DNA of 64,000 nt from Marinobacter arenosus (GTDB taxonomy: Bacteria > Pseudomonadota > Gammaproteobacteria > Pseudomonadales > Oleiphilaceae). The DNA lies in contig NZ_JAHVAO010000001.1 of the NCBI RefSeq assembly GCF_019264345.1, positions 682,001 to 746,000 on the forward strand. The letters are read 5' to 3'. Below the pieces are notes generated by a model. It had not been told where the DNA came from. It did not search any database and worked only from the letters and a program-made list of their open reading frames with translations. Below, piece by piece: positions 1-64,000 of this stretch. Position numbers and translations under genes: made by a program. Numbering within the stretch: the stretch's first letter is position 1; each line of letters opens with the position of its first letter.

Positions 1-619
1 TCGTGGAGGACTGCAACCCCGCCCACAACTCATGATCTTCCCGCACCTCGAGCCCCAGTTTGGAAATCTGATACTGGGTCTCTTCCTCCCAGCCAGTCGC
101 ATCGGCGGCGTTCGAGGTACCGGATGAATGGTTGAAAAGGCTGCTCAAGGAGAACCCACGCCAGGAAAGCAGCGGGCGACTGCCGCTGATTCTGAAGGCA
201 TCGTGTTCACTTCTGGCGTCAAATCTGTTTCCTTCACCAAGACTAACCCCGGCCCAGTCGCTGTTCTCGAATTCCATGCCGACATCGAAGTCGAGTACCG
301 AAAGTCCGTAATTCAGAATCAGAGAACTGGATTCAAGGTTCTCCCGGCGGGAAACGCTGTCACGATAATTCAGCCCAATCCGGTGCTTTGACCAGCCCAG
401 ATCGTCGCTCGCAAAACCAAGACTGCCGTACGCGCGGTCGTCCTCGTGACTGGACGAACCTGTGACCTGGACCTTCGACGCCACATACCGCGCCACAGAG
501 GGCAGCAGTTCGCCCGGGTAGGCTTCTGAAACCCCATTTGCGCCTTCATAGCCCGATGCGGCGCCCACATTGATGAGTGAAATGCACAGAATCAGTGCAA
601 AAAAACGGGTGACTCGCAC
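1..619 (-). CDS. Outer-membrane beta-barrel protein, possibly TpsB/ShlB-like (partial, cut by window edge)
   Basis: An open frame of 206 codons runs from a GTG at 619 off the left edge. The GTG has AAGGA 7-8 bases upstream, and no in-frame ATG gives a better start. The first about 20 residues form a signal peptide (VTRFFALILCISL core, Ala-rich end). The rest is rich in alternating polar and hydrophobic stretches typical of outer-membrane beta strands. It loosely resembles the barrel of two-partner secretion transporters of the ShlB/FhaC type, but no POTRA domain lies between the signal peptide and the first strands. The family call is an impression. A general porin-like barrel is the alternative. 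A possible promoter is TTGCAC, 17 bases, TATTTT just upstream on the minus strand. Confidence 0.5.
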   Translation of the reverse strand, partial: MRVTRFFALILCISLINVGAASGYEGANGVSEAYPGELLPSVARYVASKVQVTGSSSHEDDRAYGSLGFASDDLGWSKHRIGLNYRDSVSRRENLESSSLILNYGLSVLDFDVGMEFENSDWAGVSLGEGNRFDARSEHDAFRISGSRPLLSWRGFSLSSLFNHSSGTSNAADATGWEEETQYQISKLGLEVREDHELWAGLQSST

Positions 620-952
620 TCGCAATCCTTCGGGAGGTGACCAAAATATGAACAGCACTTTATCTGTGCAAGCGTCCCGAATGCCAGCCCGAATGACCAA
701 AAATTACATTTCTTAATATCCGGGAATACATGCTGTTATGCATGTTTCTGCAAGTTGATTGCGAAGTGTTTCAGAGTGTAACCAGAAGCCCATCTGGCAA
801 CAATTCAGTTACCGTAGCTTACGCTTGAGCCCTGGCCCTCCATTTCAGTCGGCAACTTCGTTAAACTCGGCACAGTTTGTGTTTAGGCTAAAGTGAAAAG
901 CTTGGAAGACTCCCATTCAGGGGATGTGAACGCTCAAAAAAGGACGAATTCC
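620..952. other. Divergent intergenic region between the barrel gene and galU
   Basis: These 333 bases hold no convincing gene. They are more AT-rich than the flanks and must carry the promoters of both the leftward barrel gene and rightward galU. For galU a weak candidate is TTAAAC, 17 bases, TAGGCT around 861-890. A short inverted repeat, CATGC-N6-GCATG, lies near 730. I see no tRNA, terminator with a T run, or small ORF with a good ribosome site. Confidence 0.4.
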
Positions 953-1789
953 ATGATCAAGAAATGCCTGTTCCCCGTTGCCGGATATGGCACCCGCTTT
1001 CTTCCGGCCACCAAGGCCATGCCGAAGGAAATTCTACCGGTCGTGAACAAGCCGCTGGTGCAGTACGGCGTGGAAGAGGCCGCAGAAGCCGGAATCCATG
1101 AATTCGGTTTTGTGACCGGGCGCGGCAAACGGGCCATCGAGGATCACTTCGACATCAGCTACGAGCTGGAGCATCAGATTGCAGGCTCCGGCAAGGAAGA
1201 TTTGCTCGCTTCAATTCGCGACCTGATCGACAACAATACGTTTGCATTCACCCGGCAGAATGAAATGAAGGGCCTCGGCCACGCCATTCTGACCGGCCGC
1301 AACCTGGTCGGAGACAACCCTTTCGCGGTGGTACTGGCCGATGATTTCTGCCTGGGCCCGGATGGTGACGACGGCGTACTGGCCCAGATGGTCAAACTCT
1401 ACAATCAGTTCCGTTGTTCCATCGTTGCCATCGAGGAGGTTCCGGAAAACGAGACCCACAAGTACGGTGTGATCGCGGGCGAGTCCATGAAAGATGGCCT
1501 CTATCGAATCACTGACATGGTTGAGAAGCCCGCGCCGGAAGACGCGCCCAGCAACCTCGCGATTATCGGCCGGTACATCCTGACTCCGGACATTTTCGAC
1601 ATCATCGAGCGAACGCCCGCAGGCAAGAACGGCGAAGTCCAGATTACCGATGCCCTACTGGAACAGGCTAAAAATGGGTGTGTACTGGCTTACCAGTTCA
1701 AGGGACGCCGCTTCGACTGTGGCAGCATTGACGGTTTCGTGGAGGCCACGAATTACGTCTATGAGAATATCTACAAGAAAGGAAACTGA
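953..1789 (+). CDS. galU: UTP--glucose-1-phosphate uridylyltransferase
   Basis: This 278-residue protein has the family's usual length. It makes UDP-glucose from UTP and glucose-1-phosphate in the cytoplasm, feeding LPS, polysaccharide and the ugd and galE reactions encoded elsewhere in this window. The N-terminal nucleotidyltransferase signature is intact: FPVAGYGTRFLPATKAMPKE at residues 8-27, followed by the PLVQYGVEEA stretch. The start is the ATG at 953, with AAGGA 9 bases upstream. A longer frame reaches back to 893 but has no ribosome site and adds an unrelated tail. It is followed by an opposing regulator gene. Confidence 0.95.
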   Translation: MIKKCLFPVAGYGTRFLPATKAMPKEILPVVNKPLVQYGVEEAAEAGIHEFGFVTGRGKRAIEDHFDISYELEHQIAGSGKEDLLASIRDLIDNNTFAFTRQNEMKGLGHAILTGRNLVGDNPFAVVLADDFCLGPDGDDGVLAQMVKLYNQFRCSIVAIEEVPENETHKYGVIAGESMKDGLYRITDMVEKPAPEDAPSNLAIIGRYILTPDIFDIIERTPAGKNGEVQITDALLEQAKNGCVLAYQFKGRRFDCGSIDGFVEATNYVYENIYKKGN

Positions 1790-1804
1790 GTTAACAGAGG
1801 TCCG

Positions 1805-2221
1805 CTAGCCACCCAGGATCTGAAGGATCATGCGCCGGTTTTCTGTGGAAGTATTGCGAAACCGGCGCAGCAGTTCCACTTCTTCCTCCGACAGCTGAAC
1901 CCGGTTAATTTCCTGTTCCAGCTGTTTGATCGCGACGGAAAGGTCGTCGCTGTTGCTGAACGCCAAACCCGGTAACTCAAGCTGTCCACCACCGCCGGGC
2001 TCCTCCAGATCGAGCAGAACGTCAAGGGGCGTTTCGGTCCGCATGCAGAAATCGAGCAGTTCCGTCACACTGGGGTAAGTTCGCTGCCTGGCATCGGTTG
2101 CTTCCCAGCTTCTGACCCGGGTCTCCTCCACGCCGCACATCTGGGCGACATCCCATCGAGAGAGCCGGCCGTCCTCCCGAATCTGGCGCAAGCGACGATT
2201 GAACGTTTGCAGGTACCGCAT
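1805..2221 (-). CDS. Helix-turn-helix (XRE-like) transcriptional regulator
   Basis: This 138-residue cytoplasmic protein has an N-terminal HTH (about residues 5-35, with RLSRWDVAQMCGVEE as the recognition segment), followed by a Trp-containing helix as in XRE/Cro-type domains. The C-terminal half is acidic, with a Leu-rich helix near its end (LSEEEVELLRRF) that may dimerise. The chosen ATG at 2221 has GAGG upstream; the longer frame to 2338 runs through the presumed promoter. It lies divergent to the RibD-like reductase gene, with two palindromes in the shared gap, so local control of the neighbouring cluster is a reasonable inference. The ligand is unknown. Confidence 0.75.
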   Translation of the reverse strand: MRYLQTFNRRLRQIREDGRLSRWDVAQMCGVEETRVRSWEATDARQRTYPSVTELLDFCMRTETPLDVLLDLEEPGGGGQLELPGLAFSNSDDLSVAIKQLEQEINRVQLSEEEVELLRRFRNTSTENRRMILQILGG

Positions 2222-2273
2222 AAGCTGGTTGCCTCTACCCTCAGCAGGGACGCCAGTGCATCTGGAGCCCGAT

Positions 2274-2287
2274 ACGATCCGGATCGT
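2274..2287. promoter_or_regulatory. Perfect 14-bp palindrome, candidate operator
   Basis: ACGATCCGGATCGT is a perfect palindrome. It lies between the divergent HTH regulator (starts 2221) and the RibD-like gene (starts 2382). It is in the right place for an autoregulatory operator that also controls the reductase gene. Binding is inferred only. Confidence 0.4.
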
Positions 2288-2311
2288 TCCGAAAAGTGAA
2301 TCAAACTGGAA

Positions 2312-2324
2312 ATGTAACGTACAT
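2312..2324. promoter_or_regulatory. Inverted repeat ATGTA-N3-TACAT, candidate operator
   Basis: A 5-3-5 inverted repeat lies in the AT-rich part of the divergent gap, 58 bases before the reductase start. It may be a second site for the adjacent regulator or part of the promoter. No clear -35/-10 pair can be fixed around it. Confidence 0.3.
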
Positions 2325-2381
2325 ATAGCTTTGCACACAATCGACCTTTAATGAATCCAACGGCGACGGAACAGGACGTTT

Positions 2382-3245
2382 ATGGCTGCACACCCCCTGG
2401 ACACCGAGACTGCCTGGCAACTGGTACTGCAAGCGGTCAATCGCAGCAACGTAACACTGGCGGTGCCGGAAACCAGCGAGGCGGCGGTGAGGCTAAACGG
2501 CCGGGGAGCGTGGCATCTCCTGCACCCTGCCACAGACAAAGCCAATGACCTGCTTTCCCTGTTCCTTCCCCTGTGCCGACCTCTTGAGGACGGCACCGTC
2601 TCCCGCGTAGTCGGACAACTCGGCCAAAGCCTGGATGGTCGAATCGCGACGGCAACCGGGCACTCCCGGTTTATTAACGGTGCCGACGGCATCACCCACC
2701 TGCATCGCATCCGCGCCGTTTCAGACGCTGTCGTTGTTGGCGCCGGGACAGCGACAACCGATAATCCAAGGCTGACTGTCAGACGCGCTCAGGGGCCCAA
2801 CCCGGTTCGCGTCGTCATTGACCGGCATCGTCGGGTTCCGGACAGCCACCACCTGTTCACCGATGGCGAAGCCCCTACCTTGAGGCTGGTAGCCGGAACG
2901 TACCGGCCAAACCGCCCAGCCAGGATTGAAAGCGGTGTGACGGAAGTCCCCTGTCTGGGGCCCTGTCATGACAGCGAGACAGTGTGCCCGACCAACATAC
3001 TTCGGGTGCTGGCTGACTTCGGCCTCCGCAAGGTCTTTGTTGAAGGGGGCGGCCTGACCGTGTCCGCCTTCCTTCGGGCTGGCGTACTCGACCGCCTTCA
3101 TGTCATGGTCGCGCCCATGATCATCGGAAGCGGCAGACCGGCTTTTTCTCTCCCGGAAATTGACCTGCTGGAGGATGCGCTGCGTCCAAGGTCCCAACTG
3201 GTCAATCTGGGCAGTGATATGCTCTTTGATCTTGATTTTTCCTGA
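2382..3245 (+). CDS. Stand-alone RibD C-terminal (pyrimidine/pterin reductase-like) protein
   Basis: This 287-residue protein has a RibD_C reductase domain from about residue 75 to the end. It shows the family's hallmarks: QSLDGRIA near 82, the DAVVVGAGTATTDNPRLTV segment, PVRVVIDR, and the C-terminal FVEGGGLTVSAFL loop. The N-terminal cytidine-deaminase half of true RibD is absent and is replaced by about 75 residues of unclear nature. Family members reduce a ribosylamino-pyrimidine with NADPH, and relatives act on pterins. ATG 2382 has AGGACG upstream. The 3' end overlaps the opposing gene by 44 bases. Neighbours suggest a role in a dedicated pathway, not bulk riboflavin synthesis; this is inference. 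Confidence 0.82.
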   Translation: MAAHPLDTETAWQLVLQAVNRSNVTLAVPETSEAAVRLNGRGAWHLLHPATDKANDLLSLFLPLCRPLEDGTVSRVVGQLGQSLDGRIATATGHSRFINGADGITHLHRIRAVSDAVVVGAGTATTDNPRLTVRRAQGPNPVRVVIDRHRRVPDSHHLFTDGEAPTLRLVAGTYRPNRPARIESGVTEVPCLGPCHDSETVCPTNILRVLADFGLRKVFVEGGGLTVSAFLRAGVLDRLHVMVAPMIIGSGRPAFSLPEIDLLEDALRPRSQLVNLGSDMLFDLDFS

Positions 3246-4197
3246 CCGGGTCCCGCGCCCCACTCCCGGCCTGCTTGAGCCGGACGGTCAAAAACACCAG
3301 ACCTGGTAGTGTGGACAGGAAAACGAGGGCGCCGTAACCGACGCTCAAAGCCACACCCTGCTCAGGCGGCAATCCCGCCATTGGCCAGAGTACGGCAGCC
3401 GCCCCTTCCCGAACGCCCCAGCCTGATACGGTGACTGGCAAAACCATGCTCAGTAGAAGAAGACAGCAGAGTGCAGCGGTCAAGATCATGGCGTTCCAGC
3501 TCGTGAGATGCCCCGCCCCATAAGCCAGAATCAAAAAGACCGCCAGGTAGCTGGCGAGGACGAGCACAGAGGAGCCCATCTGAATCGGGAAGGCCGGCCA
3601 GGCCACCAATGTCCGAACGATGTCTCGCCAGAGACCCCGGAGATAATGCCTCGCGCCGCGGCTGGAACGAATCAAATATCGGCCCAGAAGAAAAACCACG
3701 ACCACCAGGCCCACCAGCCCCCACATCCACCATGGAGACTCCGGGGGCACGACGCCCACCTGTGCCAACCAGGACACAGAGATCAACACCGCGAGGCCCA
3801 GAACCAGTTGGCCGGACAACCGCTCGATGGCAACCCCGTGCATCGCATACAGCGGCTGACCACTGGCCCTGCCGTGCCGCCATGCCCGATTCACATCCCC
3901 CAGCACCCCGCCCGGGAGCACCTGGTTCAGGAAACTTGCGATGTAATACTCACGTAGCGCCACGCGGTACGTCAGCGAAACGCCCAGACGTCGCGCGGTA
4001 TACCACCAGCGCCCGGAGGACAGCAGCACCTGGAGCACGGTGATAGCCAATGCGGGCAGCAGGAGGTCGATGGGCATCTGCGACAGCTCCTGCCACAGCG
4101 TTTGTCGATCGACTGACACAAGCACAGCAGCCAACAGGCACAACGCCACTACCCACTTGAGTAGCGGACGGCGTACTCGGTGCCCCTTCCCCTTCAT
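3202..4197 (-). CDS. Integral membrane protein, lysylphosphatidylglycerol synthase TM family (UPF0104-like)
   Basis: This 331-residue inner-membrane protein has about eight hydrophobic segments. It carries the family's conserved region: SGRWWYTARRLG, then YYIASFLNQVLPGGVLGDVNRAWR and ERLSGQLVLG in the first half. The family (PF03706) includes the flippase half of MprF and many proteins next to glycosyltransferases. There is no aminoacyl-transferase domain here. Its ATG overlaps the stop of the upstream glycosyltransferase gene by 4 bases, so the two are translationally coupled. The likely role is transport or flipping of a lipid or conjugate made by the cluster, but the substrate is unknown. 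Confidence 0.8.
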   Translation of the reverse strand: MKGKGHRVRRPLLKWVVALCLLAAVLVSVDRQTLWQELSQMPIDLLLPALAITVLQVLLSSGRWWYTARRLGVSLTYRVALREYYIASFLNQVLPGGVLGDVNRAWRHGRASGQPLYAMHGVAIERLSGQLVLGLAVLISVSWLAQVGVVPPESPWWMWGLVGLVVVVFLLGRYLIRSSRGARHYLRGLWRDIVRTLVAWPAFPIQMGSSVLVLASYLAVFLILAYGAGHLTSWNAMILTAALCCLLLLSMVLPVTVSGWGVREGAAAVLWPMAGLPPEQGVALSVGYGALVFLSTLPGLVFLTVRLKQAGSGARDPVRKNQDQRAYHCPD

Positions 4198-6134
4198 TCC
4201 GACGCGGCCCCCGGCAAGGCCAGCAAGTCCAGATGTTGTACAGTGACGGACAGCGCCCCTTTTGCGAGCTGAGCCTTACGCCCCTCCCACCATTCGGTCA
4301 ACGACGCCCGAGCGCCGGGGTCCTGCTCGTTGGCCGCCTCCACCCACCCTTCAAGCAACCTGCCGATCAAGAGCCTGTCCCTCGCTCCCAGGCGCCAGGG
4401 ACTTTCGGCAACGGAGACGGTATAGCCGGCAGATTCCATCAGATCTTTCAGGACCCATGTGGCCTCGGCGCCCAGTGCGCGCCCCACACCCTTATCACGA
4501 TGCTGGTGCCGGTTAACCAATTCACGGATGCGTTGGTCGTGTTCATGGGGCGGGTCCAGCTCAAACTGGCCCGCGTAACTCAGCACCACCAGTAGAGCCG
4601 ATTTCCGGCATACAACAGCCTCGACCAGCGCCTTGAGCCATTCCGCTGAAACCAGGTCGATCAACGCAGACGCGGTTATCAAAGCGGCCTCAGTGGGAAT
4701 ATGGCGTCCCAGTGAACCCGCAGCCAGCTGAACAACGGAGTGGGACAGTTCGATGTCCGGCGCTGTCGGCCGCCTCCGGGCGTCCTCCAGCAGGGCGACG
4801 TCCTGGTCCAGCAATAACCAGCGCTGGCGAACCTGCAACTGTGGGATGAGGTACGCAGCATTGGAGCCGCGACCCGCACCAAGATCGACAATGGTAACGG
4901 ACGATCCCGGACTGCCTGTCTGTCGATGCGTCGGGTAATCCATGTCCAGCCAACGGGCCAGAGCCCTCGTCAGTTTTTCCGAGCGTGCAGCGTGATCGGC
5001 CCCCTCGCGCCAGCGAAGCCAATCAATATCGAAGGCGCTTTCTTGCCTGACGCCCAACAAATCCTCCAGGGCGGCCTTAAATTCGACGGCTGCCTGCCGC
5101 CAATGTCTCAAACGGCCCGATTCCCGCCGCGCAAGGTTCGTCTGACGGGCCAACTCCTGAGGGTTCGCCAACCAGTATCTCAGCCGGGCAGACAAAGCCG
5201 CGACGTCACCCGCCTCATACTGAACGACGCCACCACGCATGGCCGTTTGCGCCAGCGCACCGCCACTGGATGTAATCACCGGGAGGCCCGCGGCCAGGGC
5301 TTCATCAATCACCATCCCATAGCCTTCGTAGAGCGACGGAAACACGAACAGATCAGCTTGACGATAGAGATCAAACAACTGATCGCCACTCACCTCACCC
5401 GTAATGTCCACCCGACTTTGGAGGCCCCGGGATTCAATCTGGGATCTGACACGCTCACTGTAATCACGCTGCCGATCGCAAGAGCCGGCCAGGGTGCAGT
5501 GCCAGGGCAGCGACCTCAATTCGGCCAACGCATCGATCAGTTGATGCTGGGCTTTGCGCGGCGACAAATGGGCCACACACAGAATACGAGGTGGTTCGCC
5601 GGGACCGCGAATAGCATGGTCGGTTGTCGAAGACCCTGGAAATGACTGCACACCCGGCTCGACGGTCCGGATGTTTTGCGCAGGAACCCCGAAGTCCGCC
5701 AGCCGCTCGGCAGTGAACCTGCTGGTGGTGATTACTTTGCCGACTGCCGCCAGGGACCGAGTCTCCTGTGCAAAAAACCACCGCTGCTCCTCAGCGGTCA
5801 GGCCCGTTTCATCCGCCAGCGGGTGATGCACCAGCGCAATCAGGCTCAGTCGCGAGGCATGGGCCTGGACGACCTCGGGCAGGCCGCCCATAGCGAGACC
5901 GTCAAGTACGACTACCGCACCATCGGGATAGCCCTGCAGACAGTCATCCAACGCGGCCTTCGCTTCTTCATCAGGCCGAGGGAAGCGCCCAGGCACACCG
6001 GTAACGCGCGCCATGCCATCCGATTGGTTCAAAGCCTCGACCAGGAGCCGGACATAGCGGTAGCCGCCTGTATTCTGGTTCGGGTCCCCGGGGACCACAA
6101 ACTCGACCTCCCAGGGTGTCTCAGATCCCGGCAT
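4194..6134 (-). CDS. Glycosyltransferase (GT4)-methyltransferase fusion protein
   Basis: About 646 residues with two catalytic parts. The N-terminal half (to about residue 365) is a GT-B, GT4-type glycosyltransferase. It has an N-terminal glycine-rich loop (NQNTGGYRY), a linker PRILCVAHLSPRKAQ, and the E-x7-E donor site in EGYGMVIDEALAAGLPVI. The C-terminal half (about 390-640) is a class I SAM methyltransferase with motif I VDLGAGRGSN. It resembles families acting on small molecules more than protein methylases. The ATG at 6134 overlaps the upstream PTPS-like gene by 14 bases; a TTG at 6152 is an alternative. It is coupled to the downstream membrane protein. Substrates cannot be read from sequence. 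Confidence 0.78.
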   Translation of the reverse strand: MPGSETPWEVEFVVPGDPNQNTGGYRYVRLLVEALNQSDGMARVTGVPGRFPRPDEEAKAALDDCLQGYPDGAVVVLDGLAMGGLPEVVQAHASRLSLIALVHHPLADETGLTAEEQRWFFAQETRSLAAVGKVITTSRFTAERLADFGVPAQNIRTVEPGVQSFPGSSTTDHAIRGPGEPPRILCVAHLSPRKAQHQLIDALAELRSLPWHCTLAGSCDRQRDYSERVRSQIESRGLQSRVDITGEVSGDQLFDLYRQADLFVFPSLYEGYGMVIDEALAAGLPVITSSGGALAQTAMRGGVVQYEAGDVAALSARLRYWLANPQELARQTNLARRESGRLRHWRQAAVEFKAALEDLLGVRQESAFDIDWLRWREGADHAARSEKLTRALARWLDMDYPTHRQTGSPGSSVTIVDLGAGRGSNAAYLIPQLQVRQRWLLLDQDVALLEDARRRPTAPDIELSHSVVQLAAGSLGRHIPTEAALITASALIDLVSAEWLKALVEAVVCRKSALLVVLSYAGQFELDPPHEHDQRIRELVNRHQHRDKGVGRALGAEATWVLKDLMESAGYTVSVAESPWRLGARDRLLIGRLLEGWVEAANEQDPGARASLTEWWEGRKAQLAKGALSVTVQHLDLLALPGAASE

Positions 6135-6519
6135 GGTAACTGGCCCAGGCAATGTGAGACTCAGAGAGGGTCACTTTCAGGCTGGCAATACCCTTGCCCG
6201 ACTCACCGAGTCGCCCTGCTCGAATCGCATCCGCCATTCGCTCGAAAACGACGCTGGCCATGAATTCGGTGGTGGTATTACGGCCTTCGAATGCCTCAAT
6301 CTGATCGAGGTTCTGCATGGTAAATTCCCCAAGCACCTCCTTGAGAACGGTCGATGCCAGGCCGATGTCCACCACCAGATTGTCTGAGTCCAGTTGCTTC
6401 CGCTCGAACGAAACGTCGACCACGTAGGTGGCCCCGTGAAGCTTCTGAGCCGGACCAAATATTTCCCCATTAAAACTGTGCGCAATCATCATGTGGTCGC
6501 GAACGGTCAGACTGAACAT
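6121..6519 (-). CDS. PTPS/QueD-family protein with degraded active site
   Basis: This 132-residue protein has the T-fold layout and length of 6-pyruvoyl-tetrahydropterin synthase/QueD. The first zinc His (H14, AHSF), H28 of the LHG motif, D51, E85 in TTTE and E120 in LSES are kept. Three key positions differ: the catalytic Cys is Ala24, the second zinc His of HGH is Ala30, and the His of the LDH catalytic pair is Gln73. So canonical QueD or PTPS chemistry is unlikely. It may bind a pterin, catalyse something else, or act as a non-zinc variant. It sits between the dehydrogenase and fusion genes in one leftward operon. A normal queuosine role is not supported. Confidence 0.8.
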   Translation of the reverse strand: MFSLTVRDHMMIAHSFNGEIFGPAQKLHGATYVVDVSFERKQLDSDNLVVDIGLASTVLKEVLGEFTMQNLDQIEAFEGRNTTTEFMASVVFERMADAIRAGRLGESGKGIASLKVTLSESHIAWASYHAGI

Positions 6520-6546
6520 AGAAAATCCTCTAACAATGAAGGCGGG

Positions 6547-7548
6547 TTAATAGGCAATCCGGTGACAGAGCGTGTGGTTCACATCGGCAAGAATGCCGGC
6601 CATCTTGTCAGGCAGGTCGGTAAACTGGCTCTCACCACTGATCAGGCAGTCCAGTCGCTCATCGCCGAGCAACTCCAGGGCCAGCCGCATGCGCCTGGCG
6701 TGGTCCCAACGGGAGCGACGGAGCGGAGGCAACTGGCCAACCTGACTGGACCTGAGCGTCAGCCTTCGAGCATGAAAAGCGCCCCCCAGGTTCGCCGGCA
6801 CAGACTGGTTGCCGTACCAGCTCATTTCGACGACCACGGATTCCGGGCCGGCCAGTGCAAGCGCGGTCTCCAGTCCGGAAGGATGACCGCTGGTGTGATA
6901 CACCAGATCGTGGTCATCCTGTGAGAGGGTGGATGCGAAACTCAGCCCCAGTGCTTCTGCAATCGGCCTTCGATCTTCGTTTATGTCCACCGCTGTCACC
7001 CGGGCACCCGGTATCTGGTCGGCCAGCCAGGCCACCAGGAAACCCACCACCCCCAAACCAACCACCGCTATCCGATCGCCGATGGCGGGCTCGCCGTCCC
7101 AGAGCCCGTTCACGGCGGTTTCCATGTTCGCCGCAAGCACTGCACGAGCGGGGGGTACGGATTCAGGGACAAGGGTGACGGCGGTCGCCGGAACCCGATA
7201 CCGCTGTTGATGCGGGAAGAGGCAGAAGATCGGTTTTCCGGTCAGGTGCGACGGCCCGCTCGTGACCATCCCCACGTTCGCGTAACCGTATTTCACGGGA
7301 AACGGAAAATCCCCGCCCTGGAACGGCGCCCGCATGCGCTCGTATTCCGTTTCGGGGACCCGACCATTAAGCACCAGCGCCTCGGTTCCCCGGCTAATGC
7401 CGGAATAGAGGGCTTCCACGGTCACAATCTCGTCCGAAACTGAAGCCACGCTGGAATCAATCGTTGTTTCCAGCAAGGCCCCCTTCCCCTTATTCGTCGC
7501 CCACCAGGCCAGCGTCGTTTCCGAGGTCCCCTCAGTTTCAGGTTTCAA
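6547..7548 (-). CDS. Medium-chain dehydrogenase/reductase, zinc-independent type
   Basis: This 333-residue cytoplasmic MDR-superfamily protein has the N-terminal SGISRGTEALVL region and a Rossmann site VVGLGVVGFLVAWLA, then an acidic residue (AVDINE) that points to NAD(H). The GHE zinc motif is replaced by KYGYANVG, and the four-Cys structural zinc lobe is missing. That pattern resembles BchC-like and other Zn-free or atypical MDR enzymes. The start is a TTG at 7548 with GGGAGAG 5 bases before it. An in-frame upstream start at 7602 has no such site. First gene of the leftward operon with the PTPS-like protein; substrate unknown. Confidence 0.78.
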   Translation of the reverse strand: MKPETEGTSETTLAWWATNKGKGALLETTIDSSVASVSDEIVTVEALYSGISRGTEALVLNGRVPETEYERMRAPFQGGDFPFPVKYGYANVGMVTSGPSHLTGKPIFCLFPHQQRYRVPATAVTLVPESVPPARAVLAANMETAVNGLWDGEPAIGDRIAVVGLGVVGFLVAWLADQIPGARVTAVDINEDRRPIAEALGLSFASTLSQDDHDLVYHTSGHPSGLETALALAGPESVVVEMSWYGNQSVPANLGGAFHARRLTLRSSQVGQLPPLRRSRWDHARRMRLALELLGDERLDCLISGESQFTDLPDKMAGILADVNHTLCHRIAY

Positions 7549-7623
7549 TGAACTCTCCCTGCGTATGAACGGCGGATTTGAGTCCGAACGGCCGTCTCCC
7601 ACGTAAGCACATTCAGGCGTAAC

Positions 7624-7635
7624 AAACTATAGTTT
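7624..7635. promoter_or_regulatory. Perfect 12-bp palindrome in divergent promoter region
   Basis: AAACTATAGTTT is a perfect palindrome in the 143-base gap between the leftward dehydrogenase gene and the rightward CDP-alcohol phosphotransferase gene. Its position suits an operator coordinating both arms of the cluster. Binding is inferred. Confidence 0.33.
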
Positions 7636-7691
7636 CTTGCTGGGTGCACGACGGCCCTGCAGACCTCAAGGCTATACGCTGGAGTTTTGGT

Positions 7692-8426
7692 ATGGATTCT
7701 AAAGGCGACTCGGCTTCCCATGGCCTGACTGCACTGCAGGACCTGGCGTGGGCGTTCGTTCTGACCGCCGCCCTGAGCTCTATGGTGGCGCTGCTTTGGT
7801 CGCTCCCTGCGCTCTTCTGGATCATCGTCGCCGGGCTTTTCAGCACCCTCGGCGGGTGTGTGCTTCGCGTTTGGTCGCCCCATGGGATTATCGGGCCAGC
7901 CAACCGGGCCACACTGTTGAGGGCGTCGCTGGTCATTGTTCTGTTTGCCAGTGCACCGTTCATGAACGGCGTCGGAGCTGGCGTCTGGCTGTATGGAACG
8001 CTCGCCCTCCTGGCACTGATTCTCGACGGGGTGGACGGTGCCATAGCCCGTGCAACCAACTCCCAGAGCGAGTTTGGCGCCCGCTTTGACATGGAACTGG
8101 ATGCTGCATTCATTCTGGGGCTCTGCCTGGCGGTTATCGCGCTGGGCAAGGCCGGCCTGTGGGTACTTACGCTCGGCTCTATCCGCTATGGGTTCGTTCT
8201 CGCCGGTCTGAGGTGGCGCTGGCTCAATAACCCGCTTCCTGACAGCTTCCGGCGAAAAACCATCTGTGTCTGGCAAATCGTCACCCTGATGGTCGCTATA
8301 TTGCCGCCCGTCCTGCCCCTCTTCGCCAGCCTCACACTGGCAACGGCCCTGTTGTTGCTGATCTGGTCGTTTTACATCGATATTGTCTGGCTCTATCAAA
8401 GGAGAACCGCTCATGAACCTGCCTAA
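7692..8426 (+). CDS. CDP-alcohol phosphotransferase family membrane protein
   Basis: This 244-residue inner-membrane protein has about six hydrophobic segments. The complete CDP-alcohol phosphotransferase signature is visible: D112, D115-G116, A119-R120, G129, D133 and D137, preceded by a GPANRATLLRA stretch. The family transfers a phospho-group from a CDP-activated alcohol to an acceptor alcohol, as in phosphatidylglycerophosphate, phosphatidylserine or inositol phosphate synthesis. The acceptor is not predictable here. ATG 7692 has GGAG upstream, while the longer frame to 7644 lacks a site. It overlaps the YceI gene by 14 bases and is transcribed divergently from the dehydrogenase operon. 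It is unlikely to be the housekeeping PgsA. Confidence 0.85.
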   Translation: MDSKGDSASHGLTALQDLAWAFVLTAALSSMVALLWSLPALFWIIVAGLFSTLGGCVLRVWSPHGIIGPANRATLLRASLVIVLFASAPFMNGVGAGVWLYGTLALLALILDGVDGAIARATNSQSEFGARFDMELDAAFILGLCLAVIALGKAGLWVLTLGSIRYGFVLAGLRWRWLNNPLPDSFRRKTICVWQIVTLMVAILPPVLPLFASLTLATALLLLIWSFYIDIVWLYQRRTAHEPA

Positions 8427-9030
8427 CATGACTGCGCACCTCGCCTGCACGGCTGCCTTTCCTGCACTCCTCGCCATGACGCCGGTGGTTTCGGCCGAGC
8501 CGTCCAGATTCACCGTCGATTCGGAACATTTTTCCATGGCTTTTGAAATCATGCACATAGGCTACGCGCCAGTCATTGGAATGTTTCGTGAAGTGGAAGG
8601 CGAGTTCGTTTATGACGAAGAAACCGGCGAACTCAATTCAGGCACCCTGGTGTTTCAGAGTGAGAGCGTTTTCACAAACCACAAGAAGCGTGACGACCAC
8701 TTACGGGCGGAGGATTTTCTGGACAGTGAGAACTACCCTGAGATCACCTTCACCCTGACCGACTTCGAACCAACCGGGGAGAACGCGGGTAAGGTAACCG
8801 GCGACCTCACCATGCTGGGCCAGACCAACCCTGTTGTCCTGGATGTCACCCTCAACAAATCGGCCGTCTACCCCATCGGGCACGAGGACTTTACTTTGGG
8901 AATCAGTGCCGAAACGACCTTGAAACGGAGCGATTGGGGAATGACCTATGGGCTGGATCCGGCCCTGGTGGGTGATGAAGTCCGCCTGCGTTTCGGGTTC
9001 GAGGCCAATCGCGATTCCGGGTGGTTCTGA
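8413..9030 (+). CDS. YceI-family periplasmic lipid-binding-like protein
   Basis: This 205-residue protein has a signal peptide (residues 1-29, ending VVSA) and a YceI lipocalin-like barrel. Conserved features include SRFTVDSEHFSMAFEIMH near the N terminus, the TNHKKRDDHLRAEDFLD stretch, and SDWGMTYGL near the C terminus. YceI proteins are periplasmic and bind isoprenoid or other amphiphilic ligands. ATG 8413 has AAGGAG 8 bases upstream. The start lies inside the end of the CDP-alcohol phosphotransferase gene, so the two are probably coupled. A periplasmic lipid-binding partner would fit a lipid-linked product; that is inference. Confidence 0.88.
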   Translation: MNLPNMTAHLACTAAFPALLAMTPVVSAEPSRFTVDSEHFSMAFEIMHIGYAPVIGMFREVEGEFVYDEETGELNSGTLVFQSESVFTNHKKRDDHLRAEDFLDSENYPEITFTLTDFEPTGENAGKVTGDLTMLGQTNPVVLDVTLNKSAVYPIGHEDFTLGISAETTLKRSDWGMTYGLDPALVGDEVRLRFGFEANRDSGWF

Positions 9031-9169
9031 TCCCGGCCGCTATTTTGTGACCGACCCCTCATCGTGAACACATTTTGTTACATTGATGCCTCAAAGCTCT
9101 GCCGGGCTTCGCTGAATATCTGTATGTTTATTAGCCACAAACAAGACAAAAATAACAAGGAATCGACGG

Positions 9170-10243
9170 ATGCCCGGCAAGGCGCTCCTACTGTTCATGG
9201 CTGTGACGACCTGCGCGTTTGGCACAGGCTACTATTTGTCCGCCGACAATACCTCCACATTCAAGTGGCTGGTCACCGGCTTTGCCGACCGGGTCCAAGA
9301 CGATGTTCCCGGCGATCAGGTCAGCGACAATCCACATTCCCCGAGTAAGGCGCCCGAACCGCTGCAACCCGGTGACAATGCGCTTGGTTTCATGCTCACC
9401 AGTGTCGCCGAGCAATACACTCAGAATTCTCGCTATCCGTCCTGGTCCATTCCCCTCACAGCAGCGCAGGCCAAGGGCTATCAAGGCAACCACTATCAGC
9501 CTGTCGAACTCCCGCTTGGTAACGATGGCCGTTTTACGGTCACTCTGGAGAAATACCGGTTTACCAAAGGCGAGCCTATTCTCGTGGTCGCCTCGGTTCA
9601 GGGTCCGCAAGTTGTGGGCGACACGCTTCAGGCGACACTGGAAGCAGCCCAGGTACGAGAGGCGGTCGGATCAACCACCCTCACGATGTCGGATAGCACC
9701 GGCTTTTATGAAGGGTCCCTGGCGTCGGATGAGGCCCCCGGGGAGTACCGGCTCATAGTCGAGGCGCAGGTGGATGGCAAACCGGTGAGACACGTCTCAA
9801 CGCTGACTATCGAACCCTACCTGGGAGATTTTGAAGGCCTGGGGGATCCCTACCTGAACGACAACAACCTGGTCATCCCCGTTCGTTTCCACCCGGAGCA
9901 GCCAGGGTTCTATGCGCTGTCCGCCCAGTTGTTCGCCGGGCTGGTCCCTATCGCCCAACTCCAATCCGAACAACGTGTGGACCTTGGCACGGAAACGATC
10001 GAACTCAAAGCACACGGAACCGTGCTGGCAAACCGCGACATTCAGGGCGAGCTCGAGATTCGAAACCTTCAGATTCGCCAGCTCCCGTCCAGGCCCGGAG
10101 ATCGAACCCACTACGCATTCGGGCCAGAAGATGGGTATTCATTTACGCCGCCGGACCTCGGGGATCTGCAGGATTCTCCGGCAGCGGATTCCGAATCAGA
10201 ACAACGGGCGGCCCTGCTCAGGCAGTTAGCCGACAAGTTCTGA
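9170..10243 (+). CDS. Secreted beta-rich protein next to lipase (choice-of-anchor/DUF4785-like)
   Basis: A 357-residue protein with an N-terminal hydrophobic signal or anchor (about residues 4-24). A linker rich in Pro, Ser and Asp follows, then a long beta-rich region with Ig-like repeats: extended stretches such as RFTVTLEKYRFTKGEPI and GEYRLIVEAQVDG. The C-terminal part includes THYAFGPEDGYSF. No catalytic motif is visible. Similar proteins lie beside extracellular lipases in marine bacteria, as far as I recall, and may assist their display or stability. It lacks the helical make-up of Lif-type lipase foldases. The start has AAGGA 7 bases upstream. Family name uncertain. Confidence 0.62.
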   Translation: MPGKALLLFMAVTTCAFGTGYYLSADNTSTFKWLVTGFADRVQDDVPGDQVSDNPHSPSKAPEPLQPGDNALGFMLTSVAEQYTQNSRYPSWSIPLTAAQAKGYQGNHYQPVELPLGNDGRFTVTLEKYRFTKGEPILVVASVQGPQVVGDTLQATLEAAQVREAVGSTTLTMSDSTGFYEGSLASDEAPGEYRLIVEAQVDGKPVRHVSTLTIEPYLGDFEGLGDPYLNDNNLVIPVRFHPEQPGFYALSAQLFAGLVPIAQLQSEQRVDLGTETIELKAHGTVLANRDIQGELEIRNLQIRQLPSRPGDRTHYAFGPEDGYSFTPPDLGDLQDSPAADSESEQRAALLRQLADKF

Positions 10244-10367
10244 CAGCGGGGCCGCTCTGGCTCCGAACCGGCTGACGCCGGGTTGTACCGTCGGAAAGAC
10301 CTTCAGTGCCTGAGGTCGACGGGTAATCGTCTTTTCACAACAATAATTCAGCAAAGACGGAGCAAAC

Positions 10368-11456
10368 ATGACAACAACGATGATCGGAAGTGCCTGCAAG
10401 GCCGCTGTCGCGGTCACAATCACCGGTAGCCTGTTTGCCGGCAGCGCCCAGGCCCAGTTGGCTGGCCATAATGTGATACTCGTGCATGGCTTTCAGCAAG
10501 AGGACCTGGCAAACCCGCCAGAGAACCTCCAGGCCGTGAAAGCGGCCGGCGAAGATTACTGGCGCACGTTCTGGCTGGCCCGGTCCGAGGCCCGAGTGGA
10601 CTGGGGGAGCGATGGCCGGATCGAAGGCAATATTGCCCAACAGGCGTATCAGCAGATCCGCCAGATCAGCCAGCAGGGCCTGTGCAACAACTACTGCATT
10701 ATTGTGTCTCACTCCACCGGCGACCTCGTGACGCGGTATCTACTTGAGAATCAGGCTCGCTGGCTGCAGTCGGAAGGGCTCGCACCCCTGAAAATTCTCG
10801 CCGCCATCGACTATTCCGGTGCCGGCGGAGGGACCGAACTGGCCGACCTCGCTCTCAGCATTGCCTACAACGACAGTTGGTATAACTGGCCGTTGAAAGC
10901 CGCCGTGCAAGCCTTCACTGGCATCGAACCGGAACCCGGGAAACTGGGGGTGGTTAACGACCTGCAGACCAATGCAGCCCGCAACCTTGCGATCAGCCCG
11001 AATGCCATCCCCAGGCTTCGTTTTGTCGCTGGCGGCTCGTCCTACGGAGGCGTGACAAAGCCCTTTATTGCTGGAACTGACGATGGGGTCGTGCCCACCC
11101 ATTCCGCCTGCGGTTCGACGACCGCTGATGGGATCGAATCCTGCTCCGACCAGATCAGCCTGGCCGGCAAGGTCACCAACCAGAACGGGCCGGACGGACT
11201 CTGGTTCAATCACTTCCCTATCCTGATGAACGAAGGTGCAAGCCACAGCGGCGTGCTGGGTTCGGAAACCGGGAATACCTCGGTACCGGTGGTGAACAAC
11301 ACAACCCTGAACGGACTCCGGCTCGACTTTGCCAGCCGAACCTACAATCAGCGGGCCTGGTGGCAATGGTGGGGGTCTGGCGACACCTACATTGAAGTAC
11401 CGGGGTCCGATCAGACCGACATGTCGACATTGGTCTACACCACACTCAACAACTGA
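10368..11456 (+). CDS. Secreted alpha/beta-hydrolase, triacylglycerol lipase/esterase
   Basis: This 362-residue protein has a signal peptide cut after AQA at about residue 29. The oxyanion HG (residues 40-41 in VILVHGF) and nucleophile Ser116 in SHSTG mark the alpha/beta-hydrolase fold. The first Gly of the usual GxSxG is a Ser here. Candidate acid and base residues lie in GTDDGVVP and EGASHSGVLG. Cys106/Cys110 and a later CGS...SC pair could form disulfides, in line with export. It probably hydrolyses lipids or esters outside the cell. The start has GGAG 9 bases upstream. It follows the beta-rich partner gene by 124 bases on the same strand. Confidence 0.82.
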   Translation: MTTTMIGSACKAAVAVTITGSLFAGSAQAQLAGHNVILVHGFQQEDLANPPENLQAVKAAGEDYWRTFWLARSEARVDWGSDGRIEGNIAQQAYQQIRQISQQGLCNNYCIIVSHSTGDLVTRYLLENQARWLQSEGLAPLKILAAIDYSGAGGGTELADLALSIAYNDSWYNWPLKAAVQAFTGIEPEPGKLGVVNDLQTNAARNLAISPNAIPRLRFVAGGSSYGGVTKPFIAGTDDGVVPTHSACGSTTADGIESCSDQISLAGKVTNQNGPDGLWFNHFPILMNEGASHSGVLGSETGNTSVPVVNNTTLNGLRLDFASRTYNQRAWWQWWGSGDTYIEVPGSDQTDMSTLVYTTLNN

Positions 11457-11488
11457 CTGGGAAGTCCGCTGATTTCACGAGGAAAATC

Positions 11489-11506
11489 GGGCTCAAGGAC
11501 GAGCCC
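11489..11506 (+). terminator. Weak hairpin after the lipase gene
   Basis: GGGCTC, 6-base loop, GAGCCC lies 32 bases after the lipase stop. It is followed by a C/T-mixed stretch instead of a clean T run, so termination would be weak. Confidence 0.3.
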
Positions 11507-11611
11507 ACCCCATTCTTCCACCCTATCTCACCTTCCCTTTTTTGTTCGCAAGCTATACATTGTCCCGTTTTCGGTCTTTCGGTCGCCGACCGACGCTCAC
11601 ACGGGTTTACG

Positions 11612-12562
11612 ATGTCCGACGCTCGCAAATCAGACGTTCTGCTGGTAGCCGTAACGCTTGCAGCCGCTATCAGCTGGATGTTTTCCAAGGAGGCCGTCCT
11701 GCTGATGCCTCCACTGCTTTTCATGGCCGCGCGCTTCCTCATCGCCGGCAGTGTTCTCGCCTTCGCGGCCTGGCGCCCGTTATCACGGTTGAGTACAGAT
11801 CAGATCCGGCGCAGCATTGCCGTCGGCCTGGTATTCGGTATCGCCATGAGTTTCTGGGTCATGGGCCTGTTCCACACCAAAAGCATGGGTGAAGGTGCAT
11901 TCCTGACCAGCCTGGGGGTCGTGATCGTCCCCATCATTGCCCGCCTGGCCTTTAAGGAGAAGCAACCTGCGAGTACCTGGATCGCGATTCCCATTGCGGT
12001 CTGCGGCCTGGCTCTGCTGTCCCTGAAAAATGGCTTTAACCCCGAACCGGGGCAACTTTTCTTTGTTTGCGCCGCCTCTATCTTTGCCCTGTACTTTACC
12101 CTGAACACCCGGGCAGCCAATCAGCGAACCGTCATCAATCGACGAGGTGAAACGATTGAAAAGCACCGAGTGCCGGCGTTACCTCTCACTGCCCTGGCCC
12201 TGTTAACGGTTGGAACGGTGACGCTGCTGGAATCCCTGGTTCTGGAGACCTGGCAGGAAACATTTGTGGACCCCTCCCCCCTTCTGGTTTGGTGGGTGTT
12301 GGCAAGCGCGCTCATTGGAACGGCGGGGCGGTTTCTGTTACAGACATACGCCCAGAGTCTGTCTGCCCACAGTCACGGCGTGGTTATCCTGGTACTTGAG
12401 CCTATTTGGGTTGCATTATTCGCTGCCGGCTGGTTTGGAGAGACAATGAGTTCGGTTCAACTGGGCGGATGTGCACTTATTTTCACTGCGCTGGTGGTCA
12501 ATCGGTGGGGGGCAATTGGCAAAGCCATCAAGACCGGGTTGAGGAATCGGAAAACCGCATAA
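11612..12562 (+). CDS. EamA-family (DMT) drug/metabolite transporter
   Basis: This 316-residue inner-membrane protein has ten hydrophobic segments in two halves, the EamA duplicate layout. Characteristic pieces are the N-terminal VLLVAVTLAAAISWMFSKEA helix, the LTSLGVVIVPIIARLAFKEK segment ending the first half, and VILVLEPIWVALFAAGWFGE near the C terminus. The family exports amino acids, nucleotides or drugs, or moves other metabolites; the substrate is not predictable. The ribosome site before ATG 11612 is weak. It is followed closely by the tRNA-Val promoter. Confidence 0.88.
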   Translation: MSDARKSDVLLVAVTLAAAISWMFSKEAVLLMPPLLFMAARFLIAGSVLAFAAWRPLSRLSTDQIRRSIAVGLVFGIAMSFWVMGLFHTKSMGEGAFLTSLGVVIVPIIARLAFKEKQPASTWIAIPIAVCGLALLSLKNGFNPEPGQLFFVCAASIFALYFTLNTRAANQRTVINRRGETIEKHRVPALPLTALALLTVGTVTLLESLVLETWQETFVDPSPLLVWWVLASALIGTAGRFLLQTYAQSLSAHSHGVVILVLEPIWVALFAAGWFGETMSSVQLGGCALIFTALVVNRWGAIGKAIKTGLRNRKTA

Positions 12563-12568
12563 AAGTGG

Positions 12569-12597
12569 TTGACCGGAATCCGGAGAATAAGTATATT
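12569..12597 (+). promoter_or_regulatory. Sigma70 promoter of tRNA-Val
   Basis: TTGACC at 12569-12574, 17-base spacer, TATATT at 12592-12597. The expected start site is about 7 bases downstream, just before the tRNA at 12618. A strong near-consensus match. Confidence 0.72.
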
Positions 12598-12617
12598 GCG
12601 TCCCCGTTGCAGGACAT

Positions 12618-12694
<77 letters not shown>

Positions 12695-12939
12695 ATCTTT
12701 CGCGGATCTGCAACGCCCCTCACCAGATTTCTCAGAACACCCCTCACTTTAGACTTTCGAACGATGAAAACGTCTGAAGTATTTCAAATGATTCTTAAAC
12801 CTGAATAGCCAAAACTCGCTCCTCACTTATCCTTGAAAGTAAGGCTCTGACGCTTTGTGCGTCACAAGAGATTTGACCCTCTAAGCCGTCTCAAGAATCT
12901 GTTTTGCAATCGTCCATTATTGCGCGGCAGGTGACTGAA

Positions 12940-13803
12940 ATGATTAGGTTTAATGCATCCGACCCACCGATGTTGGGTGACGCTGGCAAGGAACCAATGC
13001 CGGTTTCTCATGATTGCCACCTTGATCCCTGCTTTACCGATTCCGGAATCGCCAAAATCCTCGAAACCATTCCTCTCGAAAGCATCAAAGCCAAGCCTCC
13101 GACTCAGAAGCGTCACGAACGGGTTTATACCAACAACATTCCAAGATCCGAATTGCTCAAACAGCTGGAGGACCCCGACGGCGATGTCTGGATTGTCCTG
13201 CACGAGATTGAGGATACGCCGATTCTGCGACACGTGTTCCGGGAAATGGCAACCGCGTTGAGGGAATCCCTACCAGCACCCTATGGCAGGGTGACTCTGT
13301 GCACCGGCTCCCTGTTCATCAGCCGTGGCCGGGCAACGACTCCCTATCACCTGGATTACGGCAGCAACCTGTTGCTGCAACTTCGGGGTAGCAAGCATTT
13401 TCTTGCGTTCAGCCCCAATGATCCCGAACTGGTTCCTAGACAGAGCCTACACGAATTTTTTGGCGGAGAATGCAATCCCCCTTCCCTGAACTATCAGCCG
13501 TCATTTGAAAAAAAGGCGCTCGTACTCGATCTGGAGCCGGGCATGGGGGTATACATGCCCTCGACGAGCCCACACTGTACAGAGACCAGGACTCAGGAAC
13601 TCTCCCTGACCATCAGTCTGTCGTTCGTTGCTCCGCGGGTGGACGTACTCAGACGATCCGTTCTATTTGACGCCAGGCTGCCCGGTTTCACGTTTGTCCC
13701 GATCGTCATGAAGTGCGCCATTGTCGCGTTCTATGAGAACCTGCTCCATGCTTTGGGGGGAAACCAACCCCGACACAAAAGCTTCAAGCCACTGGCGCCG
13801 TAG
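12940..13803 (+). CDS. Cupin/JmjC-like (2-oxoglutarate oxygenase fold) protein
   Basis: This 287-residue protein has a double-stranded beta-helix core. The metal site is suggested by His-x-Asp in TPYHLDYGSNLL and a distal His in MPSTSPHCTE, 80-90 residues later. This matches JmjC/cupin_8-type iron and 2-oxoglutarate enzymes, which hydroxylate proteins or small molecules. The motif KHFLAFSPND between them is typical of the core. ATG 12940 has AGGTGA upstream; a TTG at 12904 is an alternative start. It sits alone between tRNA-Val and an RluA-type gene. Target unknown. Confidence 0.7.
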   Translation: MIRFNASDPPMLGDAGKEPMPVSHDCHLDPCFTDSGIAKILETIPLESIKAKPPTQKRHERVYTNNIPRSELLKQLEDPDGDVWIVLHEIEDTPILRHVFREMATALRESLPAPYGRVTLCTGSLFISRGRATTPYHLDYGSNLLLQLRGSKHFLAFSPNDPELVPRQSLHEFFGGECNPPSLNYQPSFEKKALVLDLEPGMGVYMPSTSPHCTETRTQELSLTISLSFVAPRVDVLRRSVLFDARLPGFTFVPIVMKCAIVAFYENLLHALGGNQPRHKSFKPLAP

Positions 13804-13903
13804 CTTCGGTTGGGACATTCCACCGGATCCACCCCGTTCTGTTGTCAGGGCGGGGTCAATTACTTATGCTTCCCCCCAACCAATTCACCTTCTGACGGCC
13901 TCC

Positions 13904-14743
13904 ATGCGAACGTCCATAGACCTTACCCTCGAACACACGAAAATTGCGGTCGATGCGCTCAGCGAGGCCTCAGGCCTTCCCAAGCAACGCATCAAGGACG
14001 CCATGAACAAGGGTGCCTGCTGGTGGACCCACAAAGGCAAACAAGTCCGACTGCGCAAGGCCAAACGTGAAATCCGGGCCGGGACACGGTTGCAGTTGTT
14101 CTATGACGATGTCGTGCTGGGCCGAAAACCGGAGAATCCGGACTGCCTCGAAGACCGGGGGAGGTATTCGGTCTGGTTTAAACCTCACGGAATGCTGGCG
14201 CAGGGCTCCCAATGGGGCGACCACTGCAGCCTTCTGCGCATGGCGGAAACTGAACTGCGGCGAGACAGCTTTCTGGTTCATCGGCTTGATGCAGACGCAG
14301 CCGGCCTGATGCTAATTGCCCACGATCCCAAAGCCGCAGGCGCCCTGTCTCAATGTTTTGCCAGCCGAACCATAACAAAGGAATACCAGGCCAGGGTACG
14401 CGGTCTGTTGCAGGCACAGGACCGTCTGATCGACACACCGATAGACGGAAAGACCGCCGCCAGCCGAGTTACCACACTTCGAACCGAAGAAGATGACGAG
14501 ACCAGCCTGTTGCGGGTCAACATTGAGACGGGGCGAAAACACCAGATTCGAAAGCATCTCGCCGGCATCGGCCACCCCATCGTCGGCGATCGCCTCTACG
14601 GGCAACCTGCCTCGGTGTCCTTGCAACTATTGGCCGTGCGCCTGGAGTACGACTGTCCTCTGACCCGACAGCGAATTCGGCTCTGCCTTCCGGAGCATCT
14701 GAACAGCCTGACCAAGAGTGACCAGGGAGCCCCGTCAGACTGA
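13904..14743 (+). CDS. RluA-family RNA pseudouridine synthase
   Basis: This 279-residue protein carries the catalytic HRLDADAAGL motif, where the Asp makes the covalent RNA intermediate. The second RluA signature (GRKHQIRKHLAGIGHPIVGD) lies near the C terminus. An N-terminal region of about 85 residues with KQRIKDAMNKGACW resembles an S4-like RNA-binding part. The role is conversion of specific uridines to pseudouridine in rRNA or tRNA; the exact target is not readable. ATG 13904 is chosen because the longer frame back to 13721 overlaps the cupin gene. The ribosome site is weak. The stop overlaps the opposing GNAT gene by 9 bases. Confidence 0.87.
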   Translation: MRTSIDLTLEHTKIAVDALSEASGLPKQRIKDAMNKGACWWTHKGKQVRLRKAKREIRAGTRLQLFYDDVVLGRKPENPDCLEDRGRYSVWFKPHGMLAQGSQWGDHCSLLRMAETELRRDSFLVHRLDADAAGLMLIAHDPKAAGALSQCFASRTITKEYQARVRGLLQAQDRLIDTPIDGKTAASRVTTLRTEEDDETSLLRVNIETGRKHQIRKHLAGIGHPIVGDRLYGQPASVSLQLLAVRLEYDCPLTRQRIRLCLPEHLNSLTKSDQGAPSD

Positions 14744-15364
14744 CACTGGCTCATTAGCCAAGCGGTCAAACACCGGCTGCGCCTTGGCCAGCTTTCCTTC
14801 CCTGATTACAAAGCTCAACAGCGTGCGACCCAGAAGCTGGACGCTGACATAGGTAAACATCGGCTCAAAGCCCGCTTTCGCCAGGGCGCGCCTGGAAGAT
14901 TTATTGCTCACGGCAACCGCTGTCCAGGCGATACTCGTTTTATGACTCAGGTTCTGGAGAATTCCATTGATCATCACCGAAAGAAATCCTTTGCCCCGGT
15001 GCTCCGGGGTGGTGGCCCCATCCCAGAGATAAAGGGCATTCTCCGGTACCCGTAGCCTCAAATCGTGCAATATGCCGATCGTTGCGCCGGTGCAGGCTAC
15101 CCAGTTGTAGGACACGGGTTCCCGATCTACAAAAAGCTCAAAGAACCTGTGTCCCTCACGCACTCGCCGTTTAAACTCTTTCTCGGAGAAGGGCAGATCC
15201 TGCCGGAGCTCTGCCATGTCCGTCATGTCGGTCACCGTGACAGAGTCGTCTTTGTCAGCGGGGTTGTTTTGCTCGATGGGCTTCGACAAGAAGATGCCCG
15301 CTTCGATTCGAAGAGTGCGATTAAACCATCGTTTGAGGGGGCGCAACCAACGCCGTAAAGTCTT
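14735..15364 (-). CDS. GNAT-family N-acetyltransferase
   Basis: About 209 residues with a GNAT domain in the C-terminal two thirds. The acetyl-CoA loop appears as TTPEHRGKGFLSVMI, followed by the NKSSRRALAKAGFEP helix common to the fold. The substrate is unknown. The first 30 residues are basic (KTLRRWLRPLKRW). A TTG at 15364 with AAGGGA upstream is preferred; the frame stays open to a TTG at 15415. A six-codon mini-ORF with a strong GAGGAG site lies just upstream (15375-15395). It converges with the RluA-type gene. Confidence 0.72.
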   Translation of the reverse strand, partial: KTLRRWLRPLKRWFNRTLRIEAGIFLSKPIEQNNPADKDDSVTVTDMTDMAELRQDLPFSEKEFKRRVREGHRFFELFVDREPVSYNWVACTGATIGILHDLRLRVPENALYLWDGATTPEHRGKGFLSVMINGILQNLSHKTSIAWTAVAVSNKSSRRALAKAGFEPMFTYVSVQLLGRTLLSFVIREGKLAKAQPVFDRLANEPVSV

Positions 15365-15484
15365 CAATGACCGATCATCCCTTGAGGTCTGACATTCGCG
15401 GACGGAACTCCTCAAATACTAGTCGGAATATGAATCCCTTCAAATTTCGGACGCCGTTCACCTCGAACCTGGGCGTTCTAAGGG

Positions 15485-16492
15485 TTAGACGCGATAGAAA
15501 TCCCGGTACCAGTCGACAAAATTCGCAATGCCCTCTTCGACTGGCGTCCCGGGCTTGTAGCCCACGTCTGCGATCAGGTCGTCAACATTGGCGTAGGTGG
15601 CAGGGACATCGCCCGGCTGCAATGGCAGCAGGTTTTTCTCAGCTTTTTTCCCGATCCGCTCCTCGATAATTTCGATAAAGCGCGACAGCTCCACCGGGTT
15701 GTTGCTACCAATGTTATAGATTCGGTAGGGCCCCTTACCCGTGCCCGGATCGGGGCGTTCGCCGGTCCACTCGGGGTTGGGTTCCGCAACGTGATCCAGG
15801 GTTCGGATCACGCCTTCCACGATGTCGTCGATGTAGGTGAAATCGCGCCGGTGATGGCCATGATTGAAGACATCGATCGGTTCACCGGCAAGAATCTTCC
15901 TGGTAAAGATAAACAGCGCCATGTCGGGGCGGCCCCAGGGGCCATAGACCGTGAAGAAGCGCAATCCGGTGGTGGGCAGGTTATAAAGATGGCTGTAGGT
16001 GTGAGCCATCAATTCGTTGGCCTTTTTGGAGGCCGCGTAGAGGCTGAGGGGGTGGTCCACGTTATCATGCACGGAAAACGGCATGGTTTCGTTAGCGCCG
16101 TACACGGAGCTGCTGGACGCGTATACGAGGTGCTTGACGTTATTGTGACGACAACCTTCCAGGATATTCATGAATCCCACCAGGTTGGCGTCAACATAGG
16201 CATGAGGATTCTCGAGGGAATACCGGACCCCGGCCTGGGCTGCAAGGTGCACAACCCGTTCCGGTTTTTGCTCGGCAAAAAGCGCCTCCATGGCGCTCCG
16301 GTCCGCGACGTCCTGACGCACCTCGGTGAATCCAGGCTTGCCAGTCAATCGTTCGAGCCGGGCCTCTTTCAGGCTCACATCATAGTAGTCATTGACGTTA
16401 TCAACACCGATGACCTCATCGCCGCGATCAAGCAGGCGATGGGCCAGATGCGAGCCGATAAAGCCGGCGGTTCCCGTAACGAGAATCTTCAA
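15485..16492 (-). CDS. UDP-glucuronate 4-epimerase-like NAD-dependent epimerase
   Basis: This 335-residue extended short-chain dehydrogenase has the NAD loop GTAGFIGSH at the N terminus and the catalytic Tyr-Lys as YAASK. The segments [12 protein letters not shown] and [20 protein letters not shown] are typical of UDP-glucuronate 4-epimerases (LspL/Gla type). It would turn UDP-glucuronate, made by the Ugd encoded in this window, into UDP-galacturonate for LPS or capsule. The specificity is by family resemblance. It lies 12 bases before an outer-membrane protein gene on the same strand. Confidence 0.88.
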
Positions 16493-16504
16493 GGTTCCTT
16501 CTCC

Positions 16505-17242
16505 CTAGAACACAACGCCCGCGCTGATGAACGGTCCGTCGATTTCCACGTCCAGGCTTTCGTCGTCATCTTCGTAGTCGATAGACATCTGACGATACCC
16601 GGCTCTCAGTTGAAGCACCGCTATCTCAAACTGGCCATAGGCGTTGAAATCGTGCAGTGAGTCGCCACTGTAGCTGACGAAGTTGCCCTCTGCACCAACC
16701 GACACACCCGTCAGCGGCAAGTCAAAGCGGGCGGCCACATAGCCCATAGGCAGCACCGCATCCACTTGAGTCTTGCTGGCCTGAGTTCCACCGATCTCCC
16801 GGACGTTCAGTTCACCATCCAGATCTCGGGCGGTCAAACCCAGGTCAAGATTGACCCAGTTATCAAGCACTTCGTAATAGAGGGTGAGGTCCAACTGCTC
16901 CAAATCGAGGTCTGATCGGACGTCCACGCCGCTGCCCACAACAATACCGCCAAAATCAGCACCCAACTGACCACGGCCCGTTTGCTCAATCAAAGTGTAG
17001 TTCAAGCGAACGTTTGGCAAAACGGGAACCGGATGCTCGAAATAGAGTGAGGCATTGGCGTTGGAGTCGCTGTCCAGATTGAGATCATTCTCGACATCAA
17101 CGACGTCGCCATTATCGGTGGCCTGACCGGACAGGTCGGAATCCCAGTAACTGACGTTCGCGCCAAGCCCTACCACATCGGCCTGAGTCAGCGGTGCTGA
17201 CAACATAAGAGAACTGCAGGCGACAACCATCAATTTACGCAT
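16505..17242 (-). CDS. TIGR04219-like outer-membrane beta-barrel protein
   Basis: This 245-residue protein has a signal peptide (residues 1-22, ending TQA) and a short beta barrel of alternating hydrophobic strands. It ends in the C-terminal Phe of outer-membrane proteins (ISAGVVF). It is rich in Asp in loops (WDSDLSGQATDNGDV, DVENDLNLDSDSN). This fits the small TIGR04219 barrel family seen in marine gammaproteobacteria, whose function is unknown. ATG 17242 is chosen because the preceding frame overlaps purC. It lies between purC and the epimerase gene, all on the minus strand. Confidence 0.82.
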   Translation of the reverse strand: MRKLMVVACSSLMLSAPLTQADVVGLGANVSYWDSDLSGQATDNGDVVDVENDLNLDSDSNANASLYFEHPVPVLPNVRLNYTLIEQTGRGQLGADFGGIVVGSGVDVRSDLDLEQLDLTLYYEVLDNWVNLDLGLTARDLDGELNVREIGGTQASKTQVDAVLPMGYVAARFDLPLTGVSVGAEGNFVSYSGDSLHDFNAYGQFEIAVLQLRAGYRQMSIDYEDDDESLDVEIDGPFISAGVVF

Positions 17243-17273
17243 AAAACACCTTTTCTTTTGTTGTATGTCAGGA

Positions 17274-17987
17274 TCAGTCGAACTGGATACCCAGACGGCG
17301 TCCGACTTCCTCGTAGGTTTCAATCACGTCACCCAATCCCTGGCGAAAACGGTCCTTGTCCATTTTCTTCCGGGTTTCCTTGTCCCAGATACGGCAACCG
17401 TCCGGACTGAACTCGTCGCCCAGCACGATGTCACCGCCGCTTCGACCGAATTCCAGCTTGTAATCCACGAGTAGCATTCCCGCATCGTCGAACAGAGCCT
17501 TCAAGACATCGTTCACCTTGTAGGTGAGCTCTTTCATGCGTTCCAGTTCTTCAGCCGACGCCCAACCAAAACTCACCGCCAGTGACTCGTTCACCATGGG
17601 GTCATGCAGCGCGTCATTTTTGAGAAACAATTCGTAGGTGGAAGGCGTCAGTTCCTGCCCCTCTTCCACGCCCAGACGTCGGCACAGGCTACCGGCAGAG
17701 ATGTTGCGAACGACACACTCAACGGGAATCATGTCGAGCTTCTTGACCACCGATTCCGTCGAAGACAGCAGGCCCTCGAAATGAGTCGGAATACCCGCGG
17801 CTTCCAGCTTCTCCATGATGAACGCATTGAACTTGTTATTGACCATGCCCTTGCGATTCAGCTGTTCCTTTTTTTCGCCATCAAACGCAGACGTGTCGTC
17901 ACGGAACACAAGCACGAAACGATCGGGATCGTCCGTCTTGAAAACGGATTTCGCCTTGCCGGCATATAGCTCTTCACGCTTTTCCAT
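17274..17987 (-). CDS. purC: Phosphoribosylaminoimidazole-succinocarboxamide synthase
   Basis: This 237-residue cytoplasmic enzyme joins CAIR and aspartate with ATP in de novo purine synthesis. The signatures are intact: [17 protein letters not shown] at the N terminus, [15 protein letters not shown], and the SAICAR-synthase motif [11 protein letters not shown]. The length matches the short bacterial form. The ATG at 17987 removes a 15-residue tail that has no ribosome site. It follows bamC by 45 bases on the same strand, a gene order also known from Pseudomonas. Confidence 0.97.
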
Positions 17988-18032
17988 TACAGGTCTCCGA
18001 AGTGGGATCGGCCTGGATAACCGCCCACTCAA

Positions 18033-19130
18033 TCAGTATAGATAGTCAAACAATTGTGTCAGAAGATCGGGCACGGAGTTCTCTCCGTCGTAACTGGTCA
18101 GACGCTCGGCCGTGATAACCAGTTCATTGTCACGTTCTGCGAGGTTTATCGTGTGGGTGTGTTCCGGCTTGTCCTCATCGCTAAACCAGTCAAACCAGCC
18201 CGAGTCACGCTCATCTTCCGTGCGGAAATCCACGTAGAACCAGCCTTCGCTCCGGTTGAGGTCAACCACAGCGATCCCGGCCTCGGTCAACGCCCGGCTC
18301 AGTTCTGCCCAGGAGCGACCGTAATCAAGGTTCATGCGGATGGCGACGGCCTCGTCACCTTCGGACACCAGTTTTACGAGGGGGTCGCTGACCATCCCGG
18401 ACGCGGCTCGAGAGAACGACTTGTTTTCTTCACGGGCCTTGAGGAAAGTCCCGAGGTCGTTCAGCACACGTTTCTGCACCTCTACAGCGTCAGGCGTCGG
18501 GCTACTGGTGCCCGACCAGGAGACGAGCTCTTCAGGCTGGCCGTCAACGATGACCTTTCGAACCTGAATCTCAGTCGTCTTTCGGCGTACGCCCGGCGCC
18601 ATGCGCATCTGGAGCACAACTCTCGGCTCCTCAACGCCGGGCTGATCCGGCAAGTCGGCCAACTGTCGGGCCCGCTTGCTGAAATTCAGCAGTTCGCTTT
18701 GCAGTAGCCCGAGCTGGGGGCTGTCATAGCCAACACCGAGCCCCCGATCGGACATATACGCATTCGCTGCCGGCCAGATACGGCCCGGAACATCATTGAC
18801 GAGCAGCCAGACGCGACCGTCGAGCTCTTCGATGACGTAATTCTCTTCGAGAATTTCAGACGTCATGTCCGGCGGGCTTGGGATATCGGAAGGGTACATT
18901 TTGCTGGCGTCAGCGACCGCGACATCGCGAATGGGCATCACCTGACTGAAGCGGGACTTCTCCGCACTGGCCGGGAGCTCAAGCGGTTTGCCCTCTTCTG
19001 CGGAAACGTAACGTTCGGAACGATCTTCTATCAGGCTACATCCGGACAGCGCTGTCATCAGCAACAGTCCGGATGCGATAGCCTTGGTCGAGAACAACGG
19101 GGTACTACGGGTTCCTTCAAGAACCGGCAT
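18033..19130 (-). CDS. bamC: Outer-membrane assembly lipoprotein BamC
   Basis: This 365-residue lipoprotein has a signal peptide ending in the lipobox LSGC, so the mature N-terminal Cys anchors it to the outer membrane. A flexible N-terminal segment follows (RYVSAEEGKPLELP and then PIRDVA, ASKMYPSDIPSPPDM), and two helix-grip domains, as in NlpB. It is an accessory part of the Bam complex that folds outer-membrane beta-barrel proteins. It lies directly after dapA and before purC, the conserved order in this group. ATG 19130 is chosen over the longer frame because that frame runs into dapA. Confidence 0.93.
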   Translation of the reverse strand: MPVLEGTRSTPLFSTKAIASGLLLMTALSGCSLIEDRSERYVSAEEGKPLELPASAEKSRFSQVMPIRDVAVADASKMYPSDIPSPPDMTSEILEENYVIEELDGRVWLLVNDVPGRIWPAANAYMSDRGLGVGYDSPQLGLLQSELLNFSKRARQLADLPDQPGVEEPRVVLQMRMAPGVRRKTTEIQVRKVIVDGQPEELVSWSGTSSPTPDAVEVQKRVLNDLGTFLKAREENKSFSRAASGMVSDPLVKLVSEGDEAVAIRMNLDYGRSWAELSRALTEAGIAVVDLNRSEGWFYVDFRTEDERDSGWFDWFSDEDKPEHTHTINLAERDNELVITAERLTSYDGENSVPDLLTQLFDYLY

Positions 19131-19165
19131 CGGGTTACTCCGGGTCAGACACAGTTTCAGTAAAC

Positions 19166-20044
19166 TCAGAGTACACCTGAGGCTTTCAGCGCATCTTCCA
19201 CTTCTGCGTGGAACTTCTCGCTCAGCGGCGTCAACGGCAGACGAATGCCCTCGCTGATCATACCCATGCGGTGCAGAGCCCACTTTACCGGTATGGGGTT
19301 CGCCTCGAGGAACAACTTCCGGTTCAGAGGCATCAGAAGATCATTCAGACGTTCGGTTTCTTCGCGATTGCCCGCAATGGCGGCTTCGCAGAGTTGCGAC
19401 ATCGCTTTCGGCGCAACGTTGGCCGTGACCGAGACGTTCCCCTTGGCGCCTGCCAACATCAGCTCGGCGGCAGTCGCATCGTCACCGGAATAAACCGCGA
19501 GACGCCCGTTCAACGCTTCAATCAGTTCCGCTCCGCGAGGAATGTTGCCGGTGGCATCCTTGATGGCAACGATATTCGGGATATCAGCCAGGCGCAGAAC
19601 CGTTTCATTGAGCATGTCGCAGGCGGTCCGGCCCGGAACGTTGTAGAGCATCTGATTCATGCCGGGGACGGCTTCGGCAATCGTCTTGAAATGGCGGTAC
19701 AAGCCTTCCTGGGTCGGCTTGTTGTAGTAAGGAACCACCAGGAGACAGGCATCGGCACCCAGTTTGTGGGCTTCGGTCGTCAGCTCTATGGCTTCTCGGG
19801 TGCTGTTGCCCCCTGTACCGGCAATGACGGGGATGCGACCATCCACACGTTTTATGATGTGGCCGATCACCTGGCAATGCTCTTCAGGGTCCAGCGTTGC
19901 GGATTCACCAGTGGTGCCCACAGCAACGATGCCATGGGTGCCGTTTTCAATATGAAAATCCACCAGCCGATCCAGCTCCTCCCAGTGAATGTCACCGTTT
20001 GGATCCATGGGCGTGACCAGTGCGACAAGGCTACCCGTAATCAT
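19166..20044 (-). CDS. dapA: 4-hydroxy-tetrahydrodipicolinate synthase
   Basis: This 292-residue cytoplasmic enzyme condenses pyruvate with aspartate semialdehyde for lysine and meso-diaminopimelate. The signatures are present: GTTGESATL, the Tyr of [19 protein letters not shown], and the Schiff-base Lys in [10 protein letters not shown]. The length is standard. It is the first gene of the leftward dapA-bamC-purC group and divergent to the peroxiredoxin gene. Confidence 0.97.
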
Positions 20045-20118
20045 AAAAGCTCCGTCCGAATAAAACCGATATGGTAATGTTGGGCACGAACTGACACAAG
20101 GGAATTAAAGGAGTTGTC

Positions 20119-20586
20119 ATGCCATCTGTTGAACTGGGCCAACCCGTGCCCGACTTTGAGGCTTCAGCCACTGGCGACCAGACTATTCGTCTGGCCGATC
20201 TCAGGGGGCAAAACGTTGTCATCTATTTCTACCCCAAAGACAACACGCCTGGTTGTACTTCGGAGGGCCAGGATTTCCGGGACCTGATGAAAGCGTTTAC
20301 CGAACTCGATACCGAGATCTTCGGTGTCTCCAGAGACGGCCTGAAAGCCCACGAGAATTTCCGGGCCAAGCATGAATTCCCGTTCCACCTTATTTCAGAC
20401 AAGGACGAGTCCCTGTGCAAGCTGTTCGACGTCATCAAACTCAAGAAGCTTTACGGCAAGGAATACCTGGGCATCGACCGCAGTACGTTTTTGATTGACG
20501 CCGAGGGCGTTCTTCGAAACGCCTGGCGTGGCGTCAAGGTCAAAGGGCATGCTCAAGAGGTTCTTGAGGCCGTAAAAGCCCTCTGA
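20119..20586 (+). CDS. bcp: Peroxiredoxin, Bcp/PrxQ type
   Basis: This 155-residue thioredoxin-fold protein reduces peroxides with a peroxidatic Cys at residue 46, in the motif YPKDNTPGCTSEGQDFRD. The usual resolving Cys five residues later (as in E. coli Bcp) is Phe-Arg region here. The only other Cys is C100. It may act as a 1-Cys enzyme or use C100; this is not decidable here. The ribosome site AAAGGAG lies 8 bases before ATG 20119. It lies between dapA and the AI-2E permease gene. Confidence 0.93.
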   Translation: MPSVELGQPVPDFEASATGDQTIRLADLRGQNVVIYFYPKDNTPGCTSEGQDFRDLMKAFTELDTEIFGVSRDGLKAHENFRAKHEFPFHLISDKDESLCKLFDVIKLKKLYGKEYLGIDRSTFLIDAEGVLRNAWRGVKVKGHAQEVLEAVKAL

Positions 20587-20593
20587 CGCGACA

Positions 20594-21676
20594 TCAGGAT
20601 TGCTCCGGGGCCGGTGGCTGGACATGCTCCTTCACCGGCCACGCCGCAAACACGGCCTTGAGAAGGGTCGCCAGCGGGATAGCGAAAAAGACCCCCCACA
20701 GCCCCCAGATCCCGCCAAAGAACAACACCGCAACGATAATGGCAACCGGATGCAGGTTGTTCACTTCGGAAAATAGAACAGGCACCAGCACGTTGCCGTC
20801 GAGCGCCTGGATAATGCCGTAGACCACCATGACCCAGATAAAGTGGCTGCCCCAACCAAAGGCAAACAGCCCAATCATGGCGACGGGTATCGTCACAACA
20901 GCCGCGCCGATGTAGGGAATGACGACACTCAGGCCAACCAGCAGTGACAGCAGCGCCGCATAGGGCATGCCCAGGAGCTTGAACGCCACGTAGGTGGCGC
21001 CCCCAACAATGAGGATCTCGACCGCCTTTCCGCGAACGTAATTGGCGCACTGGAGATTCACCTCGTGCCAGATTTTCAACATCATCGGACGTTGCGAAGG
21101 AAGCAGTCGCCCAATGGAATCGAGCAGCACCTCCCGGTCTTTCAAAAAGAAGAAAACCAGAATGGGCACCAGCACCACGTAGATCAGAAGCGCCACCAGA
21201 TCGGGAATGCTCGATAGCGAGAAGGACACCAACCATTGCGTCATGTGTGCGACTTCCGTCGAAACCTGCTGGTAAAGGGTATTAACAGCATCTGCGGAAA
21301 TCAGCTGCGGGTATTCCTCGGGCAGCAATTCAAGGTAAGACTGCATCTCACGGATAATTCGGGGCGTTTCACCCGCCAGGTTACTGACCTGAGTCCAGAG
21401 AAGAGGCAGCAGACCGAAAATAACCCCGACAAGGACCCCAAGGAACAGCAAAAACACGCTGATGATGGCGACCATTTCCGGTACGCCAAGTTTGACGAGT
21501 TTGGTCACAAGCCCCTGGAGGATAAAGGCAATGATCAGAGACGCGATGGCCGGCGCCAACATGGCACCAAACCAGATAACCAGTACGGTTCCGATCACCA
21601 GGATCAGAAAAAGGATGACCGCCTCTTCGTCTGAAAAATACTTGTGCGCGAGCCCGCGTAATATACTGATCATCAA
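20594..21676 (-). CDS. AI-2E family transporter (PerM-like permease)
   Basis: This 360-residue inner-membrane protein has about eight hydrophobic segments and a soluble stretch near residues 110-150. The C-terminal half carries the family pattern of GLSVVIPYIGAAVVTIPVA followed by VQAL-like DGNVLVPVLF and FGGIWGLWGVFFAIP. Family members export autoinducer-2 or act as Na+/H+ antiporters; PerM itself is uncharacterised. The C-terminal tail is Pro-rich. It faces the peroxiredoxin gene and follows the TusA-like gene by 13 bases. Confidence 0.9.
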   Translation of the reverse strand: MMISILRGLAHKYFSDEEAVILFLILVIGTVLVIWFGAMLAPAIASLIIAFILQGLVTKLVKLGVPEMVAIISVFLLFLGVLVGVIFGLLPLLWTQVSNLAGETPRIIREMQSYLELLPEEYPQLISADAVNTLYQQVSTEVAHMTQWLVSFSLSSIPDLVALLIYVVLVPILVFFFLKDREVLLDSIGRLLPSQRPMMLKIWHEVNLQCANYVRGKAVEILIVGGATYVAFKLLGMPYAALLSLLVGLSVVIPYIGAAVVTIPVAMIGLFAFGWGSHFIWVMVVYGIIQALDGNVLVPVLFSEVNNLHPVAIIVAVLFFGGIWGLWGVFFAIPLATLLKAVFAAWPVKEHVQPPAPEQS

Positions 21677-21689
21677 TGACTCCGAATGG

Positions 21690-21917
21690 TTAGCCGCCGC
21701 ACTTTATCACAAACCGAAATTGGCCATCGGCCTCAGATGAACTCATCAACTGGTGACTGGAAAGTTCGATAAATGCAGGAATATCCCGGGCGGATCCGGA
21801 ATCCGTCGCAATAACCTCGAGCTCCTCTCCCGCAGACATTGCGTTCAGTTCCAGCTTGGTTTTCAGCAGAGGCATCGGGCAGCGAAGGCCGGAGGCGTCA
21901 AGAGTACGATCTACCAT
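21690..21917 (-). CDS. TusA-family sulfurtransferase
   Basis: A 75-residue single-domain protein with the sulfur-carrying Cys in the LRCPMPLLKTK motif near the N terminus. TusA-like proteins move persulfide sulfur to tRNA thiolation, molybdenum cofactor or other uses. This copy is a paralogue-type protein beside bepA and the AI-2E gene, as seen in Pseudomonas, and not necessarily the tRNA-thiolating TusA. It is the first gene of a leftward pair and is divergent to bepA. Confidence 0.9.
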   Translation of the reverse strand: MVDRTLDASGLRCPMPLLKTKLELNAMSAGEELEVIATDSGSARDIPAFIELSSHQLMSSSEADGQFRFVIKCGG

Positions 21918-22081
21918 AAAATTGAAGCACCACTACAAACCGGTAAGGCGAATGAACAGGCACGCATTATGCCGACAGTGATAATGTATTGCATCACAAT
22001 AGATTTTAATCGAATTTTAAGAACTTTTTATCGTAAGCTGTTGTCACACTGGCACCTGGAACGAAAGGCACCCTGCGTTAC

Positions 22082-23560
22082 ATGATTTGCTTCCAACACC
22101 GTTTAGCCCGATTGTCCCGCAGCGCCAGGGCGGGCGCCCTCGCGGCGTGTTTGTGCGCCGCCTTTTCGCTCGTTCACGCCCAGGAAACCGAGTTGCCAAA
22201 TATCGGCGGCAATGGCGGCGGCCTGATTTCCGGGCAACAGGAATCGGAAATCGGACAACAGGTCATGATTTCGATCCGCCGGTCGGCGCCGAGAATCACG
22301 GATCCACTGGTCTACGACTATCTGACGGCAATCATCTACCGACTGGTACCCTCTGCCCCACTCCAGGACCGGAACCTTACCCTGGCACTGATCGACAGCC
22401 CCGAGATCAACGCCTTCGCCGTTCCGGGCGGAATTGTCGGGGTCAATGGCGGGTTGTTCCTTAATGCTGCCACCGAACAGCAGTTCTCATCGGTGCTGGC
22501 TCACGAGCTTGCCCACTTGAGCCAGCGGCACTTTGCACGCAGGCTGGAGCAACAGGAAACCAGTGCTCCATTGACCATGGCCGGCATGCTCGCCGGCATC
22601 ATCCTGTCGGCCGTCACCCAGTCTGACCTTGGTATTGCAGCCATTGCGGGCACTCAGGCGCTGGCAGTCCAGAACATGCTCGCTTATAGCAGAGCCCACG
22701 AACAGGAAGCAGACCGAGTCGGCCTGGATATCCTGGCAAGCGCCGGCATGGACCCCCGTGGGATGCCCGAGATGTTCGAGATCATGATGCGGCAGAACCG
22801 GCTCCAGGGTAACCAGGTTCCCGAATACTTATCCACGCACCCGCTTACCCAAAGCCGGGTAGCGGACACCCGGAACCGTGCCGAGCAGTATCCGGACCGA
22901 AACATCAGGGACGGCCAGGAATATCACCTGATCCGCAACCGTTTGCAGGTGCATTATGCGGCGTCGGCGGACGTGGCCGTTGAAACATTCGAGGCGTATC
23001 TCAATGGCGATAAGGCGCAGAGGCATGACGCAATTCGATACGGACTTGCCGTTGCCTACCAGAAGAACAATCAGCCCGACAAAGCCCTGAACGTTCTCAG
23101 GGACCTTCTGGACCGAGCCCCCGGACGAATCACCTTTCAGGTCACACTGGCTGACGTACTGATCGACCAGAAACGGATTCAGGAGGCCAGAGACATTCTC
23201 CGAGAGGCCCTGGCCAGGAACCCTGGCAATTACCCCATCACGTTCAAACTGGCTGAAGCGGAAATTGCCGACGGCAATGGCGCCGCTGCCGCAGAGTATC
23301 TGAAACAACTGACCCGGCAACTTCCCGCCCAGGAACATCTCTGGCTTCGGTTGGCCGAAGCGGAAGGCATGGCGCGCAACATCGTTGGGGTGCATCGGGC
23401 CCGCGCGGAATACGACGCGCTGATGGGAGATCTCGAGTCCGCCCAGCGCCAGCTTCGACAGGCCCAGGAAAAGCTGCCGGCGGGATCACCCCAACGTCAG
23501 GTTGTCACCGAAAGGCTGGCCGAGATAACCAGCCGCCTGAACGCCAGACGAAACAGCTGA
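22082..23560 (+). CDS. bepA: Periplasmic M48 metalloprotease/chaperone BepA
   Basis: A 492-residue protein with a signal peptide (cut after VHA, about residue 33). The peptidase M48 domain carries the zinc motif HELAHLSQRH and the third ligand in EQEADRVG. A TPR-rich C-terminal half (about 280-480) contacts the Bam complex. BepA degrades or helps assemble outer-membrane proteins such as LptD. It opposes nadA with a gap of only 12 bases and is divergent to the TusA-like gene. Confidence 0.93.
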   Translation: MICFQHRLARLSRSARAGALAACLCAAFSLVHAQETELPNIGGNGGGLISGQQESEIGQQVMISIRRSAPRITDPLVYDYLTAIIYRLVPSAPLQDRNLTLALIDSPEINAFAVPGGIVGVNGGLFLNAATEQQFSSVLAHELAHLSQRHFARRLEQQETSAPLTMAGMLAGIILSAVTQSDLGIAAIAGTQALAVQNMLAYSRAHEQEADRVGLDILASAGMDPRGMPEMFEIMMRQNRLQGNQVPEYLSTHPLTQSRVADTRNRAEQYPDRNIRDGQEYHLIRNRLQVHYAASADVAVETFEAYLNGDKAQRHDAIRYGLAVAYQKNNQPDKALNVLRDLLDRAPGRITFQVTLADVLIDQKRIQEARDILREALARNPGNYPITFKLAEAEIADGNGAAAAEYLKQLTRQLPAQEHLWLRLAEAEGMARNIVGVHRARAEYDALMGDLESAQRQLRQAQEKLPAGSPQRQVVTERLAEITSRLNARRNS

Positions 23561-23572
23561 CGCTCCGACCGC

Positions 23573-24634
23573 TCAGGCGTTGCCGGCAGCTTTCAGATTC
23601 ATGTTGGCCGTGAAGTCCAGCATTCGACGCAGAGGCTTGAGGGCACGCTCACGCAAGGCGTCATCAACCTCGACCTCCTGATCACCGTGCTCCAGGACAT
23701 GAAGCAGGTTCTCCAGCCCGTTCATCGCCATCCAGGGACAATGGGCACAGCTACGACAGGTAGCACCATTCCCTGCGGTCGGCGCTTCCAGCAACGTTTT
23801 GTTGGGCGCGAGCTGCTGCATCTTGTAGAAGATACCGTTGTCCGTAGCCACGATAAACGTCTCATTGGGCAGCGTCTGAACCGCATGAATCAACTGAGAC
23901 GTTGAGCCCACCACATCCGCCATCTCCACCACGGCATCGGGAGATTCCGGATGAACCAGCACAGCCGCCTCCGGGTAGAGCGCCTTCAGATCTTCCAGAC
24001 CACGGTACTTGAATTCCTCGTGGACAATACACGACCCGTCCCACAAAAGCATGTCGGCGCCCGTGGTCTTCTGGACATAGTGGCCCAGGTGCTTATCAGG
24101 CGCCCAAAGGATCTTTTCGCCACGGGCGTCCAGGTCTTCAACAATGGCCTGAGCACAACTGGAGGTTACTACCCAGTCAGCCCTCGCCTTAACGGCTGCC
24201 GACGTATTCGCGTAGACAACAACGGTACGGTCGGGGTGCTGGTCACAGAACTCGGCGAACTCATCCGCCGGACAGCCCACATCCAGGGAACAGGTTGCCT
24301 CCAGGGTTGGCATCAACACCCGTTTCTCAGGATTGAGAATCTTGGCGGTTTCGCCCATGAAGCGCACACCAGCCACGACAACGGTCGACGCCGGATGCTG
24401 GTTTCCAAACCGCGCCATTTCCAGTGAATCCGCCACGCAACCACCGGTTTCCTCTGCCAGGCGCTGAAGATCAGGATCCGTGTAATAATGAGCTACCAGC
24501 ACCGCGTCCTTGGCTTTGAGCACGGCCTTGATGCGGCTTTCCAGATCGGCCTTCTCGTCAGCGCTCAGCGGTTTGGGTTCCGCGGCGTGGGCGAGGTGTT
24601 CCTGAACAAGAATACGATCTTCAGCTCGTGTCAT
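23573..24634 (-). CDS. nadA: Quinolinate synthase
   Basis: A 353-residue cytoplasmic 4Fe-4S enzyme that makes quinolinate from iminoaspartate and dihydroxyacetone phosphate in NAD synthesis. Cluster and active-site Cys stretches are visible: [21 protein letters not shown] and the C-terminal [10 protein letters not shown]. The N terminus [25 protein letters not shown] is typical. The length matches the group that includes E. coli and Pseudomonas. It ends 12 bases from the bepA stop. Confidence 0.97.
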
Positions 24635-24774
24635 TACTGCATCTCTGTGTTGCGTGGTCTTTGGGGATTATATCACTTCAACCCTGGCTTTCGTGATTCC
24701 GAAACAAGGCTGCAACAGAACCCTGGGCGGGATTTCCGTGCCCTCTCCTGACTAGGTAATAACGTATACGCAAA

Positions 24775-24800
24775 AAAAAAGAGCCCGGAGGCTCTTTTTT
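24775..24800. terminator. Rho-independent terminator (both strands)
   Basis: AAAAAAGAGCC-CGGA-GGCTCTTTTTT forms a stem of 11 pairs counting the A/T run. On the minus strand it follows the tRNA-Lys genes and ends in a T run; on the plus strand it also ends in T's. It probably ends the tRNA-Lys transcript. Confidence 0.75.
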
Positions 24801-24825
24801 CGCAAAACCCGTGCGGGGTTTTCGC
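24801..24825. terminator. Second hairpin in tandem with the terminator
   Basis: GCGAAAACCCCGCACGGGTTTTGCG (read on the minus strand) folds with a stem of about 10 pairs and a GCAC-type loop. It lies between the tRNA-Lys 3' end and the T-run terminator, so it may be a tRNA-trailer hairpin or a backup terminator. Confidence 0.5.
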
Positions 24826-24829
24826 TATT

Positions 24830-24905
24830 TGGTGGGTCGTGAAGGATTCGAACCTTCGACCAATTGGTTAAAAGCCAACTGCTCTACCAACTGAGCTAAC
24901 GACCC
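24830..24905 (-). tRNA. tRNA-Lys (TTT)
   Basis: A 76-base gene on the minus strand with CCA encoded. The acceptor GGGTCGT pairs with ACGACCC, the D arm is AGCTCAGTTGG, and the anticodon loop CTTTTAA gives TTT for lysine. It is identical in sequence to the copy at 24976-25051, and 70 bases separate the two. Confidence 0.97.
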
Positions 24906-24975
24906 GTAACTGCGGATCAGCACGTAAACACTGACCCCATCCCGACGTGACTCAGCACACGCCGGAATTCGAATT

Positions 24976-25051
24976 TGGTGGGTCGTGAAGGATTCGAACC
25001 TTCGACCAATTGGTTAAAAGCCAACTGCTCTACCAACTGAGCTAACGACCC
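24976..25051 (-). tRNA. tRNA-Lys (TTT), second identical copy
   Basis: A 76-base gene with CCA encoded, identical to the copy at 24830-24905. It is the promoter-proximal copy of the pair, which is probably transcribed as one unit. It follows cpoB on the same strand. Confidence 0.97.
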
Positions 25052-25064
25052 AAACGAGGCGCAT

Positions 25065-25092
25065 ATAGTAATGATTTTTTGGCGTTGATCAA
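25065..25092 (-). promoter_or_regulatory. Probable tRNA-Lys promoter
   Basis: On the minus strand TTGATC (25087-25092), a 16-base spacer, TACTAT (25065-25070). It sits about 14 bases before the first tRNA-Lys, at the usual tRNA promoter distance. Confidence 0.5.
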
Positions 25093-25144
25093 CCCTTTTT
25101 CTCAGGTTTCTCAACATTTCTCCCGAAGCAACCGATCCGTTGGT

Positions 25145-25912
25145 TCAGGAGCCCAGATACTTCTGCGCCAGATTGGCGGCACTGCTATTTGGGTAGTCCC
25201 TGACAACCGTTTCCATCCGCCGCCTGGCCTCCTGTTTCTCGCCAAGCCGATCAAGAGTGACTCCCAACTTGTAGACAGCATCCGGGGCTTTCCGATGGTC
25301 AGGATACCGTGTTGCGACAATCGTGAAGGCCTGCTTGGCCTGCTCCAACTGAGGCTTCACGAGGTAGACCTCTCCCAGCCAGTAGTAAGCGTTAACGGTC
25401 AGATCCCCTTCCGGGTACTGATCGATGAACTCGTAAAGCTGGCTGATTGCCTCGTCATAGTTCTTCTGGTTCCGAATCAGGTCCTGGATCGCCTCGTACT
25501 GCTTGCGCTCCTCAGCATCAGGCTGACGATACTCCTTGGTGGCTGTAGCAGCGCCGCCAGCGGCCCCGGCCACCCCTGCACCAGCCCCAGGCGAGCTCGC
25601 GGGCTGCTCAGCAATCTTCTCGGACAGGTCCAGTATGCGCTGATCAAGATCGATATAACGATCCCGGCCCTGCTCTTTCAGGCGATCGATCTCATATTTT
25701 TGCTCCTCTACCTGTCCTTGCAGGCGACGAACTTCGCCCTGGAGTTGCTGGATCATGTAGAAAAGCTCAGCGGTGGCCTGACTGCTATTCGCCTTGCGCT
25801 GGGCTTCCGAACTGCTGTTCTGAAAAGCCTGCGTAGTTGACTGCGCCAGCGCCACTCCCGCCTGCCCGAAGGCAAACGGGAGAACCACTGCCGCCATGAG
25901 TAATTTTCTCAT
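25145..25912 (-). CDS. cpoB: Cell division coordinator CpoB (YbgF)
   Basis: A 255-residue periplasmic protein with a signal peptide ending ALA. A coiled-coil region follows (about 35-95, with QQLQGEVRRLQGQVEEQKYEIDRL-type heptads), then an Ala/Gly linker and a C-terminal TPR domain (YDEAISQLYEFIDQYPEGDL onward). It links Tol-Pal with peptidoglycan synthesis at division. ATG 25912 is chosen over 25927 because AGGA lies 6 bases before it. It is last in tolQRAB-pal-cpoB, 24 bases after pal. Confidence 0.93.
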   Translation of the reverse strand: MRKLLMAAVVLPFAFGQAGVALAQSTTQAFQNSSSEAQRKANSSQATAELFYMIQQLQGEVRRLQGQVEEQKYEIDRLKEQGRDRYIDLDQRILDLSEKIAEQPASSPGAGAGVAGAAGGAATATKEYRQPDAEERKQYEAIQDLIRNQKNYDEAISQLYEFIDQYPEGDLTVNAYYWLGEVYLVKPQLEQAKQAFTIVATRYPDHRKAPDAVYKLGVTLDRLGEKQEARRRMETVVRDYPNSSAANLAQKYLGS

Positions 25913-25936
25913 GGGCATTCCTGACATCTGATGTGT

Positions 25937-26506
25937 TTACTCGAACACGAGCTCCACACGACGGTTCTGGGCCCAGGCACTTTCAGTCGAACCCATAACC
26001 GCCGGCTTCTCTTCACCGTAGCTCACGGTTTCCATTTGACCACGTGAGGCACCGTTTACAACCAGAAAACGCTGGATGGCGTTGGCACGACGCTCACCCA
26101 ATGCCAGGTTGTATTCTTTGGTTCCACGCTCGTCGGCGTGGCCCTCAAGACGCACCTGCTGACCCGGATTGTTAGCCAGGAACTGGGCGTGGGCAACCAG
26201 AACATCACGAGCTTCAGGCTTGATCTCAGCAGTGTCGAAATCGAAGTAGAAGGTTGTGATATCACGCAGCGCTTCCTGCTCAGCCTGCTGCTGGGCGGCC
26301 ATACGCTCTTCTTCGGTCATCGCCGAGGAAGAAATGCCGTCCTGGTCGCCGCCGCCGTAGACAGTGGAACCACCGTCCTGATCAATCGCATCGACGTCAG
26401 AACCGTAGGCACCCTCGTCTACTGTTTCGCCAGTGGAGCTACAACCGGCAAAGAGACCGGCAGACAGCAGAACGGCAAAAAACTTGGATTGGGCTGACAA
26501 CTTCAT
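25937..26506 (-). CDS. pal: Peptidoglycan-associated lipoprotein Pal
   Basis: A 189-residue outer-membrane lipoprotein with lipobox FAGC near residue 22, a disordered acidic linker rich in Gly, Asp and Ser, and a C-terminal OmpA-like domain. The peptidoglycan-binding signature is present as LEGHADERGTKEYNLALGER. It binds TolB and peptidoglycan as part of Tol-Pal. It lies 64 bases after tolB and before cpoB. Confidence 0.97.
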   Translation of the reverse strand: MKLSAQSKFFAVLLSAGLFAGCSSTGETVDEGAYGSDVDAIDQDGGSTVYGGGDQDGISSSAMTEEERMAAQQQAEQEALRDITTFYFDFDTAEIKPEARDVLVAHAQFLANNPGQQVRLEGHADERGTKEYNLALGERRANAIQRFLVVNGASRGQMETVSYGEEKPAVMGSTESAWAQNRRVELVFE

Positions 26507-26570
26507 AAAACGTTCCTTTTAGTTGATTGACTTGTTTAACGAATCATTTTACGGGCAACAAAGGGCCCCG

Positions 26571-27884
26571 TTACCGCACCAGCGGCCCCCAGGCCGGCTC
26601 GCGCACATCGCCTTCCGACGCCGGCAGGCTGTAGGCAGCACCGCCATCGACAGAAATAACGGTGAGCACGCTGTCTGAACCCTGCTTGGTGGCATAGATC
26701 AGCATTCGACCGTTCGGGGACACACTTGGGGATTCATCGGATTCTGTTCGGGTGAGGATGGTCTCCTCACCGGTATCAAGATTGGTTCGGGCGATATGAA
26801 ACGCGCTGTTCCGCTGATGCACGTAGTAGACAAAGTCTCCAGTGTTATCCGGTCTGGGCCGCGCGTTGTAGCGGCTGCCAAAGGTAATACGACGGGGCGC
26901 CGCCCGCTCACTTTCCTTGTGGTAGATCTGCGGCCCACCGGATCGGTCCGACGTGAAGAACAGGCCGTCGCCGGTGTGATCCCAGCTCGGCTCCGTATCA
27001 ATAGCCCAGTGATTGGTTATCTTGGTTAACTGACGACTCGCCAGATTCATTCGGTAGATTTCGGCATTTCCGTCTTTCGACAGGGTCATCAGTAACGATC
27101 TGCCGTCCCTGGACCAGGCCGGCGCGGAATTCAGACCCGGAAAATCCGCAACCGCAGTTCGGTTTCCGGTCGCCAGCTCATGGACGAAAATCACCGGCTT
27201 GCCCGTCTCAAACGAGACATACGCTAGCTTCTTCCCATCGGGGGACCAGGCCGGCGAAAGAATTGGCTCCTGACTCTCCAAGCGGACCCTGGCCCGCTTT
27301 CCGTCCACGTCACTAACCTGTAACCGGTACCGAGGCTTGCCGTTGAAGGTATCGAGCGTCACGTAGGCCAGCTTGGTGGAGAACGCCCCGGGCACACCGG
27401 TAATGGCCTCGTAAACCTTGTCGCTCACGTGGTGGGCAAGCGACCGCATATTCGATGCTGGCGCAGCTGCGGTTTCCCCCAGCAGTCGCTCCTCCGTATT
27501 GACATCAAACAGCTCGTATCGCGCCGAAACCCGATCTCCCTGCCTGGTCAGGCTACCCACGAGGACGTAACGCTGCCCAAGCAGTCGCCAATCCCGAAAG
27601 AACACCTCTTCCCGCTTGGACGGAAGACTCAGCATTTTCTCGGCCGGCAATGGGCGAAACTCACCGCTCATGGCAAGGTCGCTGTGTACAATGTCTCCGA
27701 CCTTGTCTCCCGGAGGCACCGCCCCACTCTCCGAAAACGGCACAACGGCAATCGGAATTGCGGCGTCAGCACCCTCGGTAATCCGGATCAACAATTCGGC
27801 ATTCGCCGTGTTCACCGTCAGAAAAACCAGGGCGATCACTGAAAAAAGCTTTCGTAACGGCATAGTCCAAACCCGCTGTGTCAT
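26571..27884 (-). CDS. tolB: Tol-Pal system beta-propeller protein TolB
   Basis: A 437-residue periplasmic protein with a signal peptide ending NANA, an N-terminal alpha/beta domain (about 30-165) and a six-bladed beta propeller. The repeats contain [29 protein letters not shown] and [15 protein letters not shown]. TolB links Pal to TolA and is needed for outer-membrane constriction. ATG 27884 is kept; ATG 27863 is an alternative but has no better ribosome site. Confidence 0.97.
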
Positions 27885-27898
27885 GTGTCATCCATTCC

Positions 27899-28927
27899 TT
27901 ATTTCAACCGGCGAGGGTTGAACTCGATGGTAAACTGACGGAAATACCGCTCGAACGTGTCGCGCTCATCCGGGATCGGGTATCGATTAAGCGATCGCAC
28001 AGCGCTGAGCGCAGAGTTATCGAACGCGGTATTGCCACTACTACCCACCAGTTTAACGCCCGCCAGTTCACCCGTGGGCAGCAGGGTGATCTGCAGCCGG
28101 GCTGTCATTTCTTCAGTCGCCGACGAGGGCGGGTACCAGGCCTGACTGAGGCGCTCACGGATCAACGCCTGATACTTTTCACTTTCTGTCAGCATCTGCG
28201 CTTCGCGGGCCTTTGCAGCCGCCGCCTGCGCCCGCTCTCGCGCTTCGGCTGCCTTCGCCTGCTCAGCCTCTTGAGCCAATGCCTCGAGTTGCTGCTCTTT
28301 CAAGCGGCGCTCGGCCTCGAGCCGCTTACGCTCAGCCTCTTTGCGGGCCTCCTCCTCACGTTTCTTACGCTCGGCCTCTTCCCGTTTTCGCTGTTCTTCC
28401 TGGCGACGCTTCTCTTCCTCCGCCTTACGCTGGGCCTCTTCCTTTCGCCGCTTTTCCTCTTCGGCTTTTCTGCGTTCGCGTTCCCGGGCTTCGGCTTCTG
28501 CCTTCTGGCGGGCGGCTTCCTCCGCTTTGGCGGCCTCTTCCTTCTTCCGCTGCTCTGCCAGTTGGCGCTTGCGTTCCTCTTCCCTGGCCTGGCGTTCCGC
28601 CTCCTCGCGTGCCTTCTGTTCCGCCTGACGCCGGGCTTCCTCTTCTTTACGCTCCTGTTCGGCCTGGCGCTTCTGCTCTTCCCGGAGCCTCTCTTCCTCA
28701 CGATCAGGCTGATCATCCGGTTCCACTATTGGACTGGGTTCTGGCTGTTGCTGGGTAATCAACCTCGCCGAGATACTCCGGGGCGGTGGTTCATGGTCCG
28801 GGCTGGACCAAGTCCAGCCTGCCAGTGCAACACCGATAATCACAAGGTGCAGGGTGATCGACAATGCAACCGGAGATTTCCAGGGTGGTACGCCCGTGCT
28901 GGTTACTTCGCGCTCGTGACCTATCAC
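27899..28927 (-). CDS. tolA: Tol-Pal cell envelope protein TolA
   Basis: A 342-residue protein with one N-terminal membrane segment (about 20-42), a long charged coiled-coil middle (about 70-245) made almost only of E, R, K, A and Q, and a globular C-terminal domain (about 250-342, WYPPSSATEEMTARLQITLL). TolA spans the periplasm and couples TolQR energy to TolB-Pal. The low-complexity middle explains the strong ORFs on the opposite strand. It lies between tolR and tolB. Confidence 0.95.
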   Translation of the reverse strand: MIGHEREVTSTGVPPWKSPVALSITLHLVIIGVALAGWTWSSPDHEPPPRSISARLITQQQPEPSPIVEPDDQPDREEERLREEQKRQAEQERKEEEARRQAEQKAREEAERQAREEERKRQLAEQRKKEEAAKAEEAARQKAEAEARERERRKAEEEKRRKEEAQRKAEEEKRRQEEQRKREEAERKKREEEARKEAERKRLEAERRLKEQQLEALAQEAEQAKAAEARERAQAAAAKAREAQMLTESEKYQALIRERLSQAWYPPSSATEEMTARLQITLLPTGELAGVKLVGSSGNTAFDNSALSAVRSLNRYPIPDERDTFERYFRQFTIEFNPRRLK

Positions 28928-28949
28928 AACAAACCTGCCCGCACTGGTA

Positions 28950-29396
28950 TCACTTGTCGTCCAGTGGCGCTTCGGTGATCAAGCCTATGCTGCCTGCCCC
29001 GGCACCCTGCAATTCGGCCATCAGACGAACCACTGTTCCATATTCCACGTGCTCATCCCCCCGCACCAGGATCTCGCTGTTGGCACGCTGCGACAGAATT
29101 TTTGAAACCTGCTCACGCACCTCTCCCAGGGACATGGGATCGCTGCCACGGTCGCCAACTTCAACGTAATAGGCGCCGTTGGAATCCACAGACACCACGA
29201 TCGACTCCACGTTCTTGTCAGCCTGAATAGGATCCGCCGTTGTTTCCGGCAGATCCACCTTCACCCCCTGGGTCAGCATGGGCGCAGTGACCATGAATAT
29301 CACCAACAGCACCAACATCACGTCGATGTAGGGCACGACGTTGATTTCCGACATTGGCTTGCGCCGGTGCTGAGGCATCATACCCATGCCCTTCAT
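28950..29396 (-). CDS. tolR: Tol-Pal proton channel protein TolR
   Basis: A 148-residue protein with one membrane helix (about 20-40) carrying the conserved proton-path Asp in the NVVPYIDVMLVLLVIFMVTA-type segment. A periplasmic domain follows (VRGDEHVEYGTVVRLMAELQ). It works with TolQ as the motor of Tol-Pal. ATG 29396 has GGAGG 8 bases upstream; the TTG at 29411 lies on that site and is rejected. It lies between tolQ and tolA. Confidence 0.95.
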   Translation of the reverse strand: MKGMGMMPQHRRKPMSEINVVPYIDVMLVLLVIFMVTAPMLTQGVKVDLPETTADPIQADKNVESIVVSVDSNGAYYVEVGDRGSDPMSLGEVREQVSKILSQRANSEILVRGDEHVEYGTVVRLMAELQGAGAGSIGLITEAPLDDK

Positions 29397-29431
29397 TGCG
29401 CTACCCTCCAACCTTTATAAAAAACGTGCAT

Positions 29432-30121
29432 TTACGCAGCACTCTTTTCGCTGTTGTGAACACGGCGATGCAGGATGCTGGAGAATTCATCGGCGAAGGT
29501 TTCGTAGTTCTTGAGCAGAGCATCCGCCATGGCCGAGAATCGGTTGTAGGCAATGACCGCGGGGATAGCCGCAAAAAGGCCCATGGCCGTAGCAATCAGG
29601 GCCTCCGAGATGCCCGGTGCCACCGTCGCCAGGGTAGCCTGTTGCACCTGAGCCAGGCCACGGAATGAATTCATGATGCCCCACACGGTGCCAAACAGGC
29701 CGACATAGGGGCTGGTCGAGCCCACAGTTGCCAGGAACGGCAGGTGCGTTTCCAGGCGCTCCTGTTCCCGCGAAAAAGCCACACGCATGGCCCGCTGGGT
29801 CCCTTCCATGACAGCATCCGCGTCCCGGCTTTGCTGGCGCAGGCGGGAGAACTCCTTGAAGCCTGCCCTGAACACGGATTCCATACCCGAAAACGGCGTC
29901 GGCTCGGCGTTGACCTCGCGGTAGAGCTGGCCAAGGTCCATACCGGACCAGAACCGCTCTTCGAACGCCAACTGAGACTGCCTGGCCTTCCGGAACACCT
30001 GAAGACGCTGAAAGATCAGCGCCCAGGACACGATGGATGCCAGGGCAAGGAGCAACATGACAAGTTGCACCAGCACACCGGCGTTGGACACGAGATACCA
30101 GACTGAAACTTCTGATTCCAC
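29432..30121 (-). CDS. tolQ: Tol-Pal proton channel protein TolQ
   Basis: A 229-residue inner-membrane protein with three membrane segments: one near residues 10-33, then two in the C-terminal half (STSPYVGLFGTVWGIMNSF and EALIATAMGLFAAIPAVIAYN). It forms a proton channel with TolR. The start is GTG 30121 with AGGAG 6 bases upstream; longer frames lie inside ybgC. It follows ybgC by 14 bases. Confidence 0.95.
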   Translation of the reverse strand: MESEVSVWYLVSNAGVLVQLVMLLLALASIVSWALIFQRLQVFRKARQSQLAFEERFWSGMDLGQLYREVNAEPTPFSGMESVFRAGFKEFSRLRQQSRDADAVMEGTQRAMRVAFSREQERLETHLPFLATVGSTSPYVGLFGTVWGIMNSFRGLAQVQQATLATVAPGISEALIATAMGLFAAIPAVIAYNRFSAMADALLKNYETFADEFSSILHRRVHNSEKSAA

Positions 30122-30135
30122 CTTTTGCTCCTGGC

Positions 30136-30573
30136 TTATTCGGTTGTCTGAACGTTGCTTTGCAACAACGCCTGCATATTCTCGGGTAATCGGCGCGGGC
30201 GACCACTGTCCAGCGCCACGCACGCCACTCGGACGTCGGCTTCACACAAAAGTGTTCGGTCCTCAGCCCGATAGACCCGTTGTTTGAATTCCATCCACAC
30301 ACGCCCGTAGGCCGACGGCTCTGCGGTCACCAGCAAGCGGTCGTCCAGGCGGGCCGGCACTGAATAATGGATACCCATCCGCTGGACAACGTAGCTGATG
30401 TTCTCGGCTAACCCGGCGCGCAGTCCAACCCCGCAGCTTCGAACCCACTCGGTCCGGGCCCTCTCCATGTAGTGGAGGTACTTGGCATGAAACACAATGC
30501 CACCCGCATCCGTGTCCTCAATATAGACTCGGAGCGGCAGCTCAAAAACAGAGGGGTCCTGAGGGTCAGCCAA
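30136..30573 (-). CDS. ybgC: Acyl-CoA thioesterase YbgC (hotdog fold)
   Basis: A 145-residue cytoplasmic hotdog-fold thioesterase with the YbgC active-site run [20 protein letters not shown], where Asp is catalytic and the His is nearby. It hydrolyses short-chain or aromatic acyl-CoAs and is a standard neighbour of tolQ. The probable start is TTG 30573, 8 bases after GGAGG; the ATG at 30582 touches that GGAGG directly and cannot use it. The start lies 8 bases inside the end of ruvB. Confidence 0.9.
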
Positions 30574-31597
30574 AAAGATCATCCTCCCGCCCGGATTTCG
30601 GCGGCACCACGCCAAAATGCTGGTAGGCATTGGAGGTAACCATGCGACCACGAGGGGTTCGAACCATATACCCCTGTTGAATCAGGAAGGGTTCCAACAC
30701 ATCCTCGATGGTGCCTCGCTCCTCGCTGATTGCCGCTGCGAGACTCTCGACCCCAACCGGACCACCGTCAAATTTCTCGATCATCGCGAGCAACAGGCGA
30801 CGGTCCATGTGATCAAACCCCTGACTGTCCACTTTCAGCATGTTCAGCGCCTGATCGGCAATGTCCGAGCTGATGTGACCGTCGGAGCGAACCTCGGCGA
30901 AATCGCGAACGCGACGCAGCAAGCGATTCGCGATACGTGGCGTCCCTCGGGAACGCCTGGCGATTTCAAACGCGCCCGCTTCGTCGATATCCACGGAGGA
31001 CAGACGGGCCGACCGGATGATAATGCTGGTCAAATCCTCTGTGTTGTAGAACTCCAGGCGCTGGACAATCCCAAACCGATCTCGCAACGGCGAGGTCAGC
31101 AGGCCCGCCCGTGTCGTGGCACCCACCAGGGTGAAAGGCGGCAGATCCAGTTTGATGGAGCGCGCGGCCGGGCCCTCTCCAATCATGATATCCAGCTGGT
31201 AATCTTCCATTGCCGGATAGAGCACTTCTTCGACAGCGGCGCTTAGACGGTGAATTTCATCAATAAAGAGGACGTCGCCCTCTTCCAGATTGGTTAGCAT
31301 GGCGGCGAGATCACCCGCCTTTTCCAGAACGGGCCCCGACGTTGTCTTTATCGACACGCCCATCTCGTTAGCGATGATATTAGCCAGCGTGGTCTTGCCG
31401 AGACCGGGCGGCCCGAAAATCAGAACGTGGTCAAGCGCTTCCTGACGTCCACGGGCAGCGGAAATGAAGATGTCCATCTGCTCACGAACCGCGGGCTGAC
31501 CGACGTACTCCGTGAGCAAGGTGGGACGAATCGCCCGATCCTGCACCTCTTCATATTCACCGGCCCGGGCTGAGATCAGTCGGTCGGATTCGATCAT
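30566..31597 (-). CDS. ruvB: Holliday junction branch migration DNA helicase RuvB
   Basis: A 343-residue AAA+ ATPase with Walker [12 protein letters not shown], Walker [11 protein letters not shown] and the C-terminal winged helix ([20 protein letters not shown]). It drives branch migration with RuvA after recombination or fork reversal. It is separated from ruvA by 151 bases and overlaps the start of ybgC. Confidence 0.97.
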
Positions 31598-31748
31598 GGC
31601 GTCATCCGTTTGTTAGGAATCAACATCGTGCCTTAGCGCTTGCGTCGCAGTTAAATCGTTGCCCCAATTGTACAAACCGCCAAAGGGGTGTCACGTTACG
31701 CTCTCTACAGGTTTGGCGCTATCCTGGCGACAGATTGATCAGTGGCCA

Positions 31749-32378
31749 TCACGCCGGGATCATATTGCGCAATGCGAGCCTTATCAGCGCTTCACTCGAC
31801 ATTCCGGCTTCGGCGACCTTGCTGATCGCCTTGGCAGCCTCCTGAGGCTTGTATCCGAGGGCAATGAGCGCGGCCTCCGCTTCGTCTCTGGGATCCTGAC
31901 CGCGCTCTGACACGTCTTGCCCTGCCATGGCCGTTCCTGTCGCTTCTCGCGACGCTGGCACGAATTGTCCTTCAAGTTGCCCGATCCGATCGGTCATTTC
32001 AATAAGCAGACGTTCCGCGGTCTTTTTTCCGACGCCCGGCAGTTTGACGAGCGCATTGGCGTCACGCGCCTCCACACAGCGGATAAACTGCTCGGCATCC
32101 AGGCCCGAGAGGATGCCTACAGCCAGCTTGGGGCCCACGCCACTAACCTTGATCAGGAGCCGGAACAGGTCCCTGTCAAGGCGTGATGCGAACCCATAAA
32201 GGCTCTGGGCATCTTCCCGAACGGCAAAATGGGTATGTAGGGTAACTTCCTGACCGGTTTCGGGAAGATGAAAAAAAGTGGTGTAGGGAATATCAACTTC
32301 GTAGCCCAGCCCGGCGCACTCGACCAATGCCTGACCCGGTGCTTTTTCAACCAGTATTCCTCGGATACGACCTAGCAA
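31749..32378 (-). CDS. ruvA: Holliday junction DNA helicase subunit RuvA
   Basis: A 209-residue protein with an N-terminal OB domain (MLGRIRGILVEKAPGQ), two helix-hairpin-helix DNA motifs (VSGVGPKLAVGILSGL and LPGVGKKTAERLLIEM), and a C-terminal RuvB-binding domain after a variable linker. It is a tetramer that holds the junction. The start is TTG 32378 with AGGAGA upstream. It lies 30 bases after ruvC. Confidence 0.96.
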   Translation of the reverse strand: MLGRIRGILVEKAPGQALVECAGLGYEVDIPYTTFFHLPETGQEVTLHTHFAVREDAQSLYGFASRLDRDLFRLLIKVSGVGPKLAVGILSGLDAEQFIRCVEARDANALVKLPGVGKKTAERLLIEMTDRIGQLEGQFVPASREATGTAMAGQDVSERGQDPRDEAEAALIALGYKPQEAAKAISKVAEAGMSSEALIRLALRNMIPA

Positions 32379-32408
32379 AGGAACTCTCCTGTCGCTCCTG
32401 AGAGCGGG

Positions 32409-32936
32409 TTATTTTTGTCGCACGCGCCCGCTGCGGACCTTGCCTCCCGCGCCAGCTACCCTCAAAACACTTTGGCTCATGTGGGCGTGACACAACGCGA
32501 TGGCAAGCGCATCGGCGGCATCCGCCTGGGGTTTGCGGGGAAGGGCCAGCAGCGCCTGTACCATATGCTGCACCTGAGACTTGTCTGCCCCACCCTTGCC
32601 GACCACGGCCTGCTTGACCTGGCGCGCGGAGTACTCGTGAACCGCCAATCCGCTGTTGGCGGCACTGACAATGGCAGCGCCACGCGCCTGGCCCAGCTTG
32701 AGCGCAGAATCCGGGTTGCGGGCCATAAATACCTGTTCAATGGCAAACTCTTGCGGGCGGAACTCGCCGATGAGCGTGGCAAGGCTGTGAAAAATCGTCT
32801 GCAGGCGCTCCGCCATCGGCTTTTCGCCGACCCGAATGCAACCGCTATCAATATACTCGATATTGCGGCCCTCAGCCCGGATAATCCCGAAGCCGGTGAT
32901 CCTCGACCCGGGGTCTACACCCAGAATGATCGCCAA
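32409..32936 (-). CDS. ruvC: Crossover junction endodeoxyribonuclease RuvC
   Basis: A 175-residue resolvase with the first catalytic Asp in [14 protein letters not shown], the Glu in [13 protein letters not shown], and the C-terminal Asp pair in [17 protein letters not shown]. It cuts Holliday junctions moved by RuvAB. It lies 18 bases after the yebC gene and before ruvA, so it belongs to the DNA-repair operon. Confidence 0.96.
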
Positions 32937-32954
32937 ATCGATACCCCTGTCGCT

Positions 32955-33698
32955 TCAGAGCGATTCCATGATGTCGCCGGCAATGTCGGCGTTGTGATAC
33001 ACGTTCTGGACATCATCCAGATCTTCCAGCATATCGATCAGTTTGAGAATGGTTTCTGCGCCGTCTCGATCCAGCTCAACCCGGGTTGCGGGAATCATGG
33101 TCACTTCCGCATTGTCTGGTGTGAGCCCGGCGCTTACCAGCGATTCCTTGACGTCGAGAAACTGCTCGGGCGTGGTGACGATCTCGAAGGAGCCGTCATC
33201 CTGTTCTGCGAGATCTTCAGCACCGGCGTTCAGGGCAGCCTCCATCAGCTTGTCCTCGGACACATCCGGGCTGTAGCTGATGATACCCTGTTTGCTGAAA
33301 AGATAGGCCACCGAACCGTCGGTACCGAGATTGCCCCCCATCTTGCTGAAGGCGTGCCGGATTTCCGCCACCGTGCGGTTCTTGTTGTCGGTCATTGCTT
33401 CCACGAAAATGGCCACACCGCCCGGACCATAGCCCTCGTAGGTGAGCTCTTCGTAGTTACTGTCATCACCACCTCCAGCACCCCGCTCGACGGCACGCTC
33501 GATGGTGTCCTTCTTCATGTTCGCCGTGAGCGCCTTGTCGATAACCGAGCGCAGGCGTGGATTATCTTCAGGATTTTCGCCGCCCTGTCGGGCGGCAACG
33601 GTCAGCTCACGGATGATTTTGGTGAAGATTTTGCCCCGCTTGGCATCCTGCGCTGCCTTACGGTGTTTGATGTTGGCCCACTTGCTATGACCAGCCAT
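32955..33698 (-). CDS. yebC: YebC/PmpR-family regulatory protein
   Basis: A 247-residue protein with the full YebC pattern: [20 protein letters not shown] at the N terminus, then a large family-typical region with [21 protein letters not shown]. YebC proteins act as transcriptional or translation-related regulators; recent work favours a role in translation of polyproline stretches in some bacteria. It is the usual gene before ruvC and follows aspS by 62 bases. Confidence 0.95.
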
Positions 33699-33760
33699 AA
33701 AACCACTCCAGCCATCTCCGGAGTGTGCGCCACTCTCAGCACACCTCCGGTGTTGAGAAT

Positions 33761-35572
33761 TTACTCGCTTGCTGTGTCCTCGCTTCCTGCCTTATTGCCT
33801 TCTACCGCCTTGGCGGACTTTCTCCGACGAATGTGAAGTTCACGCAACTGCTGGTCATCGACTTCACCCGGGGCCTGGGTCATCAGGCAGGTCGCGCTCT
33901 GGGTTTTCGGGAAGGCAATGACATCCCGAATGGAGGAAGCGCCGGTCATCAACATGACCAGACGGTCCAAACCAAAGGCCAGGCCACCGTGTGGCGGACA
34001 GCCGAACTTGAGTGCATCCAGCAGGAAACCGAATTTGGCACGCGCCTCATCTTCTTCGATGCCCAGAATTCGGAATACGGCTTCCTGCATCTTTTCATCG
34101 TGGATACGGATAGAGCCGCCACCCAGCTCGGTTCCGTTCAACACCATGTCGTAGGCGCGTGACAGTGCGTTTGCCGGATTCGCTGCGAGCTCATCGGCAC
34201 TGCAGGACGGCGCTGTAAACGGGTGGTGAATCGCTGTCAGGCCTCCGTCAGGAGTCTCCTCGAACATCGGGAAGTCGACAACCCACAGCGGCGCCCACTC
34301 TTTGGTCAGCATATTAAGGTCATGGCCGACTTTGATGCGCAGCGCACCCAGCGCCTCGTTAACCACAGTTGTCTTGTCCGCGCCAAAGAAGACAATGTCT
34401 CCGTCTTCGGCACCAACACGCTCCATGATGGCCTGAGCCACGTCATCACCCAGGAACTTGATGATTGGCGATTGAAGCCCCTCTACGCCCTTGGACAGGT
34501 CGTTGACCTTGATGTACGCCAGCCCCTTGGCTCCATAGATACCAACGAACTTGGTGTAATCGTCAATCTGCTTACGGGTCAGATCACCACCTTTCGGCAC
34601 CCGAAGCGCTGCCACCCGGCCTTTCGGGTCCTTGGCCGGACCGGCAAAGACCTTGAAATCCACGCTCTCGACCAGATCCGCCACATCAATCAGTTCCAGC
34701 GGGATCCGGAGGTCGGGTTTGTCGCTGCCATAGCGCTGCATGGCCTCGGAATGCGGCATGCGCGGGAAGCTGGGCAGTTCAACGTCGAGCACATCTTTGA
34801 ACAGGGAGCGGATCATGTCCTCGTTCAACCCCATCAGGGTTTCCTCGTCGATGAACGAGGCCTCGATGTCTACCTGGGTGAATTCCGGCTGACGATCGGC
34901 CCGGAGGTCCTCATCCCGGAAACACTTGGCGATCTGGTAATACCGGTCGACGCCGGACACCATCAACAGCTGCTTGAACAGCTGAGGTGACTGAGGCAAA
35001 GCGAAGAAGGAACCTTCGTGGGTACGGCTCGGAACCAGGTAGTCGCGGGCACCTTCCGGCGTGGCGCGAGTCAGGATCGGCGTTTCCACGTCCATGAACC
35101 CGTTGCCGTCCAGATAGTTCCGGATGTAGCTGGTCACGCGAGAACGGAACCGAAGGCGATTGATCATCTCGGGGCGGCGCAGATCCACGAAACGGTAGCG
35201 CAGGCGCACGTCCTCGCCCACATCCACGTGTTCGTCCAGCGGGAACGGCGGTGTGGCGGCCGCGTTCAGGATGTCCAGTTTTTTGCCAAGGAGCTCGACC
35301 TGGCCCGTTGGCATATTGCTGTTCTCGGTGCCTGCAGGACGACGACGGACCCGGCCAGTCACCCGGATCACGAATTCGCTGCGAACTTTCTCGGCCAGGG
35401 CAAAGCTTTCGGGGGTGTCTGGATCGACAACCACCTGGGAGATACCATCCCGATCCCGCAGATCAAGGAAAATGACACCACCGTGATCACGGCGACGATG
35501 TACCCATCCGCAAAGTGTGACTTCCTGATCGATGTGGGATTCGTTGATCCCACCGCAATAATGACTGCGCAT
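33761..35572 (-). CDS. aspS: Aspartate--tRNA(Asp/Asn) ligase
   Basis: A 603-residue class II synthetase. It has an N-terminal OB anticodon-binding domain ([20 protein letters not shown]), class II motifs in the centre ([16 protein letters not shown]), the bacterial GAD insertion, and motif 3 [17 protein letters not shown] 35572 is chosen, the usual MRSHYCG-type start. In many gammaproteobacteria it also charges tRNA-Asn when GatCAB is present; that is not readable here. The C-terminal tail is charged. It precedes yebC and ruvCAB. Confidence 0.96.
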
Positions 35573-35694
35573 ACCGGTTCCCGTTGTATCTGATGTGTGC
35601 TTAATGTCTGGCAAGCAAGCGGGCGTGGTGGCTCACGTTGCTTAAAAAATTGGGCCGCAAAAAAGACGTGGCGACCATACTGGAAAAGCCGCCC

Positions 35695-35700
35695 ATTATA
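35695..35700 (-). promoter_or_regulatory. Probable -10 box for aspS
   Basis: TATAAT is a perfect -10 on the minus strand, about 120 bases before aspS ATG. The -35 is weak (CTGATT at 17 bases). It lies in the shared region with fabR, which runs the other way. Confidence 0.4.
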
Positions 35701-35812
35701 AACACAATGTCGCTGAAAATCAGGCGTCATTCTCGGCATTACCCGTGCCCGGATGACTCGCCGTCGACAGACCGCTAGAATGCGACCTTCACGCAGTAAA
35801 TGGAGCCTCACC

Positions 35813-36442
35813 GTGTCGTCCAGAGCCGAGCAGAAACTTCGTACCCGTCGCGCACTGATGGATGCTGCCCTTGCCCAATTGAGCGCCGACCGAGGCTTTG
35901 GCAGCCTGAGCCTCCGTGAAGTTGCCCGCGAGGCCGGAATAGCCCCTACCTCGTTCTACCGGCACTTCTCAGAACTCGACGAACTCGGCCTCGCCCTGGT
36001 CGACGAAGGCGGTGTGGCCCTGCGACAGCTGATGCGTCAGGCGCGGAAGCGAATCGCCCGGGACGGCAGCGCCATATCCACATCGGTGGAAACGTTCATG
36101 GAGTATCTCGGTAACAACGCCAATCTCTTCCGGCTGATGCTCCGGGAGCGTACCGGGGTATCCAAGCCCTTTCGGACCGCCATCAAAGCGGAAATTGACC
36201 ACTTTGTGACGGAACTGGCCGACGATCTTCACCGCGTCGCCGAAGAGCAGAGCAAACCGCTATCGGATTCCCGCCTGGTGGCGGAGGCCATGGTCACCCT
36301 GGTTTTCAATCAGGGCGCCGAAGCACTGGATGCGACACACAAGGAACGGGATGAACTGAAGGTGAAGCTCAAGACCGAGTTAAGAATGATCCTCGTTGGA
36401 TCTCAAACGCTGGCGCGCAGAAAAGCCCCACAAAAAACCTGA
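35813..36442 (+). CDS. fabR: TetR-type fatty-acid regulator FabR
   Basis: A 209-residue TetR-family repressor. The N-terminal HTH is [20 protein letters not shown], followed by the FabR-type segments [16 protein letters not shown] and [19 protein letters not shown] text. It controls unsaturated fatty-acid genes (fabA/fabB in E. coli) in response to acyl-ACP/CoA pools. The start is GTG 35813 with GGAG 7 bases upstream; the longer frame to 35753 lacks a site. It is divergent to aspS. Confidence 0.9.
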
Positions 36443-36459
36443 GGTCTGTGGAACCTTTT

Positions 36460-36564
36460 TGGGAATGGTCACGTGGACGGGAATGGAAGACGATACACCT
36501 TCCATTGTTGAGTCGTTACCTTTCCAGGTAGCTTTGCGCCCGCCACCTTGGCGGGCTTTTTTTT
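36460..36564 (+). ncRNA. Candidate small RNA downstream of fabR (hairpins plus terminator)
   Basis: This stretch is not coding but is highly structured. There is an AATGGAAG/CTTCCATT stem (36482-36506, 9-base loop), a TACCT-TTCC-AGGTA hairpin (36517-36530), then a strong terminator (36538-36564). Three successive hairpins ending in eight T's is the form of a Hfq-type sRNA. No clear own promoter was found, so it could be a 3' UTR product of fabR mRNA. I do not recognise a known family. The 5' end is a guess. Confidence 0.4.
36538..36564 (+). terminator. Rho-independent terminator
   Basis: GCCCGCC, ACCTT loop, GGCGGGC, then TTTTTTTT. A strong plus-strand terminator that ends the fabR transcript and the candidate sRNA. 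Confidence 0.88.
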
Positions 36565-36570
36565 AACCGC

Positions 36571-36996
36571 CTATTTCAATGAAGCCAAAATCGGGGAAAG
36601 CTGTTCCCTGACAGTCTCCAGCTCCTCGTTGCTGTATGGCACCGGAGGTCGCACGCCCCATACCGGGCCCGGCCAGGCAGGGTCGCCCTCGAAACGTACA
36701 ATGTGATGCAGATGAAGCTGGGGCACCATATTGCCAAGTGCGGCAACGTTCATCTTGTCACCCGAAAACAGCGTCATCATGCCGCGACTCAGGGTTGAAG
36801 ACTCATGCATCAGCCGTTGCTGCTGCACATCACTTAGCTCAAAAATCTCCCGGATCTCACTGACAGCCGGCACGAGTAGCAGCCAGGGCCAGGTACGATC
36901 GTTCATCAGGCGGATTTCGCACAGCTGACTGAATCCCAGACCGATGGTATCCGCTGCCAATCGTTGATGAAGCTGAAAGTCTGGCGCCTTGCTCAT
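36571..36996 (-). CDS. HIT-domain protein
   Basis: A 141-residue histidine-triad protein with LHLHHIVRFEGD carrying the triad pattern close to the middle. HIT proteins hydrolyse or transfer nucleotides. The N-terminal DRTWPWLLLVPAVSEIREIFEL is typical of the diadenosine-type HIT subgroup in Pseudomonas and relatives. It follows ugd by 2 bases on the minus strand, so the two are probably co-transcribed. The exact substrate is unknown. Confidence 0.88.
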   Translation of the reverse strand: MSKAPDFQLHQRLAADTIGLGFSQLCEIRLMNDRTWPWLLLVPAVSEIREIFELSDVQQQRLMHESSTLSRGMMTLFSGDKMNVAALGNMVPQLHLHHIVRFEGDPAWPGPVWGVRPPVPYSNEELETVREQLSPILASLK

Positions 36997-36998
36997 AA

Positions 36999-38342
36999 TT
37001 ACACCGTATGAAACTGATTTCTGCCCCGTCCTATGGCGTAGTAAATCAGGCCATGGCGTTCAAGCATTTCGGGCTCGTACAGGTTCCGGCCATCAAACAC
37101 CACAGGCTCCCGCAACGCCGAGGCGACCACGTCAAAGTCCGGCGAGCGGAACTCCTTCCACTCGGTGCAGATGACCAGAACATCGGCGCCTTTCAGGGCC
37201 TGTTCCTTGGTTCCACACAGTGTCAGCCCCGCCTGATTGCCGTAAATACGCTGGGTCTCCTCCATTGCTTCCGGATCGAACGCCTGCACCCTGGCGCCTA
37301 CCTTCCACAGATCTTCCATCAGGGTTCGTGACGAGGCTTCGCGCATATCATCGGTGTTTGGCTTGAACGCCAGACCCCAGAGCGCCACGACCTTGCCGTT
37401 GAGATTGCCACGGAAATAGTGGGAAATTTTGTCGAACAGAACGTGTTTCTGCGCGTAGTTCACCGACTCGACAGCGTTCAGCAAGCGGGATTCGTAATCG
37501 CAGTCGCGGGCGGTTCGGGCAAGCGCCTGAACATCCTTGGGAAAACAGGAACCGCCGTAGCCACAGCCGGGGTAGATAAAATGGTAACCAATGCGCGGGT
37601 CCGACCCAATGCCCTGGCGAACCGCTTCTATGTCCGCACCGAGGCGCTCCGCCAGGTTAGCCACTTCATTCATAAAGCTGATCTTGGTCGCCAGCATGGC
37701 GTTAGCGGCGTACTTGGTCAGCTCCGCCGACCGGACATCCATGAAGATCATCCGATCGCGTGACCGGTTGAACGGGTAATAGACCTCGCGCAGCAGCTCC
37801 GCAGCCTTGTCGCTGTCCGTACCAACCACGATCCGGTCCGGTTTCATGAAATCATTGATGGCAGCCCCTTCCTTGAGAAACTCGGGGTTGGAGACCACAT
37901 CAAAATCCAGCTCGAGATTGCGGCCATCCAGTTCAGCACGCAACGCGGCTCGCACTTTATCGGCGGTGCCGACCGGTACCGTGGATTTGTCGACCACCAC
38001 CTTGTAGTCATCCATGTACTGACCTATCGCCCGGGCGACGGCGGTTACATACTGCAGGTCTGCAGAACCGTCTTCGTCCGGGGGCGTGCCCACCGCGATG
38101 AACTGCAACGTGCCATGCTTGACCGCTTTTTCGGCATCGGTGGTAAAGGCGAGACGCCCGGCTTCGACGGTATGCGCGACGATGCTTTCGAGACCCGGCT
38201 CATAGATGGGAATCTGACCGTTCTCAAGCTTTTCGATCTTGGCCTTATCCACATCCATGCACAGGACGTGGTGGCCAACGTCTGCAAGACACGCCCCTGT
38301 TACCAAGCCAACGTACCCAGTGCCAAAAATCGTAATCTTCAT
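36999..38342 (-). CDS. ugd: UDP-glucose 6-dehydrogenase
   Basis: A 447-residue enzyme that oxidises UDP-glucose to UDP-glucuronate with 2 NAD+. Features are the NAD loop [22 protein letters not shown], and the catalytic Cys in [21 protein letters not shown] 38342 is the natural start. The product can feed the UDP-glucuronate epimerase at 15485. It lies 40 bases after galE and before the HIT gene. Confidence 0.96.
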
Positions 38343-38382
38343 CCATTCATTCCCAATGCTGTTTAGAGGAGGACTTAAGACC

Positions 38383-39375
38383 TCAACTCGAAGAATGCTT
38401 GCGTTTTTGCCAGATGGCTTCCCAGGCCAGCGCTGTCCCGACAATCGTCTCGAGACTGTCGTACTCCGGGGTCCAGCCCAGGACTTCTTTGATCCGCGCA
38501 TTATCGGCCATCAAGGCCTCTGGATCGCCCGCGCGACGCCCGGTTTCGGCAACCGGAAAATCAACACCCGACTGCCTTTTGACCTCACCGATCACTTCTT
38601 TAACCGTGAACCCTCGACCATAGCCACAGTTCAATACCTTTGACTCGCCGCCCCGGGCCATATAGTCAAGGGCCATAACATGGGCCTTGGCCAGGTCGTC
38701 CACATGGATGTAATCGCGCACACAGGTACCATCCCGAGTACCGTAGTCGGTGCCGAACACACTCATGCCTTCTCTTTGGCCAGTCACACACTCACAGGCA
38801 ACCTTGATAAGGTGGGTGGCCTCAGGGGTCGCCTGACCCAACACCCCCTCGGGGTTTGCGCCAGCGACATTGAAATAGCGAAGAATCACATAGTTGAGGT
38901 CGGAAGCGGCGGCCAGATCCATGATCATGCGCTCGCTCATCATCTTGGAAGCGCCATAGGGATTGATGGGCGCAAGCGGCATATCTTCCGTCAGAACCGT
39001 CTGGTCCGGCATGCCGTAGACAGCCGCCGTTGAGGAAAACACCATGAAGGGAACCCCGTGCCTTTCCACAGCTTTGAGGAGATTCAGGGTATTGCGGGTG
39101 TTATTGCTGTAATACTTGAGCGGATTGGCTACAGATTCGGGGACCACGATGTTGGCTGCGAAGTGCAGGACCGCGTCAAATCTCTGATCTGTGAACACCT
39201 CTTCAATGACCGCTTCGTCGGCCAGGTCACCGACGATGAGCTTCCCGGCCGTGACTGCCCAGCGGTAGCCGGTCGAAAGGTTATCGAGAACAACGATGTC
39301 ATGGCCCGCCTGATCCAGTTGGCGTACAACATGACTCCCTATATACCCGGCTCCGCCGGTGACCAGAACGTTCAT
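38383..39375 (-). CDS. galE: UDP-glucose 4-epimerase
   Basis: A 330-residue extended SDR with the NAD loop GGAGYIGSH, catalytic YGASK and a sugar-binding region (VEGG-like [19 protein letters not shown]). It interconverts UDP-glucose and UDP-galactose for LPS or exopolysaccharide. It is upstream of ugd on the minus strand and 9 bases after tadA, so a sugar-nucleotide unit is likely. Confidence 0.95.
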
Positions 39376-39384
39376 GACGTAAGT

Positions 39385-39897
39385 TTACTCCTTCCCTGAA
39401 GATTGACGACGCTGTTGCCGGATTTCTTCTCGCCGAGCGCTGAAGAAACCGCTGATCATTTCGCTGCAGCGCTGCTGAAGCACCCCGGACACAACGGACA
39501 CGTCCCAGTTGAGGTGAGGCTCTTCAAGCGTTCGACGAGCCGACTCCACCGCACCGGCTTTGGGTTCCGGGGCCCCGTAAACCAGACGGCTGACGCGACT
39601 GTGTACAATGGCCCCGACGCACATCGTACAAGGCTCCAGCGTTACATAAAGCACCGCCCCGGACAAACGGTAATTGCCCACCCTGGCCGCGGCATCCCGA
39701 AGGGCCCGGATTTCAGCGTGAGCGGTTGGGTCACACCCGGTGATGGGTGCATTAAACCCTGCACCCACTTCCTTTCCGTCAAGCACGACCACGGCCCCAA
39801 CAGGCACTTCGCCAGCACTGGCTGCCTGGGCGGCCAATTCGAGCGCTCGCGCCATCCAGAGCTCGTCACTGGCAACTGGCTGTGTTAACGGATCCAT
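39385..39897 (-). CDS. tadA: tRNA-specific adenosine deaminase
   Basis: A 170-residue zinc deaminase with HAEIRAL and PCTMCVGAIVHSR holding the zinc ligands and catalytic Glu. It converts A34 of tRNA-Arg(ACG) to inosine and is essential in most bacteria. ATG 39897 is taken; an in-frame TTG at 39921 overlaps guaA. It lies 10 bases after the guaA stop. Confidence 0.95.
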   Translation of the reverse strand: MDPLTQPVASDELWMARALELAAQAASAGEVPVGAVVVLDGKEVGAGFNAPITGCDPTAHAEIRALRDAAARVGNYRLSGAVLYVTLEPCTMCVGAIVHSRVSRLVYGAPEPKAGAVESARRTLEEPHLNWDVSVVSGVLQQRCSEMISGFFSARREEIRQQRRQSSGKE

Positions 39898-39907
39898 ACC
39901 TGCCGGG

Positions 39908-41485
39908 CTATTCCCACTCAATGGTTGCCGGCGGTTTCGACGAAACGTCGTAGGTCACCCGGGAAACCCCGGTGATCTCATTGATAATCCGATTGGATAC
40001 GGTTTCCAGCAACTCATACGGCAGATGCGCCCAACGTGCGGTCATGAAATCGATGGTTTCCACCGCTCGCAGCGCGACGACGTACTCATACCGGCGGGCA
40101 TCGCCTACCACGCCTACGGATTTCACGGGCAGGAAGACGGCGAAGGCCTGACTGGTCTTGTGGTAGAGGTCTGCCCGGTGCAGCTCCTCCAGGAAGATCG
40201 CATCGGCCCGGCGCAGGATATCCGCGTATTCCTTTTTAACCTCGCCAAGGATGCGCACACCCAGCCCCGGCCCCGGGAACGGGTGACGGTAGACCATGTC
40301 ATAAGGGAGACCCAACTCGAGACCGATGCGGCGGACCTCATCTTTGAACAGCTCGCGCAGCGGCTCAACAAGCTTCAGCTTCATGGTTTCCGGCAAGCCA
40401 CCCACATTGTGATGAGACTTGATGACATGGGCCTTGCCGGTTTTTGAGGCCGCCGATTCAATGACGTCCGGGTAGATGGTGCCCTGCGCCAGCCAGTTGA
40501 CATCCTTGATCGTCGTGGCCTCTTCATCAAACACGTCGATGAAGGTATTGCCGATAACCTTTCGCTTCTGCTCGGGATCGCTCACACCCTTGAGCTTGGA
40601 CAGGAACAGGTCCTCTGCATCCACCCGGATCACCTTGACGCCCATGTTGCTGGCAAACATATCCATGACCTGGTCGCCTTCGTGCAGGCGCAGCAGTCCG
40701 TTATCCACAAACACACAGGTCAGCTGGTCGCCGATGGCCTTGTGCAAAAGCGCAGCCGTCACCGAAGAGTCGACACCGCCTGACAGTCCCAGCAGAACCT
40801 TGTCGGAGCCGACCTGTTCGCGAATCTGACGCACCGCGTCATCGACGATCTTGGCCGGCGTCCAGAGTGCTTCACACTGACAGATATTGAGAATGAAGTG
40901 CTCGAGAATGCGTTTGCCCTGCAGGGTGTGAGTCACCTCGGGGTGGAACTGGACCCCGTACAGGTTCCGGCTGAGATCCTGCATCGCGGCGATGGGCGCG
41001 CTCTCGGTAGACGCCAGCAACTCGAAGCCATCCGGCATGACCACAACCTTGTCGCCATGGCTCATCCAGACATCCAGCAGGGAATCCCCGGTGCCGGTCA
41101 GGTGATCGGTAATATCCTGAAGCAGCGGTCCGGTCGCACGGACTTTCACCTGGGCATAACCAAATTCCCGTTTCTCGGAACTGGCCACCCGACCACCGAG
41201 CTGTTCGGCCATGGTCTGCATGCCATAACAGATACCGAGAACCGGAATCCCCCGCTCAAAGAGACCTTCCGGTGCCCGCGGACCACCCAGCTGGGTAACG
41301 GATTCGGGACCGCCGGCCAGGATGATGCCCTTGGGGTTGAACTCATCGAGCTCTTCATCGGTGATATCGAACGCCTTGATTTCACAATAAACGCCGATTT
41401 CCCGTACCCGTCGTGCAATCAACTGGGTGTACTGGGAACCGAAATCGAGAATCAGGATGCGGTGGTCATGAATGTTCTGGGCCAT
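39908..41485 (-). CDS. guaA: GMP synthase (glutamine-hydrolysing)
   Basis: A 525-residue cytoplasmic enzyme. It has a class I glutamine amidotransferase domain (catalytic Cys in [13 protein letters not shown], then QFHPEVTHT), a PP-loop ATP domain ([16 protein letters not shown]) and a C-terminal dimerisation domain. It makes GMP from XMP. It follows guaB with an internal hairpin between them, the classic guaBA operon. Confidence 0.97.
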
Positions 41486-41510
41486 GGAGTCCTCGGGTCA
41501 GAAATAAATA

Positions 41511-41533
41511 ACGCGGCTCCAGAGGAGCCGCGT
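41511..41533 (-). terminator. Strong hairpin between guaB and guaA
   Basis: ACGCGGCTCC, three-base loop, GGAGCCGCGT: a perfect 10-pair GC-rich stem in the 64-base gap. On the minus strand it is followed by TATTTATTT, so it may act as a partial terminator or mRNA stabiliser that sets the guaB/guaA ratio. Confidence 0.5.
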
Positions 41534-41549
41534 TGGGGTAGAACCAGTG

Positions 41550-43013
41550 TTAGCCGATACGGTAGTTCGGAGCTTCCTTGGTGATGGTCACGTCGTGCAC
41601 GTGACTCTCACGCATGCCGGCGTTGGTGATGCGCACGAATTCGGGCTTGGTCCGCATCTCTTCCATGGTGGCGCTTCCGGTGTAACCCATGGAAGCACGC
41701 AGGCCACCAACCAGTTGGTGAACAATGTTCCGCATGGGGCCCTTGCAGGCAACGCGCCCTTCAATGCCTTCAGGAACCAGCTTCTCGATACCCTTGCTCG
41801 CATCCTGGAAATAACGGTCACTTGAGCCCTGCCCCATCGCGCCGATGGAACCCATGCCCCGATAGGCCTTGTAACTACGGCCCTGGAACAATTCCACCTC
41901 GCCCGGAGCCTCGTCGGTGCCCGCGAGCAGGCTGCCAATCATCACGCTGTGGGCTCCTGCCGCGATGGCTTTGGCAATATCACCCGAGAACCGGATACCA
42001 CCATCAGCAATCAGCGGTACGCCCCGGTCTTTCAATGCGGCGGCAACGTTCGACACAGCGGAAATCTGGGGAACGCCAATGCCCGCCACAATCCGGGTGG
42101 TGCAGATTGAGCCAGGTCCGATACCGACCTTCACCGCATCTGCGCCGGCATCGGCCAGAGCAAGCGCGGCTTCGGAGGTCGCAATGTTGCCGCCAATGAC
42201 CTGGACTTCGGGGAAGTTTTGCTTCGCCCAGCGGACACGATCGATTACACCTTTGGAATGGCCGTGCGCGGTATCAATCACAATGACATCCACGCCAGCT
42301 TCAGCAAGCGCCGAAATACGTGCCTCTGTATCCCCGCCAGTGCTTACTGCCGCCCCAACCCGCAGGCGACCCTGATCGTCCTTGCAGGCCAGCGGGTAGT
42401 CCTTGGCCTTCTGGATGTCCTTGACGGTAATCAGGCCGCGAAGCTCGAAATTGTCATTGACCACCAACACCTTCTCGATCCGATGACGGTGCAGGAGCTC
42501 CTTGACGTCGTCGAGGCTCGCGCCTTCCTGGACGGTGACCAATTTATCCTTGGGTGTCATGATGTCCCGGACCGGCGTATCCATGCGGCTTTCGAACCGG
42601 ATATCACGACCGGTCACAATGCCGACCAGGTCATTGCCATCCACTACGGGCAAACCGGAAATGCTGTTCGCCATGGTGATATCCACCAGTTCACGAACGG
42701 TGGTGTCCGGAGCAACCGTGATGGGGTCCTTGACCACACCACTTTCGAATTTCTTGACCTTGCGAACCGCTGCAGCCTGTTGCTCAACTGTCATGTTCTT
42801 GTGCATGATACCGATTCCGCCTTCCTGGGCCATGGCAATGGCCAGCTCGGCATCAGTCACGGTATCCATCGCAGACGACAGCAGAGGGATATTGAGGGTA
42901 ATCTCCTTGGTCAGCTTGGTCTGCAGACTGACCTCATGTGGGAGAACTTCGGAATATCCGGGGACCAGCAGAACATCATCAAATGTGAGGGCTTCTTCGG
43001 CAATTCGCAGCAT
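41550..43013 (-). CDS. guaB: Inosine-5'-monophosphate dehydrogenase
   Basis: A 487-residue enzyme with a (beta/alpha)8 barrel and two inserted CBS domains (about 95-205). Key motifs are [18 protein letters not shown], the active-site Cys loop [11 protein letters not shown], and the flap-associated GMGSIGAM. It oxidises IMP to XMP with NAD+, the first committed step to GMP. ATG 43013 is the natural start. A clear sigma70 promoter lies upstream. Confidence 0.97.
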
Positions 43014-43099
43014 TGGGATCCGCCTTTTGAACGTGCTAAGTTGGGAGTTACCCTGCTGAACCCGCGGCGGCACAGCAAAGCAAAATCCTTAATCGATCT

Positions 43100-43128
43100 A
43101 TTATAAAGGGGTGCTGGAATTCAGTAAA
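43100..43128 (-). promoter_or_regulatory. Sigma70 promoter of guaBA
   Basis: On the minus strand TTTACT (43123-43128), a 17-base spacer, TATAAT (43100-43105). This leaves a 5' leader of about 80 bases before guaB. It is on the opposite strand to xseA, which starts at 43206. Confidence 0.68.
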
Positions 43129-43205
43129 CCGCACCTTTTTTAAGGTTCGATTGCATCTTTTTGAAATTTGGCTATTTTTACCCTCCCACTTTTCGGCTAT
43201 TGCGT

Positions 43206-44585
43206 ATGGATGACTACCCCACTCCCAGGGAGAACCCGCTGTTTCAGGACACCAGGCCTCGCGCCCTGAGCGTCAGTGAGCTCAACCACCAGGCCCGACA
43301 CCTGCTTGAATCAAGTTTCATGCAGGTCTGGGTAGAAGGAGAGCTGTCCGGGTTCTCACGGCCATCGTCCGGGCATTGGTATTTCTCGCTGAAAGACCGG
43401 AAATGCCAGGTGCGGTGTGCCATGTTCCGGGGTTTCAACCAGCGCATTCGCACTCTGCCCAAAGAGGGGGACCAGGTGCGGATTCGAGGCAAGGTGACGC
43501 TGTACGAGAATCGGGGTGATTTCCAGATCATAATCGAGCACCTTGAGCCGGCCGGCCTGGGCGAACTCCAGCAAGCCTTTGAAGAACTCAAACGCAAACT
43601 GCAGACCGAGGGGCTGTTCGATACCGCAAGAAAAAAGCCCTTGCCGAAAACGCCGGGGCACATCGGCGTGATCACCTCACCAACCGGCGCTGCCATTCAC
43701 GACATCCTGACCGTGCTTGCTCGCCGGTGTCCGGCCATACCGGTCACGCTCTACCCCACTGCCGTTCAGGGCAAGGCCGCCACGAGAGATATCGTCCAGG
43801 CCATTGAACGGGCGCAAGCCCATGGCGTTGCCGACGTTCTGATCATCGGGCGCGGAGGCGGTTCACTGGAGGATCTTTGGTGTTTCAACGAAGAAGCCGT
43901 GGCCCGTGCTGTGGCCGCGTGCCGGATACCAACCGTGAGCGCGGTCGGACACGAAGTGGACGTAACGATCACCGACTTTGTCGCCGATCTTCGCGCGCCA
44001 ACCCCCTCTGCTGCCGCTGAAAAGGTTTCGCCCGACCAACTGGATTGGTTGAGGCAGATTCAGGAACGGGAACACCGTCTCGCAAACGCTGCCAGACGGG
44101 CCATCAAGCGATTCGCAACACAACTTGAGCATCTCGGTGCCCGTCTCCGCGATCCGAGAAGGGATCTGCTGGAAAAAGCCCAACGCATGGACGATCTGGA
44201 ACTCCGCCTAGGCAAAGCGATGGTTCAGCGCCTGGAGCGGCTAAGCGTGCGCAGCGACCATCTCGGCCAACGCCTTGCCCTGCAATCCCCTCGCCGCCAA
44301 CTGATCGACAGCCGTGCGTCCGTTGCACTGGTCAGCGAGCGCCTCAGCGCCGCTATTCGGGCACAACTTAAACACCATCAGGAACGCCTCGAACACATGG
44401 CCCAGACGCTCAATGTCGTCAGCCCCCTGGCCACACTTGGGCGAGGTTATGCGATTGTTCGCGACAACCAGGGCAACATCATCCGCAATGCGTCGGACGT
44501 TGCGCCCGGCGACGGGATCACCGCCCGAATTGCCCATGGGGAGATCGAGGCCAGAGTGACTTCTGTCAATTCACCGGAAAATTAG
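43206..44585 (+). CDS. xseA: Exodeoxyribonuclease VII large subunit
   Basis: A 459-residue protein with an N-terminal OB domain ([20 protein letters not shown]) and the catalytic region ([18 protein letters not shown], then [15 protein letters not shown] and [20 protein letters not shown]). A coiled-coil C-terminal part follows. With XseB it degrades single-stranded DNA to oligonucleotides. The ribosome site for ATG 43206 is weak. It is divergent to guaBA. Confidence 0.95.
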
Positions 44586-44696
44586 CGCAGAAAAACGGCG
44601 CAACTAAGCCAATGGTCTACTAGTCCATGATTTCAAACGGCCTAGAGTTGTTCAGAAAGATAATAAAACAACAATAGGCAGAATGAGGTGGAATGT

Positions 44697-46571
44697 ATGG
44701 ACTACCACTCCGAGTTTCGGCGTTCGATTGACCAACCGATCGACTTCTGGCGAGAACAGGCCGAGCACATCGAATGGATCGAGCCGCCACAAACCATCTG
44801 GACACCAACCGACAACGGTCACGGAAAGTGGTTCCCGGACGGCGTCCTGAACAGTTCCGATGTCGCCCTGGACGCCAACATCCGAGCCGGACGTGGTGAA
44901 CAGATCGCCCTCATCTACGACTCCCCCGTCACCAACACCAAGCGATCCTATACCTACCAGGAACTGACCGATGCGGTAGCCCGATTCGCCGGCGCGCTGT
45001 CGGACAGGGGCATCACCAAGGGTGACCGGGTCATCATCTACATGCCGATGATCCCGGAAGCGGCCATTGCAATGCTGGGCTGCGCCCGCATTGGGGCCAT
45101 CCACTCGGTGGTCTTTGGCGGTTTCGCCTCTCACGAACTTGCGGTCCGCATCGACGATGCCACGCCCAAAGCCGTCGTCACGGCCTCCTGCGGTATCGAG
45201 ATAAACCGGGTGATCGAGTACAAGCCCCTTGTGGACAAGGCCATTGAACAGGCCAGCCACAAGCCGGAAAGCTGCATCGTCTACCAGCGCCCCCAGGCCA
45301 AAGCCAACCTACAGCCGGGCCGGGACTTTGACTGGAGCGAGGCCATTGCCAAAGCCACTCCGGCAGATCCCGTTCCTGTGAAGGCCACAGACCCTCTGTA
45401 TATTCTGTATACCTCCGGAACGACAGGAAAACCCAAAGGCGTCGTGCGTGATAACGGCGGGCATGCTGTGGCGCTGAACTACAGCATGAAGCTGGTCTAT
45501 GACGCCAACCCCGGCGACGTTTACTGGGCCGCGTCTGACGTGGGCTGGGTAGTGGGTCACAGCTACATTGTCTACGGCCCCCTGTTCGCCGGCTGCACAA
45601 CCATTCTCTACGAAGGTAAGCCGGTCAAAACTCCAGACGCCGGTGCGTTCTGGCGAGTGGTTCAGGATCATGGCGTAAACCTCCTGTTCACTGCACCCAC
45701 CGCTTTTCGTGCGGTTCGCAAGGAGGACCCGGAAGCCGACCACCTGTCACGTTACGACGTCAGCTCGCTGAAGCGTATTTTCCTTGCGGGCGAACGTCTT
45801 GATCCACCGACCTATGACTGGCTGAACGAGCACACCAACCTGCCCATTCTCGACCATTGGTGGCAAACCGAAACCGGCTGGGCAATTTGCTGCAATCCCG
45901 CTGGCATCGAAATGATGAAAACCAAGCCCGGCTCAGCGACCGTACCCTCGCCCGGCTTCAACGTACAGGTCGTGGACATGAACGGTCGCCAGATGCCCGC
46001 AGGCGAACAGGGGCAGATCGCCGTCAAACTGCCCCTCCCCCCAGGCTGTCTGATGACCGTGTGGGAGGACGACGCCCGTTTTCGGAAAAGCTACCTCGAA
46101 CCCATTCCGGGCTTTTACAGTTCCGGGGATGGCGGCTTTATCGACGACGATGGGTATGTCTTTGTCATGGGGCGCACCGACGACGTCATCAACGTGGCGG
46201 GCCATCGCCTGTCAACGGGTGAGATGGAGGAAGTGGTTGCCTCCCATCCGGCCATTGCCGAGTGCTGTGTCGTGGGCGCCCACGACGACCTGAAAGGACA
46301 GGTGCCCGTTGGCCTGGTGCTGATCAAGGACGGGGCAACCATCGATCACGACGAACTGGAGGATGAACTGGTTGAAATGGTTCGTGAGAAGATCGGCGCT
46401 GTCGCGTGTTTTCGCAGGGCGATCGTGGTTGACCGGCTGCCGAAAACCCGATCCGGCAAGATACTGCGCCGGGTCATTCGCCAGATAGCCGACGGTGAAG
46501 AGTACACAGTACCCAGCACGATTGACGACCCCGCCATTCTGGATGAGATCAGCGAGCATTTCCGTCGCTGA
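44697..46571 (+). CDS. prpE: Propionyl-CoA synthetase (acyl-CoA synthetase)
   Basis: A 624-residue AMP-forming acyl-CoA synthetase. The ATP/AMP motif is YTSGTTGKPKGVVRDNGGHA; the A5 motif WWQTETGWAICCN and the catalytic Lys in KTRSGKILRR follow. The N terminus (EFRRSIDQPIDFWREQAEHI) and the VVRDNGGH text fit propionate-specific PrpE better than acetate AcsA. It activates propionate to propionyl-CoA. ATG 44697 has GAGG 8 bases upstream. Confidence 0.92.
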   Translation: MDYHSEFRRSIDQPIDFWREQAEHIEWIEPPQTIWTPTDNGHGKWFPDGVLNSSDVALDANIRAGRGEQIALIYDSPVTNTKRSYTYQELTDAVARFAGALSDRGITKGDRVIIYMPMIPEAAIAMLGCARIGAIHSVVFGGFASHELAVRIDDATPKAVVTASCGIEINRVIEYKPLVDKAIEQASHKPESCIVYQRPQAKANLQPGRDFDWSEAIAKATPADPVPVKATDPLYILYTSGTTGKPKGVVRDNGGHAVALNYSMKLVYDANPGDVYWAASDVGWVVGHSYIVYGPLFAGCTTILYEGKPVKTPDAGAFWRVVQDHGVNLLFTAPTAFRAVRKEDPEADHLSRYDVSSLKRIFLAGERLDPPTYDWLNEHTNLPILDHWWQTETGWAICCNPAGIEMMKTKPGSATVPSPGFNVQVVDMNGRQMPAGEQGQIAVKLPLPPGCLMTVWEDDARFRKSYLEPIPGFYSSGDGGFIDDDGYVFVMGRTDDVINVAGHRLSTGEMEEVVASHPAIAECCVVGAHDDLKGQVPVGLVLIKDGATIDHDELEDELVEMVREKIGAVACFRRAIVVDRLPKTRSGKILRRVIRQIADGEEYTVPSTIDDPAILDEISEHFRR

Positions 46572-46585
46572 CCCCCTCCCGCCCG

Positions 46586-46624
46586 AAAACCTCCCGACCT
46601 CCGAAAAGAGGCTCGGGAGGTTTT
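46586..46624. terminator. Terminator after prpE
   Basis: AAAACCTCCCGA pairs with TCGGGAGGTTTT across a 15-base inner part. It lies 15 bases after the prpE stop. The T run is short (four), so strength is moderate; the symmetric A/T ends could act on either strand. Confidence 0.7.
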
Positions 46625-46692
46625 GCCCGTCTGTCCGGCCAAATAGTTGTTTTTAAAACACTAAAAACTCTCCGGAAACCGGAAAAAAAGCG

Positions 46693-46720
46693 TTGACGAC
46701 CCCCAAACTCGGTCTATACT
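46693..46720 (+). promoter_or_regulatory. Promoter of the cold-shock gene with a long 5' leader
   Basis: TTGACG at 46693-46698, 16-base spacer, TATACT at 46715-46720. The expected start is near 46727, so the mRNA has an approximately 160-base 5' leader. Such long leaders are typical for cspA-type genes, where the RNA itself senses temperature. No named cold-box motif could be fixed. Confidence 0.65.
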
Positions 46721-46885
46721 GAAATTGCTGTGAAAGTACAGCGGTATTTGGTGAATGCGCTATAACGTCCTGCCGAAGTGCTCTTCGTTGCTCCTTCCTC
46801 AGTACTCTCTGGATTTCTCAGCATGGATTCCATAAGGAATATGAAGGTCCCGTGAGGGCAAATTTCAGAAAGACAGGAAAGATCA

Positions 46886-47095
46886 ATGTCCGATACAAAA
46901 ACCGGCCACGTGAAGTGGTTTAACGAGTCCAAAGGCTTTGGCTTCATCGCTCAGGATGGTGGAAGCGACGTCTTTGTTCATTACAGTGCAATAAATGCGA
47001 GCGGTTTCCGTACCCTGACCGAAGGTCAGCAGGTACAGTTCACCGTAACGCAGGGACCGAAAGGCCCACAGGCGGAAAACGTAACCCCGGTCTGA
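46886..47095 (+). CDS. Cold-shock-like protein (CspA family)
   Basis: A 69-residue single cold-shock domain with RNP1 (KGFGFIAQD) and RNP2 (DVFVHYSAI). It binds single-stranded RNA or DNA and melts mRNA structure. The start has AGGAAAG upstream (AAAGACAGGAAAGATCA before ATG). A separate promoter and long leader precede it, and a 13-pair terminator follows. Which Csp paralogue it is cannot be fixed. Confidence 0.95.
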
Positions 47096-47139
47096 GGTTG
47101 CCAGTTCCGTCCTTTGCCCCTCACGGGCATGGGAAAATC

Positions 47140-47167
47140 AATAAGCCGGCACTTGTGCCGGCTTATT
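47140..47167. terminator. Perfect 13-pair hairpin between cold-shock gene and leuA
   Basis: AATAAGCCGGCAC, two-base loop, GTGCCGGCTTATT. It lies between two convergent genes and can end transcription from both sides, although T runs are short. Confidence 0.72.
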
Positions 47168-47188
47168 ACGTTCGGTAGAGCCCGCTAA

Positions 47189-48883
47189 TCAGGCATCAAC
47201 CGTGTCCGGCCTCGTTTCAGCGGCCCGCATTTCAGTTCCCACGACCTGTGCAACGGCCGAAAACAGCGCCTGAAGGGTTGCTGAGGTCGTATCTTCTGCC
47301 AGCGCCGCCGCGCTGCAATGCTGCCCTCCCGCCATCAGACGGATGCACGCCAGCGCGTTCGCGTTTGTGCCCTCGCCGAGCGCGAACTCGTCATAAGCCT
47401 CAACCGCTATCGAAATACCGAACTGACGCTCCAGAGCATCAGACACCGCCTCGACGGCACCCAATCCACGCCCTTTAAGGGACCGCTCTGTTGTACCGGA
47501 GCCCACGGTAACGTCAGCTTGTACGCCCTCGGAATCGCGATGCAGATCGTAAGCGCGCAACGCCCAGTCGTCATGGACCTTCAGGTAGCGTTCTTCGAAC
47601 AACCGATGGATAGTGAGGGAATCGATTTCCCCGCCGTTGGTTTCCGCTTCCTTCTGCACCATCTTTGAGAACTCAATCTGCAACCAGCGCGGCAGACTGA
47701 TGTTGTAATCACGCTCCAGCACGTAGGCCACCCCACCCTTGCCGGACTGACTGTTGATTCGCACCACTTCCTCGTAGCGACGCCCAATATCGAACGGGTC
47801 GATAGGCAGGTAGGCAACGTTCCAGAGCTCACCTGGTTCCCGCCGGGCCAGGCACTTGCGAATAGCATCCTGATGGCTACCGGAGAATGCGGTGAAGACC
47901 AGTTCTCCGGCATAGGGGTGACGGGGATGCGTTGAAATCTCGGTACAGGCTTCAACCACCTCGGTGATCTCGGCCATTCCCGACAGATCAAGAGTCGGAT
48001 CGATACCCTGGGAGTACAGATTCATGGCCATGGTAACCAGGTCCATGTTTCCGGTGCGCTCACCGTTGCCCATCAGAGTACCTTCTACTCGATCAGCCCC
48101 CGCCATGACCGCCAACTCGGCAGCAGCGACAGCGCAGCCACGGTCATTGTGAGTATGCACACTGATACTCAGGTGCTCGCGGCGCTGAATGTTGTCGCAG
48201 ATCCATTCAATCTGGTCAGCAAACACGTTTGGTGTTGCCATTTCGACGGTCGCGGGCAAATTGATAATGACCGGCTGCCCCTGATCCGGCCGCCAGACCT
48301 CAGTAACCGCATCCACCACCTCGGCCGCAAAATCCAGCTCGGTGCCGGTGAAACTTTCGGGGGAATACTGGAACGTCCATTCGGTCTCCGGGTGTCGGGC
48401 GGCAATCTCACGTACCAGTCTGGCGCCGTTCACCGCAATGTCCCTGATTCCCGCACGATCAAGCCCGAACACCTGCTCCCGCTGAACCGTCGAGGTGGAG
48501 TTGTAGACGTGAACGATGGCGCGTTTGGCGCCTTTCAATGCCTCGTAAGTGCGCTCGATCAGCTCCGGACGGGCCTGGGTCAGAACCTGGATCTTCACAT
48601 CATCGGGGATACGGTTCTCGTCGATCAGCTTCCGGCAGAAATCAAAGTCGGGCTGGCTCGCGGCCGGAAACCCAATTTCAATTTCCTTGAAACCAAGCTT
48701 GACCAGCAGATCGAACAATCGTTGTTTCTGGGCCACCGTCATCGGCTTGACCAAAGCCTGATTACCATCACGAAGATCAACCGCGCACCAAGTCGGCGCC
48801 TTGTCGATAACCTTGTCAGGCCAACGGCGATCGGTCTTGCCAACGGGCTTGAAAGCAACGTACTTGCGGTAATCAAAAGCCAT
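47189..48883 (-). CDS. leuA: 2-isopropylmalate synthase
   Basis: A 564-residue enzyme of the longer LeuA type. The DRE-TIM barrel signature is VDLRDGNQALVKPM, the metal motif is SVHTHNDRGCAVAAAE, and the C-terminal regulatory domain (about 430-564) would bind leucine. It condenses acetyl-CoA with 2-oxoisovalerate in leucine synthesis. The ATG 48883 has AAGGA 9 bases upstream. It is divergent to an Lrp-type regulator. Confidence 0.96.
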   Translation of the reverse strand: MAFDYRKYVAFKPVGKTDRRWPDKVIDKAPTWCAVDLRDGNQALVKPMTVAQKQRLFDLLVKLGFKEIEIGFPAASQPDFDFCRKLIDENRIPDDVKIQVLTQARPELIERTYEALKGAKRAIVHVYNSTSTVQREQVFGLDRAGIRDIAVNGARLVREIAARHPETEWTFQYSPESFTGTELDFAAEVVDAVTEVWRPDQGQPVIINLPATVEMATPNVFADQIEWICDNIQRREHLSISVHTHNDRGCAVAAAELAVMAGADRVEGTLMGNGERTGNMDLVTMAMNLYSQGIDPTLDLSGMAEITEVVEACTEISTHPRHPYAGELVFTAFSGSHQDAIRKCLARREPGELWNVAYLPIDPFDIGRRYEEVVRINSQSGKGGVAYVLERDYNISLPRWLQIEFSKMVQKEAETNGGEIDSLTIHRLFEERYLKVHDDWALRAYDLHRDSEGVQADVTVGSGTTERSLKGRGLGAVEAVSDALERQFGISIAVEAYDEFALGEGTNANALACIRLMAGGQHCSAAALAEDTTSATLQALFSAVAQVVGTEMRAAETRPDTVDA

Positions 48884-48963
48884 TTCAGTCAATCCTTGCG
48901 GTTTCGGGTGGAGAGTCTTGCAACAGTTTTAATAGGTTAACGTCAAAACGCGAGCATATGATT

Positions 48964-48993
48964 GCTATTTTAGTCGCTCAGCACTATTTTTAG
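48964..48993. promoter_or_regulatory. AT-rich divergent control region with a direct repeat (leuA / Lrp-type gene)
   Basis: CTATTTTAG at 48965-48973 is repeated as CTATTTTTAG at 48984-48993, about 19-20 bases apart (two helical turns). The gap lies between divergent leuA and the Lrp/AsnC regulator. It is a fitting place for Lrp-type binding, but no binding is shown. Confidence 0.35.
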
Positions 48994-49031
48994 CTACATT
49001 CTGCCTAACTTAAAATTACGATTGGCATTTT

Positions 49032-49529
49032 ATGGCTAAAAACCCGGAAAGACTTATTAAAATCGACAAAACCGACCGCCGCATTCTCGAGCAGGTGCAA
49101 CAGAATGGCTCGCTGACCAATCAGGAACTGGCTGACAAAGTTGGCCTTTCACCCTCACCCTGCCTTCGCCGCGTCCGGGCTCTTGAAGATGCAGGCATCA
49201 TCGTCCGCACCGTCACCATTCTGGATCACAAGAAGCTGGGCCTGTCGCTCACCGCCATCATCCTGATCGGCATGGACCGACACACACCGGAACGGTTCTC
49301 CGCCTTCGAAGAGCAGGTGGCCCAATACCCCGAGGTCCAGGAATGTTACCTCATCACGGGTCAGGACGCGGACTACATGCTGAAGGTTGTCGTGCCTGAC
49401 ATGGATCATTACCACCATTTCCTCCTGAACCGCATTACTCGGATTCAGGGGGTGAGTGGTGTGCATTCCAGCTTTGTGCTCAGAAGAGTCATTGACAGCA
49501 CGGCGTTGCCCCTGGGATACCTGACCTGA
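49032..49529 (+). CDS. Lrp/AsnC-family transcriptional regulator
   Basis: A 165-residue regulator with an N-terminal HTH (LTNQELADKVGLSPSPCLRRVRALEDAGI) and a C-terminal RAM/ligand domain (ECYLITGQDADYMLKVVVPD). It ends in ALPLGYLT, close to Lrp. It is likely to respond to leucine or another amino acid and is divergently placed to leuA, so it may regulate it. This may be a specialised paralogue and not the global Lrp. Confidence 0.88.
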   Translation: MAKNPERLIKIDKTDRRILEQVQQNGSLTNQELADKVGLSPSPCLRRVRALEDAGIIVRTVTILDHKKLGLSLTAIILIGMDRHTPERFSAFEEQVAQYPEVQECYLITGQDADYMLKVVVPDMDHYHHFLLNRITRIQGVSGVHSSFVLRRVIDSTALPLGYLT

Positions 49530-49738
49530 CAGCACGACTTCGCCGCTCAGGCCTTCCCAATGCCATGACGACAACAGCGCCTGCCCGTTTCCTCACTCGC
49601 CATCTGTACCTCGACAGGCTGGCTCCGTACAATAACGACCTCTTTACGACAAATAGAGCCTATGCCGGCTGCAGCGGCCTACTGGCCGCCGATCGAATAG
49701 GCTGACAATCCCCTGATCTGAACCAAACGGAAGACACG

Positions 49739-51472
49739 ATGCGAGCAAGCCGCTATCTGATTGCGACCCAGAAAGAGACACCGGCAGACGCCGAGATTAT
49801 CAGCCACCAGCTCATGCTGCGTGCCGGCATGATCCGCAAGCTTGCGGCCGGACTCTACACCTGGCTGCCAATGGGCTTGCGGACCCTGCGTAAGGTTGAG
49901 CGAATTGTTCGCGAAGAAATGGACAAGAGCGGAGGCCAGGAAGTCCTGATGCCAGCGGTTCAGCCAGCGGAGTTGTGGCAGGAGTCCGGACGCTGGACCC
50001 AGTACGGCGGCGAATTGCTTCGCATGCATGACCGCCATGGGCGGGATTTCTGTTTTGGTCCGACCCACGAAGAAGTCATCACCGACCTGATCCGAAACGA
50101 GCTGAACAGCTACAAGGAACTGCCGGCCAACTTCTACCAGATCCAGACCAAGTTCCGTGACGAGCGCAGGCCCCGCTTCGGCGTCATGCGGGCTCGTGAG
50201 TTCGTCATGAAAGACGCCTACTCGTTTCATCTCAATGGCGAGTCGCTGGACGAAACCTACCAGATTATGCACCGCACTTACTGCGCCATCTTTGATCGCC
50301 TGGGTCTGGATTACCGGCCGGTTCAGGCCGATTCCGGGGCCATCGGCGGCAGTGCGTCCCACGAATTCCACGTGCTGGCCTCCTCGGGCGAGGACGACAT
50401 CGTGTTCAGCACCGACAGCAGCTATGCCGCCAATATCGAGAAGGCCGAGGCGGTCGCACCAACTGGCGAACGCGCAGCCCCGTCCGAGGAACTGAAAGAA
50501 GTTTCGACGCCGGGTCAACGCACGATTGACGCCATTTCCGAATTCCTTGGCGTTGATGCCACCCGCACGGTCAAAACCCTGCTGGTTAAAGCTGAGGCCG
50601 ACGAAGAGGAAGAAGCGGGTCTGGTTGCCCTGATCCTGCGTGGTGATCACAGCCTGAACGAGATCAAGGCTGAAAACCTGGCCGGCGTTGCCGAGCCGCT
50701 GACCATGGCCACCGATGAGGAAATCGAGAAAGCCGTCGGCTGCAAGGCCGGCTCAATCGGGCCGGTGAACCTGAATGTGCCCATTGTGGTTGATCGCAGT
50801 GCGGCTCATCTGGCCGATTTCGTCTGCGGCGCCAACAAGGACGACTTCCACCTGACCGGTGTGAACTGGGATCGTGACGTACCGCTTACCCGGATCGAAG
50901 ACATCCGCAACGTGGTGGAGGGCGATCCGAGCCCCGATGGTCAGGGTACCCTGGAAATCCGCCGCGGTATCGAGGTCGGCCACATCTTCAAGCTCGGCAA
51001 CAAATACAGCCAGGCCATGAACGCAACCGTACTCGATGAGAACGGCAAGAGCGTCGTCATGGAGATGGGCTGCTATGGCATTGGGGTATCCCGAATCGTC
51101 GCCGCGTCCATTGAACAGAATCACGATGAGAAGGGCATTATCTGGCCAGATGCCATTGCCCCCTTCCAGGTCGCCATTGTGACGCTGAATGCGCACAAGT
51201 CGGCCCCCGTTGCTGAAGCTGGGGAAAAACTCTACGAACAGCTCCGCCAGGCGGGATACGACGTGCTTCTGGATGATCGCAATGAGCGACCGGGCGTCAA
51301 GTTCGCCGACATGGAGCTGATCGGCATTCCTCACCGGTTCGTGGTCTCCGATCGCGGCCTGGCCGCTGGCACGCTCGAATACAAAGGACGCCGGGATGCC
51401 GACAAGCAGGATATTCCGGTAGCCGAAGCCCTGCCCTTCCTGATCAATGCGTCACCACGCAAGGGGCTGTGA
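49739..51472 (+). CDS. proS: Proline--tRNA ligase
   Basis: A 577-residue class II synthetase of the bacterial (prokaryote) type. Features are the N-terminal motif [20 protein letters not shown], motif 2 ([20 protein letters not shown]), the editing INS domain in the centre (about 230-400), motif 3 ([20 protein letters not shown]) and a C-terminal anticodon-binding domain. The ribosome site is AACGGAAG-type. It is alone on its strand here, followed by murB from the other side. Confidence 0.97.
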
Positions 51473-51492
51473 TAGCGGGCCAGGTGACGTTT

Positions 51493-51515
51493 GGGTAGGC
51501 GATTGCCGCCTACCC
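51493..51515. terminator. Hairpin at the proS/murB junction
   Basis: GGGTAGGC, 7-base loop, GCCTACCC lies 20 bases after the proS stop and overlaps the murB stop codon. The T run is missing, so termination would be weak; it may protect both mRNA ends. Confidence 0.35.
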
Positions 51516-52553
51516 TGATTCACCGCCCTGGCCTACAACGCCCGGCTCCATCTCAAGCTCAACGCCGAATTTGGCCTTCACCGTTTCCCGTATTTTTTCG
51601 GCCAGTTCCAGGATATCCCGCCCGGTACCGCCGGAATGGTTGATGAGCACCAGTGCCTGGCGATTATGAACACCGACCCGCTGGTTCCGGAACCCTTTCC
51701 AACCGCACTGATCAATCAGCCACGCAGCCGCGAGTTTCACGCCCCTGGGCTGTGTGTAGCCAACAATATCCGGATAAGTAGTCTGCAGGCGTTCATAATC
51801 GGATACTGCAACCACGGGATTTTTGAAGAAACTGCCAGCATTGGGAATGAGGTTCGGGTCGGGCAGCTTGCGACGGCGAATGGCCATGATTGCCTCGGCA
51901 ACATCAATGACGCTGAGCGCCGCCCGGTCGCGATCACCGAGATACTCCTCCAGATCCCGGTAACCCAATTGCAGCGGCGTGTCTCTCGACAGTCTCAGGC
52001 GAACCTCAATGATGGCGTATCGCCCCGGAGACTGCTTGAACAGACTGTCCCGGTACGCAAAACCGCATTCTTCATTGCGCAGGCTAACCACCTCACCGTT
52101 CCGGCGGTCCAGCGCGGTAACAGACTCCAGCGTGTCGCATAATTCGACACCATACGCACCGATATTCTGTACCGGCGCAGCGCCAGCCGTACCCGGGATC
52201 AGAGCCAGGTTCTCGATGCCCCTGTAACCTGCTCGGGCGGCATAAATCACCGCCTCGTGCCAGTTTTCGCCGGCGCCAAGGACCAGCGTCGCCTCATGAT
52301 TCCGGGCCTCTTCCCAGTAGCGACCGGGAACACACATCCGGATGACCAACCCACTGAAATCGCCATTGAAGACAAGATTACTGCCTCCGCCCAGAATGAG
52401 CACACCGAGGCTCTTGGCTTCAGCCCAGGCAAGCGCTGCCTTCAACTCGGCCGCATCGTGCACTTCCCAGTAGAAGCGGGCAACGGCTGGCACATGGAGC
52501 GTATTGAGATCGCCAAGCTCCACGTGTTCTCTGGGTTCCGCTGTCAGGCTCAA
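51510..52553 (-). CDS. murB: UDP-N-acetylenolpyruvoylglucosamine reductase
   Basis: A 347-residue FAD enzyme (type I, as in E. coli). The FAD site contains SLGVLILGGGSNLVF near residue 50, followed by IENLALIPGTAGAAPVQNIGAYGVE, and the C-terminal NAGSFFKNP has the catalytic Ser. It reduces UDP-GlcNAc-enolpyruvate to UDP-MurNAc with NADPH. It overlaps the next gene upstream by 4 bases, a coupled operon of envelope genes. Confidence 0.96.
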   Translation of the reverse strand: MSLTAEPREHVELGDLNTLHVPAVARFYWEVHDAAELKAALAWAEAKSLGVLILGGGSNLVFNGDFSGLVIRMCVPGRYWEEARNHEATLVLGAGENWHEAVIYAARAGYRGIENLALIPGTAGAAPVQNIGAYGVELCDTLESVTALDRRNGEVVSLRNEECGFAYRDSLFKQSPGRYAIIEVRLRLSRDTPLQLGYRDLEEYLGDRDRAALSVIDVAEAIMAIRRRKLPDPNLIPNAGSFFKNPVVAVSDYERLQTTYPDIVGYTQPRGVKLAAAWLIDQCGWKGFRNQRVGVHNRQALVLINHSGGTGRDILELAEKIRETVKAKFGVELEMEPGVVGQGGESG

Positions 52554-53029
52554 GCCAGGCGCTCCCGGATCTCGGCCAGCAACCCTTCCCCGGCCTCATG
52601 GATAAGATCCAGAACGAACTCGAACCCCTCTTCACCGCCATAATAGGGGTCAGGCACCTCCTGATGCGTGGACCGCCCATAACTCAGGAACAGGGCGGGA
52701 CGGGTTCCGCCATTTTGACGCCAGACATCGGTAACGTCCGACAGGTTTTGCCGGTCCATCACCAGCACGTAATCAAAATTGTCGAGATCATGGGCCGCGA
52801 ACTGGCGGGCTCGCAAGTTGCTGATGTCAACACCACGCTTACGGGCCGCCTGGGCGGCCCGGGCATCAGGAGCCTTACCAATGTGCCAGTGGCCAGTGCC
52901 GCAGGAATCAATCTCGATCCGGTCAGCCAGACCCGACTCTGTGACCAGGGCACGGAACACCCCCTCGGCACTGGGCGATCGACAGATATTCCCCAGACAA
53001 ACGAACAGAACCCTAACCCGCTGAGTCAT
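52550..53029 (-). CDS. Low-molecular-weight protein-tyrosine phosphatase
   Basis: A 159-residue phosphatase with the P-loop [14 protein letters not shown] at the N terminus (Cys11, Arg17) and the acid loop [11 protein letters not shown]. It removes phosphate from tyrosine kinases or other targets; in envelope regions such enzymes often regulate polysaccharide synthesis. It overlaps kdsB by 17 bases and murB by 4. Confidence 0.93.
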
Positions 53030-53813
53030 TGCCCCTCCCCGTTCTCAAACAAGCCCTGATCCGCTCAAGATCTGCCTCGGTATCCACGCCGGCGGGTGGC
53101 TTTTCCGCGGCCACGTCCACATGGATACGGGCCCCGTTATAGAGAGCCCTGAGCTGCTCCAGCGACTCGACTCGCTCCGTCGGAGCCGGAGCCCAGCTCA
53201 CGAACTGACCGAGTACGCTGGCGCGGTAGCCATAGATCCCGATGTGGCGGAAGTACCCGACGCCATCGGGAAGAGAGACGTCTGCCCCGGCCAGCGGATT
53301 GCCATCCTGCCAACGGTCTCGGGCCCAGGGAATTGGCGCCCGGCTGAAATAATGAGCCATGCCCTGATGATCAAAGACAACCTTGACCACATTGGGGTTG
53401 AAGACGTGCTCAACATCGTGGATGCGCTCGCAGAGTGTGGCAATGGCGGCGTCGGGATAGCGTTCGAGATTGTCCGCAACCTGGTTGATCAGGGCTGGAG
53501 GGATCAGTGGTTCATCACCCTGAACATTCACGACCCGGTGATCCGGGTCGAAGTCCAGTTTTCTCGCCACTTCCGCCAGCCGATCGGTACCACTGGCATG
53601 ATCGGGCGACGTCAGCACCACCTCTGCACCGAAGCGTTCACAAGCCGACCGGATGCGTTCATCATCCGTTGCGACCACCACCCGATCCGCGCGGCTTTCC
53701 TGGGCGCGTTCATAGACATGCTGCACCATGGGCTTACCGGCAATTTCTGCCAGGGGCTTCCCGGGCAAGCGACTGGACGCGTAACGGGCCGGAATGACGA
53801 CTGTAAAAGACAT
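53013..53813 (-). CDS. kdsB: 3-deoxy-manno-octulosonate cytidylyltransferase
   Basis: A 266-residue enzyme that makes CMP-Kdo for the LPS inner core. Signatures are [29 protein letters not shown] and [13 protein letters not shown]. The length is somewhat above the usual 250. It overlaps the phosphatase gene and follows the Trm112-like gene by 24 bases. It belongs to the lpxK-kdsB group. Confidence 0.96.
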
Positions 53814-53837
53814 GGACAGGAATCCTGAGCTGGTGGT

Positions 53838-54026
53838 TTACCGTTTATCGAGACGCTCATCGGTCGTGAGTGTCCGGGCTTCACTCGCCAACATGACCGG
53901 AATCCCCTCACGGATCGGAAAGGCCATGGCATCCTGAAAGCAGAGGAGCTCGGTGCGAGCATCGTTCAGTTTCAGATCGCCTTTGCAGACCGGGCAAGCC
54001 AGCATCGCCAGCAGTTTTTTATCCAT
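53838..54026 (-). CDS. Trm112-like (UPF0434/YcaR) small protein
   Basis: A 62-residue protein with [12 protein letters not shown] at the N terminus and the IREGIPVML motif. It is the YcaR/UPF0434 family found between lpxK and kdsB in many gammaproteobacteria. The exact function is unknown. It has a zinc-finger-like Cys pair at the N terminus and only one more Cys. Confidence 0.92.
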
Positions 54027-54045
54027 GATGTTTTCTCACCAACGT

Positions 54046-55074
54046 TTAAGAGATTATCTGTTCGGTACGCTGCCGGATTCGGGCGAGCAGCGAGGCGATG
54101 AATTCCGGGGCAAGGCGGGCCTGAACGGAAAATACCCAGGCGTTGTCAGACGCAAAGCCCTGGCACTTCACCGCGTCCTTGGCCGTCATCACTATCCACT
54201 GGCCATTCTCTGCTTCCAGGTCACCGGCTTTGAAATCATGATGATCCGGAAAAGGCACGCCTTCCACAACCGCTCCGAGACCCCGTAGTGTATCGAAAAA
54301 CCGCCCGGGATTTCCGATTCCAGCCACAGCCCGCACGGACTGCCCCTCAAGATCACTCAGCGGGCGAGATTCTCCGGTAATCAGGTTGGTCAGCGAGGAC
54401 GGTTCCAGCGCCATGGTGTAAATCTGCGGATGCTCAATGCCCTGAAACGATTCGATGCGGCTGCCAGCCTCAAATTCACCGCCATTGACGACGACAAAAT
54501 CCACTGAAGACAGGCGTGAGGCAGGTTCGCGAAGGGGGCCGACTGGAATGACCGAGCCATTACCCATACCACGGGCACCGTCAAAGACAGCGATCTCCAC
54601 GTCTCTGGGAAGCGCGTAGTGCTGCAGGCCGTCATCGCAGATCAGGATATCTCCAAGGCCCTGTTTGAGAGCCCAGGCTGCGCCACGTCGGCGCTGGGGA
54701 TCCACCACGACCGGAACACCGGTCGTCCGGGCAAGCATGACCGGCTCATCGCCCGCCTGCGCCGGATCGCTGTGCCCGTCCACCAGCAACGGATACTGGG
54801 CTGAGTTGCCACCGTAGCCCCGACTGAGCACCACCGGTCGCCACCCGGCAGCGCGAAACTCAGTGACCAAAAGAGCGGTCAGCGGGGATTTTCCGGTGCC
54901 GCCGGCGGTGATGTTGCCAACCACCACCACGGGGACGGGCACCACCTCATTCCTGAACTCCCAGGCCTTCCGCCGGCGAGAGGCTGCAACCGCCTGATAG
55001 ATCCAACTCAAAGGAGCAAGGAACCGCAAGGGACGACCCTTGCCGTACCAGAGCCGGTCAATCAGGGAACTCAT
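54046..55074 (-). CDS. lpxK: Tetraacyldisaccharide 4'-kinase
   Basis: A 342-residue membrane-bound P-loop kinase with the ATP site VVVGNITAGGTGKSPLTALL and a single N-terminal hydrophobic segment. It phosphorylates the 4' position of lipid A disaccharide. It overlaps msbA by 4 bases and precedes the Trm112-like gene and kdsB, a conserved LPS gene order. Confidence 0.96.
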   Translation of the reverse strand: MSSLIDRLWYGKGRPLRFLAPLSWIYQAVAASRRRKAWEFRNEVVPVPVVVVGNITAGGTGKSPLTALLVTEFRAAGWRPVVLSRGYGGNSAQYPLLVDGHSDPAQAGDEPVMLARTTGVPVVVDPQRRRGAAWALKQGLGDILICDDGLQHYALPRDVEIAVFDGARGMGNGSVIPVGPLREPASRLSSVDFVVVNGGEFEAGSRIESFQGIEHPQIYTMALEPSSLTNLITGESRPLSDLEGQSVRAVAGIGNPGRFFDTLRGLGAVVEGVPFPDHHDFKAGDLEAENGQWIVMTAKDAVKCQGFASDNAWVFSVQARLAPEFIASLLARIRQRTEQIIS

Positions 55075-56849
55075 GCCGATTCGCTGAACTGCATCTGGTG
55101 CAACTGGGCGTATGCGCCGCCCGCCGCAAGCAACTCTTCGTGCCGACCCGACTCCACGATACGACCGTTATCCATAACCAGTATCCGGTCCGCTTTCTCG
55201 ATCGTGGACAGGCGGTGAGCAATCACAAGCGTGGTCCGGCCTTCCATCACCGTTTCCAACGCCTCCTGAATATGACGCTCGGATTCCGTATCGAGGGCCG
55301 ACGTCGCCTCGTCAAGAATCAACAACGGCGCATCTTTCAGCAGTGCGCGGGCAATCGCAAGACGCTGGCGCTGACCACCGGATAGCATGACGCCATTATC
55401 ACCAATCATCGTGTCCAGTCCGTCGGGCATGCGGTCAATGAATTCCAGGGCATGGGCCTTGGCGGCCGCCTCGCGAATGTCATCGCGGGTACAGTTCCGA
55501 AGCGCACCGTAGGCGATGTTGGCGGCGATGGTGTCATTAAACAGCACGACATTCTGCGTCACCAGGGCAATCTGGGCCCGCAACGCCTTCAGGGAATAGT
55601 CTCGAAGGGAATGGTCATCAATCAGGATGTCGCCGCCGGTGTACTCATAGAAGCGCGGCAACAGACTGACCAGAGTCGATTTTCCGCTGCCCGACCGGCC
55701 AACAAGCGCCACGCTCTGCCCTGCGGGGATGGTCAGTGAAATGCCCTCCAGCACGTTGTCGAGCTGATCGCGGTACCGGAACGAGACATCCTCAAACCGG
55801 ATGCTGCCCTCGACCCTGGTCGGTGCAAAGGTGCCAGGATCCTGTTCCGGGCGCTCATCGATGGTTTCGAACACGTCGTATGCCGCAGCAACGCCCTTCT
55901 GGATCTTGGCATGAACCGACGTAACCTGCCGGATGGGCTTGGCCATGGTAGTCGCTGCAGTAATAAAGGCGACCAGCTGACCCGTTGTCATTTCACCGCG
56001 AATCTCCGGTGCAAGCATGGTCCAGACCAGAGCGGCGATGGCGATCGCCACCAGTACCTGGATAATAGGAACGCTGATCGCCTGGGTCGATGCCATCTTC
56101 AGGCTTTGCTTCAGATTGCGATCGTTGACTTCGCGAAAACGTTGCTGCTCATAGTCCTCGCCACCAAACGTCCGAACCACCCGGTAGCCGGCAATGGATT
56201 CTGACGCCACATGAGTTATGTCCCCCATGGAGCCCTGGATACGTTTGCTGATCTTCCGGAAACGCTTACTGGCATAACTGACGACGGCGCCGATAATGGG
56301 ACCGACAGCCAGGAAAATCAGTGTGAGCTTCCAGTTGGTGTACAACATAAAACCCATCAGCCCCACAATCGTCAGGCCTTCCCGAAGCGTGATGGTCACC
56401 GCATTGGTGGTCGCTTCGGCGACCTGCTCCACGTTGAACGTGAGCTTGGAAACCAGCCTACCGGCGGCGTTGTCGTCAAAATAGCGGGAGGGAAGGGTCA
56501 GCAGCCGATCAAAGACGTCATTGCGCAGGGCATTGATCACCTGCCGCCCGACGTAGTTGATGAAGTACTGACTCATGAACGTGCCCAGTCCACGAAAGGC
56601 GAACACCCCGACGATCACCAGCGTCAGCAGCAGACGGTTACCGTCTGTCGGGTTTTCAATGGCGGCAATGACATACTCCATGGCGGCCGCCATGCCCGTG
56701 GAAGCCGCGGCATAGATGACATTACCGACCACAGCCAGCGCGAACGCCAGCCAGAATGGTTTTACATACGCCAGCAATCGCTTGTACGTTTCCCAACTGC
56801 CGGAAGGTATTTCCGGAGCCGGCGTGGGAAGCGGCTCAGTGCTGCTCAC
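55071..56849 (-). CDS. msbA: Lipid A export ATP-binding/permease protein MsbA
   Basis: A 592-residue half-size ABC transporter. Six membrane segments lie in the N-terminal part (about 30-320), followed by an ATPase with Walker A VGRSGSGKSTLVSLL, signature LSGGQRQRLAIARAL and Walker B LLILDEATSALD. It flips lipid A-core across the inner membrane. It overlaps lpxK and exbD by 4 bases each. Confidence 0.96.
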   Translation of the reverse strand: MSSTEPLPTPAPEIPSGSWETYKRLLAYVKPFWLAFALAVVGNVIYAAASTGMAAAMEYVIAAIENPTDGNRLLLTLVIVGVFAFRGLGTFMSQYFINYVGRQVINALRNDVFDRLLTLPSRYFDDNAAGRLVSKLTFNVEQVAEATTNAVTITLREGLTIVGLMGFMLYTNWKLTLIFLAVGPIIGAVVSYASKRFRKISKRIQGSMGDITHVASESIAGYRVVRTFGGEDYEQQRFREVNDRNLKQSLKMASTQAISVPIIQVLVAIAIAALVWTMLAPEIRGEMTTGQLVAFITAATTMAKPIRQVTSVHAKIQKGVAAAYDVFETIDERPEQDPGTFAPTRVEGSIRFEDVSFRYRDQLDNVLEGISLTIPAGQSVALVGRSGSGKSTLVSLLPRFYEYTGGDILIDDHSLRDYSLKALRAQIALVTQNVVLFNDTIAANIAYGALRNCTRDDIREAAAKAHALEFIDRMPDGLDTMIGDNGVMLSGGQRQRLAIARALLKDAPLLILDEATSALDTESERHIQEALETVMEGRTTLVIAHRLSTIEKADRILVMDNGRIVESGRHEELLAAGGAYAQLHQMQFSESA

Positions 56850-57271
56850 GGGCTTTCAGCCTCCCGCTCGGTGGTGATGCTCAGCTTGGCAAACCCAAGC
56901 CTACCGGCAACATCCATAGCGCGCACCACAAATTCGTGAGGCGTACGGGCATCAGCAGTGATAATGAATGGCAGCGAATTATCGCCTTCGGCCAGCTCCC
57001 GAACGCCCCGCTCCAGAGTCTCACGGCGATTGTTGACCAGCGTCCGGTCGTTCAGGATGTATTGTCCCTCGGCATTGATCACCACGTCGATCTGTTTCAC
57101 CTCCGCTGGTGACGCCGGCTCGCCACTGGCTTCGGGCAGCTCGACCTGAAGATGGCTTTCTCGGGTAAAGGTGGTCGAAACCATGAAGAAAATCAGCAGC
57201 AGGAACACCACATCAATCAGTGGCGTCAGATCTACCGCGACTTCCTGACTTCTCTGGCGCTTGAACTTCAC
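56846..57271 (-). CDS. ExbD/TolR-family biopolymer transport protein
   Basis: A 141-residue protein with one N-terminal membrane helix bearing the proton-path Asp (VDLTPLIDVVFLLLIFFMV) and a periplasmic domain (FIITADARTPHEFVVRAMDVAG). It pairs with the ExbB-like protein encoded 5 bases upstream. It is a second proton motor, distinct from tolQR in this window. In Pseudomonas a similar pair lies at the same place next to msbA and comEC; its partner is unclear. Confidence 0.92.
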   Translation of the reverse strand: MKFKRQRSQEVAVDLTPLIDVVFLLLIFFMVSTTFTRESHLQVELPEASGEPASPAEVKQIDVVINAEGQYILNDRTLVNNRRETLERGVRELAEGDNSLPFIITADARTPHEFVVRAMDVAGRLGFAKLSITTEREAESP

Positions 57272-57276
57272 GGCGT

Positions 57277-57903
57277 TCAGGCTCCTTCCACGTCGATTTC
57301 GCGGTCTCCGTGGACAACCTCAACCAGCTTGATCGCTTCCTGTTCCATGCTGACCACCAGCTCGTCTACCCGACGCATAAAGTAGCGATGGGCAATCAGG
57401 GCTGGAATCGCAACGCTGAGTCCGGCGGCGGTCGTGATCAGCGCTTCGGAAATACCGCCCGCCAGATTGCCGGCATTGCCGACACCGGCCAGTTGAATCT
57501 CGGCGAAGACCTTGATCATACCAATGACCGTTCCCAGCAGCCCCAGCAGCGGCGTAATGGTCGCAACGGTACCCAGCGGGTTCAGGAACCGTTCAAGATC
57601 ATGGATCACCTGACTCGCTTCGTGCTCAATGCTTTCTTTCATGATCTCACGACCATGCTTGGCATTGAGCAGACCGCCGGCCAGAATCCGGCCCATGGGA
57701 GAGGACCCCTGGAGCGCTTTCAGCTTGCGGCCATTGAGCTCTTTCTTCTTTATCCAGCGCCACAACTCGTTGACGGTCTGGGCTGGAGCAACCCTGGATA
57801 CGCGCAGAGTCCAGAAACGCTCCATGATGATGGCTAGCGCCAGAATGGAACACGCAACAATTGGCACCATCAAAATGCCACCGGCTTTCAACAGCTCGAA
57901 CAC
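57277..57903 (-). CDS. MotA/TolQ/ExbB-family proton channel protein
   Basis: A 208-residue inner-membrane protein with three membrane segments. One is at the N terminus (about 8-27) and two in the C-terminal half, the second with the family text GGISEALITTAAGLSVAIPALIAHRY. It forms the channel for the ExbD-like protein. The TonB-type partner is not encoded here. Confidence 0.92.
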   Translation of the reverse strand: MFELLKAGGILMVPIVACSILALAIIMERFWTLRVSRVAPAQTVNELWRWIKKKELNGRKLKALQGSSPMGRILAGGLLNAKHGREIMKESIEHEASQVIHDLERFLNPLGTVATITPLLGLLGTVIGMIKVFAEIQLAGVGNAGNLAGGISEALITTAAGLSVAIPALIAHRYFMRRVDELVVSMEQEAIKLVEVVHGDREIDVEGA

Positions 57904-57975
57904 GCTCGGTCTCCCTGATAATTTACAAGCCGCGCTACTTTAGCATAGCTGCCGTTGGAGGCCACACCCGTTGTG

Positions 57976-60372
57976 TCACGGTATTCTACATCGGGCCCGG
58001 GCCTGATCCGGAGCGCCTATCCAGAATGGCACATTGTGTCGCTTTTCTTTAACCGTCAGATGGTTATTGGAAATCGCCAGAATCAATCTGCCGGAACAGG
58101 CGGTGCTGAGGGATTGCCCTCCAAGACTCCGATAACGGGCTGTCACAGTCGGATGGGGATGTCCGAAGCGATGGCGATACCCGGCTGAATAAACCACCAC
58201 ATCAGGCTTCAGTGTTTCCACCCAGGTCAACGACGACGACGTCTTACTGCCATGATGCGGTGCCAGCACGACCCGGGTCTTGTCGTTGATCGCCCACGGA
58301 GTGCCGTCTCGAAAAGCAAGGTACCGGGCTTCCACATCCGCACTGATATCCCCCGGTAGCAGCCATTCTGTCCCCGACGCCCCGTGCCGGATGCTCATCA
58401 CGCAGGATGCATCGTTGCCTTCACGAGCACCCGGCGCCTGCCAGTATTCGACGTCAAGGCTGCCTAACCGCTCACCTCGACTCAAACAGGGAACAATTGG
58501 GAACCGGGCCGAGCCTCCCAACTTCTCCCAGACCTCGGACACTTCACCAGTCACCAGTTGCCCGATCTCCAGGGAATCTGCCAGCAGAGCCAATCCACCG
58601 GCGTGATCGCTGTCCGCATGACTGACCACCAGGGTGTCAATGCGGCGAACACCCAGGGCCTTCAGGTTGGGCAAAAGCGTCGACTCTACCGACGAGAACA
58701 CGCCCGGGACCGCCGGCCCGGTATCGTAGAGGAGCACCCGGTCCTTTGTTCGCACCAGCACCGATAAACCCTGGCCCACGTCCCAGATCCGAAGCTCCGG
58801 TTCAGCCACCGGTCGGTTTGCTAACGGAGCCTGCATCAGCGAGAGCCCCAGCCACGAGAGGATGGCCACGCCCCCAAGCACTCGACAGGCAGTCATTGGT
58901 GCGCGCAGCAGGACCAGCGCCAGAAGCGACAACAGGATGATCTCCAGCGCCCCGGCGTCGGGCTGAGGGGACGGGAGCTTCGCAAGGAAAGAAAGGAGGC
59001 CCCATAGAGCGCCCAGTACCGCGTCGAAAGCGCTGGTTACAAACCCGGACACGGCGGGCACCATTGCCGTCAGCAACCCGCCAAACACCAGCACCGGCAT
59101 GGCCATAACCGAGACCAGCGGAATGGCGACCAGGTTTGCCAGCCCACCTACCAGCGGCTGATCCTGCCCGAAGACGTTAAGTACGGGCCAAAGCCCCGCG
59201 AACACCGCGCATTGTGCGACCAGCAGCGTCCAGAACCATCCGGACACACCAAGAGAGTTCGCAAAGGCACAGATCAGCACAGCAACCGCACCGAACGATA
59301 GCCAGAATCCCTGGTCCAGAGGCGCAAACGGGTCCAGCAACAGGATCGTCGCCAATGCCAGGATCAGCGCATGCCAGGCGGCCCCCTCGCGCGCAAACAA
59401 CGCGGCCCAGCCACCGACCACCACCATCACGAGCGCCCGGCGGGTCGGGACAGTGAAGCCGGCCGCCAGGGCATAGACCAGGCAACACACCATCACAGCC
59501 GCAAACAGGAGTCGACGACGAGCCAGTTCACCCAAGCACCCGATCGGAACCACCAGCATCACGTGCCTGACCACGAGGCCCGCACCCAGAGCTACCAGTC
59601 CGAGATGGAGCCCTGAGATGGCAACCAGGTGCACTGTCCCCGTGGCCTGGAGGACCTGCCAGTGGTCATCGGTCATATGCCCCCGATAGCCCACCAACAA
59701 CGAGGCGATCAACGGCAGGTGCTCGGCGGTGGAAAACTCGCTTGCAACCCAACTGGCGAGTCCGGCGTGGACCTCGCTGTAACGACAATGGAGACCACAA
59801 TAGACGGTGCCGGCAGGTTCGGCGGCCCGGACGGTCCCTGTGGCTCGATAGCCCTTCCGAAACAGCCAGTCCTCGTAGCGAAACCCTTGGTCATTCAGGG
59901 TTCCGTGAGGCCGCTTCAGGACCACGTTCAGGCGGAGCCGATGGGCGGGAAGTCCCGAGGCGTCCGCCCCATACCAGGCCAGCCGAAGCTTTCGGGGCAT
60001 CGGAGATGCTTCTGCCATGTGCCGCGGGAGGTCATGCCAGCGGGTGACACAGAAACTGAAGCGCAGACTACGAAAGCTGCCGGGCGCCGGGACGTCGCAA
60101 ACGTATCCGGACACGGACACGATCTCGCCCTCGACCGTCGCCGGCAGTTGCTCGCTCAAACGCGCGCTGGCGTGCCAGGCAGCCCAGCCTGCGCCAGCAC
60201 TCAACGCCATGAACACAAACGCGACTTTCCGGAAGAATCGGGGGCGGGACGGTAAAGCAATGCAAAAAGACGTGATAAAGCTCGCCACGAACCACTCCGG
60301 TGGTGGCAAGATCGACAACCGATACAGTAAGATAACGCCGCAAGAGAAGGCGAAAACGCCCACAACTGCCAA
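57976..60372 (-). CDS. comEC: DNA internalization protein ComEC/Rec2
   Basis: About 798 residues, a channel for single-stranded DNA in natural transformation. It has an N-terminal DUF4131-type region, a Competence domain with many membrane helices (about 230-520, HLVAISGLHLGLVALGAG), and a C-terminal metallo-beta-lactamase domain (VVSHADSDHAGGLALL). The start is uncertain: TTG 60372 has AAGGG upstream, whereas the TTG at 60420 has AAGGA directly touching it. The gene is intact. Confidence 0.9.
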   Translation of the reverse strand: MAVVGVFAFSCGVILLYRLSILPPPEWFVASFITSFCIALPSRPRFFRKVAFVFMALSAGAGWAAWHASARLSEQLPATVEGEIVSVSGYVCDVPAPGSFRSLRFSFCVTRWHDLPRHMAEASPMPRKLRLAWYGADASGLPAHRLRLNVVLKRPHGTLNDQGFRYEDWLFRKGYRATGTVRAAEPAGTVYCGLHCRYSEVHAGLASWVASEFSTAEHLPLIASLLVGYRGHMTDDHWQVLQATGTVHLVAISGLHLGLVALGAGLVVRHVMLVVPIGCLGELARRRLLFAAVMVCCLVYALAAGFTVPTRRALVMVVVGGWAALFAREGAAWHALILALATILLLDPFAPLDQGFWLSFGAVAVLICAFANSLGVSGWFWTLLVAQCAVFAGLWPVLNVFGQDQPLVGGLANLVAIPLVSVMAMPVLVFGGLLTAMVPAVSGFVTSAFDAVLGALWGLLSFLAKLPSPQPDAGALEIILLSLLALVLLRAPMTACRVLGGVAILSWLGLSLMQAPLANRPVAEPELRIWDVGQGLSVLVRTKDRVLLYDTGPAVPGVFSSVESTLLPNLKALGVRRIDTLVVSHADSDHAGGLALLADSLEIGQLVTGEVSEVWEKLGGSARFPIVPCLSRGERLGSLDVEYWQAPGAREGNDASCVMSIRHGASGTEWLLPGDISADVEARYLAFRDGTPWAINDKTRVVLAPHHGSKTSSSLTWVETLKPDVVVYSAGYRHRFGHPHPTVTARYRSLGGQSLSTACSGRLILAISNNHLTVKEKRHNVPFWIGAPDQARARCRIP

Positions 60373-60501
60373 ACCGCGCCCTTGGAGGGAGCGGCCTTGA
60401 ATGTTTGAAATTCCGGACAATCCTTGTCCTCCCGGTTTGAGACATCACCGGCGGCATCCTTGCTACCGGTTTTTACACTCTTTCAACAGGCAGAGCTTCC
60501 A

Positions 60502-61047
60502 ATGCCAAAGAAGTTCATGAAACGCTATCTGCCAACACCAGAGAAGGTGCAAGCGATGAAGTCGCTGCGCTTTCTTGGCGATATCCTTCATGAACCCAAC
60601 CTGTGGCATATCAATCGACACAGTGTCGCCCGGGCGTTTCTCGTTGGCATCTGGTTCTGTTTCATTCCCATGCCTTTTCAGATGCTTGGCGCCGCCCTCT
60701 TTGCAATCTGGTTCAATGCCAATCTGCCTCTGTCCGTCGTGCTCGTGTGGATCAGCAATCCGGTGACCATGCCACCGATCTTTTATTTCAATTACAAAAT
60801 CGGCGCCTGGATTCTGAACCGACCGGTCCTGAACTTCGAGTTCGAGCTGTCCTGGGCCTGGATCAGCGAGCGTTTGCTGGATATCGGCATTCCGCTGTAC
60901 CTCGGGTCGCTGATCATCGCCACTCTTACGGCTTGCCTGGCATACCTGGTCATCCAGTTTCTCTGGCGTCGAAAAATACGCTCTGACTGGCAGATACGAC
61001 GCCTGGAACGAAACAGGCGTCGGGGACCCGCGGATCAGCCTTCCTGA
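60502..61047 (+). CDS. DUF2062-domain membrane protein
   Basis: A 181-residue inner-membrane protein with the DUF2062 core: RHSVARAFLVGIWFCFIPMPFQM, then WISNPVTMPPIFYFNYKIGAW, and hydrophobic segments near the C terminus. The function is unknown. It lies beside comEC and lol genes in Pseudomonas-like genomes. ATG 60502 has GGCAGAG upstream. It overlaps the opposing lolD stop by 13 bases. Confidence 0.87.
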   Translation: MPKKFMKRYLPTPEKVQAMKSLRFLGDILHEPNLWHINRHSVARAFLVGIWFCFIPMPFQMLGAALFAIWFNANLPLSVVLVWISNPVTMPPIFYFNYKIGAWILNRPVLNFEFELSWAWISERLLDIGIPLYLGSLIIATLTACLAYLVIQFLWRRKIRSDWQIRRLERNRRRGPADQPS

Positions 61048-61745
61048 ATCAGTCGCCCCTGCTCAAGTCGCAAGACCCGGCCCAGGCTGCGGGCCATCCT
61101 CATGTCGTGAGTCACCATGACAAAGGCAATACCCAACTGATCGCGAAGTGATTCGATCAGCTTCTGTACACCTTCCCCGGTATGTTCGTCCAGGTTCCCG
61201 GTCGGCTCATCCATCAGTACGCATTGCGGCTCATTGACCAGCGCCCGGGCAATGGCAACGCGTTGCCGTTCACCCCCGGACAGCTCGCCCGGTTTGTGGG
61301 CCAGTCGCTCTGCCAACCCGACCCTGGCCAGCAAATCTTTTGCCTTTTCCCTCGCCGCCTTGACCGCCATGCCGCCAAGGGCGCAGGGCATCATGACGTT
61401 CTCAAGCGCGGAGAATTCCGGCAATAAATGGTGGAACTGGTATACGAAGCCCAGGTGGCGATTCCGAAACCGGGCCCTACCTGATTCGGAGAGCCGGTGA
61501 ATGTCTTCGCCACAAATCGAAATCTGCCCGGACGAGGGGCGGTCCAGCCCCCCCAGCAGGTTCAGCAGGGTCGTCTTTCCAGCACCGCTACTGCCCACTA
61601 TGGCAACCGTCTCGCCCGCGTCCACCACCAGAGAAATATCAGAAAAGATGGTCAGCTTTTCCGGCCCCTCGGTGTAGGTCCGAGTGATCTGCCGGCAATC
61701 AATCACAGGCCCGGATTGCTGCGGGATTGTATTTTCCTTACTCAT
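61035..61745 (-). CDS. lolD: Lipoprotein-releasing ABC transporter ATPase LolD
   Basis: A 236-residue ATPase with Walker A VGSSGAGKTTLLNLLGGLD, signature LSGGERQRVAIARAL and Walker B CVLMDEPTGNLD. It powers release of lipoproteins from the inner membrane to LolA. It overlaps lolC by 8 bases and is coupled to it. Confidence 0.96.
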   Translation of the reverse strand: MSKENTIPQQSGPVIDCRQITRTYTEGPEKLTIFSDISLVVDAGETVAIVGSSGAGKTTLLNLLGGLDRPSSGQISICGEDIHRLSESGRARFRNRHLGFVYQFHHLLPEFSALENVMMPCALGGMAVKAAREKAKDLLARVGLAERLAHKPGELSGGERQRVAIARALVNEPQCVLMDEPTGNLDEHTGEGVQKLIESLRDQLGIAFVMVTHDMRMARSLGRVLRLEQGRLIQEG

Positions 61746-62979
61746 ACCTCAACGCCTCCGCCGGATCGACTCTGGATGCTCGCCACGCGGGATAAACAGT
61801 CGCCAGCAGGCTCATGGCAAGGCCGGCTCCACTGATGATGTAGACATCCTGCCACTGCAACTGGGAGGGCAGATAACTGATAAAGTACACGTCGGCGCTC
61901 AGGAACTGATGTCCGAGTGCCCCTTCCAGCCAGGAAATAAAAGCACTGATGTTGAGTGCGCCAACCACGCCCAGCGTTGTTCCGATCAACGTTCCGAAGA
62001 CGCCGATCACCGCACCCTGAACGATGAAAATACGCATGATTCGGCCCGGCGTGGCTCCCATGGTGCGCAAAATTGCGATATCGGCAGTCTTGTCAGTCAC
62101 CACCATGACCAGGGTGGAGACGATGTTGAAGGCCGCCACGGCGACAATGAACATCAACAGCAGGCCAATCATGGTCTTTTCCATCCGGATGGCCTGGAAC
62201 AGGTTGCCGTGAGTTCGCGTCCAGTCAGAGATGTAATAACGCCCCTCCAGCATTCGCGCCGCCTGCTCTGCCACCCTGGGAGCGGCAAACAGGTCGTCCA
62301 CCAGCAGCCTCACTCCGAGGGCCTTGCCCCCTGTACGCATCAGCTTGGAGGCATCGTCCATGTGAACGAGCGTGTAGTTGCCATCCAGTTCGGCGCCCAC
62401 ACTGAAAATGCCTTTGACGGTGAATCGCTTGAGCCTCGGCAACACGCCTGCCGGCGTCACCGAGGCCTCCGGCAGGACCACGGTTACCTTGTCTCCCAGC
62501 TCAAGCCGGAGACTGGCCGCCATCAGGCGGCCGATAATGATGCCGAATTCACCTGACCGGAGATTGTCCAGGCTGCCTTCGATCATGTGTTTCTCAATGA
62601 TCGAAACCGTCTTCTCCTCCTCAGGCAATACGCCATTGAGCATGACACCACGAACATTGCCACCGCCGGTGACCATGCCCTGCCCCTGAATAAACGGGGC
62701 GGCAGCCAGGACACGGGGATGCTCCTGAACCTGCCGATCGACCGATTCCCAGTCCTGGAGGGGGCCGGAGCCCTCAATGACTGCGTGGGGCACCATACCG
62801 AGGATCCGCTGTTTGAGTTCCCGATCGAATCCGTTCATGACCGAAAGCACGATGATCAACACCGCGACACCCAGCATCAGGCCGATCATGGAAGTTAGTG
62901 ATATAAAGGAGATAAAGTGGTTACGACGTTTGGCTGCGGTGTACCGCAAGCCGATGTAGAACGATAAGGGTCTGAACAT
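61738..62979 (-). CDS. Lipoprotein-releasing ABC transporter permease LolC/E (LolF-like)
   Basis: A 413-residue inner-membrane permease with the N-terminal FYIGLRYTAAKRRNHFISFISL and a first membrane segment. A large periplasmic MacB-like domain follows (about 50-260), then three C-terminal membrane helices with the coupling text ILRTMGATPGRIMRIFIVQG. Only one permease gene sits with lolD here; no second lolC/lolE is present before the PilZ gene. This matches either a LolF-type system or a separate locus. ATG 62979 is chosen over the longer frame, which overlaps the PilZ gene. Confidence 0.9.
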   Translation of the reverse strand: MFRPLSFYIGLRYTAAKRRNHFISFISLTSMIGLMLGVAVLIIVLSVMNGFDRELKQRILGMVPHAVIEGSGPLQDWESVDRQVQEHPRVLAAAPFIQGQGMVTGGGNVRGVMLNGVLPEEEKTVSIIEKHMIEGSLDNLRSGEFGIIIGRLMAASLRLELGDKVTVVLPEASVTPAGVLPRLKRFTVKGIFSVGAELDGNYTLVHMDDASKLMRTGGKALGVRLLVDDLFAAPRVAEQAARMLEGRYYISDWTRTHGNLFQAIRMEKTMIGLLLMFIVAVAAFNIVSTLVMVVTDKTADIAILRTMGATPGRIMRIFIVQGAVIGVFGTLIGTTLGVVGALNISAFISWLEGALGHQFLSADVYFISYLPSQLQWQDVYIISGAGLAMSLLATVYPAWRASRVDPAEALRYE

Positions 62980-63100
62980 GGGGAGGTGCCTGTCGCTACC
63001 TTCAGGTCTGTCGTGGTCTGGTCTTCCCAACCGTCTGCCAGCGACGGAGGAAACTGCTAAACTGTTCTCTAATAATGGAAAATTCAATTTCGGAGCCAGG

Positions 63101-63688
63101 ATGCCGTCACACAACACACCCAGCGGACCGGTCGAGTATACCCCCGAACGTCGGGATTTCTTCCGTATCGAAGATCGAATCGGCCTGGAAATCCGGAGGC
63201 TTCCACCAAACGCGCCCTTCGAGGAAGACGCCTTTGATGGCGACCACCTTGAAAGTCTGAAAGCCGAGTTCCGGCGACTGGATCAGGACGTAAGAGCCCA
63301 GCTTGCCAGCCTCGCTGAACGAGACCGCCTTCTGACAGGATTAATCAAGTCCCTGAATGGCAAGCTGGACACGCTTGCGCGCATTATGGCCTTTGAGCAA
63401 AATCCGTTGCAACCGGAAGACTGGCAAGAGGTGACCTTGAGTGAAGGCGGCCTGGCATTTTCAAGCCATGCCCCGCTCTGGGCGGTTGGTGATCGCCTGG
63501 CCATTCGCATGACGCTGCCGCCTGAGCTTTTCCAGCCGCAGGCCATCGCCACGGTCATTGACGTGCAAACCGAGAACGCAGGTGGCGCAAGGGTCCATAC
63601 CGAGTTTGAACAAATTCAGGACAGCGACCGTCAACAGATTGCACGACATGTGATGCGCTGGCAGATTCGGCAGCGTCAAAAAGAGTAA
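63101..63688 (+). CDS. PilZ-type protein with a long helical insertion (tPilZ-like)
   Basis: A 195-residue protein. R18-x3-R22 in RRDFFR is the N-terminal c-di-GMP arm of a PilZ domain. The second motif is T112-L-S-E-G-G (normally D/N-x-S-x-x-G) with the first residue changed. Between them lie about 90 residues including a strong helical segment with heptads (about 48-96), far longer than in a simple PilZ domain. This matches the tetrameric PilZ subtype from Xanthomonas-type proteins. Binding of c-di-GMP is unsure. ATG 63101 has GGAG upstream. It is divergent to lolC. Confidence 0.72.
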   Translation: MPSHNTPSGPVEYTPERRDFFRIEDRIGLEIRRLPPNAPFEEDAFDGDHLESLKAEFRRLDQDVRAQLASLAERDRLLTGLIKSLNGKLDTLARIMAFEQNPLQPEDWQEVTLSEGGLAFSSHAPLWAVGDRLAIRMTLPPELFQPQAIATVIDVQTENAGGARVHTEFEQIQDSDRQQIARHVMRWQIRQRQKE

Positions 63689-63796
63689 GCTTCGGAAAAA
63701 CAGGTGACTTTTGCCTGTCCTTTTAAGATATTACGCTTTATCCATGTCCTTCCGAGCGAACCCCGGGAGGAACCAGGCATTAATGGAGATAACACA

Positions 63797-64000
63797 ATGA
63801 GAAAAAACAGAATAACACTCGGAACCCTGGCGCTGGCGGCAACGCTCACCCTCGCACCGGCGAGCGGCCTGTGGGCCGAGCAGCTCAGCATTCCGGTGGG
63901 TTCGCAGGCTGATCGCGAACTGGTCAGCACACCCGCAACCGGAATGAGCCAGGAGTCCGTTCGCGCCACCTGGGGCGAACCGCTGGAGGTCATGGGCCCT
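63797..64000 (+). CDS. Secreted protein, N-terminal part only (cut by window edge)
   Basis: 68 codons are visible from ATG 63797 with GGAG about 10 bases upstream. The first 27 residues form a signal peptide (basic N terminus, Leu/Ala core, cut after LWA). The end of the visible part, MSQESVRATWGEPLEVMGP, is like the start of SmpA/BamE-type or similar small periplasmic repeats. No further call is possible without the rest. Confidence 0.6.
   Translation, partial: MRKNRITLGTLALAATLTLAPASGLWAEQLSIPVGSQADRELVSTPATGMSQESVRATWGEPLEVMGP

Follow-up and report, generated by a model that had tools for sequence, protein, structure and literature searches.

The window analysed here, 64,000 nucleotides of Marinobacter arenosus DNA, carries a seven-gene grouping that is real and far beyond chance. 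With moderate confidence, we read it as one form of a widespread orphan cluster that would convert GTP into a ring compound, which is then methylated, glycosylated, linked to lipid and exported. The seven-gene set recurs together in Gamma-, Beta- and Alphaproteobacteria and in Actinomycetota, and the grouping also appears in one Acidobacteriota bin and one Gemmatimonadota bin. We know of no product or activity for the whole cluster, and a search of the open-access literature, with subscription journals mostly outside it, found no published description or product. The label "undescribed" in the original prediction holds only in part, as the structure of the Streptomyces coelicolor relative of the PTPS-like protein has been solved (PDB 3d7j).

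Layout, boundaries and conservation of the gene set

On the plus strand, a RibD_C-type pyrimidine reductase without a deaminase domain (2382..3245) converges on an LPG_synthase_TM/flippase-like membrane protein on the minus strand (3202..4197; PF03706, 1.6e-37), and the two overlap by 44 bases (3202-3245). The membrane protein overlaps by 4 bases (4194-4197) a GT4 glycosyltransferase-class I SAM methyltransferase fusion (4194..6134, minus strand), which in turn overlaps the PTPS-like T-fold protein (6121..6519, minus strand) by 14 bases (6121-6134), given a fusion start at ATG 6134, the likely one in a frame open from TTG 6152. The MDR-family dehydrogenase (6547..7551, minus strand) has its likely start at TTG 7551, in a frame that opens at GTG 7602. 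Across a divergent gap, a plus-strand CDP-alcohol phosphotransferase (7692..8426; PF01066, 4.4e-15) overlaps by 14 bases (8413-8426) a plus-strand YceI-family protein (8413..9030; PF04264, 1.2e-41) with an N-terminus that looks leader-like by eye. All the genes originally named are open frames in their places, and the overlaps of 4, 14, 14 and 44 bases are as claimed.

The interval first drawn also took in an HTH gene (1805-2338), which does not belong. It adjoins GalU in 9 of 10 regions fetched from cluster-negative genomes, and for this reason we reject it as a member and set the unit at about 2382-9030; though outside the cluster, it could be its regulator. GalU and hyp9 were rejected as well, since few loci outside Marinobacter have them. 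Within 100 genomes of the genus, the PTPS-like gene is found in 62 and missing from 38, the MDR gene in 61 and RibD_C in 59; all three are present in 59 and none in 37. These three genes come and go as a block, and the cluster-negative L139, L140 and L142 have an empty site, HTH-hyp9-lipase.

Relatives of one cluster gene number at least 585 in one genome collection, and the 80 most similar of these, rather than a random draw, form the genome_contigs set of loci. With domain counts (91 loci in all) restricted to 6.5 kb, at least five of eight scored domains lie together in 77 of these 80 nearest loci, and seven or eight in 47. A class draw of 274 genomes is a less biased sample, and there at least six of the eight occur in 9 of 11 loci under the same restriction. 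The original prediction had taken the set for a coherent biosynthetic cluster and had named co-occurrence of five or more genes as the check and independently scattered homologues as the sign against it; the check is passed in both samples, and such scatter is not what the loci show. A chance neighbourhood of unrelated genes is in effect refuted by these results: the grouping is kept across phyla and is gained and lost as a block, and few of the 96 loci scanned have the outside neighbours GalU (9 loci), HTH (7) and hyp9 (6).

The cluster is also carried on plasmids. Relatives of the PTPS-like protein occur in 21 plasmid records, ten of which were opened: eight have cluster neighbours and two the PTPS-like gene alone. 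On two Rhodobacterales plasmids MDR-PTPS-MT-RibD is present and CDP-OH and LPG_TM are absent, and the lipid end is therefore not essential to the core. A look for viral carriage returned 41 pattern matches, but no relative among viral_contigs. Two genomes as small as 1.0-1.1 Mb retain the whole cluster.

The divergent gap between the CDP-alcohol phosphotransferase and the dehydrogenase spans about 7552-7691, or 7603-7691 if the dehydrogenase starts at GTG 7602. It contains a palindrome, AAACTATAGTTT (7624..7635, no strand), which we put forward as a candidate operator or symmetric -10. Its core, ACTATAGT (7626-7633), is the single copy in the window (chance mean 0.12). Of 9 Marinobacter loci, 7 have this core in the divergent gap, and it has no further copy in any of the nine. 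Of the divergent promoter originally predicted, the divergent genes and a conserved palindrome between them were found, but a sigma-70 scan of the gap returned no consensus sigma-70 promoter. AACTATAGTT occurs at just one other place in the genome, between glycosyltransferase-like and membrane-protein frames (5 for the control pattern), and we therefore claim no regulon. Riboswitch control was rejected: no pterin or flavin riboswitch was detected in window positions 1-12000, where one chance match fell far below the gathering score (E up to 1), or in 14 loci, where only tRNAs reached gathering scores.

Enzymes of the core and the entry from GTP

The PTPS-like protein matches PF01242 (1.7e-22, 80.1 bits against a cut-off of 22.4) and is a member of the SCO6650 family, with a full-length profile match to 3d7j_A (positions 1-131, E 6.2e-58) and the next chain only at 1.4e-07. 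Judged from its aligned residues, the PTPS active site has been lost. At the positions of the catalytic Cys and the Asp-His dyad, residue 24 is Ala in 102/102 rows, residue 68 is never His, and residue 67 is Asp in 5/102. His14 and His28 are present in all 102 rows, and position 30, the third of the zinc-binding His, is Ala in 101 and Thr in one. Glu120, which from PTPS structures we take to anchor the 2-amino-4-oxo ring, is found in 102/102. The QueD-like controls L013-L016 have the catalytic C, D and H and the third zinc His in 4/4; two of them have the anchor Glu, which in the other two falls outside the aligned part. The protein thus shares with PTPS and QueD (6-pyruvoyl- and 6-carboxytetrahydropterin synthase) the Pfam fold family, two zinc His and the anchor Glu, but in all 102 rows it lacks the catalytic Cys, the dyad His and the third zinc His, and "degenerate PTPS" was right in detail.

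In the fusion, the glycosyltransferase half matches Glycos_transf_1 (4e-30). At E 0.001, neither Pfam nor NCBIfam gives a match for the second half; its model (pLDDT 94) and Foldseek matches to methyltransferases (E 1.3e-11) make it, by predicted fold, a class I SAM methyltransferase. Of 74 loci from the best 80, 23 have the two halves in a single open frame, all eight Marinobacter loci included; none of 10 class-drawn loci does. The dehydrogenase resembles BchC by profile (NCBIfam bchC 1.2e-12, 47.7 bits against a cut-off of 291) and polyol/aldonate MDR dehydrogenases by fold (model pLDDT 92.9; best Foldseek match L-idonate 5-dehydrogenase, E 3.4e-19), but it shares about 15% identity with its fold matches and falls far below the bchC cut-off; ADH_zinc_N is also below cut-off (5.9e-06, 26.7 bits against 31.8). 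At the positions where we presume the zinc Cys of MDR dehydrogenases to lie, the catalytic and structural Cys are absent, and across 31 rows C329, at the C-terminus, is alone among the Cys in being invariant or nearly so. The N-terminal motif of the window protein reads SGISRGTE.

RibD_C (PF01872, 3.2e-40) is the sole Pfam match of the 287-residue reductase, which has no N-terminal RibD deaminase domain; TIGR00326 matches only by its positions 142-341, below cut-off. By sequence, the nearest solved relative is 6p8c, a 2,5-diamino-6-ribosylamino-pyrimidinone 5'-phosphate reductase (E 2.8e-26). The Marinobacter genome encodes two GTP cyclohydrolase II proteins, and a lumazine synthase profile search of this genome gave one PF00885 match, outside the window and the cluster on contig C4, where the gene adjoins the longer GTP cyclohydrolase II gene. 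As these proteins are all on contigs other than that of the cluster, we take RibD_C for an extra copy.

In profile counts over 102 loci, RibD_C is matched in 76, GTP cyclohydrolase II in 47 and creatininase in 44. A match anywhere in the locus counts here, so that a few matches to generic families (GT, CDP-OH, sulfatase) may come from outside the cluster; the solitary-PTPS loci L078, L107, L114 and L122 are retained, and the loci of weak QueD-like matches, L028-L031, are excluded here and included among the 96. Within 6.5 kb, GTP cyclohydrolase II and a creatininase-family protein are both near in 39 of 91 loci; a tree-based test of their linkage has only two independent pairs. Of 37 cluster cyclohydrolases accompanied by a creatininase, 27 have Tyr at what we take to be the FAPy/APy switch position, 8 have Met, and His and Ile occur once each; the Tyr leaves no simple explanation for a formamidase step in those 27 loci. 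Two cluster creatininases that were scanned scored below the ArfB, MftE and creatininase cut-offs, and none was found in the Marinobacter genome. According to a published report (PMC9478397), a creatininase-family protein of S. meliloti deformylates an intermediate between GTP and the diaminopyrimidinone nucleotide. Entry of GTP into the pathway is fairly well supported.

The envelope-side genes recur too, with profile matches for CDP-OH in 82, LPG_TM in 72 and YceI in 31 of the 102 loci. The translated CDP-alcohol phosphotransferase contains D-x2-D-G-x2-A-R-x8-G-x3-D-x3-D, presumably the signature of this family. OpgG/OpgH, FkbM, cytochrome b561 and a sulfatase-like protein are found repeatedly near the cluster, the last two by profiles built on 3 and 2 sequences, respectively; one annotated sulfatase had no Pfam match at 0.001, and another such protein (L039) matches.

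A candidate pathway and its alternatives

We propose a model with a riboflavin-like entry, in which GTP cyclohydrolase II, an enzyme that almost half of the loci encode within the cluster, would open GTP. In Marinobacter, the housekeeping RibA probably opens GTP and would give the 2,5-diaminopyrimidinone nucleotide directly; where needed, a creatininase-family hydrolase may deformylate the opened product. The dedicated RibD_C enzyme would reduce the aminopyrimidine, the PTPS-like T-fold protein and the Zn-less MDR dehydrogenase would remodel the ring or side chain, and the methyltransferase and GT4 enzyme would attach methyl and sugar groups to the product. The CDP-alcohol phosphotransferase may then join it through a phosphodiester to a lipid or polyol, for the LPG_TM protein to flip and YceI to handle in the periplasm. 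What the sequences show is the identity of the genes, their conserved grouping with gain and loss as a block, the lost PTPS active site and the recurrence of GTP cyclohydrolase II and creatininase nearby; we infer every chemical step here, above all the lipid linkage and export that make up the last part of the route. The modified pterin-like or lipid-linked product first suggested fits the cluster, as a candidate. More tentatively, it is tempting to speculate that the cluster makes a bacterial membrane molecule of a new class: a pyrimidine or pterin ring derived from GTP would be methylated, glycosylated and phosphodiester-joined to lipid, and the envelope would display it as a headgroup for redox reactions or light absorption, which YceI and, in some bacteria, a cytochrome b561 would serve. 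We hold this to be possible but doubtful.

Related to GTP cyclohydrolase I and FolB, the T-fold protein could instead carry out an Amadori rearrangement or ring closure, so that cyclohydrolase II, creatininase and T-fold protein replace cyclohydrolase I on a route to a tetrahydropterin. RibD_C, with its DHFR-like fold, would reduce the dihydropterin, the MDR enzyme would reduce the side chain, and the glycosyltransferase would form a pterin glycoside, compounds that occur in cyanobacteria and Chlorobium. The invariant anchor Glu is consistent with such a route, and Rv2671 (4xrb), a RibD-like protein, works, we assume, as a dihydrofolate reductase. RibD_C is present in only 9 of 23 actinobacterial loci among the best 80 of at least 585, and no ortholog was found elsewhere in 7 of 8 actinobacterial genomes (picked for a RibD_C-less locus, bar one positive control); this gap counts against the model above, and such genomes are as expected here if another enzyme reduces. 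However, RibD_C is nearest to pyrimidine nucleotide reductases, the PTPS catalytic Cys and His are all gone, and Marinobacter has its own GTP cyclohydrolase I, far from the cluster, so no replacement is needed here; we consider this route unlikely.

The loss of PTPS chemistry, together with repeated neighbours such as OpgG/OpgH, FkbM, the sulfatase-like protein, CDP-OH and LPG_TM, would also suit an operon that decorates envelope glycolipids or periplasmic glucans, having recruited the folds of RibD_C and PTPS to act on something other than a pterin or pyrimidine. The frequency of GTP cyclohydrolase II and creatininase in the loci points instead to a GTP-derived ring, and the two Rhodobacterales plasmids keep the core without CDP-OH or LPG_TM; such an operon seems to us quite unlikely. 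Riboflavin-type enzymes (GTP cyclohydrolase II, a deformylase-family protein and RibD_C) might also suggest a second pathway to riboflavin or a flavin derivative, as a back-up supply or an analogue. This is improbable, as the one lumazine synthase gene of the Marinobacter genome adjoins the longer GTP cyclohydrolase II gene on a different contig, and riboflavin formation has no use for the PTPS-like protein, GT, MT or CDP-OH.

Relation to known systems

The proposed GTP-derived pathway would share its opening logic of cyclohydrolase, creatininase-family deformylase and ribosylaminopyrimidine reductase with archaeal ArfA/ArfB/ArfC (riboflavin and F420 entry) and with S. meliloti BrbF. Unlike these, the cluster continues with the PTPS-like protein, MDR, GT, MT, CDP-OH and flippase, and has no known flavin-forming steps. 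A close parallel lies in S. coelicolor, whose SCO6650 is of the same family as the PTPS-like protein over its whole length; Streptomyces loci share the MDR-PTPS-GT-MT core, which cyclohydrolase II and creatininase accompany there. SCO6650 and the nearby SCO6655, which we take to be a GTP cyclohydrolase II, have reportedly been studied biochemically by Spoonamore and Bandarian. The Marinobacter cluster differs in having RibD_C, YceI and the GT-MT fusion, in lacking a local cyclohydrolase and in having no creatininase in its genome.

The presence of the gene set in at least four phyla, with Acidobacteriota and Gemmatimonadota represented by one bin each, the 585 or more relatives of one of its genes and its retention in two very small genomes, set against the absence of the PTPS-like gene from 38 of 100 Marinobacter genomes, mark a common but accessory function. 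Through the cluster, the Streptomyces SCO6650 structure would gain a purpose, as would "QueD" annotations of proteins without a QueD active site.

A conserved gene grouping and its boundaries

The 4.11 Mb genome from which the window comes carries, over 2382-9030, a RibD_C gene (+), the flippase-like LPG_TM (-), a GT4-methyltransferase fusion (-), a PTPS-like gene (-) and an MDR dehydrogenase (-), with a CDP-alcohol phosphotransferase (CDP-OH, +) and YceI (+) divergent from the minus-strand genes. The original prediction had listed these genes correctly, along with overlaps of 4, 14, 14 and 44 bases, the 44-base one being convergent, RibD_C against LPG_TM. In a tree of the dehydrogenase, the window's row falls within a starred set of nine, the remaining eight being Marinobacter.

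Conserved grouping of the cluster genes is beyond doubt. With the PTPS-like protein as query, 16 of 274 genomes drawn from the class gave a match at E <= 1e-8, one of them the window's own; 11 were strong (E 2.1e-28 or better) and four were weak (about 1e-9) and QueD-like. Nine of the 11 strong loci (L017-L027) hold at least six of the eight scored domains inside 6.5 kb; the remaining two have four of eight, where the contig end was reached, and three of eight. A scan of genome_contigs yielded at least 585 relatives, of which the best 80 were retained for domain scoring. Co-occurrence of five or more genes had been put forward as support for a pathway, and 77 of these best 80 loci have at least five of the eight domains, the PTPS-like gene included in the score; 47 have seven or eight, one has four and two have solely the PTPS-like gene.

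Profiles were counted over 102 loci (91 comprising the best 80 of at least 585 and the 11 class-drawn loci, the window and ten plasmid loci), with a match accepted anywhere in the locus. PTPS was matched in 102, MDR in 97, glycosyltransferase in 96 and methyltransferase in 94, followed by CDP-OH (82), RibD_C (76), LPG_TM (72), GTP cyclohydrolase II (47), creatininase (44) and YceI (31). As a control, 96 loci were scanned for the outside neighbours, and only 9 had GalU, 7 HTH and 6 hyp9. Hosts include Halomonadaceae, Thioalkalivibrio, Variovorax, Streptomyces and Micromonospora, as well as one Acidobacteriota bin and one Gemmatimonadota bin, and the cluster is plasmid-borne in Methylosinus, Peteryoungia and Microbacterium. 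L025 and L027, whose genomes measure only some 1.0 and 1.1 Mb (96 and 99% complete), also have the cluster with all eight domains.

Within the genus, 100 genomes including the window's own were compared: 62 have the PTPS-like gene, 61 have MDR and 59 have RibD_C, with the full trio in 59 and no member of it in 37. Among the discordant genomes, G289 and G364 have the PTPS-like gene without MDR or RibD_C, G316 has a contig that stops 1.3 kb past the PTPS-like gene start and an MDR match split over two frames, and G314, 62% complete, has MDR alone. We examined the GalU region in ten cluster-negative genomes. Three (L139, L140 and L142) read GalU-HTH-hyp9-lipase-DMT; the cluster is missing from the site, and 167-261 bases separate the HTH frame from that of hyp9. 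GalU is retained in all of the remaining seven, HTH in six of them and hyp9 in none. The HTH gene (1805-2338), which lies inside the interval given in the original prediction, is therefore beside GalU in nine of these ten cluster-negative regions. These cluster-free sites, together with a lone PTPS-like gene in G289, set the unit at about 2382-9030, with the HTH gene outside it.

The lone gene of G289 (L135 8031-8444) lies between hyp9 and HTH, the cluster's own site. A second genus genome has another (L136 7834-8238), and both adjoin HTH and GalU. Lone PTPS-like genes also occur in Streptomyces loci (L078, L107, L114 and L122), the two that are plasmid-borne lying close to MBL-fold and cupin genes. 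Such a gene may have a separate role or be a remnant. Shortened RibD_C matches in two genus genomes (G336:C1:173238-173945 and G317:C1:3222663-3223187), one with an in-frame TGA, possibly reflect decay of the unit or assembly error. Beside the unit, a 357-residue protein (9170-10243), for which we found no Pfam or NCBIfam match, is conserved next to a gene that is lipase-like by eye (10368-11456) in genus genomes with and without the cluster.

A degenerate PTPS fold and a probable entry from GTP

The best solved relative of the PTPS-like protein is S. coelicolor SCO6650 (PDB 3d7j, E 6.2e-58; second best, E 1.4e-07), and by this profile match the two belong to one family. SCO6650 reportedly has no zinc and no PTPS activity, while retaining pterin-binding residues. 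Given this earlier S. coelicolor work, the cluster, which had been proposed as undescribed, is not wholly so. Four QueD-like controls all have the Cys, HGH and Asp-His, whereas the family has Ala at the catalytic Cys in 102 of 102 rows, Ala (101) or Thr (1) at the third zinc His, and at the dyad positions His in none and Asp in only five. The anchoring Glu is present in all 102 rows; it aligned in two controls and lay beyond the alignment in the other two. With the catalytic residues and one zinc His lost, database names such as '6-carboxytetrahydropterin synthase' are misleading for these genes.

GTP is the likely entry to the pathway. Of 91 loci, 39 have both GTP cyclohydrolase II and a member of the creatininase family near the core, four have just the first, four just the second, and 44 neither. 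Shared descent may lie behind part of this co-occurrence: over 70 rows with enough flank each gene changes eight times on the tree, with only two strictly independent pairs. In S. meliloti, the creatininase-family protein BrbF removes the formyl group from the formylamino compound on the way from GTP to the diaminopyrimidinone (PMC9478397).

Across 42 cluster cyclohydrolases (L018-L110), 31 have Tyr at the switch-aligned residue and 8 have Met; the other three have His (2) or Ile (1). The S. coelicolor enzyme SCO6655 is reported to go no further than the formylamino compound owing to a Met at this residue. All eight Met enzymes are actinobacterial and have a creatininase, and three Micromonospora enzymes have Tyr and no creatininase. 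A rule pairing Met with creatininase and Tyr with its absence holds for these actinobacterial loci but fails for many others, because many cyclohydrolases there have both Tyr and creatininase (27 of the 31 Tyr enzymes overall have one alongside).

We found no creatininase in the window genome. It has two GTP cyclohydrolase II proteins on other contigs, the shorter (251 residues) carrying the Tyr and the longer (391 residues) adjoining the sole lumazine synthase; its sole GTP cyclohydrolase I is far from the cluster. The cluster RibD_C is closest to ribosylaminopyrimidinone phosphate reductases and has no deaminase. Among the best 80 of at least 585 relatives, it occurs in 9 of 23 actinobacterial loci. 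An ortholog check covered eight actinobacterial genomes, seven whose locus lacked RibD_C and one positive control; outside the locus, the seven yielded no ortholog and at most relatives at 29-34% identity. It follows that the RibD_C step is replaceable.

Control, later steps and a possible link to the cell envelope

In the divergent gap (about 7552-7691) between the MDR and CDP-OH genes, no consensus promoter was found; a riboswitch search over positions 1-12000 of the window and over 14 loci found none. The gap holds one conserved palindrome, AAACTATAGTTT (7624-7635). Seven of nine Marinobacter loci have the palindrome core in this gap, and none of the nine has it at any other place; L035 (Marinobacter algicola DG893) and L036 each have two additional near matches there. 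The 87 other loci have six copies altogether, and 48 other divergent gaps examined have none.

Many class I methyltransferases score about equally well against the predicted structure of the methyltransferase (pLDDT 94), so its substrate cannot be read from the fold. The dehydrogenase model (pLDDT 92.9) has L-idonate 5-dehydrogenase as top fold match, at about 15% identity and among many other MDR enzymes; its zinc Cys is absent. The CDP-OH motif is complete. Two Rhodobacterales plasmids carry MDR-PTPS-MT-RibD without CDP-OH or LPG_TM, and we propose these four as the chemical core, to which the other cluster genes would add decoration and export.

Several other genes recur among the 102 loci: FkbM (23), sulfatase-like (20), OpgG (18), OpgH (16) and cytochrome b561 (4). 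In the window genome, an OpgG-OpgH-OpgG-like run lies left of the window (L124 3824-9468), 1.4-7 kb beyond GalU. These neighbours and the local Opg run point to the envelope. The cluster also has OpgH/OpgG directly next to it in several Halomonadaceae and in one Gemmatimonadales bin; in Methylosinus it has OpgH there.

The cluster is a real, widespread and patchily distributed biosynthetic unit. Its product probably contains a GTP-derived ring, and we propose that the pathway would end in a lipid-linked form.
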